Origin: a virus
IMG/VR virus record: IMGVR_UViG_3300031825_000062
Location: 1 to 26,953 of that record
Direction: 5' to 3' (one strand)
DNA: 26,953 nt
In this document: one piece after another, positions 1-26,953 of the stretch
Numbering within the stretch: the stretch's first letter is position 1
How the letters are laid out: each line of letters starts with the position of its first letter
The notes under the pieces: model-generated
The model's input: only the letters and a program-made list of their open reading frames with translations
The model's database searches: none
What the model was told of the DNA's origin: nothing
Position numbers and translations under genes: made by a program

Positions 1-73
1 TGACGACCGAATCGGGATACTTCGTCGTGTCCGAGAACTCGGGGAAGTCGGCGCGAAAGTCGGCTGGTGTCAT
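1..73 (-). CDS. DUF4054 family phage structural protein, N-terminal fragment
   Basis: The leftward frame starts with the ATG complementary to 71-73 and runs off the left edge, giving 24 codons. The visible N-terminus reads MTPADFRADFPEFSDTTKYP, the characteristic opening of DUF4054 head-tail connector-like proteins. It is the next leftward gene after the STY1053-family gene, the order seen in many phages with DUF2184 capsids. A head-completion or connector role is inferred from family and position. Only the first residues can be seen, so truncation or mutation further on cannot be judged. Confidence 0.75.
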   Translation of the reverse strand, partial: MTPADFRADFPEFSDTTKYPDSVV

Positions 74-85
74 GGTCGGATGGGA

Positions 86-104
86 GATGCCCGAGAGGGG
101 CATC
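86..104. promoter_or_regulatory. Perfect 7-bp hairpin between two structural genes
   Basis: GATGCCC (86-92) and GGGCATC (98-104) are exact inverted repeats around a 5-nt loop. They lie in the 39-base gap between the STY1053-family gene and the DUF4054 start. On the leftward transcript no U-tract follows, so it is not a classical intrinsic terminator. It could be an RNA processing or stability element in the late mRNA. Function is not shown. Confidence 0.35.
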
Positions 105-112
105 TTACCCCC

Positions 113-493
113 TTACTTCGACTGCGCCTTGCCCAGTTGCTTGGCCTGGTCGGCCGCCTTCTCCCGCTCGGCGAGCGCCGCCTCGCGGGCGTCCAGCGCA
201 CTGGCCCGCGTGTTCAGGTCCATGTCGCGCGCTTCGGCCGCCTTCTCCCGCTCGGCGAGCTGGTCGGCCAGAGCCTGCAGCGCCTTGGCCTTGGCGTCCA
301 GCTCCGCCAGCAGCTCGTCGGCCACGGCGTCGTTGTCCGTGCCCCCGACCGGTTCGTCGCCCGTGTGGGCCTTCACGAACCAGTGCTCCGCGACATCCTT
401 CTCGACGGAGTGGTTGCCGGGGGCGAAGTCGACGTGCTCGCCGTCGTGCTGAAGCTTGAACGCCTTGTTGACGTAGATCTTGACCTTTGCCAT
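113..493 (-). CDS. STY1053 family phage-associated protein
   Basis: A 126-residue protein starting MAKVKIYVNKAFKL, which matches the N-terminal signature of the STY1053 family of small phage proteins found beside capsid genes. The N-terminal 50 residues look like a compact beta domain. Residues from about 60 onward are Ala/Glu/Lys/Arg-rich with heptad-like spacing (LAELDAKAKALQALADQLAE, then two AEREKAA segments), so a coiled coil is likely. The ATG is preceded by AAGGGG at good Shine-Dalgarno spacing. It follows the major capsid gene in the leftward late operon by 10 bases. The biochemical role is not established; a virion or assembly role is inferred from position. Confidence 0.8.
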   Translation of the reverse strand: MAKVKIYVNKAFKLQHDGEHVDFAPGNHSVEKDVAEHWFVKAHTGDEPVGGTDNDAVADELLAELDAKAKALQALADQLAEREKAAEARDMDLNTRASALDAREAALAEREKAADQAKQLGKAQSK

Positions 494-503
494 GGGGCGC
501 CCC

Positions 504-1541
504 TTAGATGCCGTCGCGGTAGCCGATCAGCTCGGGGTACACGACCTCGACCACGCCCAGCCGGCCGAAGTAGGTGGTGAGCTGGCGGATGTCGCGGTAT
601 TCCAGCGGGGTGCGCTGGAGCGGCACCAGCGGGAAGCGGACTTTGTCCTGCTCCTTGGTGTACGCCATCATGCGGTCCGCACTGGCGGTACCGCGCTGGA
701 ACAGCCACTTCAGCGGCTGGATGTTCAGCGGGCGGCCGTTGATCGAGTTCGAGATCGTGTTCTGCTTCAGGTACTCGAGTACGCTGATGTTGCCGGCGCT
801 GCTGACCTTCATGCTCACCAGCGTGCTGAACTTCGCCGGCGGCAGCCGCAACTCGCTGGGGCAGTAGGCATATGCCGAAGCCGCCCACACGCTGGTCAGA
901 AGCTCGTTGACGTCCGCCAGGATCTGGTCCGGCGTCGCCGTTGCCCAGTTGCCGGTGGCGGCGTTCGTCAGATTGGTGACAACGGCGCTGTTCACCAGGC
1001 CGGTGACGCCGAGCACCGTGTCGCCGATGTACACCTGCTCATCGACGTCCATATTATGCTTCAGCTGCATGCCGGTGAACTTCTGCTGGTCCACCGGGCG
1101 GCCGAGCTTCTGGGCCGATTCCAGCTCGGGAATGGTCCACCCGATCTGCATGCCCCAGAGCGTCAGCGGGCTGGCCGTCTTGCCGATGTCGAGCGCGATG
1201 CCGGCGATGGCGGAGGCGTCCTTGCCGATCCACGACTTTCCGTTGGGCGAGGCGCCACCGGCAGCCGCGAAGCTGGAGTTGGTGAACGACGAGGTCTCAT
1301 CGGCGATCGAGACGTCTTCGCGCAGGTCGATGTCACGCGACCAGGTGACCGAGGCCAGCGGGCCGTGCAGCGTCTGGTCCAGGCGCTCCAGTTCGCCGAT
1401 CAGGAAAGCGCCGGTGCTGTCGATCGTGCGGCTGTCGAACGTCAGCATGTTGTCGCGCGTGCGGGCGCGGATGATCGCCGGGGCGTTGACCATGGCGATC
1501 GCAGCCGCCGCGGCCACGCGCGGGAGGATGATTTTGCTCAT
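504..1541 (-). CDS. Major capsid protein, DUF2184 family
   Basis: A 345-residue protein beginning MSKIILPRVAAAAAIAMVNA. The body shows features of the DUF2184 family (LTLWGMQIGWTIPELESA near residues 120-140; QVYIGDTVLGVTGLVNS near residues 180-200; a C-terminal PLVPLQRTPLEYRDI segment). Members are taken as HK97-fold major head subunits. I chose the ATG at 1541 because AAGGGG lies upstream. The open frame extends 54 codons further up, but that part is low-complexity and overlaps the cement gene. Its neighbours are the cement protein and the DUF2213 protease/scaffold upstream, the normal capsid trio. The Ala-rich N-terminus could be a processed arm; this is inference. Confidence 0.88.
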   Translation of the reverse strand: MSKIILPRVAAAAAIAMVNAPAIIRARTRDNMLTFDSRTIDSTGAFLIGELERLDQTLHGPLASVTWSRDIDLREDVSIADETSSFTNSSFAAAGGASPNGKSWIGKDASAIAGIALDIGKTASPLTLWGMQIGWTIPELESAQKLGRPVDQQKFTGMQLKHNMDVDEQVYIGDTVLGVTGLVNSAVVTNLTNAATGNWATATPDQILADVNELLTSVWAASAYAYCPSELRLPPAKFSTLVSMKVSSAGNISVLEYLKQNTISNSINGRPLNIQPLKWLFQRGTASADRMMAYTKEQDKVRFPLVPLQRTPLEYRDIRQLTTYFGRLGVVEVVYPELIGYRDGI

Positions 1542-1554
1542 TCTGGGTGACCCC

Positions 1555-2049
1555 TTAGATGTTGTAAGCGATCTCGACGTTGCCATTGGCATCGCCGGCG
1601 TTGGTGAAGATGGCGCCGGTGATGGCGATCGTGTTGGTGCTGTCGGCTGCCGCCTCGATGCCGCCGATCGGCTTGCCCGCCGCAGCAGCAGCCACGCGGA
1701 CATACACCTGGCCGTTCAGCGCAGGCGTGCCGGCGTTGTTTTTGACCGTCATGTAGCCGCGGCGCATGACATCACCGATGCCGCTGGCCGGCGGCGTCGA
1801 GGTGCCGAGCGGGTCCGAGGCCGCGCCGCCAGCGGTCGGGTACGGACGCACCAGCAAGCCATAGGCGGCCGTTGCGGCGTCGCCCGTGGTGAGCGGCACA
1901 AACTTGCCGGCGGCGATCTTGCCGAACAGGCCATAGCCGGGAAACGGCAGCGCCGAGTTCAGCGCGATCGATTCGACCGTCGCCTGCGACTGGCGCGAGA
2001 TATCCCCGGGGATGCCCGAGGCCATGCGATACAGGATTGCGTTGCCCAT
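1555..2049 (-). CDS. Structural cement (capsid decoration) protein, Gp24-like
   Basis: A 164-residue protein starting MGNAILYRMASGIPGDISRQ. The N-terminal GIPGDISR segment, the central FGKIAAGKFVPLT and YGLLVRPYP stretches, and a Gly/Ala-rich beta-type C-terminus resemble the phage 'structural cement protein Gp24' family. That family is normally encoded between a DUF2213 gene and a DUF2184 capsid gene, exactly as here. The ATG at 2049 has GGGAG upstream; the longer open frame is antisense-like sequence overlapping the DUF2213 gene. A role in stabilising the capsid surface is family knowledge, not visible directly. Confidence 0.8.
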   Translation of the reverse strand: MGNAILYRMASGIPGDISRQSQATVESIALNSALPFPGYGLFGKIAAGKFVPLTTGDAATAAYGLLVRPYPTAGGAASDPLGTSTPPASGIGDVMRRGYMTVKNNAGTPALNGQVYVRVAAAAAGKPIGGIEAAADSTNTIAITGAIFTNAGDANGNVEIAYNI

Positions 2050-2060
2050 GTGGCACTCCC

Positions 2061-3371
2061 TTAGTTGGCGGACCGGTCGGCCCAGTACTTGCGGTTGGCT
2101 GCGTTGAGTTCGGCGACCGAGCGGGCCTTGCCGAAATCCTTGGTCTTCGCGACGCCATCGTGCGTGCGCCCGTTGTTCTGCGCCTTGATAAGCTCGCTGG
2201 CGCCCATGAACGCGGCATGCACGAGCGCGGCGGGCAGCCTCTCGAAGTCGGTTGTCAGGCCACCGAGGAACGGGCCGATCGCGGCCTTGCCAGCGTCGGT
2301 CTGGTAGGCCAGATCGAGCGCCTTGCGCTGGCACTTGCACAACGCGGCGGCGCGGTCCTTGGTGACCATCTTGGCGTCCATGGTCGGCAGCTTGATGCCC
2401 GGCGCCAGGATCTCCGCGCGCGACGGAATGCTGGCCGCCGAGTCGCCGGTGTACAGGTCGACCTCGGCCTGGTTGAGCGTGCCGGCGGTATTGGGGTCGG
2501 TAAGGTCCCCGTCATCGCCGGTCTTCCCTTCCTTTTCCTTCGCCTCGCGGGCCTTCCGCTCTTCTTCCGATTCTTCGTCGCGCGCCTCGATCTTGGCGAG
2601 ACGGGAGTCCAGGGCCTTGACGGTCTTGAGGATCTGGCTGAGAGCGTCGCCGGTCTTGACCTCCTTCTCCTTGGCCTCGCGCGCCTCGCGCTCTTCCTCG
2701 GACTCCTCGTCCATGGCCTCGGCTTCGTTCGCCAGTTCCTCGGCGGCCGCTGCGTCCTTGGCCATGAACGCCGCGCGGATGCGGTCGGCGAAGCTGCGCT
2801 TGCCCTTCGGCTTGCTGTCAAAAGTCTTCATGTCTTCGGGTTCCTTATCGCCGATCGCGCAGCGCGGGCCGCACCGGCCGCGCTCGACGAGGGCTACGTG
2901 GTTGACAACGATGTTCCGCTGTACCCCGCGGCCGGGTGATACCTGTTCGTAGTCGGCCTCATAGCCGAGGCTGACCTCTTCGATGCCGTCCGTCTGGATG
3001 GCGTCGATGGCCTGCTGGTCGGTAACCATCAGGTCTGCAATCAGCAGGTCGTCCTCGATGCCGGTGCCGCGGCGCAGGTTGAGCATGGCGCCCTTGCCCA
3101 GCGCGGCGAAGTTGGCCGGGGTGACGAAGTCGTCCGGGTGGTCCAACGTCACCGGCTTGCCGATGCAGCTGGCCAGCGTCTCGGCACGGAACACCTCGTC
3201 TGGCATCCTGCTGATGCGGATCAGGCCGTCAGGGCCAGGCTCAACGGGCACCTCGCCAGGGCCGTACAGCATCTCGCCGGTGCGCGCGACGGGCACCTCT
3301 TCGCACAGCAGGAAGCCTTCGGGCGTCAGCGAGCGCTTCGGGCCCAGCTTCTGGACTGTGTAGAAGCGCAT
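2061..3371 (-). CDS. DUF2213 protein: probable prohead protease with C-terminal scaffold domain
   Basis: A 436-residue protein. The N-terminal 175 residues are the DUF2213 domain. It has prohead-protease-like candidates for catalysis: His78 in VTLDHPDD and Ser134 in EEVSLGYEAD, with a third conserved-looking segment NHVALVERGRCG (His158). Residues about 180-300 are extremely Glu/Lys/Ala-rich, contain two near-copies of an SEEER-x-AREAKEKE segment, and probably form a coiled-coil scaffold. A separate folded-looking C-terminus follows. Protease plus scaffold in one chain would fit self-cleavage during capsid maturation. The protease assignment is inference from motif order and the capsid-gene context. 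The start overlaps the upstream gene end closely, with GGGGAAA as ribosome site. Confidence 0.8.
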   Translation of the reverse strand: MRFYTVQKLGPKRSLTPEGFLLCEEVPVARTGEMLYGPGEVPVEPGPDGLIRISRMPDEVFRAETLASCIGKPVTLDHPDDFVTPANFAALGKGAMLNLRRGTGIEDDLLIADLMVTDQQAIDAIQTDGIEEVSLGYEADYEQVSPGRGVQRNIVVNHVALVERGRCGPRCAIGDKEPEDMKTFDSKPKGKRSFADRIRAAFMAKDAAAAEELANEAEAMDEESEEEREAREAKEKEVKTGDALSQILKTVKALDSRLAKIEARDEESEEERKAREAKEKEGKTGDDGDLTDPNTAGTLNQAEVDLYTGDSAASIPSRAEILAPGIKLPTMDAKMVTKDRAAALCKCQRKALDLAYQTDAGKAAIGPFLGGLTTDFERLPAALVHAAFMGASELIKAQNNGRTHDGVAKTKDFGKARSVAELNAANRKYWADRSAN

Positions 3372-3372
3372 G

Positions 3373-3591
3373 TCAGTTATTTCCCCATACGACGCCCAGC
3401 AGCTTGCGGCGCTTGCCGGCTCGCGCGTAGACGCAGCAGCCGAAGACCGCCAGATACACCAGGTCGTCTAACTTGCTGAAGCGCAACACGAGCGGGATGC
3501 GGATGGCAATACGGCGCGCCCCAATGAAATAGCCAGCCAAGATGCCGTAGATGAAACCGAGCAGAAACAGCGCGGGACCGAACTCTTTCAT
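3373..3591 (-). CDS. Small membrane protein of unknown function
   Basis: A 72-residue protein starting MKEFGPALFLLGFIYGILAG. Residues 5-25 form one clear hydrophobic segment, followed by basic residues and a second moderately hydrophobic stretch (LVYLAVFGCCVYA). The C-terminal tail is basic. The ATG overlaps the end of the morphogenesis gene and has GAGGAT just upstream, so it is probably translated by coupling. No family is recognised. Its location among head genes may be incidental. Confidence 0.55.
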   Translation of the reverse strand: MKEFGPALFLLGFIYGILAGYFIGARRIAIRIPLVLRFSKLDDLVYLAVFGCCVYARAGKRRKLLGVVWGNN

Positions 3592-3592
3592 A

Positions 3593-4339
3593 TCAATCCT
3601 CGGGAATCACAGGTTCCGGGTAGCAGCGGCAATTCGGGAACTGCCCGGCGTGCCCCGTCATGCCGTCCAGCGTCGGCGGGTCGGTCCAGGCCACGAACTG
3701 GCCGTTCATCTTGCGGTGCGACTCGCGCACGTCCGAATCGCCGGAGGTCCGCCAGAAGTACCCCGGCGAGCCGACATGCAGCGCCCGCGCCTCTGTCAGC
3801 GTCGAGGCCGTGCGCGCCACCTCGGTCCGGGCGATCAGGTCCGCGCGGCTCTTGGCCACGTCGCCCGATGCCTGGATAGCCTTCGAAATCTCCGACGCGC
3901 GCGTGCTGTCCTCGATCCCCTCGATGGTCAGCCGGTGCACGCGCTGCGCAGCATCCAGAGGGATGGACTTGATCAGCCCCACCTGCTCGGCCATCAGCGC
4001 CTGCATCGTGGCCCCGGTGGGAGCGCCCCGGATCTCGAGACGCAGCGCCCGGGACAGCTCCTTGGCCTTTTCCATCCAGGCCGCCTCGTCGCGCCGGTTG
4101 ACCTCGGTCAGCATGCGTGCCGCGGTCGCCTCAGCCCACGGTGTCAGCGCCTCGGCGTAGCGGCGCAGAAGCTGCTCAATCGTCGGCGCGGCGGCCGGCT
4201 CGCCAGGAGGAAAGCCATTTACCAGGGCGCCAACCTGCTCCGCGATCAGCCGGAGCTGCGTCCTGTACACCCTTTCCGGTCCGCTTGTTCTGACCGGATT
4301 CCGGCGTTTTTTCCGGTCGGTCGTTCGGGTCATCAGCAT
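3593..4339 (-). CDS. Phage head morphogenesis protein (SPP1 gp7 / Mu gpF family)
   Basis: A 248-residue minor head protein. The diagnostic C-terminal region reads ARTEVARTASTLTEARAL, then WRTSGDSDVRESHRKMNGQF and HAGQFPNCRCYPEPV, the conserved Asp/His/Cys-rich pattern of the Mu F / SPP1 gp7 family. These proteins act with portal and scaffold in procapsid assembly or DNA entry. The N-terminus is helical and basic (RTTDRKKRRN). The first 164 bases overlap the portal gene's end in another frame. The downstream sequence YRTQLRLIAEQVGALVNGF still looks like real protein, so I keep the ATG at 4339, but a start a little later is possible. Confidence 0.88.
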   Translation of the reverse strand: MLMTRTTDRKKRRNPVRTSGPERVYRTQLRLIAEQVGALVNGFPPGEPAAAPTIEQLLRRYAEALTPWAEATAARMLTEVNRRDEAAWMEKAKELSRALRLEIRGAPTGATMQALMAEQVGLIKSIPLDAAQRVHRLTIEGIEDSTRASEISKAIQASGDVAKSRADLIARTEVARTASTLTEARALHVGSPGYFWRTSGDSDVRESHRKMNGQFVAWTDPPTLDGMTGHAGQFPNCRCYPEPVIPED

Positions 4340-5759
4340 TGGGCAGGTCCGTCTCGGCGGCCGGCGGCGGCTCGTTCTCCGCCTGGGTGATCTGGTCGTC
4401 CGTGATGCTGGTGAACACCCCGGTGATGTGGCTCGACTGCTGCAGTTCCTTCATGGCCGTGGGCCTGTCGACCAGGTCCGCGTCCAGCGCCTCGACCACG
4501 GCCTCGGTCGTCGTCTTGGCGATGTCGGCCTTTTCCTTGTCCGACAGTTGCCAGAGCGACGTGAAGGCGTAGGCGAAGCCTTCGGGCGGCTTCGTGCCAA
4601 GCTCGGAGCGGATCAGCACCTCGTAGAGCCGCGTGACCGGGCTGCGCAGCCGGCGCTCCTGCTGCTGCTTGATGTTGTCGTAGTAGGTCCGCAGGTCCGA
4701 CTCGCCGGTCGAGTTCAGGCCGGCCGGCGACTGGCCGAACAGGCGCACCAGCGGGATCTGCAGCGCGCCCGACAACTGCTGGCCAAACTGCATCAGCACG
4801 TTGTCCAGCCCCGAGAACGCGTATTGATGTGACGTGAACTCGTCCTTGGCGTCGATCAGGGTGATGCCCTCATTCGACTGGAACCGGCGGATCATCTCCA
4901 CGTGCTTCAGCAGACCTTCCAGCGCCGGGCCGCCTGCGGCGATCACCTCGCGCAGCTTGTCGATGCTGAGCGTGCGCAGGTGCGCCTTGTAGACCAGCTG
5001 CGCGGCGCCGATGGTGGTGCTGTCGAACGCCACCAGCCGGTCGATCAACCGCTCGATGACCGACTGCCCCCACAGGTTCTCGGCGATCTTCTGCCAGTAC
5101 GGTAGCTCCACACCATCGATCCGCAGCACACGGCTGTAGTGGATGCGCTGGCGCCGGAGCGCCATGCTGTCGGCCACCACGTCGTAGTACTTCGGCATAC
5201 CCATGTCCGGGCCCAGCTCGGTCACCAGGTCCTCGAGCGACGGCTGCACCAGCCAGCGGTCCAGCACATACAGGCCCTTGAATTGGTCCTTGTGGATCGA
5301 GTCCAGCCGCAATGGCGTGGCCGGGTTCTGCCCGTCGATCAGCATCACTGCCAGGGCGCCGCCGTACAGGCGCGACCACTTCACGGTGTCGTTCAGCCTG
5401 TCCCACAGCGCCATGCGCTCGAAGCCGGCGTTCACCTTGGCTCGGTCGGCCGGGTCGATCTCGGCGTCCATCTCAGTGCCGGCACGGGTCATATCGTCCG
5501 CCACCACGTCCACCGCCTGGCCGACCACCCACGATGACCGGTACATCGCCTCGAGCTGGATGCGGTTCCGGCTGATGAAGTCAAAGCCGTAGCTGAAGGC
5601 GGACGCCTGATTGTTCGTGCCTAGGCCGACGCGCGCCTCGAAGTTCTGGAAGCTATCGCCGCTCATCCAGCGCTTGCCGCTGCCGGCCGCCTGCTGCTGA
5701 CCGTGCACGGGCACGGCCATGCGCGTGTCTCGCACGGTCTTGCGGTCTCTGCGTTTCAT
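4176..5759 (-). CDS. Phage portal protein, DUF1073 family
   Basis: A 527-residue portal. Recognisable segments are SYGFDFISRNRIQLEAMYRSSWVVGQAVDVVADDMTR as separate pieces near the N-terminus, LYGGALAVMLIDGQ near residue 130, GQSVIERLIDRLVAFDST near residue 230, and SPAGLNSTGESDLRTYYDNI near residue 350, typical of DUF1073 portals. The portal forms the dodecameric DNA channel at the capsid vertex. The start at 5759 overlaps the terminase stop as ATGA. The last 55 or so residues are polar and low-complexity and overlap the next gene. Some databases name this domain after the anti-CBASS protein Acb1; no Acb1-like nuclease motif is seen here, and the position after TerL supports a portal. Confidence 0.9.
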   Translation of the reverse strand: MKRRDRKTVRDTRMAVPVHGQQQAAGSGKRWMSGDSFQNFEARVGLGTNNQASAFSYGFDFISRNRIQLEAMYRSSWVVGQAVDVVADDMTRAGTEMDAEIDPADRAKVNAGFERMALWDRLNDTVKWSRLYGGALAVMLIDGQNPATPLRLDSIHKDQFKGLYVLDRWLVQPSLEDLVTELGPDMGMPKYYDVVADSMALRRQRIHYSRVLRIDGVELPYWQKIAENLWGQSVIERLIDRLVAFDSTTIGAAQLVYKAHLRTLSIDKLREVIAAGGPALEGLLKHVEMIRRFQSNEGITLIDAKDEFTSHQYAFSGLDNVLMQFGQQLSGALQIPLVRLFGQSPAGLNSTGESDLRTYYDNIKQQQERRLRSPVTRLYEVLIRSELGTKPPEGFAYAFTSLWQLSDKEKADIAKTTTEAVVEALDADLVDRPTAMKELQQSSHITGVFTSITDDQITQAENEPPPAAETDLPNADDPNDRPEKTPESGQNKRTGKGVQDAAPADRGAGWRPGKWLSSWRAGRRADD

Positions 5760-7171
5760 TGTGCGAGCTTCGCCCAAGTTTCGATGGATCGGTCGCCCGG
5801 CGCGAAGCACATAACGAATGCGTCGGCCAGGTTCGGGGACGGCACCGGGCCGCCTGGGCGATTCGGCTTCGCCAGGTCCTTCTTGCTCTCGACCTTGACG
5901 CGGCCGTTGCCGTCGTAGTCACGCTTCGGCGTGGCTAGCTCGTCGATCAGCCGCTCGATGTTCGGGCAGTCGCTGGTGATGCTGATCAACTGGTCGTCAG
6001 GGAACCGCTGGCCGCGCTTGACCGCGTTGTACGTGTTGCGGAACCGGTCCGCCACCGCCCACCAGGCCTGCGCCTTGATGTTGGCGAACATGTCCTTGTT
6101 GGTGATGTTCCGCTCGTATTCTTCGTCCGGCTCCCAGACGGCCGCGCCAGCATTGAACTTCTGGTAGAAGACCGTCTCGACGTCGCCATCGGTACGGCGC
6201 TGCTCGTTGATCTCGCCGAACTTGGCGCCCGCGCTGGCACCCACGCCGATGCTGTCGTAGGTGATGCCCGCTCCGCGGCGCCGGGCCTCGGCGTAGGTAC
6301 GGGCGCAGCTCTGCAGCAACTCGTCCTCGCCGGCCTTCCACTCGTCCGCCCAGCTCACCACCGAGCCATGGGAATAGACATTGGCGCACTTATCCGGGCC
6401 GCCGTCGGCAATATCGAAGCCGATTCGCTTGGCGCCAGAGGGCTCAAATCCCAGCTCCAGGTGCGCGTCGATCGCGGCCATGATCCACGACCGCTTGATA
6501 ACTGAGCCCTCGTCGTCATCCTTCGGCACGCCCAGGTAGATATGGGCGAACTCTTCCTCGTCCTCGGCCTTGGCAGCCTCGATCACGTCGAGCATCGTCC
6601 GGCTCAGGAACGGGTTCTCGTCGTAGTTGATCTTCCGGACGAGCGTATTCGGCGGCGGATTCAGCACGAAGCGCTTATAGACGAAGTCCGTGGCCAGCTT
6701 CGGGTTGAAGATGATCCAGATCTGCGAGCCTGCCTTCCGGATCGTCGGCTCGAGGATCTTCCACTGTTCCTCGGTCAGGTTGTGCGCTTCCTCGATCCAG
6801 AGGATGTCGATGCCTTCCAGCGACTTGATTTCGTCGATGGAGCGCCACAGACCATAGAACAGGAACTCGCTCTCGGTCTCCCGGCCGATGATCTTGTTGT
6901 CCAGCACTCGAAACTGGCCGGCCAGGCCGAACCGGTTGATCTGGACCTTCAGCAGCGTGTAGACCGACTCCTCGATCTTGTTCTGGAACTGCCGCACGCA
7001 CAGCACGCGCAACTTGTAGGTCGACGTCAGGAAGACCGCGAAGCCGGCGGCGTCCCATGACTTCGTCGAAGCCCGCCCGCCGACCAGCACGCGGTTACGC
7101 GCATGGGCAGCCCAGAACGGGCGCAGCGCCGGATTAAGCGTCGGCCGGCTCGGTATCGTCGGACTCTCCAT
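5756..7171 (-). CDS. terL: Terminase large subunit (PBSX / Terminase_3 type)
   Basis: A 471-residue DNA packaging motor. The ATPase half has a Walker A-like GGRASTKS (residues 31-38), Walker B IDILWIEE (121-128) and a coupling-type IIFNPK (153-158). The nuclease half begins with GFDIADGGPD (Asp253), followed by TYDSIGVGAS and a C-terminal NLADAFVMCFAP with another acidic site, consistent with an RNase H-like nuclease. The length is usual for the family. The gene overlaps the small subunit by 38 bases and the portal by 4, so all three are probably translationally coupled. Very high confidence. Confidence 0.96.
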   Translation of the reverse strand: MESPTIPSRPTLNPALRPFWAAHARNRVLVGGRASTKSWDAAGFAVFLTSTYKLRVLCVRQFQNKIEESVYTLLKVQINRFGLAGQFRVLDNKIIGRETESEFLFYGLWRSIDEIKSLEGIDILWIEEAHNLTEEQWKILEPTIRKAGSQIWIIFNPKLATDFVYKRFVLNPPPNTLVRKINYDENPFLSRTMLDVIEAAKAEDEEEFAHIYLGVPKDDDEGSVIKRSWIMAAIDAHLELGFEPSGAKRIGFDIADGGPDKCANVYSHGSVVSWADEWKAGEDELLQSCARTYAEARRRGAGITYDSIGVGASAGAKFGEINEQRRTDGDVETVFYQKFNAGAAVWEPDEEYERNITNKDMFANIKAQAWWAVADRFRNTYNAVKRGQRFPDDQLISITSDCPNIERLIDELATPKRDYDGNGRVKVESKKDLAKPNRPGGPVPSPNLADAFVMCFAPGDRSIETWAKLAQ

Positions 7172-7688
7172 AGAAGTGCGTCAGGCCCGCCGGCGCCTTG
7201 TTCTTGCGCTTGTTCGCTTCGTCCACCGCTTCCTTGTTGGCGCGCAGCAGGTTCAGCCCAATCTCGCTGGAAACATTCGCCAGCTTCTGCAGCGTCGCAG
7301 CCGCCGTGAGTGCCGGCAGGCTCTTCAGCGGATCGACGTCGTCCACCTTCTCGAGCTGCACGTTGGCCAACATTGAAAGCCGGTGCGCAGATGCCGAGCT
7401 GTATCCGGCGGCAGACAAGAGGTGTTCGCTCACGGCTCTCAGCCGCGCGGCCAGGTCCTGCGCATTTATCTGCGCAGAAATCGGCAACTCCTTGAATGCA
7501 GCCTCAGCAGCAACTATCTGATTCGCAACGTTTTTGGTCTTTTCCGCACGCGCAGAAATGCGAGCGCGAATGGCGCCTTCACTGATGCCGTATTCCCGGG
7601 CGAGCTTTCTGACCGGTTCGGCTTCGACGACATGGCGACGCTCGATGTCAGCCCATTGCTCGGGCGTGAGCACTGATTTGCGACCCAT
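7134..7688 (-). CDS. terS: Terminase small subunit
   Basis: A 184-residue protein starting MGRKSVLTPEQWADIERRHV. Residues about 8-45 form a helix-turn-helix (VRKLAREYGISEGAIRARIS) for recognition of the packaging site. The remainder is helical and would form the oligomerisation region. The short highly charged C-terminus overlaps the terL start. I chose the ATG at 7688 because the upstream extension is Gly/Arg-rich without family character. It is the first gene of the leftward late operon after the tRNA and terminator. Confidence 0.9.
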   Translation of the reverse strand: MGRKSVLTPEQWADIERRHVVEAEPVRKLAREYGISEGAIRARISARAEKTKNVANQIVAAEAAFKELPISAQINAQDLAARLRAVSEHLLSAAGYSSASAHRLSMLANVQLEKVDDVDPLKSLPALTAAATLQKLANVSSEIGLNLLRANKEAVDEANKRKNKAPAGLTHFYGESDDTEPADA

Positions 7689-7846
7689 GATGAATCCCGA
7701 GAAAGGGGCAACCCGCCCACCGCCAGAAGATGCCCTGCGCCCCAATCACACGCAGGATGGAGACCGGCTTGTCACCGCGTCAGGCTGCTGCCGGTGTTTG
7801 CCCCACCGCCGGCCGGGGGTGGCCTCGACAGGGCCGAGACCCGGAA

Positions 7847-7870
7847 GAAGAAAGCCCGCTCGAGGCGGGC
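7847..7870 (-). terminator. Intrinsic terminator downstream of the tRNA
   Basis: GCCCGC (7854-7859) and GCGGGC (7865-7870) form a 6-bp GC stem with a 5-nt loop. On the leftward transcript the stem is followed by UUUCUUCUU. It lies 30 bases past the 3' end of the tRNA and before terS, so it could end the tRNA transcript or act as a control point for late transcription. Confidence 0.65.
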
Positions 7871-7899
7871 AAGTTCCACAGGAAGCGTGGAGGAGACAC

Positions 7900-7974
7900 T
7901 GGTTGCGGCAGGTGGAGTTGAACCACCGACCTCGGGGTTATGAGCCCCACGCGCTGCCGTTGCGCTATGCCGCA
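7900..7974 (-). tRNA. tRNA-Met (anticodon CAT)
   Basis: A 75-base leftward tRNA with the CCA end encoded. The acceptor stem is a perfect 7 bp (TGCGGCA with TGCCGCA). The D stem is GCGC/GCGC. The anticodon arm is TGGGG-CTCATAA-CCCCG with CAT at 34-36. The T arm is GGTGG-TTCAACT-CCACC, and the discriminator A is followed by CCA. The anticodon stem carries the run of G-C pairs next to the loop typical of initiator tRNA, but position 1-72 is paired (T-A) as in elongators. An Ile2-type tRNA modified at the wobble C cannot be excluded by sequence alone. It lies between terminators at the start of the late region. Confidence 0.93.
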
Positions 7975-8060
7975 GAAGACGGGAAGCCCCAGCATGCCTG
8001 CGCCCAGACGCCCCACAGGAGGAAGCAGTAGGTCGGCAGGAACATGGCGGGCACCAATAG

Positions 8061-8093
8061 AAAAAGCCCGCGTCGGCGGGGACCGATGCGGGC
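8061..8093 (-). terminator. Strong intrinsic terminator after the candidate late-regulator gene
   Basis: An 11-bp stem pairs 8066-8076 with 8083-8093 (GCCCGCGTCGG against CCGATGCGGGC, one G-T wobble) around a 6-nt loop. On the leftward strand five U residues follow directly (8065-8061). It ends the early leftward operon. Late genes lie beyond it, so read-through or a new promoter is needed for their expression. A small second hairpin, GACTC/GAGTC at 8100-8116, sits just before it. Confidence 0.8.
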
Positions 8094-8148
8094 TTCAGGG
8101 ACTCTTGCTGCGAGTCTGGCGAAATACTAGGCCAACTGTCCCAGAAAC

Positions 8149-8763
8149 TCAAGCGGTTTGTAAGGATTCGTCCTCAATCACGCCGTGAGCCCGGAAACTG
8201 GCGGTCAGCGTCTCGTCCGCCCGGGTCTCCAGCGCGCGCAGGTGGCCGGTCAGGATCTTGTTCGCCCGCTCGTATGTGCTCTTGCTCCCGCCGCACTCGG
8301 CGGCGATCTGGCGGAACGAGAAATCCTGATCCGCCCTCTCCCGTCCGGCGTACCGCCGCCATACCAGCGCCATCATAGCCATGTCGTTATCCACGTTGAC
8401 CAGGCTCCGGTAATAGCCGGCCAGGCCGCGCACGCCGGCCGCGCGCTCAAGCTGGTAGGCGTAGCGCGCCCAGATGACGTTGCGCTCAGGCTCCGGCAGC
8501 CGGTCGCGCACCGCAGCCGTGATCATGGAGCACTGGGCCCGGATCTCGTCCGGCGACAGGCCGGCGAAGTTGATCGTGCTGCCGGTGGCGACGCCGCGCA
8601 GCTGCTCCAGCCAGGCCTGCTGCTGGTTGGTCGGCTCGTCCAGATCCTCCAGCAGCCGGATCAGCATGTTGCGGAACGGCGCGCCCTGCCGTGGCGGCAT
8701 GGACAGCACCAGGTAGGAGACGTGCAGCGCCTGCGCGGTGCTCTTGAAAATTGCCTGAGTCAT
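8149..8763 (-). CDS. Candidate late-gene regulator (Q-position protein), unrecognised family
   Basis: A 204-residue protein starting MTQAIFKSTAQALHVSYLVL. No family is securely recognised. The C-terminal part contains a likely helix-turn-helix (DFSFRQIAAECGGSKSTYER, about residues 147-166) of the kind seen in sigma-region-4-like and ArpU-type late regulators. A basic or aromatic segment (RNVIWARYAYQLERA) precedes it. The start overlaps the upstream stop as ATGA. It is the last gene of the early leftward operon and sits directly before a strong terminator, the tRNA and the terminase genes. Lambda Q occupies the equivalent place. A late activator or antiterminator role is inference from position and the helix-turn-helix. 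Confidence 0.6.
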   Translation of the reverse strand: MTQAIFKSTAQALHVSYLVLSMPPRQGAPFRNMLIRLLEDLDEPTNQQQAWLEQLRGVATGSTINFAGLSPDEIRAQCSMITAAVRDRLPEPERNVIWARYAYQLERAAGVRGLAGYYRSLVNVDNDMAMMALVWRRYAGRERADQDFSFRQIAAECGGSKSTYERANKILTGHLRALETRADETLTASFRAHGVIEDESLQTA

Positions 8764-8966
8764 CGTTTTTGCTCCCCGTCATCAAAATTCTTGCAGCGCC
8801 GGCCGTGCTCGCGCCGCTTGCCGCCCGGCAGCAGTTTCGTGCAGATCGTGTGCGTGGTGCCAATGAGCCGGGCCGTCTTCTCCCAGATGCAGCCTTTGCA
8901 GCTGCGCGCCTCGGTGCGCTCGTAGACCTCGGCCGGGTCGCGGTACATGTGGGCCGGCAGCGTCAT
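8760..8966 (-). CDS. Small Cys-rich, probably zinc-binding protein
   Basis: A 68-residue protein with four cysteines at positions 23, 26, 42 and 58 (SCKGCIWEK, TICTKLLPGG, RRCKNFDDG). The spacing could bind one zinc ion. The C-terminus is strongly basic (KRREHGRRCK). Start and stop overlap the neighbouring genes as ATGA on both sides, so it belongs to a tightly coupled operon. No named family is recognised; comparable small CxxC proteins are common in the nin-type regions of lambdoid phages. Confidence 0.7.
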   Translation of the reverse strand: MTLPAHMYRDPAEVYERTEARSCKGCIWEKTARLIGTTHTICTKLLPGGKRREHGRRCKNFDDGEQKR

Positions 8967-9256
8967 GCGGCCTCCCCACACCCGATATGCTGTATTTCCT
9001 CTTTACACCCTGTGCGCTGTATCGGCATCTCGTTCCGCGTCTCATCTAGCGCGCAGAGCCAGTCGAGCGAGCAATCGAGCGCCAGCGCCAGCGCGGCGGC
9101 CGCTTCGATATTCGGCGACCTGCTGTGATCCTCGTAGTGGTAGATCGACCTGAAATCGACGCCCGACAGCTCGGAGAGCTTCCGCACGCCGAGGCCCTTC
9201 TCGCGCCTGGCCTCCATGAGGCGCTCACCGAATGGGGTATTGCGAGGTGGCGTCAT
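8963..9256 (-). CDS. XRE-family helix-turn-helix regulator
   Basis: A 97-residue protein. Residues 8-65 form a typical HTH_3 domain: FGERLMEARREKGLGVRKLS, then GVDFRSIYHYEDHSRSPNIE and a closing AALALALDCSLDWLCAL helix. It resembles Cro/CI-type DNA-binding domains without a dimerisation or protease domain. The ATG at 9256 overlaps the ninB stop as ATGA; the longer frame would be antisense to ninB. It is far from the immunity switch, so it may tune early-to-late transcription or a host gene. The target is unknown. Confidence 0.8.
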   Translation of the reverse strand: MTPPRNTPFGERLMEARREKGLGVRKLSELSGVDFRSIYHYEDHSRSPNIEAAAALALALDCSLDWLCALDETRNEMPIQRTGCKEEIQHIGCGEAA

Positions 9257-9660
9257 GCCGCCCTCCCCAGCCATTCCGGCACCGGCTCGCTCCACTGCAC
9301 GCCGTGCTCTGCGCCGAAGGCATAGATCAGCTCGATCAGCTCGGCGAACTCGCGCTTGCCCATCTTGCTGGTCGACTGGCCGCACACGACGAACCCGCCA
9401 TCAAGGCCGGGCACCGCCTTCTGCCGGCGCAGGGCCGCGGTGAAGACGTCCTTCCACTCGTCGGTGGTGAGCTTCTGGCCATGCCACACAACTTGCCTGG
9501 CCACGTCGCTCAGCATCGGCCACAGCTTCGCGTTCTGGTCCAGGGTCCTGGTGGGCTCGCAGATGGTGACCACGTAGCCGTCGGGCGCGTCGTGGATCGC
9601 CAGTTCTGCGCCGGCGCGCGCCTGCCGGTGGGCCAGGATGAAGATGCGCTTATCGCTCAT
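9253..9660 (-). CDS. ninB: NinB family recombination protein
   Basis: A 135-residue protein with the NinB/Orf core: RTLDQNAKLWPMLSDVARQV, then HGQKLTTDEWKDVFTAALRR and GFVVCGQSTSKMGKREFAEL. In lambda, NinB (Orf) binds single-stranded DNA and works as a recombination mediator with the Red system. Here its likely partners, ERF and the YqaJ nuclease, are encoded in the rightward operon. The start at 9660 overlaps the preceding micro-gene as ATGA, which fixes it over the longer open frame. Confidence 0.92.
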   Translation of the reverse strand: MSDKRIFILAHRQARAGAELAIHDAPDGYVVTICEPTRTLDQNAKLWPMLSDVARQVVWHGQKLTTDEWKDVFTAALRRQKAVPGLDGGFVVCGQSTSKMGKREFAELIELIYAFGAEHGVQWSEPVPEWLGRAA

Positions 9661-9758
9661 ACCGGCCTCGCCAGACGAAAGCCGCGATTCCAGCGGCAGT
9701 TCTCGGGCCGGTGGCCGAAGCCACCGCACATTGAGCAGTACCCGTTCCATGTCTTCAT
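9657..9758 (-). CDS. 33-residue zinc-knuckle micro-protein
   Basis: Starts MKTWNGYCSMCGGFGHRPEN and ends as a short basic tail. The cysteine/histidine pattern is C-x2-C-x4-H-x4-C (Cys8, Cys11, His16, Cys21), an exact CCHC zinc knuckle as found in single-strand nucleic-acid binding proteins. Its stop overlaps the ninB ATG as ATGA, and its ATG overlaps the stop of the next upstream micro-gene the same way. Two coupled junctions and a perfect knuckle make a chance reading frame unlikely. A role in single-strand DNA or RNA binding beside ninB is inferred. Confidence 0.7.
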   Translation of the reverse strand: MKTWNGYCSMCGGFGHRPENCRWNRGFRLARPV

Positions 9759-9832
9759 CGCACGCTCCAAAAAGGCAGGACGACGATCAGCCCGAAGGTG
9801 ACAGCGCCCCAGATCATCATCACGTCATCCAT
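9755..9832 (-). CDS. 25-residue single-span membrane micro-protein
   Basis: Reads MDDVMMIWGAVTFGLIVVLP followed by FWSVR, one hydrophobic helix with acidic N-terminus and basic C-terminus. The ATG shares its A with the TGA of the RuvC-like gene, and its stop overlaps the zinc-knuckle ATG. The support is overlap architecture and composition only; no family is known. Confidence 0.5.
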   Translation of the reverse strand: MDDVMMIWGAVTFGLIVVLPFWSVR

Positions 9833-10398
9833 CACGATTCCTCCCTGCGGGCGTATTCGAGCAGCGCCAGCGCGTCGGCGTGGTTGTCATCGACGACACG
9901 GTGGCCGCGCGCGCGCATCGCCGCGACCATGGCGTCCTTGTCCGCATTGCCCTTCCCCGTGGCCGACTTCTTGATGACCGGCACCGGCACGCCCACCAGG
10001 CGCAGGCGGTTGCGGTCCGCCCACGCCTGCAGGTGCGCCTCGAAGCCGCCGTACACGTGGGCCGCCTGGACGGCGGTGTGCCGCAGCACCAGCTCGTAGT
10101 AGACGGCGTGGATCTCGCCGGCCTGCCGCGCGCGCTCGCCGAGGAATGCGGCGAACTTCAGCCAGCGCTGACCGGGCCCGTCGTTACGACGTGGGGCGAA
10201 CGATTCGCTGCCGCCGTGGAGCGCGCCGTCGCGCATGCCCAGCGCCCACCCGGTGGTGGTGCCGATGTCGATGGCCAGGATGTTCAGGTTGCAGACCGGC
10301 ATGTCGGCCTGTACCGGATTCAAGGCGGCCAGAATCTGCTTGCCGCCTTGCACCAGCTCTGCCTCAAACGCCGTCACGGTGTCGAAGAAGTCGGTCAT
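9832..10398 (-). CDS. RuvC-like Holliday junction resolvase / RNase H-fold nuclease
   Basis: A 188-residue protein. After a 38-residue helical N-terminus the RuvC core begins with ILAIDIGTTTGWAL (Asp44). A second acidic site lies in VYYELVLRHT (Glu102), then VPVPVIKKSATGKGNADKDA with lysines for junction contact. The C-terminal motif is VVDDNHADALALL (Asp171/Asp175). These give the four acidic residues of the two-metal centre. Phage RuvC-like enzymes resolve recombination or replication junctions before packaging. It lies between dnaB and ninB, the position of lambda rap and related nin genes. GAGGAA overlaps the dnaB stop as its ribosome site. Confidence 0.88.
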   Translation of the reverse strand: MTDFFDTVTAFEAELVQGGKQILAALNPVQADMPVCNLNILAIDIGTTTGWALGMRDGALHGGSESFAPRRNDGPGQRWLKFAAFLGERARQAGEIHAVYYELVLRHTAVQAAHVYGGFEAHLQAWADRNRLRLVGVPVPVIKKSATGKGNADKDAMVAAMRARGHRVVDDNHADALALLEYARREES

Positions 10399-10405
10399 GG
10401 GTTCC

Positions 10406-11794
10406 TCACAGTTCGGCGGCGATGCCGCGCTTGCGGACGGCCGAGCCGTGGCTCAGCATCGGCAGCGGGCCCGTCCATTCCTCGAATTTGGTCACGGCGC
10501 CGCGGTATAGCAGCGGCACATCGCCGAGTGCGCCGTTGCGCTGCTTGCGGATCAGCACCTCGGCATAGCCCCGCAGAGCCTCGTTGTTCGGGTCGTACAT
10601 CTCAGGGCGGTGCACGAACATCACGACGTCCGCGTCCTGCTCGATGTCGCCCGAGTCGCGCAGGTCGGACAGGATCGGCTTCCTGTCCGGCCGTTCCTCG
10701 TTCTTGCGGCTGAGCTGCGCCAGCGCAACGACGGGGATGTCCAATTCCTTGGCCAGCGCCTTCAGGCCGCGCGAGTAGGCGCCGATCTGCTGCGTGCGCA
10801 TCTTTTCCTCGCCGCCTGACATGAGGCCGAGGTAGTCGACGATCAGCACGTCCAGCCCATGCTTGCGCTGGTGGGCCTTGGCCTTCGTCTTCACCTCGAG
10901 CAGCGATAACGCGGGCGAGTCGTCCACGGCGAAGCGCAGATCGCCGATGTGCTGCACGGCGTAGGTGAGGCGTGGCCAATCGCGGTCTTCCATGTGGCCG
11001 CGCAGCAGCGCGGACAGGCTGATGTTTCCGCGGTTCGCCGCCGCGCGCGCGACGATCTCGCGGTCGGACATTTCCATCGACAGCAGCAGCACGCTGTGGG
11101 TCTGCGCGATCGTCAGGCCGATGTCGGTGGTCAGCGCGGTCTTGCCCATCGATGGCCGGCCAGCGACGATGACCAGGTTGCCGGGATGCAACCCGCCGTT
11201 CAGCGCGTTATCGAGCGATTCGAGACCGGTCGAGATAGCCGGGTCGATCTGGCTATGGTGCCGCTGGTCGACCTCTTCCACGAACTCGACCAGCAGCTCG
11301 TACAGCATCTTCGGCTCGCGGCGCACGCCCACCTGCGCCAGGTCGGCCAGCAGCGCCTGGGCCTTGTCCACGATCTCGGCGCCCTTCATCGGGCTGGGCG
11401 CCTCGACGAGCTCAAGCACCTTGCGCGCCGCCGCGGCAGTCTCGCGCAGCAGCGCGCGGTCGCGGACGATCTCGGCGTAGCGCGCGATGTTCGCCGCGCT
11501 GGGCGTGCGCTGCGCCATGGCGGTCAGGTACGGCAGCCCGCCGGCGCGATCGGCCCGACCCTGGCCCTGCAGCGACTCGAACACGGTCACCACGTCGGCC
11601 GGCCGGTTGGCGATCACCAGCTGCAGGATCTGCGTGAAGATCACGCGGTGGTCATCGCGGTAGAAGTGCGCCGCGTCGAGCCCACCGATGCGGTCGACGG
11701 CGTTGTTGTCGAGCAGCAGGCCGCCCAGCACCGCCTGTTCCGCCTCGACGCTGAACAGCGCGCGGGCTTGTGGGAAATCGTCCGGGCCGTTCAT
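10406..11794 (-). CDS. dnaB: Replicative DNA helicase, DnaB family
   Basis: A 462-residue hexameric helicase. The N-terminal DnaB domain (residues about 13-115) starts SVEAEQAVLGGLLLDN. The RecA-like domain has Walker A GRPSMGKT (212-219), the LLSMEMSDREIVAR helix (about 238-250), Walker B DVLIVDYLGLM (Asp320) and PVVALAQLSR with LRDSGDIEQDADVV. All catalytic elements are present. The start overlaps the replication-protein stop as ATGA. The pair O-like initiator plus own DnaB suggests the phage does not depend on the host helicase, unlike lambda, which recruits it through P. Confidence 0.97.
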   Translation of the reverse strand: MNGPDDFPQARALFSVEAEQAVLGGLLLDNNAVDRIGGLDAAHFYRDDHRVIFTQILQLVIANRPADVVTVFESLQGQGRADRAGGLPYLTAMAQRTPSAANIARYAEIVRDRALLRETAAAARKVLELVEAPSPMKGAEIVDKAQALLADLAQVGVRREPKMLYELLVEFVEEVDQRHHSQIDPAISTGLESLDNALNGGLHPGNLVIVAGRPSMGKTALTTDIGLTIAQTHSVLLLSMEMSDREIVARAAANRGNISLSALLRGHMEDRDWPRLTYAVQHIGDLRFAVDDSPALSLLEVKTKAKAHQRKHGLDVLIVDYLGLMSGGEEKMRTQQIGAYSRGLKALAKELDIPVVALAQLSRKNEERPDRKPILSDLRDSGDIEQDADVVMFVHRPEMYDPNNEALRGYAEVLIRKQRNGALGDVPLLYRGAVTKFEEWTGPLPMLSHGSAVRKRGIAAEL

Positions 11795-12678
11795 GCGGCT
11801 TTGTCCTCGTAGTGGCGCTCACGGATCTTCGTGAAGTTCTCGGCCTTGACGATCCAGTCCAGGCTGGCAAGGAAAGGCTTGCGGCCATCGCGCGGCGTGA
11901 CCCGGCCGGTCAGGAACGACGATTCCGCGATGTAGCCGAAGAAGTTGCGCCAGTAGTCGAGGGTCTGGCGCTTGGGATCTTCGTTCCAACGCGTGCGGAG
12001 CGCCTGAGCACGGGCCGCAGTCCAGCCACGGATTTCCGGGCACATCGGCAGCAGCTCGTGGTACAGCGCGATGATTTCCTGATGCGGGCAGTCAGGCTTG
12101 CTGGAAGGTTTCGATTCCGAGTGAACGAGCGTCAGGTCGGCAGGCGGAGCGCTGTCGACGACTACTCCGTCAGGAGTAGTTTTGTTTTCTTGTTCCTGCT
12201 CCTGTTCCTGCTCTTGGCTTCGAAGGGGCTTCGAAGGGGCTTCTGAGGGGCTACCTGTTTCGGGCTCGTCTTGAAGGTGATACGCGGCCTGGTAACGGCG
12301 GTGAAACCCTTGTCGCAGAAGGCCGTGCGGCAATTTCTCGAACTCCGCACGAACGCCCGTCACTCGGTTGTCGGTGGCCTTCAGCTTGTCGCCGATCTGG
12401 AAACGCGCCATCTCGCATACCCAAACCGTCTCTGAAGAGACGTCATATTCACAAAACCCCCCTTCACACAGCCTTTGAAGCCCCTCCGAAGCCCCTTCGA
12501 AGGGCATCCCTGTTTCATGTGCGATGTAGAGGATCGGGCAGTGGAAAACGCCGATCATGTTGGCGTGTGGGCTGGTCATCAAATACAAGGCCACCAGCTG
12601 CGCCTGTGAATCGCCGCGCAGGCTCTTACCTGTCTTGCCGATCCAAAATTGCGGGCTGACCTTCGCGTAGTCACGCAT
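11791..12678 (-). CDS. O-like replication initiation protein / helicase loader
   Basis: A 295-residue protein beginning MRDYAKVSPQFWIGKTGKSL. The N-terminal 120 residues resemble the winged-helix domain of phage replication proteins (SQAQLVALYLMTSPHANMIG; YIAHETGMPFEGASEGLQRL). A polar linker with a run of alternating Gln/Glu (about residues 154-164) follows. The C-terminal part (GWTAARAQALRTRWNEDPKR, WRNFFGYIAESSFLTGR) matches the C-terminal domain common in phage replication proteins that hand over helicase. It is coupled to dnaB by an ATGA overlap. Iteron-like repeats lie within the gene, as the lambda origin does within O. Confidence 0.82.
   Translation of the reverse strand: MRDYAKVSPQFWIGKTGKSLRGDSQAQLVALYLMTSPHANMIGVFHCPILYIAHETGMPFEGASEGLQRLCEGGFCEYDVSSETVWVCEMARFQIGDKLKATDNRVTGVRAEFEKLPHGLLRQGFHRRYQAAYHLQDEPETGSPSEAPSKPLRSQEQEQEQEQENKTTPDGVVVDSAPPADLTLVHSESKPSSKPDCPHQEIIALYHELLPMCPEIRGWTAARAQALRTRWNEDPKRQTLDYWRNFFGYIAESSFLTGRVTPRDGRKPFLASLDWIVKAENFTKIRERHYEDKAA
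12218..12250. repeat. Three 11-bp iteron-like direct repeats (cluster A, candidate origin)
   Basis: CTTCGAAGGGG occurs exactly at 12218-12228 and 12229-12239, and as CTTCTGAGGGG at 12240-12250. The period of 11 is not a multiple of three, so protein coding does not explain it. The core CTTCGAAG is palindromic. A T-rich stretch (about 12178-12195) and a six-base TTCCTG-type repeat (about 12192-12215) adjoin it, similar to the iterons-plus-AT-rich layout of the lambda origin. Confidence 0.7.
12470..12502. repeat. Three 11-bp iteron-like repeats in inverted orientation (cluster B)
   Basis: CCCCTTCGAAG (12492-12502), CCCCTCCGAAG (12481-12491) and the degenerate AGCCTTTGAAG (12470-12480) repeat with period 11. 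They are the reverse complement of cluster A units, about 220 bases away in the same gene. Two oppositely oriented triplets in different protein contexts argue for a DNA-level role such as initiator binding. Confidence 0.65.
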
Positions 12679-12687
12679 GCTGCTACC

Positions 12688-12846
12688 TCAATCCCTACGC
12701 GGCGCCTGGCTGGCCAGCAGCTCGGCGATCGCCTGTTTCGTTTCAGCGCACAGCTGCATGCGGACGTGGGCGGTGTTGGCCGTGGTCATCCGGTGCAGCA
12801 ACTCGTTGATCCATCCCAACTGGGACGAGACGCTGGGCGTGTTCAT
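12688..12846 (-). CDS. Small hypothetical protein in the early operon
   Basis: A 52-residue protein starting MNTPSVSSQLGWINELLHRM, predicted mostly helical and with no recognised family. Its ATG overlaps the stop of the CII-position gene as ATGA, and it ends 10 bases before the replication gene. Coupling on its upstream side supports it being real. The longer open frame upstream overlaps the previous gene and is rejected. Confidence 0.6.
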   Translation of the reverse strand: MNTPSVSSQLGWINELLHRMTTANTAHVRMQLCAETKQAIAELLASQAPRRD

Positions 12847-13253
12847 GCCTTGGTCCTCATCAGGTCCATCAGCAAGGCGACCTTCTTCTCGGCCTCCGCA
12901 GCACGCGCCTCGGCTTCTTCGGCGCGGCGTTCCGCTTCGGTCTTGAGCATTACCAGCGTGCAGCCGACCTGCCGAGCCAACCATTCCGGATAGATCGTGT
13001 TTCCGACGACCGCGCAGAATTCACGCATGCGGTCACCGTTGAGCGTGTTCGTGCCCGACTTGATCCGACTGAAGGTGCCGGCGTCGATCCCCAACGCCAT
13101 GTAGATCTCCTTGTCATCCAGGCCGGATGTGTCGCAGGCCAGCGTGAACGCCGCGCCCGCGGTCTTCTTTGCGCAGACCAACTCGATCGGCACGGCCACC
13201 TGCTGCGGAGGTCTGGCCAGAGCGAGTTCGCTCTGTTGGTCAACCCGTCCCAT
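12843..13253 (-). CDS. CII-position transcriptional regulator with C-terminal coiled coil
   Basis: A 136-residue protein. Residues about 28-85 form a helix-turn-helix-type domain (FTLACDTSGLDDKEIYMALG, then GTFSRIKSGTNTLNGDRMRE), and YPEWLARQVG follows. The C-terminal third (TEAERRAEEAEARAAEAEKK) is an obvious coiled coil that could mediate oligomerisation. It lies between the Cro-like gene with its downstream terminator and the replication genes, the place of lambda cII. I use the ATG at 13253; an in-frame GTG at 13280 is possible. Function as an activator is inference from position; homology to lambda CII itself is not evident. Confidence 0.72.
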   Translation of the reverse strand: MGRVDQQSELALARPPQQVAVPIELVCAKKTAGAAFTLACDTSGLDDKEIYMALGIDAGTFSRIKSGTNTLNGDRMREFCAVVGNTIYPEWLARQVGCTLVMLKTEAERRAEEAEARAAEAEKKVALLMDLMRTKA

Positions 13254-13289
13254 AGTCTTTGAAGTCACTTGGCGAACCACCCTAGGCCC

Positions 13290-13312
13290 AAAAAAAGTAG
13301 CCTTCTGGCTAC
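13290..13312 (-). terminator. Perfect intrinsic terminator between cro and the CII-position gene (tR1-like)
   Basis: GTAGCC (13297-13302) and GGCTAC (13307-13312) form a perfect 6-bp stem with a TTCT/AGAA tetraloop. On the leftward strand seven U residues follow (13296-13290). It lies after cro and before the regulator and replication genes, like lambda tR1. Expression of everything downstream must pass it, which implies antitermination or partial read-through. Confidence 0.88.
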
Positions 13313-13331
13313 CGAAACCGCAGGGCGAACC

Positions 13332-13421
13332 CTACGGACCGACTAACTGGCGCATCCCCGCAGATATGGAACAATCGATATCTCTGACCTTCTCAACCAC
13401 CCACATCAGGGGATGCCGCAT
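13332..13421 (-). CDS. Possible 29-residue leader peptide between cro and the terminator
   Basis: A short frame MRHPLMWVVEKVRDIDCSIS (first 20 residues) with AGGGG six bases before the ATG, starting 10 bases after the cro stop and ending 20 bases before the terminator stem. The same stretch contains an 8-bp inverted repeat, GCATCCCC (13353-13360) and GGGGATGC (13410-13417). It may be a leader peptide or only structured untranslated RNA. Weak evidence. Confidence 0.25.
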   Translation of the reverse strand: MRHPLMWVVEKVRDIDCSISAGMRQLVGP

Positions 13422-13431
13422 AGCTGGCCCC

Positions 13432-13614
13432 TCAGGCGGCCAGAGGCTGCATGGCTTCGCGCAGCTTTGTGTAGGTCGTCAGGTGTACGGATTCGACTTC
13501 ACCGTTGGCGATACGCGACAACGTCTTCGTGCTCAGACCGGTGTCGGCTGCGATCTTGGTCCAACGACCCTTGTTGTCTTCAAGCCACTTACGCAGCACC
13601 TTCATTTCTTCCAT
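13432..13614 (-). CDS. Cro-like repressor
   Basis: A 60-residue protein starting MEEMKVLRKWLEDNKGRWTK. It has one helix-turn-helix (WTKIAADTGLSTKTLSRIAN, about residues 18-37) and a short C-terminal helix (TTYTKLREAMQ). Size, divergent orientation to cI and the leftward early operon behind it fit a Cro-type switch protein. The ATG at 13614 lies 39 bases from the -10 of the promoter assigned below. A second in-frame ATG three codons later is possible. Confidence 0.82.
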   Translation of the reverse strand: MEEMKVLRKWLEDNKGRWTKIAADTGLSTKTLSRIANGEVESVHLTTYTKLREAMQPLAA

Positions 13615-13633
13615 GGGGGCTCCCGCCGTGTCT

Positions 13634-13647
13634 AGACATAATCGTCT
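13634..13647. promoter_or_regulatory. Operator site 1, AGAC-N6-GTCT
   Basis: AGACATAATCGTCT, a 14-base dyad with perfect 4-base half-sites. It lies just downstream of the -10 of the leftward promoter and overlaps CATAAT (13637-13642), a possible -10 for the rightward cI promoter. One of five copies of this dyad, all in the switch region. Confidence 0.75.
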
Positions 13648-13652
13648 CAACA

Positions 13653-13681
13653 ATACTAAGGCGCATCCGCCCGAAATGCAA
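13653..13681 (-). promoter_or_regulatory. Leftward early promoter for cro (PR-like)
   Basis: On the minus strand TTGCAT (13681-13676) and TAGTAT (13658-13653) are separated by 17 bases. The promoter is bracketed by operator 1 downstream and operator 2 upstream, so a bound repressor would block RNA polymerase from both sides. Element quality is moderate; the position supports it. Confidence 0.6.
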
Positions 13682-14380
13682 GACACAAACGTCTTGATGC
13701 CATCGGTAGCATCCGGTGCCATGGACAGAGCACTTCAAAACCTGATAGCGAACCTCAAGGCGCTGATCGGCCCGGACAGAACGTTCAAGAGCGAAGCGGC
13801 AATGGCTCGGGCGACGAACGTTCAGCAGAAATCGCTGAATCGCCTGCTGAAAGGTGAGCAGACTCCCTCGATCGAACTGATCGAACAGATTGCAAATGGC
13901 CTGGGCATCCCACTGGTGCAGCTGCTGTCGGTCGTGCGCCCAGACCAAGACGACAACGACTTCGCCATGCTGCCGCAGCTTGACGTCAAGGCATCCGCGG
14001 GAAATGGAAACTTGGTCTTCATCGAGACTGAGCGCGGTCGGCTGGCATTTCGCCGGGATTTTCTGCGTCAGGAAGGCGTAAAGGAAACAGACGCAGTAGT
14101 TATCTATGCGGACGGCCAGAGCATGGAGCCGACCATTCCCGATGGCGCCGTACTGCTGGTCGATCTCGCAAAAAAGGACATGGCTAATAATGCAATCCAT
14201 GTAATACGCGTCGATGGGGAGATTATGGTAAAGCGGCTGCGTCGGGAGATCGGCGGCGGCATCATGATCGTATCCGACAACCCAGACAAGCACAGGTATC
14301 CGGACATTCCAGTGCCACCCAGCAAAGAGGACCATATTTCCGTGATTGGACGCGTCTTCTGGATGGGAGCAAGGCTATGA
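13676..14380 (+). CDS. CI-like phage repressor with S24 (LexA-type) autocleavage domain
   Basis: A 234-residue repressor from the ATG at 13676; ATGs at 13697 and 13721 are alternatives, and no strong ribosome site decides between them. Residues about 18-85 are an XRE-type helix-turn-helix (EAAMARATNVQQKSLNRLLK). A linker carries the likely Ala108-Gly109 cleavage site (VKASAGNG). The peptidase domain has Ser149 in GQSMEPTIPDG and the general-base Lys186 in GEIMVKRL. It maintains lysogeny and should be inactivated after RecA activation by DNA damage. It is divergent from cro, binds presumably to the AGAC-N6-GTCT sites, and is coupled by ATGA to the next gene. Confidence 0.92.
   Translation: MQDTNVLMPSVASGAMDRALQNLIANLKALIGPDRTFKSEAAMARATNVQQKSLNRLLKGEQTPSIELIEQIANGLGIPLVQLLSVVRPDQDDNDFAMLPQLDVKASAGNGNLVFIETERGRLAFRRDFLRQEGVKETDAVVIYADGQSMEPTIPDGAVLLVDLAKKDMANNAIHVIRVDGEIMVKRLRREIGGGIMIVSDNPDKHRYPDIPVPPSKEDHISVIGRVFWMGARL
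13681..13694. promoter_or_regulatory. Operator site 2, AGAC-N6-GTCT
   Basis: AGACACAAACGTCT within the longer dyad AAGAC-N6-GTCTT. It starts 47 bases from operator 1 and abuts the -35 of the leftward promoter. It also falls just inside the cI frame if the earliest ATG is used, which would allow autoregulation by the repressor. Confidence 0.78.
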
Positions 14381-14784
14381 GCCTATTGGGACCACTTCGA
14401 CGACTTGCCAAATGCAGCGTCGCAATACTGACGATTTCTGCTACCTGTGACGTAAGTGCAGTGCAAACGGACGATGTGCTCGCGGCTTTTGCCCCTACAT
14501 ATGACAAATCATATAAGGTTGTAATAATGAGCCAGCACCCTGCATTTGAAAAATATTGCGGCAAGGGCTGGTTTTCAGGACTGATCTTGCAGAATGAAAA
14601 GATCAAAGGTATGCCGGGCCTCTCAAACTCGGTCGGTTGCTGGTCTGTCGATAATGACGCCAGATACCTAAATTTCAGGTATTTCAGTCTTGAGCTTGGA
14701 CGAATAGTCGAGTTCAAGATCGAAGGTGAAGCAACACGGCCGATGAAGATGCGCGAAGACGCACCACTTCTGTACGACCGATAG
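14377..14784 (+). CDS. Secreted hypothetical protein co-expressed with the repressor (moron candidate)
   Basis: A 135-residue protein starting MSLLGPLRRLAKCSVAILTI. The N-terminus has the charge and hydrophobic core of a signal peptide, with a plausible cleavage after VSA near residue 28. The mature part is about 107 residues with a few cysteines (YCGKGW, VGCWSV). Its ATG overlaps the cI stop, so it should be made in the lysogen. The sequence is visibly richer in A and T than its neighbours. No family is recognised. Surface modification, superinfection exclusion or another lysogenic-conversion effect is inference. Confidence 0.7.
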   Translation: MSLLGPLRRLAKCSVAILTISATCDVSAVQTDDVLAAFAPTYDKSYKVVIMSQHPAFEKYCGKGWFSGLILQNEKIKGMPGLSNSVGCWSVDNDARYLNFRYFSLELGRIVEFKIEGEATRPMKMREDAPLLYDR

Positions 14785-14868
14785 AACGCGGCCCGCCAGT
14801 TCCATCCCCCTCCCCCGCCGGCTGCACTGCCGGATAAGCGTTCGCTATCGCCACGCCGCACACGATTG

Positions 14869-14923
14869 AAACGTTTTCGTCTTGATTAGACGTTTTCGTC
14901 TTGTTAAGAAGACGTTTTAGTCT
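14869..14923. promoter_or_regulatory. Three-site operator cluster before the rightward early operon (OL-like)
   Basis: Three dyads of the AGAC-N6-GTCT type: 14869-14882 (left half degenerate, AAAC), 14888-14901 (perfect) and 14910-14923 (perfect). All share the centre GTTTT(C/A). They start 19 and 22 bases apart, about two helical turns, as expected for cooperative repressor dimers. They lie 38 bases before the first gene of the rightward operon. Promoter elements must lie among them, for example TTGATT at 14883, but I cannot fix a convincing -10. Confidence 0.8.
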
Positions 14924-14960
14924 TAGCATGGTTCCATCAACTCACCGATGGAGCCCGCAA

Positions 14961-15389
14961 ATGCCCTCCCCAGCCGTCCACCCCACCCTTGCCGCCGCGC
15001 TGCGCCCGTTCGCGCCGGCCGCCCAGTCTGAGCACCACGAGTACGACGTCCATTTCCGCGGCGCGCCGCTGGTGAACGTCGTTGCCACCTGCGCCGCGCA
15101 TGCCCAGGAACAGGCCATCGACTTCGCCGAGGAACAGTTCGGCTACGTGCCCGAGATCACCGCCATCCGTCGCAAGGTGGCGCCGCTGCGCGCCCGGGTG
15201 AGCCGCGACGAGCGCCGCATCGGCTCGGGCGGCCTGGTCACGTTCCGTGGCAAGGACCGCGACGAGGTGTACGAGGTCGCACTGGACCGCAAGAACGAGA
15301 TCGACTCGTACCGCTCGCCGGCCGTGAAGGCGCAGTACCAGGACGGCGACGACTGGGTGGTCGAGCTTCGTTTCTACGGTCTGGACTGA
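14961..15389 (+). CDS. Hypothetical protein, first gene of the rightward early operon
   Basis: A 142-residue protein starting MPSPAVHPTLAAALRPFAPA. It has an Ala/Pro-rich N-terminus, then a mixed alpha/beta region (VHFRGAPLVNVVATCAAHAQ; AIDFAEEQFGYVPEITAIRR) and a C-terminus ending DDWVVELRFYGLD. The ATG at 14961 has GGAG seven bases upstream. An ATG at 14928 and a TTG at 14901 are in frame, but the latter lies inside the operator cluster. No family is recognised. As the first gene under repressor control it may be an early takeover factor; this is inference. Confidence 0.75.
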   Translation: MPSPAVHPTLAAALRPFAPAAQSEHHEYDVHFRGAPLVNVVATCAAHAQEQAIDFAEEQFGYVPEITAIRRKVAPLRARVSRDERRIGSGGLVTFRGKDRDEVYEVALDRKNEIDSYRSPAVKAQYQDGDDWVVELRFYGLD

Positions 15390-15401
15390 GGGGCACGCAC
15401 C

Positions 15402-15638
15402 ATGACGTCCGCTGACGACAACCAAGCCTACGGCACGAGCGCCGAGAGGGCGTTCCTCGACCAGCTGGCGCGCAGCCCCGCTGCTGCCACCCTGCTCTCC
15501 AACTACGTCGCCGCAGCCGAGAAGCGCACGGTCTGGGGCACGATCGACAAGACGGAAGTCCTGCTGTACGCGCAGCTGCTGCTCGGCAATGCCGGCGCCG
15601 CCGCGAAGACCGACGCCACCCTGCGGAGGGCAGCATGA
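15402..15638 (+). CDS. Hypothetical early protein
   Basis: A 78-residue acidic, Ala-rich, probably helical protein starting MTSADDNQAYGTSAERAFLD. It ends ...TLRRAA with its stop overlapping the next ATG. No family is recognised. It begins a run of very short coupled genes up to 16161. Confidence 0.65.
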   Translation: MTSADDNQAYGTSAERAFLDQLARSPAAATLLSNYVAAAEKRTVWGTIDKTEVLLYAQLLLGNAGAAAKTDATLRRAA

Positions 15639-15733
15639 ACCGTGGCGCCTTCCTGGTGGCCTTCGGCCTCTACATCGCCGCCCCGCTGGTCGCGCTGGCC
15701 GTGATGCTCATCGCCTCGTGGGTGTCGCAATGA
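15635..15733 (+). CDS. 32-residue single-span membrane protein
   Basis: Starts MNRGAFLVAFGLYIAAPLVA and continues hydrophobic to residue 29. ATGA overlaps join it to the genes on both sides, and GGAGG precedes the ATG (15625-15629), which supports translation. No function is known. Confidence 0.55.
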   Translation: MNRGAFLVAFGLYIAAPLVALAVMLIASWVSQ

Positions 15734-15933
15734 CCCGCGCCCAAGACGCCGCGATCGAGCGCGCGAGCGGCCACGAGAACCTGCTGCGGGACGCACTGGA
15801 CGCCCTGCGCAGCTACATGGATGCCGTCCGCTTCGCGCAGGACAAGCAGGCGCTGGTTAGCGCCCTTCGCATGGCCGACGACAAGGCCCGCGCTGTGCTG
15901 GCCCGCGCTGCGCAGGAGGCCGGCCATGCATGA
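15730..15933 (+). CDS. Small helical hypothetical protein
   Basis: A 67-residue protein starting MTRAQDAAIERASGHENLLR, nearly all helix-forming, with no recognised domain. It starts in an ATGA overlap with the membrane micro-gene and overlaps the next gene by 8 bases. The open frame reaches further upstream, but that part overlaps the preceding genes. Confidence 0.6.
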   Translation: MTRAQDAAIERASGHENLLRDALDALRSYMDAVRFAQDKQALVSALRMADDKARAVLARAAQEAGHA

Positions 15934-16024
15934 CCGCGCCCGCAACAACCGCGCACTGACCGTCGCCTTCTGGCTGGCGATCGGCTACGCACTAGTGGCC
16001 GTGGCCAGCGAGGTGCTGGCATGA
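15926..16024 (+). CDS. 32-residue single-span membrane protein
   Basis: Starts MHDRARNNRALTVAFWLAIG: a basic N-terminus followed by one hydrophobic helix (about residues 11-29). GGAGGCC lies upstream of the ATG and the stop overlaps the next ATG. The second of three small membrane genes in this operon. Function unknown. Confidence 0.52.
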   Translation: MHDRARNNRALTVAFWLAIGYALVAVASEVLA

Positions 16025-16161
16025 ACTACGACCCCGCATCCAACACGCTGCTGGCCGTCGCGAAGTGCACGCGCGGCCGGCAATGGGCTGGCGCCATCGG
16101 CTTCGGCCTGGCAATCGGCTTCACCTGGTACCTGACCGTCGCGATCCGCGCCGGCCTCTGA
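16021..16161 (+). CDS. 46-residue membrane protein
   Basis: Starts MNYDPASNTLLAVAKCTRGR, followed by one hydrophobic span (QWAGAIGFGLAIGFTWYLTV). It begins in an ATGA overlap with the previous gene. It ends the run of micro-genes; the next gene has its own GGAG ribosome site. Function unknown. Confidence 0.52.
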   Translation: MNYDPASNTLLAVAKCTRGRQWAGAIGFGLAIGFTWYLTVAIRAGL

Positions 16162-16184
16162 CCTCAACCTCTCTGGAGACCACC

Positions 16185-16460
16185 ATGGAACAAGTCACGC
16201 CCACGATCGACATGCAGGAAGTCGAGTCGTCGCAGATCCACAGCATCGGCCATGACGCCGAGACCGGCACGCTCGCCATTCGCTTCCGCGATCGCCGCAC
16301 GAACGCGCCGACCTCGCTCTACCACTACAGCAACTTCACCGCCGACGACTTCGCGGCGTTCCGTGATGCCGAGTCGAAGGGCTCGCATTTCGGCAAGCAC
16401 ATCAAGGTGTACGACAAGAAGTACCCGTACGTGAAGGTCGCGTCGGCCCCGGCCGCCTGA
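16185..16460 (+). CDS. KTSC domain protein
   Basis: A 91-residue protein starting MEQVTPTIDMQEVESSQIHS. The KTSC fold is visible: SSQIHSIGHD, then GTLAIRFRDRR, a Tyr-rich YHYSNFTADDF turn, and SKGSHFGKHIKV before KKYPYVKV. KTSC domains are common in phages and were named after similarity to the C-terminal region of lysyl-tRNA synthetase-like proteins; their role is unclear. It lies just before the recombination genes. The start is set by GGAG upstream. Confidence 0.85.
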   Translation: MEQVTPTIDMQEVESSQIHSIGHDAETGTLAIRFRDRRTNAPTSLYHYSNFTADDFAAFRDAESKGSHFGKHIKVYDKKYPYVKVASAPAA

Positions 16461-16489
16461 TCCCCGCCACCACCTGGAGAAAACTCGCC

Positions 16490-17329
16490 ATGTCCACCGC
16501 TGTAGCAGACGTCATCGACGTCGACGCGAGCAACACGCCGCGCACCGCGGCACTGCCTGCCCACCGTCAAACCGGCGCGCTGGCCACCACCACGCCCGCT
16601 GATCTGCTGCGCATTGCGGTGGAAGGCGGCGCCGACCTCGACCGCCTGGAGAAGCTGATGGAGCTGCAGGAGCGCTGGGAGGCAAAGCACGCCAAGCGCG
16701 CTTATGACGCGGCGTTCGCAGCGTTCAAGGCCGAGGCGGTCACGATCATGAAGGGCAGGAAGGTGACCGATGGCCCGTTGCGCGGGAAGAGCTACGCCGA
16801 GCTTCACGACGTGGTCAACGCTGTGACGCCGGCACTTTCGAAGCATGGCCTGTCGTCCTCGTGGAAATTGACCAAGGACGACCGCGACTGGCTGGAGGTG
16901 ACGTGTTTCCTGCGTCATGTCGACGGCCACGAGGAAAGCGTGTCGATGGGTGGCCCGCCGGATACCGGCGGTGCGAAGAATGCCATGCAGGCCCGGGCTA
17001 GCACCAAGACCTATCTCGAGCGGTACACCCTGAAGGCCATCACCGGATTGTCCGAGCAGGAAGACGACGACGACGGTGCTGGCGGTGCAGGGGGAGAGCC
17101 CGAGCAAGCACGGCGCGGGCGCCAGGGTGACAACGGCGCCGCGAAGACCGGCACCGGCCAGGCCTACAGCCAGGCGGCGTTCGACAAAAACAAGGCCCAG
17201 TGGCGCGAAATGGTGCTGTCGCGCAAGAAGACCCCTCAGCAGATCATCGCGCTCGTCGAGAGTAAGGGCGCCCCAATGACCGAAGAGCAGAAGAACACCA
17301 TCGATGCATGGAGCCATGAAAATGACTGA
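16490..17329 (+). CDS. erf: ERF family single-strand DNA annealing protein
   Basis: A 279-residue recombinase. The ERF core spans about residues 55-190: FAAFKAEAVTIMKGRKVTDG, YAELHDVVNAVTPALSKHGL, SSSWKLTKDD, and the diagnostic GGAKNAMQARASTKTYLERY with TLKAITGLSEQEDDDD. The C-terminal part is an acidic or polar linker plus a small helical domain. ERF-type proteins (P22 Erf) anneal complementary strands and promote circularisation and recombination. It overlaps the nuclease gene by 8 bases, the usual annealase-exonuclease pairing. Confidence 0.93.
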   Translation: MSTAVADVIDVDASNTPRTAALPAHRQTGALATTTPADLLRIAVEGGADLDRLEKLMELQERWEAKHAKRAYDAAFAAFKAEAVTIMKGRKVTDGPLRGKSYAELHDVVNAVTPALSKHGLSSSWKLTKDDRDWLEVTCFLRHVDGHEESVSMGGPPDTGGAKNAMQARASTKTYLERYTLKAITGLSEQEDDDDGAGGAGGEPEQARRGRQGDNGAAKTGTGQAYSQAAFDKNKAQWREMVLSRKKTPQQIIALVESKGAPMTEEQKNTIDAWSHEND

Positions 17330-18932
17330 CCACACTGTCCACAACCTGGTGCAGGGCACCCCCGAGTGGCAGCACTTCCGCCTGTCGTACTTGGGCGCGA
17401 GCGAGGCGGCCGCCATGCTGGGCCTGTCCAGCAACATGAAGCGCACTGAGCTGCTGCACATCAAGCACACCGGCACGCCGAAGGAATTCAGCGACTTCGT
17501 GCAGGAGCGCATTCTGGACCATGGCCACGAGGTCGAGGCGCTGGCCCGGCCGCTGGTCGAGGAAGATCTGGGCGAGGATCTGTACCCGGTCACCTGCTCG
17601 GACGGCGACCTCTCGGCCTCGTGCGATGGACTGACGATGGCCGGCGACACGGCGTTCGAGCACAAGCAGTGGAACACCGATCTGGCCGCCGGCGTGCAGG
17701 CGGGCATCGTGCCGGACAGCCACATGCCGCAGTGCCAGCAGATCATGATGGTGACCGGCGCCGAGCGCGTGATCTTCGTCGTCTCGGACGGCACGCGCGA
17801 TAACTTCGTGGCCACCGAGGTGAAGCCCGACCCGGAATGGTTCGATCGTATCCGCGCCGGCTGGGACCAGTTCCGGAAGGACCTGGCCGACTATGTGCCC
17901 CAGGCCGTCGAGGTGAAGCCCGTGGGCCGCACGCCCGAGACGCTGCCCGCCCTGCTGCTCGAGGTGACTGGCCGCGTCACGGCCAGCAACCTGACCGAGT
18001 TCCGCGAGCATGCCCTGGCTGTCTTCGCCGGCATCAACCGCGAGCTGTCCACAGATCAGGAATTCGCCGACGCCGAGAAGACCGTGAAGTGGTGTGGCGA
18101 GGTCGAGACCCGGCTGTCCGCCGCGAAGCAGCATGCGCTAGCCCAGACCGCCAGCATCGACGAGCTGTTCCGCACGATCGACGACATCAGCGCCGAGGCC
18201 CGCCGCGTCCGGCTGGATCTGGACAAGCTGGTGACGCAGCGCAAGACCGAGATCAAGGAATCGATCATCCGTGGCGGCCGGGAGGCATACGAGAAACACA
18301 TCCAGGCGCTGAAGAACGAGGCCGGGGGCGCATGGGTGCCGCTGGGCATGCCCGACTTCGCGGGCGCAGCCAAGGGCAAGCGCTCGGTGGCGAGCATTCA
18401 GGATGCCATCGACACGGTGCTGGCGAACGCCAAGATCGAGGCCGACGCCTCCGCGAAGCGCATCCGCGCGAACATCGCCTTCCTTGATGGGGCGATTGCC
18501 GGCTACGAGTTCCTGTTCGCCGACCGCGCCGGCCTGTGCACCAAGCAGCTCGAGGACCTGCGCCTGGTGGTCGACAGCCGTATCGCCAAGCACAAGGCCG
18601 ACGAGGCCGCCAAGGAAGAGGCGCAGCGCGAGCGCATCCGCAAGGAAGAGCAGCAGAAGCTGGAGCGGGAAGCCGCTGAGAAGGCTGCTGCGGAAAAGGC
18701 TGCCGCCCAAGTACTGGCGCCCACGCCGGCCCCGGCACCTGCGGCGCCGGCCCCCGCTGCCCGCAAGGTGGCCGCGCCCGTGACGCAGATCGCCAGCCGT
18801 CAGCGCCAGACCCCGCGCCCCGCCGACGCCGAGATCATCAGCGCGCTGGTCAGCCACTTCGAAGCCACCGAGGCCGAGGTGATCGGCTGGCTCTGCGAGC
18901 TCGACTTCTCGTCCTTCGACAACGCCGCATAA
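17322..18932 (+). CDS. YqaJ-type viral recombinase (lambda exonuclease-like) with long C-terminal extension
   Basis: A 536-residue protein. The first 200 residues are the PD-(D/E)XK nuclease: QGTPEWQHFRLSYLGASEAA, a conserved Glu70 in LDHGHEVEA, Asp102 in SASCDGL and Glu113-x-Lys115 in FEHKQW. Residues about 215-420 are helical. About 420-500 are a Lys/Glu/Ala coiled coil and then an Ala/Pro-rich linker, before a small C-terminal domain. Typical YqaJ exonucleases are 200-350 residues, so this is an extended version. It generates single strands for ERF. I chose ATG 17322 because GGAG lies 8 bases upstream; 17316 and 17304 are less well placed. Confidence 0.88.
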   Translation: MTDHTVHNLVQGTPEWQHFRLSYLGASEAAAMLGLSSNMKRTELLHIKHTGTPKEFSDFVQERILDHGHEVEALARPLVEEDLGEDLYPVTCSDGDLSASCDGLTMAGDTAFEHKQWNTDLAAGVQAGIVPDSHMPQCQQIMMVTGAERVIFVVSDGTRDNFVATEVKPDPEWFDRIRAGWDQFRKDLADYVPQAVEVKPVGRTPETLPALLLEVTGRVTASNLTEFREHALAVFAGINRELSTDQEFADAEKTVKWCGEVETRLSAAKQHALAQTASIDELFRTIDDISAEARRVRLDLDKLVTQRKTEIKESIIRGGREAYEKHIQALKNEAGGAWVPLGMPDFAGAAKGKRSVASIQDAIDTVLANAKIEADASAKRIRANIAFLDGAIAGYEFLFADRAGLCTKQLEDLRLVVDSRIAKHKADEAAKEEAQRERIRKEEQQKLEREAAEKAAAEKAAAQVLAPTPAPAPAAPAPAARKVAAPVTQIASRQRQTPRPADAEIISALVSHFEATEAEVIGWLCELDFSSFDNAA

Positions 18933-18956
18933 CCCATCCACCACCGGAGCCACCGA

Positions 18957-19457
18957 ATGCTCGAACTCGATACCGAACTGGTCAAGATCAACCACATCAA
19001 CGCGCGCAACGAGAAGCACGGCGACGACGCGGTGCTGGCCGTCGACCTGAAGCTGCAGGCGCGCATGTCCAACGACGTGCTGTCCCTGTTCTCGCCCATG
19101 TTGAAGCAAAGCTTCTACCACAAGGACGAGGCCGTGCAGGGCGACTTGGTGACGGACGCCGGCTACCTGCCGAACCTGAAGCACCCGAGCATCGGCCCGG
19201 TGAAGTGGACTGGCGATTGGGAGCACCAGCGCCTGGCCATCCACAACGGCGTCCGCAAGCAGGACGACATCGTGCTGGGCGACGCGAAGATCAACAAGCT
19301 GGCCTTCGACTTCCAGGAGGGCGGCACGGTCTTCGTGAGCTTCCGCGTGCAGGCGCACCCGGACGAGAAGACGTCCGCGAAGCTGCTGGCGCTGCTCGGA
19401 CAGGAAGTGCACATGAGCCTGTCCGTCGACGAGGACGCGCAGGAAGAAGTCGAGTAA
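18957..19457 (+). CDS. Hypothetical protein linked to the recombination genes
   Basis: A 166-residue protein starting MLELDTELVKINHINARNEK. Predicted beta-rich with an acidic C-terminal tail (VDEDAQEEVE). The acidic tail and position after the ERF and YqaJ genes recall single-strand DNA-binding proteins, which use an acidic tip to bind partners. No OB-fold signature is certain. GGAG lies at normal spacing. Same-operon function in DNA metabolism is inference. Confidence 0.72.
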   Translation: MLELDTELVKINHINARNEKHGDDAVLAVDLKLQARMSNDVLSLFSPMLKQSFYHKDEAVQGDLVTDAGYLPNLKHPSIGPVKWTGDWEHQRLAIHNGVRKQDDIVLGDAKINKLAFDFQEGGTVFVSFRVQAHPDEKTSAKLLALLGQEVHMSLSVDEDAQEEVE

Positions 19458-19534
19458 CGAATGCACCCTGAGAGGGGCCGTGCGACAGAGCACCCAACTT
19501 CACGCAACACCCATTCAACCAAGACGGAGCATCC

Positions 19535-19894
19535 ATGCAACAACTGCAAATCCCGCCGCTGTCCGAAGGCGAAACCTATATCGGTGCTATTGGCGATAAG
19601 AACGGCGACTTCTATCACGTGATTCTGCTGCCGGGCGACAACGACGATGCGACGTGGCAAGCCCAGATGGAATGGGCAAAGTCCATCGGCGGCGACCTCC
19701 CTAGCCGCGTCGAGCAGGCAATGCTGTGGGCCAACTTCCGCGACCTATTTCAGAAGGATTGGTACTGGAGCAACGAAGTTCACCACAACAACTCCGGCTG
19801 GGCCTGGTCTCAGAACTTCGACTACGGTGACCAGGACAACTACCTCCAGTACTACGAGCTTCGCGCTCGCGCCGTCCGCAGATTGCCGATTTAA
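19535..19894 (+). CDS. DGR target protein 1 (C-type-lectin-like, DUF1566-type)
   Basis: A 119-residue protein. The N-terminal part (YIGAIGDKNGDFYHVILLPG) and centre (WAKSIGGDLPSRVEQAMLWA, then DWYWSNE) match small phage DUF1566/C-type-lectin-like proteins. Residues 88-117 are the variable repeat, beginning GWAW and ending ELRARAVRRL just before the stop. Residues 92, 94, 96, 97, 99, 101-104, 106 and 107 correspond to template adenines and would line the ligand-binding face in known DGR lectin folds. There is no signal peptide or tail-fibre domain. CGGAG sets the start. A 77-base non-coding gap before it may hold a promoter, but I see no clear one. Confidence 0.92.
   Translation: MQQLQIPPLSEGETYIGAIGDKNGDFYHVILLPGDNDDATWQAQMEWAKSIGGDLPSRVEQAMLWANFRDLFQKDWYWSNEVHHNNSGWAWSQNFDYGDQDNYLQYYELRARAVRRLPI
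19795..19885 (+). repeat. DGR variable repeat VR1
   Basis: 91 bases aligned without gaps to the template at 20919-21009. Ten differences, every one at a template adenine (TAT to TCT, and AAC to GAC three times, to TAC four times and to CTC once). The last 30 bases (19856-19885) are identical to the template and include the GC-rich initiation-of-mutagenic-homing segment. Confidence 0.96.
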
Positions 19895-19924
19895 CCCGTC
19901 ATCAATTTTCAAGGAATACCTGCA

Positions 19925-20386
19925 ATGACGATCACCCTTGAATCCATCCGAGCAGAGCACAGCCGTATTGGCGATCTGATCGCAATCTTCGAGAGACAAG
20001 CCCGGACCTCGTATGTCGTGCCTGGCGCCACCATCGAGTTGAAGCATGGCGAACGCTACGCCGGCATCGTTCTGGATGTGAATGGCGCTTTCAGCCATCA
20101 CCTGATCCTACTGCCGGGACAAGCCGATGACGTGAGTTGGACGGATGCCAGCAACTGGGCCGAACAGCAGGGTGGTTCCCTCCCGACGCGCAGCGAGCAA
20201 TCGCTGCTGTTTGCGAATCTCAAGCAGGAGTTCGAAGAGCGCGCTTACTGGTCGGGCGAGAAGCATGCGTCGAACGACGGCTGGGCCTGGTATCAGTACT
20301 TCGACCTCGGTTACCAGTTCCACAGCACCCAGCTCACCGAGCTTCGCGCTCGCGCCGTCCGCAGATTCATTCCTTCAGTAATTTAA
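19925..20386 (+). CDS. DGR target protein 2 (paralogue of target 1)
   Basis: A 153-residue paralogue of target 1 with an extra N-terminal helix (MTITLESIRAEHSRIGDLIA). The shared core runs YAGIVLDVNGAF, HHLILLPGQADDVSW, GGSLPTRSEQSLLFANL and AYWSGEKH. Residues 119-148 are the variable repeat; changed positions are 125, 127, 128, 130, 132-135, 137 and 138. AAGGA lies upstream of the ATG. It is followed closely by the avd gene. Both targets are fed by one template. The ligand is unknown. Confidence 0.92.
   Translation: MTITLESIRAEHSRIGDLIAIFERQARTSYVVPGATIELKHGERYAGIVLDVNGAFSHHLILLPGQADDVSWTDASNWAEQQGGSLPTRSEQSLLFANLKQEFEERAYWSGEKHASNDGWAWYQYFDLGYQFHSTQLTELRARAVRRFIPSVI
20278..20367 (+). repeat. 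DGR variable repeat VR2
   Basis: 90 bases aligned without gaps to the template. Thirteen differences, all at template adenines, including three AAC codons changed at both A positions (two CTC and one TTC). Identity resumes at the GAG codon (20339) through AGATT; the following base differs (C against G), marking the right border of homology. Confidence 0.96.
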
Positions 20387-20400
20387 CCATTTGATCCACC

Positions 20401-20775
20401 GTGGCACTGCACACCCAACTTCCGATCTATAAGGCGGCATACGGTCTTCTGGACGTTGTCACCGACTTGGTCAAAAACATGGCCCGCGATTTCAAGCGTA
20501 GCGTCGGCGAGAAGATCAACTCCGAGTGCATCGAGATCATGGTGCTTGTTTTCCGCGCCAATGTCGCTGTCGACAAGTCGCCGCATCTGAACGAATTGCT
20601 CGAGCGACTGCAGGTCATTGAACTGCTGTTGCGCCTGTGTATGGACAAGCGGCTGATCTCCAGGCCGGCCTATGCCAAGGCCATCGAGATCACGACCGGG
20701 ATTGGTAAGCAGGCCAACGGGTGGAAGAAGTTCGCAAATCGCCCGCTTCATGGAGGTCAAGGCCGCCATGACTGA
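20401..20775 (+). CDS. avd: DGR accessory variability determinant (Avd)
   Basis: A 124-residue, almost wholly helical and basic protein, read from a GTG at 20401. Segments such as AAYGLLDVVTDLVKNMARDF, EKINSECIEIMVLVFRANVA and LQVIELLLRLCMDKRLIS fit the four-helix Avd fold, and it ends in a basic tail (GWKKFANRPLHGGQGRHD). In the Bordetella phage DGR, Avd binds reverse transcriptase and template RNA and is essential for cDNA synthesis. Position between the second target and the template is the classical order. The stop lies inside the reading frame of the reverse transcriptase. Confidence 0.88.
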   Translation: MALHTQLPIYKAAYGLLDVVTDLVKNMARDFKRSVGEKINSECIEIMVLVFRANVAVDKSPHLNELLERLQVIELLLRLCMDKRLISRPAYAKAIEITTGIGKQANGWKKFANRPLHGGQGRHD

Positions 20776-22120
20776 GCGATCTTTCAATCTGGTCATGCCG
20801 CTGGCTCACAAGGCCACCGACAGGCGCATCACGGATACCTACGGCAGCAGCCGGGAAGCGTCCGGCGCAGTTCCCCGGCTGAGGAATCGTCCGGGCGACG
20901 TGGATAGCATGATGGATACGGCTGGGCCTGGTATCAGAACTTCAACAACGGTAACCAGAACAACAACAACCAGAACAACGAGCTTCGCGCTCGCGCCGTC
21001 CGCAGATTGGAATGGAAGGACCGCGTTCTCGTTCGTCGAGCTAGTCGAAGCATACTTCGACTGCCGGCGAACGAAGCGCAACAGTACCAGCGCGCTGCAG
21101 TTCGAGTTAAACCTGGAACACAACCTTCGGCATCTGTTCGACGAGCTGTCCGAAGGCAGCTATACGCCTGGTCGCTCGAAGTGTTTCGTCATCACGCGCC
21201 CGAAACCACGCGAAGTATGGGCTGCAGAGTTCCGCGACCGGATAGTGCATCACCTGCTTTACAACAAGATTGGGCCTCGCTTCGAGCGATCCTTCATCGC
21301 AGATTCATGCGCCTGCATCAAAGGCCGCGGCACGCTGTACGCCGCCCGCCGGTTGGAGGCGAAGGTGCGCAGCATCACGCAGAACTGGTCACGTCCCGCG
21401 TTCTACCTGAAGTGCGATCTTGCCAACTTCTTCGTCAGCATAGACAAGCACGTCTTGCGCGAGTTGCTTTTCGCCAAGATCCGAGAACCATTCCTGCGCT
21501 CGCTGACAGAGCTCGTGCTGATGCACGATCCACGGGACGACTTCGTCTACCTGGGCGATCCCAGGATGATGGATCGGGTACCTCCGCACAAGCGCCTGAT
21601 GGAACAACCCGCGCATCTCGGGCTGCCCATCGGCAACCTGTCATCGCAGTTCTTCGCGAATGTGTACCTGGACACGCTCGACCAGCGGGCCAAGCATGTC
21701 CTCGGAGCGCGGCATTACATCCGCTACGTGGATGACTTTGTGCTGCTGCACGAATCACCCCAGTGGCTCAATGCTGCGCATGACGACATCGAGGCGTTCC
21801 TTCCGCGCCGACTCGGCGCTCGCCTGAACCCGACCAAGACCATCCTGCAGCCGGTCAGCCGCGGCATCGACTTTGTCGGACAGGTTATTCACCCGTGGGT
21901 CCGCACCACCCGTCGCCGCACCGTCAATGTCGGTGAGCGGCGCCTTGCACAGATGGATGCAACCGACGTGCATGCGGCGGCAAACAGCTACCTCGGCCTG
22001 CTGCGCCAGGCAACAAGCAGCCGCGTCGACCGCGCTCACCTCGCGAAGATCATTCGCTACCGAGGGCATGCCGTCGATTTCGGCCTGACCAAGGCATACC
22101 TCCGTCCTACCAACGCCTGA
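20768..22120 (+). CDS. DGR reverse transcriptase
   Basis: The conserved domain begins at FSFVELVEAYFDC (residue 87) and continues through PKPREVWAAEFRDRIVHHLL (from 145), KCDLANFFVSID (Asp217), LPIGNLSSQFFANVY (286-) and IRYVDDFVLL (YVDD 320-323). The IGxxxSQ form of motif 4 is the hallmark of DGR enzymes rather than group II intron or retron types. It makes mutagenised cDNA from the template. The start is unresolved: no ATG, GTG or TTG exists in frame between the template and the conserved domain. It must begin at 20768 (GGAGG/AAGG upstream, overlapping the avd stop), at 20909/20912, or at a rare codon. Confidence 0.93.
   Translation: MTERSFNLVMPLAHKATDRRITDTYGSSREASGAVPRLRNRPGDVDSMMDTAGPGIRTSTTVTRTTTTRTTSFALAPSADWNGRTAFSFVELVEAYFDCRRTKRNSTSALQFELNLEHNLRHLFDELSEGSYTPGRSKCFVITRPKPREVWAAEFRDRIVHHLLYNKIGPRFERSFIADSCACIKGRGTLYAARRLEAKVRSITQNWSRPAFYLKCDLANFFVSIDKHVLRELLFAKIREPFLRSLTELVLMHDPRDDFVYLGDPRMMDRVPPHKRLMEQPAHLGLPIGNLSSQFFANVYLDTLDQRAKHVLGARHYIRYVDDFVLLHESPQWLNAAHDDIEAFLPRRLGARLNPTKTILQPVSRGIDFVGQVIHPWVRTTRRRTVNVGERRLAQMDATDVHAAANSYLGLLRQATSSRVDRAHLAKIIRYRGHAVDFGLTKAYLRPTNA
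20919..21009 (+). repeat. DGR template repeat TR
   Basis: Begins CGGCTGGGCCTGGTATCAG and contains ten AAC codons in the frame that matches the targets, then the constant segment from 20980. AAC codons cannot become stop codons by changing the adenines, the usual design of DGR templates. Both variable repeats differ from it only at its adenines. It lies between avd and the conserved part of the reverse transcriptase and overlaps the latter's open frame. Confidence 0.96.
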
Positions 22121-22130
22121 AAGGAAGCCC

Positions 22131-22448
22131 ATGACCTGGCCCATCGGAACCCCCATCAGCATGGCCGCGCGTCGAATGAATGACGACATCGCCGACCTCG
22201 CGCGCGACTCCACGGCGCTGAAGCGCGAGAACGCGGAACTGCGCCGGCAACTGCTCAGGGCGCAGGACGCCGTCGACACGCTGCGCACGGCCCACGCGAT
22301 TCAAGCGACCGAGCTGCTGAAGCTGCGCGCCGTGGTCCAGGCCGTGGCCGAAAGCGCCGACGCGCACCCGCACTGGCCGCTGCTGCGCTGGGTCCGGTTT
22401 GGGCCGGTGGCCGCCGCAATCGACGACTTCAAGAACGGGAAACTGTGA
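22131..22448 (+). CDS. Hypothetical coiled-coil protein
   Basis: A 105-residue protein starting MTWPIGTPISMAARRMNDDI. Residues about 18-70 have regular hydrophobic spacing (LARDSTALKRENAELRRQLL) and form a probable coiled coil. The C-terminus is aromatic and basic. AGGAAG precedes the ATG, 10 bases after the reverse transcriptase. No family is recognised, and there is no sign that it belongs to the DGR. Confidence 0.65.
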   Translation: MTWPIGTPISMAARRMNDDIADLARDSTALKRENAELRRQLLRAQDAVDTLRTAHAIQATELLKLRAVVQAVAESADAHPHWPLLRWVRFGPVAAAIDDFKNGKL

Positions 22449-24181
22449 TGAACACTGACAAGCAAAATGCCGACGCCAAAGTGAGCGGCTATCAGCCGGT
22501 GGGCGGGAAGATGCCGCCGCCGCCTGGACCGCAAGCCACGAGCGTGGCGCAGGAGCTGACGCGGAGCCAAATCGGGCGTGTGGCAGGCGGATGCATGGAC
22601 ACGCCGACATACAAATACTTCATGTCGTGCATCGATTGGGAACTGCGCACCATCCTCGCCCAAGCTGCACCATCTGCCGCGCCTGTGCAGGGGCTGGATG
22701 TAGCCGAGATTGCCAAAGCTGCCTGGGATGAGGCGTGGCGGATCGCTTTCAACGAAGGCATGAGCGCTGGCCATCCGCTGGGACGGAGCTACTTGGACTG
22801 CGATACGGAATGGGCCGATAGCGAAGTAGTTGCGCGCCTCGCCCAAGCCGCACCGCCTGCCGCGCCGACGAACCAGCAGATCAGCGACTACCTTAACGGT
22901 CTGGATGCCACTCAGCGAGCGATTATTGAGCGAGAAGCCCGCGCCATAGCACCGCCTGCCGCGCCTGTGCAGGATCGTGGGGATATTGCCGACGCCGTTA
23001 GCAAAGCCATGAACCGTGCGTGGCAACTCGGGCAGACGTACTGGCAGCAGGCAGACAGCGACTCCTATTCGCAGAACCGAAAGAGCAGCGAGACACAGGC
23101 TAAGTTCAATGCTCTCGTAGACGAAACGCGCGCCGCCCTACTCGCCGCGCCCCCACCGCTGACCGCTGAGCAAATACAGGACTACGAGGAGGCCGCAGTG
23201 ATTGCCGCGTCCGATGCCCCGCCCGCAGCAGAAGCCGCACCAGCTACCGGAGAATCGGGGGCGAAGCCGGACGCACGCGACTGGCTGCTTGACGTGATGG
23301 GCGATTGGGATTTCACCATCCCGACAGGTGCGTTTGACAAGATCGTTGATTACATCGTCGCCACCCCGCCCGCAGCAGAGGCCGCTAGCCAACCTGGGGA
23401 AATGGGCGCGGGGGTGCAGGTTGACGACAAGCAAACGATGTTCATTGTGAGGAAGCCCGGGTTGGTGCCGCGCCTTGGCCATCCGCTCGGGGATTTGGCC
23501 GCATCCCTGCGTGAATGGTACGAGGGCAATCCCGGCGCGGAGATCGATTTGCTCCGTGTTTGGGGGACTAGTGTCGGCACAGCATCCATTGAGGATGGAC
23601 GCGAGTGGATCTTTGACCCGGAGGCATACAAAGCCTACAAGGCCGCCGCATCGGCGCAGCAGGATGAGCGCAAATGCACGTGCGGTAGCGGCCCGGGAGG
23701 AGGTCACTCGCGGACATGCCAGATGTTCGATGAATCCATGATGCGCTATGACCCGTTCGGTCTGGCGGCGCAGCATGATGAGCGGGAGGCGCCCCCATTC
23801 ACTGGGCATTGGCGCGGTGGGAATGGCGTTATCTCGTGCGGCACCTTACGCATCTTCAGCGAAAACTTCGACACGAATCCGGCCGACCACATCAAGGCCG
23901 CCATCGTGAAATGGGTATGCGACACGCTCAATGCTGCGCAGAAGGGCCAGCAGGTGCAGGGCGGTGGCGAGGATAAGCGGGATGCGGAGCGGTGGCGTAA
24001 GGCAATTCGATACATCGGCGCTCGCTATACCGAAAACGGCAGCGAGGTGTTTTGCGTCAGCCAAATGCTGGTGGCCCTTGCTGGTTTCAGCCTCATGAAA
24101 GGCAGCGTGGCCGAGCACTTCACCAAGGCCATCGACGCCGCCCTGTCCCGCGAGCAGCCGCAAGGAGATAGCAATGGCTAA
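22448..24181 (+). CDS. Mosaic accessory protein of short modules joined by Ala/Pro linkers
   Basis: A 577-residue protein (ATG in a TGATG overlap). It is built from unrelated short modules separated by linkers such as LAQAAPPAAP, AIAPPAAPVQ, DAPPAAEAA and ATPPAAEAA. One module is Cys-rich (KCTCGSGPGGGHSRTCQMFD, a possible zinc site). One resembles a stretch common in phage accessory proteins (GEDKRDAERWRKAIRY). Linker DNA is repeated almost exactly, suggesting modules are exchanged by recombination. It is similar in style to the Ea22-like mosaic proteins of lambdoid early regions. No catalytic motif is evident. Confidence 0.75.
   Translation: MNTDKQNADAKVSGYQPVGGKMPPPPGPQATSVAQELTRSQIGRVAGGCMDTPTYKYFMSCIDWELRTILAQAAPSAAPVQGLDVAEIAKAAWDEAWRIAFNEGMSAGHPLGRSYLDCDTEWADSEVVARLAQAAPPAAPTNQQISDYLNGLDATQRAIIEREARAIAPPAAPVQDRGDIADAVSKAMNRAWQLGQTYWQQADSDSYSQNRKSSETQAKFNALVDETRAALLAAPPPLTAEQIQDYEEAAVIAASDAPPAAEAAPATGESGAKPDARDWLLDVMGDWDFTIPTGAFDKIVDYIVATPPAAEAASQPGEMGAGVQVDDKQTMFIVRKPGLVPRLGHPLGDLAASLREWYEGNPGAEIDLLRVWGTSVGTASIEDGREWIFDPEAYKAYKAAASAQQDERKCTCGSGPGGGHSRTCQMFDESMMRYDPFGLAAQHDEREAPPFTGHWRGGNGVISCGTLRIFSENFDTNPADHIKAAIVKWVCDTLNAAQKGQQVQGGGEDKRDAERWRKAIRYIGARYTENGSEVFCVSQMLVALAGFSLMKGSVAEHFTKAIDAALSREQPQGDSNG
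22668..23385 (+). repeat. Dispersed linker repeats inside the mosaic gene
   Basis: Two repeat types. CTGCCGCGCCTGTGCAGG ends copies at 22668-22691 and 22950-22973, with a shorter copy CACCGCCTGCCGCGCC at 22851-22866. CCCGCCCGCAGCAGA begins near-identical 22-base copies at 23217-23238 and 23364-23385 (one mismatch). They encode the Ala/Pro linkers, but the match at third codon positions exceeds what protein constraint needs. Confidence 0.7.
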
Positions 24182-24464
24182 GTTCATCGTGTGGAATCCA
24201 GAGAGCGGTGGCGCTGAGGACGGAAAGATGTTCGTCGCTTATGACGCTGAGGAAGCCGCAGAGAAATGGGCTGAGCGTGAGGATAGCTGGGGCGCCGAAT
24301 ACCTCATCGTATCCGGTCGAGATGAGCCTGTCGTGCATGTGCGCGATGAGGAAGGTCACGAAACCTATTTCAAGGTAAGCGGCGAATCTGTGCCGGCCTA
24401 CTACGCACGCGAAATCGAGCAGCCGCAACCGTCGAATGGCGACCGGGAAGGGGGTGCGGTGTGA
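24174..24464 (+). CDS. Small acidic hypothetical protein
   Basis: A 96-residue protein starting MAKFIVWNPESGGAEDGKMF. AAGGAGAT at ideal spacing sets the start, inside the last codons of the mosaic gene. Compact, acidic and probably alpha/beta (YDAEEAAEKWAEREDSWG; EEGHETYFKV). No named function. Confidence 0.72.
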   Translation: MAKFIVWNPESGGAEDGKMFVAYDAEEAAEKWAEREDSWGAEYLIVSGRDEPVVHVRDEEGHETYFKVSGESVPAYYAREIEQPQPSNGDREGGAV

Positions 24465-24709
24465 TCCCGACCGCTGATTTCGTAGTAATCCGAGACGACA
24501 GCGAAGTAGAAACGCAGTTCATGGATGTCGGATCTCTGCACCGGTTTGGTTATTGGCGGGAGGCCCGCAGGTTCGCATGGAAGGTTGCTCATGAGAACCA
24601 GCTAGCCGTAGTTGCAAATGATCGGCATGGCTGGGCCATTCATTGGGAGCGCGCCCGCACCGCCACTGAAGGCTCGAAGAAGGGAGGAAATGGAAATGGC
24701 AATCGATAA
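24461..24709 (+). CDS. Small hypothetical protein
   Basis: An 82-residue protein starting at a GTG that overlaps the previous stop as GTGA, reading (M)IPTADFVVIRDDSEVETQF. The C-terminal tail is Gly/Asn-rich and overlaps the next gene. No family is recognised. Confidence 0.6.
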   Translation: MIPTADFVVIRDDSEVETQFMDVGSLHRFGYWREARRFAWKVAHENQLAVVANDRHGWAIHWERARTATEGSKKGGNGNGNR

Positions 24710-24890
24710 GCAAGAGTGGATCACGCGCGCTGAGAAAGCATTGGAGAGCAATTCTCCCGGCTGGACACCTTCTGCGCGGTATGACTACGCGGACAGCCTG
24801 TACGACACGTACGTCACGGAGAATGCAGGCGACTGGTACGACGATGACCCTGAGGGCGCCGTTGCCGAAGACATGACATATTGGGACTGA
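24696..24890 (+). CDS. Small acidic hypothetical protein
   Basis: A 64-residue protein starting MAIDKQEWITRAEKALESNS. The ATG at 24696 is 8 bases after GGAGG; the ATG at 24690 is only 2 bases from it and less likely. The C-terminus is strongly acidic (DWYDDDPEGAVAEDM). Such acidic small early proteins can be DNA mimics, but there is no direct evidence here. Confidence 0.62.
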   Translation: MAIDKQEWITRAEKALESNSPGWTPSARYDYADSLYDTYVTENAGDWYDDDPEGAVAEDMTYWD

Positions 24891-24893
24891 GAC

Positions 24894-25712
24894 ATGACTG
24901 AAACCGAAATTATTGACCTTGCGCGCCCGTGGCTAGGCGGCATCACTGACGACCTGCGACTGAATCTTATTGAATTCGCCCGCGCCCTCGAAAGCCGCGC
25001 CAGCAACGCGGACAGTATGACGCCCGAACAGTTCATCGCAGACTGGCAACAGTCAATGGGCAAGCAGACTCCGCTGACCAAAGAAAGCGTGCTGTGTTAC
25101 GTCAATGATCGAACCAGGCGGGCCAGCAACGCGGGCGGCGTCCACCCGGATCACCTGGAATTACTCAAGCCGTTCATGTCCGAGCGCGACGGGCGGCTAA
25201 CGCATAGCCTGACGGTGCACCTGCGCGAAATGGCGGAACCTGAATTCGCAGAGCGGATGCATAAGGCTCGCGCGCGGCTATACACGGCCAGCAACGCGGG
25301 CGGGGCTGTGGCAGCCGGCTACGTCCATGCGGGCGACCTGGCCGGCATCAATGACTGCATCGGGCTATTCAAAAATCCAAGCGGCGACGTGAATGTCCCC
25401 CTATACACCCACCCCGCGCCCGCATCGAAAGAGCCTGTCATGGGCCAGACTGTGCGCGTAGGCATGCTTGGCACTGCCGCCCCCGCATCGAAAGAGCCTG
25501 TGGCGGATGAGCGGGCGGCGTTGTCGAAGGCCGAGATCGAGGACTTGGCATTTGCATATTGCCCGTCCGGGAAGATCGGCGAGTTGATGGAGTTTGCGGA
25601 TGCACTGTTTGCCCGCGCCGCAGCGCCAGCCAAGCCGGAGGGGGTGTGGACCACGCTACCCTACCCGCGCCACGGCGAGCCCGGCGCGCTGGAGCAAGGG
25701 GAGCCGGCATGA
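24894..25712 (+). CDS. Second mosaic accessory protein with repeated linkers
   Basis: A 272-residue protein starting MTETEIIDLARPWLGGITDD. Short modules are separated by repeated peptides: RASNA near residues 37 and 77 and TASNAGG near 133, and PASKEPV near residues 178 and 199. Modules such as YVHAGDLAGINDCIGLFKNP and VPLYTHPAP recur in many phage accessory proteins. No catalytic motif is seen. The last codons overlap the methyltransferase ATG. Confidence 0.7.
   Translation: MTETEIIDLARPWLGGITDDLRLNLIEFARALESRASNADSMTPEQFIADWQQSMGKQTPLTKESVLCYVNDRTRRASNAGGVHPDHLELLKPFMSERDGRLTHSLTVHLREMAEPEFAERMHKARARLYTASNAGGAVAAGYVHAGDLAGINDCIGLFKNPSGDVNVPLYTHPAPASKEPVMGQTVRVGMLGTAAPASKEPVADERAALSKAEIEDLAFAYCPSGKIGELMEFADALFARAAAPAKPEGVWTTLPYPRHGEPGALEQGEPA
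24999..25501 (+). repeat. Dispersed linker repeats inside the second mosaic gene
   Basis: GGCCAGCAACGCGGGCGG is present exactly at 25122-25139 and 25287-25304, with a shorter copy at 24999-25011. CCCGCATCGAAAGAGCCTGT is present exactly at 25419-25438 and 25482-25501. Different linker sequences from those of the preceding mosaic gene. Confidence 0.75.
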
Positions 25713-26953
25713 TCCGCTGCGAATACCGTACCTTCGGCTTCTGCTGCGGTCTGGGCGGCGGCGCCAAGGGCTTCAAGAAGGCTGCCTCGCAGGTCGGCAA
25801 CATGATCGCAACCTGGCGCTGCATCGGCGGCATCGATGTTGACCCCGCCGCCGCGCGCGACTTTGAGACGCTGGTGGGCGTGCCGTGCACGGTGATGGAC
25901 CTGTTCACCCGCCAGCAGTACACCGCATTCCACGGCGCCGAACCGCCGACTGGCTGGCAGGAGGCCACGCCTGCCGACATCCGCCGCGCCGCCGGCAACG
26001 AGAGGCCGCACTGCGTGTTCATCTCCTCGCCGTGCAAAGGTGCATCCGGCCTGCTGTCGGAGGCCCTGAGCCGGACGCCGAAGTACCAGGCGCTGAACGA
26101 GCTGACGCTGCGCTGCGTCTGGCTGATGTGCGAAGCGTGGAAGGACGACCCGGTCGAGCTGATCGTCTTCGAGAACGTACCTCGGCTGGCCACGCGCGGC
26201 CGGCACCTGTTGGACCAGATCAATCAGATCCTGCGGCACTACGGCTACGCCGTGAACGAGACCACGCACGACTGCGGCGAACTCGGCGGGCTGGCCCAGA
26301 GCCGCAAGCGCTTCCTCCTGGTCGCACGGCACATGGAGAAGGTGCCGGCCTTCCTGTACGAGCCCGAGCTGCGGCGCCTGCAGGGCGTCGGCACGGTGCT
26401 GGGCCGCATGCCGCAGCCGGGCGACGCCGCCGGCGGGCCGATGCACCGTGTCCCGTCGCTGCAGTGGAAGACGTGGGTGCGGCTGGCGTTCGTGGAGGCC
26501 GGCAGTGACTGGCGCAGTCTGAACAAGTTGGCGATCCAGGACGGTCATCTGCGGGACTACCTGATCGTTCCGGAGCGCCGGAATGGCTATCTGGGTGTGC
26601 TGGACTGGCACGAGCATGCCGGTGCTGTGGCCGGCGAGTCCCTGCCCAGCAATGGCGCATTCTCGATCGCCGACCCGCGCGGCCCGGCCGGCGCTGCGCA
26701 GTACCAGCAATATGGCGTGCTGCGCTGGGGCGAGGCTTCCGGCGCCATCATCGGCGTGAAGTCGCCGGGCCAGGGCACCTTCAGCGTGGCCGACCCGCGC
26801 CACACCGGCCCGGCCAAGCACAACAACGAGTTCCGCATCGTTCCGTGGGACCAGGCCGCCGGCGCCGTCACCAGTGCGCACGGCACCGGCCAGTGCGTGC
26901 AGGATCCACGGCGCGCCGGCCCCACCTTTGGCAAGTACGCGGTGACGCCCTTC
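25709..26953 (+). CDS. DNA (cytosine-5) methyltransferase, C-terminus beyond the window
   Basis: 415 codons are visible from an ATG overlapping the previous stop; the frame is open at the right edge. Motif I is FGFCCGLGGGAKGF (residues 9-22), catalytic Cys109 lies in motif IV (FISSPCKGAS), motif VI is FENVP (Glu155) and motif VIII is QSRKRFLLVA (197-206). From about residue 295 a 40-residue unit repeats at least three times with Trp300, Trp340 and Trp380 in register, each followed by a Gly-rich turn and an ADPR or QDPR end. It should methylate cytosine in phage DNA, probably to evade host restriction. Its sequence specificity cannot be read. Confidence 0.9.
   Translation, partial: MIRCEYRTFGFCCGLGGGAKGFKKAASQVGNMIATWRCIGGIDVDPAAARDFETLVGVPCTVMDLFTRQQYTAFHGAEPPTGWQEATPADIRRAAGNERPHCVFISSPCKGASGLLSEALSRTPKYQALNELTLRCVWLMCEAWKDDPVELIVFENVPRLATRGRHLLDQINQILRHYGYAVNETTHDCGELGGLAQSRKRFLLVARHMEKVPAFLYEPELRRLQGVGTVLGRMPQPGDAAGGPMHRVPSLQWKTWVRLAFVEAGSDWRSLNKLAIQDGHLRDYLIVPERRNGYLGVLDWHEHAGAVAGESLPSNGAFSIADPRGPAGAAQYQQYGVLRWGEASGAIIGVKSPGQGTFSVADPRHTGPAKHNNEFRIVPWDQAAGAVTSAHGTGQCVQDPRRAGPTFGKYAVTPF

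Follow-up and report, generated by a model that had tools for sequence, protein, structure and literature searches.

In the diversity-generating retroelement (DGR) of Bordetella phage BPP-1, a spacer 3′ of the template repeat (TR) recruits the complex of reverse transcriptase (RT) and Avd, and one adenine of this spacer primes cDNA synthesis (PMC12875486). In retrons, the stem formed by the msr 5′ end and the msd 3′ end either includes the guanosine that primes through its 2′-OH or stops just 5′ of it (PMC6868368). The DiGReF survey of DGRs described a structural group (group 3) with a TR overlapping the 5′ or 3′ end of the RT gene, as well as arrangements with varied number and position of targets (PMC3521204). 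The type of cassette analysed here, its multiple targets and the overlap of its TR with the RT frame are already known or annotated. In the literature that we searched, with incomplete coverage, we found no account of the Rfam RNA RT-15 forming the 5′ portion of the template RNA in a DGR, of a covarying helix that clamps the 3′ end of the TR, or of a mirror-image layout of the template RNA.

The stretch of DNA analysed (the window) is an entire viral record of 26,953 bases and probably represents part of a temperate phage genome. Genes for capsid, portal and terminase lie on its minus strand, a DnaB-like helicase and a CI-like repressor are also encoded, and Erf-like and RecE-like recombination genes are located directly upstream of the DGR (Table 1). 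The host probably belongs to the Burkholderiales, since relatives of the RT occur in genomes of Cupriavidus, Paraburkholderia, Caballeronia, Pandoraea and Pseudomonas, among others, and in cultured phages of Burkholderia, Shewanella and Pseudomonas. Two matching records, OP650936.1 (Tenericutes host recorded) and OK094664.1 (Shewanella phage), are both 47,902 long with nearly equal match scores, and one of the two host records may be wrong. Elsewhere in the window, a tRNA gene sits among the phage genes (7903-7974, minus strand; Rfam RF00005, 66 bits), and a 578-aa frame (22445-24181, plus strand) carries several repeated Ala/Pro-rich segments and has no match in Pfam or PHROGs.

Table 1 Features of the DGR cassette, in window coordinates
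Feature	Position	Strand	Description
Target gene 1	19535..19894	+	Single-domain C-type-lectin-fold protein, 119 aa; weak Pfam Lcl_C match
VR1	19795-19885	+	10 substitutions relative to the TR, every one at a TR adenine
Target gene 2	19925..20386	+	N-terminal helix and lectin-fold domain, 153 aa; weak Pfam Lcl_C match
VR2	20278-20368	+	13 adenine-site substitutions relative to the TR, plus G->C at 20368 (last base)
avd (accessory variability determinant)	20401..20775	+	124 aa; phrog_3206 E 1.9e-28; Pfam bAvd E 2.5e-11
RT-15 RNA (Rfam RF03018)	20737..20919	+	Structured 5′ leader of the template RNA; 159.8 bits, E 9.9e-39
a1 strand	20782..20791	+	5′-UUUCAAUCUG-3′; forms the covarying helix with a2 at the TR 3′ end
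G20792	20792	+	Unpaired base joining a1 to the RT-15 central stem; candidate priming nucleotide; a G in all 61 loci aligned
DGR RT	20909..22120	+	phrog_1423 E 8.6e-111; PDB 8ub7 E 7e-37; start uncertain
TR	20919-21009	+	Nested in the RT reading frame; 91 nt, 27 A
a2 strand	21003..21012	+	5′-CAGAUUGGAA-3′; last 7 nt of the TR and 3 nt beyond

A first-pass annotation made from the letters alone had read this region as a complete DGR with two lectin-like targets, avd, a template and a DGR RT, and avd and the RT are confirmed by Pfam, PHROG and PDB matches. AlphaFold models of both targets adopt the C-type-lectin fold (pLDDT 95.6 for target 1 and 91.6 for target 2). Among PDB structures, the target 1 model is closest to the Legionella Lcl C-terminal domain (E 2e-4, TM 0.72), and the viral matches of target 2 are DUF1566 or C-type lectin proteins, with a DUF1566 phage protein at the top. 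The two targets belong to a common family outside the variable repeat (VR) too, and the VR occupies the C-terminus of the lectin-fold domain in each. Judging from this fold and from other DGRs (PMC8144416), the targets may bind variable ligands. The NCBIfam match of Avd falls under its curated cut-off (48.3 vs 80), and a sequence search of the PDB with Avd gave nothing at E 0.1.

The RT could start at the in-frame ATG codons at 20909 or 20912 or further upstream, the frame being open from 20657. Its catalytic motifs LKCD, LGLPIGNLSSQ and YVDD are intact. The closest solved structure, 8ub7, is a reverse transcriptase of 328 aa, which we take, from its length and field knowledge, to be the BPP-1 bRT. 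Against the NCBIfam retron model the RT scores 43.1, far under the cut-off of 235, and neither its nearest solved relative nor its PHROG is a retron RT. In an RT tree, the RTs of DGRs with an RT-15 RNA form one clade, separate from 11 RTs of the BPP-1 type. In the related phage QDWS (L089 3156-4187), the annotated RT start lies downstream of the TR and cuts away the conserved N-terminal core.

We recovered the TR and both VRs independently of the coordinates given by the first-pass annotation, and its count of 10 (VR1) and 13 (VR2) substitutions, all at template adenines, proved correct to the base. Such a concentration on adenines would arise by chance with P 1.3e-6 for VR1 and 1.2e-7 for VR2 (hypergeometric). 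The sole non-adenine change had been placed at the last base of the VR2 homology and is indeed found there, and the TR/VR alignment bears out that each of the ten AAC codons differs in one or both VRs. Its 21 variable adenines and the resulting ~4x10^12 DNA sequences per target are also right; at the protein level we compute a diversity of ~2x10^12 per target (15^10 x 4). The reading as a two-target, single-template DGR is supported, as are all of its numbers, and the sequence establishes the cassette as a diversity-generating retroelement.

Related loci with a TR, one to three VRs and small lectin-fold targets form a family of 109, a count that includes copies of the same phage, so that the loci are not all independent. 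Two VRs are present in 89 loci, three in 14 and one in 6, at nearly constant distances from the TR. Across the 109 loci, substitutions affect 42% of template adenines (2763/6582) vs 0.8% of other template sites (121/15364), and within AAC codons the first adenine is altered in 71% and the second in 47% of cases. Neither of the outcomes that the first-pass annotation had named as refuting its reading, substitutions scattered over non-adenine sites in relatives or an RT with damaged catalytic motifs, is seen. Two metagenome contigs (L054 and L056) are identical over ~7.38 kb but for 14 bases, all of which fall at template adenines in the middle one of three VRs. This pair constitutes direct evidence, at the level of sequence, of recent mutagenic retrohoming, and we regard the family as active because the two contigs differ only at adenine sites of one VR. 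The DGR in the phage studied here is very probably functional as well, the evidence of activity coming from these relatives. In the complete phages Magia, QDWS and SC_8_H2H8, all VRs lie outside the structural gene region, and the targets are found in the early or recombination region, which raises the question of what a phage gains from diversifying proteins away from its tail genes. In five loci (L014, L059, L088, L112 and L117) targets are located 5-7 kb upstream of the TR, and the distant target of Magia lies upstream of the recombination genes.

The arrangement of the template RNA sets this family apart. In 11 control phage DGRs the TR follows avd at a distance of ~0-35 nt, whereas in the window 143 nt separate the avd stop from the TR. 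This interval is covered by a full-length covariance-model match to RT-15, well above the gathering score of 82 bits, and the RT-15 structure is also backed by covariation. RT-15 ends at the TR start in all 15 further relatives tested. On its other side the TR abuts the conserved RT core, inside the RT frame.

A conserved RT-15 segment, AAUCUG, which its own Rfam model leaves unpaired, can pair with CAGAUU at the 3′ end of the TR, and the complementarity reaches beyond the TR. In the window the resulting a1:a2 helix has ten pairs, one of them U-G. This helix was recognised from covariation, folding of a single sequence being uninformative: RT-15 and TR of the window, folded on their own, are no more stable than shuffled sequences (z -0.93). 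Among 61 aligned loci, the inner nine pairs form in 90.0% of cells vs 23-43% when the partner strand is slid, double-change cells number 62 vs 18.6 +- 4.8 in shuffles, and covariation of the helix reaches 0.290 vs 0.111 in shuffles, with 0/500 shuffles as high. These shuffles ignore kinship; mapped onto the RT tree to allow for it, pair 20785:21009, seen as C-G, U-A, G-C and A-U, underwent twelve double changes with pairing kept and one with pairing lost, i.e. ~12 independent compensatory double changes. Less favourably for the model, 18/61 loci lack pairing at 20786:21008. VR and TR agree as far as the helix, and their agreement then declines over its first seven bases (0.99, 0.95, 0.95, 0.81, 0.74, 0.57 and 0.35); since the two diverge inside the helix, the outer pairs are not explained by target coding. 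Both strands are changed in the most divergent relative, L121 (CAUUUG:CAAAUG), and phage LPPA56 apparently carries an extra base on both. A search for a like helix in 11 BPP-1-type DGRs returned only short, non-recurrent complementarities. Taken as comparative sequence evidence, compensatory change demonstrates that the a1:a2 helix of RT-15 DGRs is real.

We propose, and consider it likely, that this is a working DGR in which a 5′ leader folds the template RNA, a1 clamps the TR 3′ end and synthesis starts at that end. The transcript would consist of RT-15 followed by the TR, folded by the leader, with RT-15 presumably holding the RT-Avd complex and the single-stranded a1 clamping the TR 3′ end (a2). 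Together with the central stem (20793-20798 with 20907-20912), a1:a2 would make the TR a loop whose ends meet, and the TR 3′ end would be presented to the RT beside the unpaired G20792, between the two helices. Where no 3′ spacer is present, the TR 3′ end has to reach the RT by some other means, and this helix can provide it. We propose priming at G20792, probably at its 2′-OH, because the geometry is the same as that of the retron priming stem. That RT-15-type DGRs prime like retrons, through pairing of the leader with the TR 3′ end and the 2′-OH of an invariant G, is an analogy to which we give roughly even chances. Two points count against the model: retrons usually have an AGC motif at the primer whereas the bases around G20792 are CUG-G-U, and the known DGR primer, that of BPP-1, is a spacer adenine 3′ of the TR whereas the candidate here is a G of the leader. 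From this point cDNA would run through the TR with errors at adenines, perhaps stopping near RT-15, and the mutated cDNA would replace VR1 or VR2 and thereby alter the C-terminal face of the two small lectin-fold proteins, which could serve as binding proteins.

The a1:a2 helix and RT-15 could instead control RT translation or RNA stability, with cDNA primed by another route. The position of these elements fits such a role, as the TR and part of RT-15 lie inside the RT frame: an in-frame RT start exists upstream of or within the TR in 88/88 non-redundant loci, and in 46 of the 88 there is none between the TR and the conserved RT core. At least part of the TR therefore encodes RT. However, the helix ends where the TR/VR homology ends and keeps an invariant unpaired G, neither of which is needed for regulation alone, and we judge this explanation unlikely. 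An ordinary BPP-1-type DGR with its 3′ spacer concealed within the RT coding sequence would agree with the 11/11 control phage DGRs, in which a gap of 113-181 nt, holding structured RNA, lies between the TR and the beginning of RT homology (gaps obtained by arithmetic on coordinates, the annotated RT start being further upstream in three of the 11). In the RT family studied here, synonymous divergence just after the TR is 1.0-1.2 times expectation, vs 0.77 in the avd codons that overlap RT-15, and therefore gives no sign of a hidden spacer; nucleotide conservation also falls directly after the TR. A 3′ spacer hidden in the RT gene was rejected on this synonymous-site analysis, and we consider the explanation highly improbable. 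Less credible still is that the a1/a2 complementarity acts in DNA, as a cruciform or recombination substrate. The hairpin downstream of the BPP-1 VR does act as DNA (PMC3240598), but here 211 nt lie between the two arms, which belong to the donor TR rather than to the recipient, and the U-G wobble at 20784:21010 in 19/61 loci is as expected of RNA. That VR1, VR2 and TR are ordinary paralogous repeats diverged by point mutation, as the kinship of the targets beyond the VR might suggest, is effectively refuted by the adenine-only pattern, its recurrence across the family and the L054/L056 pair.

The preferred reading, with the leader acting as a clamp for the TR 3′ end, assigns a physical role to RT-15, an orphan RNA of Rfam, and DGR template RNAs would then come in two mirror-image layouts, the second being a topologically permuted way to build such an RNA. 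Should retron-like priming hold, RT-15-type DGRs would be a mechanistic bridge between retrons and DGRs. The model predicts that swapping the pair 20785:21009 should turn the machine off, then back on. A leader-driven DGR without a spacer after its template may also be a simpler tool for targeted protein evolution.

Among known systems, Burkholderia phage Magia (MT701587) shares the gene order, RT, Avd, VR spacing (-1130/-644) and lectin-fold targets, already annotated there as possible DGR targets, with 73% DNA identity over 90% of the region. It differs in a third target 7.1 kb upstream, and its record marks no TR, RT-15 leader or long-range helix. The Rfam RF03018 model extends only as far as the TR start, so that it lacks both the TR and the a1:a2 helix. 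As in DiGReF group 3, the TR of this locus sits within the 5′ portion of the RT frame. The survey regarded the arrangement as having no bearing on mechanism, but here it goes with a different RNA fold. Bordetella phage BPP-1 has in common with it a DGR RT, avd, adenine mutagenesis between TR and VR and a lectin-fold target. However, the BPP-1 TR directly follows avd and is succeeded by a 144-nt 3′ spacer matching Rfam Phage_DGR (104.7 bits), whereas here the intervening RT-15 lies 5′ of the TR and a 3′ spacer is lacking; BPP-1 diversifies one tail protein, and this phage two small proteins encoded away from the tail genes. A hairpin follows the BPP-1 VR, whereas no clear one of that kind is seen 3′ of the window VRs, and across the family hairpins give a weak signal, occurring in 17/175 VR 3′ flanks vs 20/420 control windows, few of them GC-rich. 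In phage BalMu-1 (L132 2331-2474), the Rfam RNA RT-14 is located between TR and RT; weakly matched in three other BPP-1-type DGRs, it looks like another family of 3′ DGR spacers. Retron msr-msd RNAs resemble the present locus in a structured 5′ RNA followed by the template, an RT downstream, and a short helix between the 5′ and 3′ ends that ends beside an invariant G. Unlike retrons, the system described here has a DGR-type RT with Avd and a product homed into VRs. Relative to the textbook layout of BPP-1, the template thus appears to be held by an upstream folded leader, as in retrons.

Follow-up and report, generated by a model that had tools for sequence, protein, structure and literature searches.

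Phage DGRs are presented in print mainly as tail-tropism devices. In Roux et al. 2021 (PMC8144416), most viral DGR targets of three clades bear a tail-protein annotation, and no known domain outside the VR is present in 71% of target sequences. Eight phage DGRs distant from the one described here (BPP-1, BalMu-1, Bacteroides F4, phiARM81mr, Bise, ACA1, VHML, and FP_Brigit) served as controls, and all adjoin, on the same strand, baseplate, tail, virion, or lysis genes, with the neighbors of F4 being the least clearly named. In BPP-1 (mtd-avd-TR-brt), the target, Mtd, has a tail-protein annotation and is encoded on the same strand as its neighbors, which we take to be late genes. Burkholderia phage Magia (MT701587) is much closer to the locus reported here, with the same cassette in the same position, an RT sharing 76.5% identity and a target 2 sharing 62% identity. 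The submitters of Magia labeled two genes "lectin fold domain protein, possible/potential DGR target" and left their function open. Magia differs in having a third target just after CI and a recombination gene annotated as RecT-like, where the present locus has ERF. Shewanella phage vB_Sb_QDWS and Pseudomonas phages Cruim01, SC_8_H2H8_2017, Haboob, phPA-G, and LPPA56 also carry an early-strand cassette with small targets, although the targets of the Pseudomonas phages are mostly larger (~160 to 220 amino acids [aa]) and several have a strand-strand-helix N-terminus. The RTs of these seven named phages are about 62 to 76% identical to ours, and TR/VR pairs are found in each of them. Bise and Haboob both infect P. 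aeruginosa, giving two DGR placements in one host species.

The window analyzed is the entire 26,953-base IMG/VR record IMGVR_UViG_3300031825_000062, and the phage sequence is therefore incomplete. It is a fragment of a temperate phage. Genes for the major head protein (3.4e-86), protease, head morphogenesis protein, portal (4.1e-142), and large terminase (8.2e-74) occupy positions 504 to 7171 on the minus strand, and no tail genes were identified within the 26,953 bases. A complete DGR, consisting of two targets, Avd, an RT-15 RNA, TR, and RT, lies on the plus strand at 19535 to 22120. Each target ends in a 91-nucleotide (nt) copy of TR (VR1, 19795 to 19885; VR2, 20278 to 20368). As the first-pass annotation had described, the targets are 119 and 153 residues long (19535 to 19894 and 19925 to 20386), and they follow genes for an ERF single-strand annealing protein (16490 to 17329; PF04404, 1.3e-14; phrog_155, 1.8e-36) and a YqaJ/RecE-like exonuclease (17304 to 18932; PF09588, 1.7e-13; phrog_7655, 2e-182) on the plus strand, opposite the head genes. 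Downstream of the targets are Avd, a four-helix accessory protein (20401 to 20775; bAvd, 2.5e-11; phrog_3206, 1.9e-28), the structured RT-15 RNA (RF03018; 20737 to 20919; 159.8 bits, E value of 1.2e-39, gathering threshold of 82), which abuts the 91-nt TR (20919 to 21009), and the RT (21010 to 22120; RVT_1, 1.3e-13; phrog_1423, 7.1e-111), all on the plus strand. The RT is 32% identical to BPP-1 Brt (E value of 8e-33), and the motif IGNLSSQ, which we take to be the DGR RT signature, is invariant in eight of eight aligned RTs.

The TR/VR pairs of the window were found by a repeat search blind to adenines. VR1 differs from TR at 10 positions, all of them TR adenines, and VR2 at 14, of which 13 are TR adenines and 1 is the last base; only 27 of the 91 TR bases are A. 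Read in the VR frame, TR contains ten AAC codons (counted by eye), each of which can yield 15 residues and no stop, corresponding to ~6 x 10^11 protein variants. Judged by its parts as read from the sequence, the cassette is a DGR without reservation. It resembles that of BPP-1 in the order target-Avd-TR-RT, in the restriction of VR differences to adenines, in the C-terminal VR, and in the possession of Avd, but it has two targets (two to four in most relatives) and lies in an early operon.

The two targets are predicted to be small proteins with a C-type-lectin fold of the Lcl_C (DUF1566) kind, and Yan et al. 2019 (PMC6642488) name DUF1566 as the Pfam domain that DGR targets carry most often. 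Their own matches to Lcl_C (PF07603) are weak, with E values of 0.0041 and 0.00072 and scores of 17.8 and 20.3 bits against a Pfam cut-off of 34.9, and Lcl_C matches 128 of 143 diverse targets of the RT clade at an E value of 0.01 or better. The AlphaFold2 model of target 2 (43 sequences; mean pLDDT, 82.5) has an N-terminal helix at residues 5 to 24 followed by a C-type-lectin-like domain, and its best matches are Legionella Lcl (Foldseek, 1.8e-3; Z score of 8.8; root mean square deviation [rmsd] of 3.8 over 109 residues) and Bdellovibrio Bd2740 (Z score of 10.4; rmsd of 2.5 over 97). A profile of 19 targets searched against the PDB found Lcl at 6.8e-7. The model of a Pseudomonas-type target (L113; mean pLDDT, 89.3), with a strand-strand-helix N-terminus, aligns with Legionella Lcl (PDB 8q4e) with a Z score of 14.0 and an rmsd of 3.0 over 120 residues. 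The likeness, in both profile and fold, is to the C-terminal domain of Lcl (PF07603, DUF1566); Lcl is a collagen-like adhesin by its NCBIfam name, whereas the phage targets are not long enough to include a collagen-like part and have no evident export signal. A fold search of BFVD gave no match at an E value of 0.001 or better; animal-virus proteins of the C-type-lectin kind made up most of its top rows, and a single DUF1566 protein from a phage appeared at rank 48.

The targets were also claimed to lack tail domains and signal peptides, and no sign to the contrary was found for either point. Neither window target matched a tail domain in Pfam or PHROGs, and neither was flagged by a crude scan for hydropathy and lipoboxes, which across 274 targets (one of the 275 was left out for want of a start) found a hydrophobic stretch in 12 and a lipobox in none. 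Homology of the N-termini to a tail or baseplate docking domain, which would have spoken for a place in the virion, was not found in Pfam, PHROGs, NCBIfam, PADLOC, or the PDB, and the structural alignments span only the lectin domain (residues 35 to 150 and 48 to 197). The N-terminal parts, i.e., the helix of target 2 and the strand-strand-helix of the Pseudomonas targets, could nevertheless be docking pieces that went unrecognized. None of the 143 diverse targets matched a virion-named PHROG, and PADLOC gave only a single marginal match among them (type IV Cas5, 0.0072). Of the 143, 139 matched phrog_4245 ("unknown function"), whose length of 583 columns suggests that larger proteins with the same C-terminal domain may exist.

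A CI-like repressor is encoded at 13697 to 14380 on the plus strand (phrog_4, 9.6e-47; ATG at 13697, alternative ATG at 13676), and the CI/Cro intergenic region (13633 to 13695) contains an operator-like palindrome, AGAC-N6-GTCTT, at 13680 to 13695 and a weaker copy, recognized by eye, at 13633 to 13648. Two more operator-like palindromes (14887 to 14902 and 14909 to 14924) mark a putative pL at 14887 to 14924, just 5' of the first plus-strand gene of the operon (ORF 14961 to 15389), and a further copy of the motif lies inside RT (21442). On both strands of the window, the motif has six matches versus 0.12 expected in shuffles. These predicted sites look as CI operators at pR and pL would. Their presence at the start of the operon predicts repression in the lysogen, and the cassette is expected to be part of an early transcript that is repressed there. 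The DGR thus probably sits in a CI-controlled early operon (left, pL-type). That its targets are early, stand-alone, and not evidently tail proteins is well supported, although early transcription alone is compatible with packaging into virions. Of the two modes of expression suggested by the first-pass annotation, early expression agrees with the operon, and a promoter of the targets' own that is active in the lysogen finds no support: a search around 19.5 kb turned up nothing promoter-like, the regions upstream of target 1 from 47 loci align poorly, and no element common to them is obvious in the first part of that alignment. A 135-aa ORF (14377 to 14784) without a PHROG match lies between CI and the putative pL, the position of rex in lambda.

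A scan of viral and genome contigs with an RT alignment retrieved at least 160 further RT loci; a scan of viral contigs with target 2 alone found no relative, probably since exact peptide matches were required. From the listed RT loci, a core set of 133 was formed, comprising the window, the seven named phages, and L014 to L138. The RT relatives are ~59 to 86% identical. The loci are not all independent, as L051/L094, L062/L096, L063/L097, L083/L132, L074/L075, L084/L085, and L076/L077/L079 look like the same or nearly identical phages, with identical targets, and L018 and L020 have target 2 in common. At least 275 VR-bearing targets were found in 122 of the 133 core loci, with a median length of 154 aa, a 5 to 95% range of 117 to 211 aa, and a maximum of 274 aa by heuristic starts; measured from stop to stop, 11 of the 275 are longer than 300 aa. 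Six of the 300 VRs in all loci had no VR-containing HMM match and were dropped, and one target set left out L007r, targets outside 100 to 280 aa, and those with an internal stop. The VR lies 0.7 to 24 aa from the target C-terminus. All core targets found share the strand of RT and precede it, and core loci contain neither a VR downstream of RT nor, by the target HMM, a target relative on the opposite strand (the VR finder covered the RT strand, and the target HMM and whole-record target search covered the other). In 98 core loci, the sequence available upstream spans at least 9.9 kb; of these, 57 contain two VRs, 33 three, 4 four, 1 one, and 3 none. An adjacent pair of targets is present in 89, and in 33 a VR precedes RT by more than 2 kb. 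The 11 of 133 core loci without a VR comprise 5 with RT at a contig edge, 3 with 10 kb upstream (L016, L090, and L100), and 3 with partial flanks, and target-like HMM matches are present in four of the VR-less loci (L090, L100, L128, and L133). L016 and L017 have a core-clade RT and a TR with no VR in 10 kb and 5.4 kb upstream, respectively. Outside the core set, some VR-bearing open frames are much longer, e.g., 597, 866, 1428, and 3027 codons.

Fifty of ~90 phage and viral records, mostly long ones, were chosen for whole-record searches, and strands were tallied by hand. Among the matches listed, the target family is present in all 50. The large terminase (phrog_2) was found in 20 records and lies on the strand opposite the targets in all 20 (for G003, which had only a weak target match, the RT strand was used). 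Neither the window targets, which lie opposite the head genes, nor those of the 20 terminase-bearing relatives therefore have the late or tail-module placement of an Mtd-type tail target. A CI-like match of at least 45 bits was detected in 37 records, in each case on the same strand as the targets and upstream of at least one of them. ERF was found in 9 records and RecT in 4 with the Pfam models, always on the target strand. In G035 and W02, the target pair is at the record end opposite CI. No plasmid match was obtained at an E value of 1e-50 that would point to a plasmid home for the cassette. The description of small, stand-alone, lectin-like targets in an early operon, made for the window alone, was thus confirmed there and holds across the RT clade. 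Medea1 and U7 have the target pair in the early operon, and no RT of the core clade was found in them; the first targets of Medea1 and Cruim01 are identical at 154 of 158 residues before the last 45 and at 34 of 45 within them. The Medea1 and U7 pairs are either frozen targets kept after loss of the DGR or targets served in trans. Their retention without a clade RT suggests that the proteins are useful even when frozen.

Close relatives indicate that diversification is recent. L034 and L035 have the same 365 nt of target sequence leading up to the VR, within which 14 of 35 adenine sites differ, as against 0 of 72 other sites. In L044 and L046, the 353 nt preceding the VR agree throughout, and the VR itself shows differences at 10 of 26 adenine sites and at 0 of 66 other sites. 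Over all 26 pairs compared, 93 of 796 adenine sites differ, versus 0 of 1767 other VR sites. Nineteen pairs show no difference, and most of these are probably the same phage sampled twice. Since near-identical phages differ only at TR-adenine sites, the DGR appears to have acted recently, and the sequences of L034/L035 and L044/L046 point to ongoing A-to-N diversification in these close relatives. The pair comparison and the repeat comparison of the window are free of adenine bias; the share of VR mismatches at adenines over the core loci (3346 of 3421) is partly circular, since the VR finder penalized a non-adenine mismatch by -3 and an adenine mismatch by -0.2.

A cassette aimed at small lectin-like proteins amid early recombination genes suggests that the phage probably randomizes something used inside the cell. 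Upon infection or induction, the early operon would be transcribed; Avd and RT would copy the RT-15/TR RNA, placing random bases opposite adenines; and the cDNA would be integrated into the VRs, perhaps with help from the annealing protein encoded in that operon. Progeny would then inherit two to four small binding proteins in altered form, and these may work within the infected cell, ahead of virion assembly, as randomized binders of variable protein partners. We put the probability that the targets are early, nonvirion, intracellular binders at roughly 0.55. The likeliest partners would be host anti-phage proteins or proteins of resident or rival phages rather than a cell-surface receptor. 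The position of the genes is what hints at such partners. An anti-defense role, with host anti-phage proteins as the partners, can be proposed only tentatively, and proteins of rival phages are a rather remote candidate. It is equally tentative to suppose that this clade of temperate proteobacterial phages has a cytoplasmic, antibody-like repertoire of lectins that disables variable host defense (or resident-prophage) proteins. The CRISPR-linked host breadth in the accessible part of Roux et al. 2021 (PMC8144416) fits receptor use for DGR phages generally and is counted against an intracellular role.

The main rival is that the lectins are made early yet packaged, as a decoration, at the baseplate tip, or for injection, in which case adsorption or entry would still be what the DGR tunes. 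The structural or lysis genes beside all eight control DGRs argue for this, outward-facing proteins, Legionella Lcl for one, have a similar binding fold, and the N-terminal helix of target 2 could dock or oligomerize. Packaging is nevertheless unlikely, given the strand opposite the large terminase in 20 of 20 records, the lack of any virion-named family among the 143 diverse targets, and the CI-like matches, which share the strand of the targets in all 37 records that have one. Genes of the superinfection-exclusion type are common in the early regions of prophages, and in several relatives (e.g., G011, G018, and W01) a remote target lies ~1 to 2 kb from the CI match, as would suit lectins expressed in the lysogen from leaky or internal promoters that exclude superinfecting phages or block them at the surface. 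This explanation is rather improbable in view of the repression predicted by the operator-like sites at the putative pL, the failure to find a promoter-like site near 19.5 kb or an obvious common element in the first part of the alignment of 47 upstream regions, and the outcome of the crude export scan for both window targets and the clade.

The position could instead serve mutagenic homing, through the annealing protein or replication, and say nothing about where the targets act. The cassette does adjoin ERF and YqaJ, and in E. coli, editing by the BPP-1 DGR varies with its location and with the direction of replication (PMC12875486). However, the eight control DGRs manage without such a position, ERF or RecT was detected by those Pfam models in only 13 of the 50 records, and targets persist in the early operons of phages without an RT of the core clade, which together make this a very doubtful explanation. 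An intracellular binder made early is the reading preferred here.

The DGR parts, the DUF1566-type target domain, and the marking of the Magia genes as possible DGR targets are already known. A search of titles and abstract starts in the open literature, with subscription papers outside its scope, found no description of early-operon DGR targets of this RT clade, and we found no earlier report there of such a class. With its early, stand-alone targets on the strand opposite the virion genes, the RT clade gives the class of DGR targets that have no known domain outside the VR a concrete and testable shape, and its members exist as isolated phages (Magia, Haboob, Cruim01, and QDWS). If the targets act intracellularly, phages would possess a means of targeted protein diversification directed at partners within the cell, and a pull-down could identify the partner. 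A counter-defense use of a DGR, rather than one in adsorption, would if true be the first such to our knowledge.

The RT frame of the window (20672 to 22120) is open across the whole TR, with no ATG, GTG, or TTG right after it, and TR is likewise spanned by an open RT frame in 113 of 122 core loci. The RT either starts upstream and is translated through TR or uses an unusual start. The stretch from Avd to TR was considered as a conserved N-terminus of the RT at the protein level, which is disfavored by apparent frame shifts in four loci (L009, L011, L119, and L120) and by the RT-15 match; these favor conservation of the RNA, which may explain the open frame. In L044 and L046, target 1, which ends at 8878, lies at the end of a 389-codon open frame. 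Shewanella phage QDWS (OK094664.1) and Hujiaoplasma phage zrk29-1 (OP650936.1) have the same length (47902) and nearly equal match figures and are probably one phage filed under two hosts. A core-type cassette on a contig titled as a Verrucomicrobiaceae MAG (L105), amid Proteobacteria, reflects either a host jump or a binning error.
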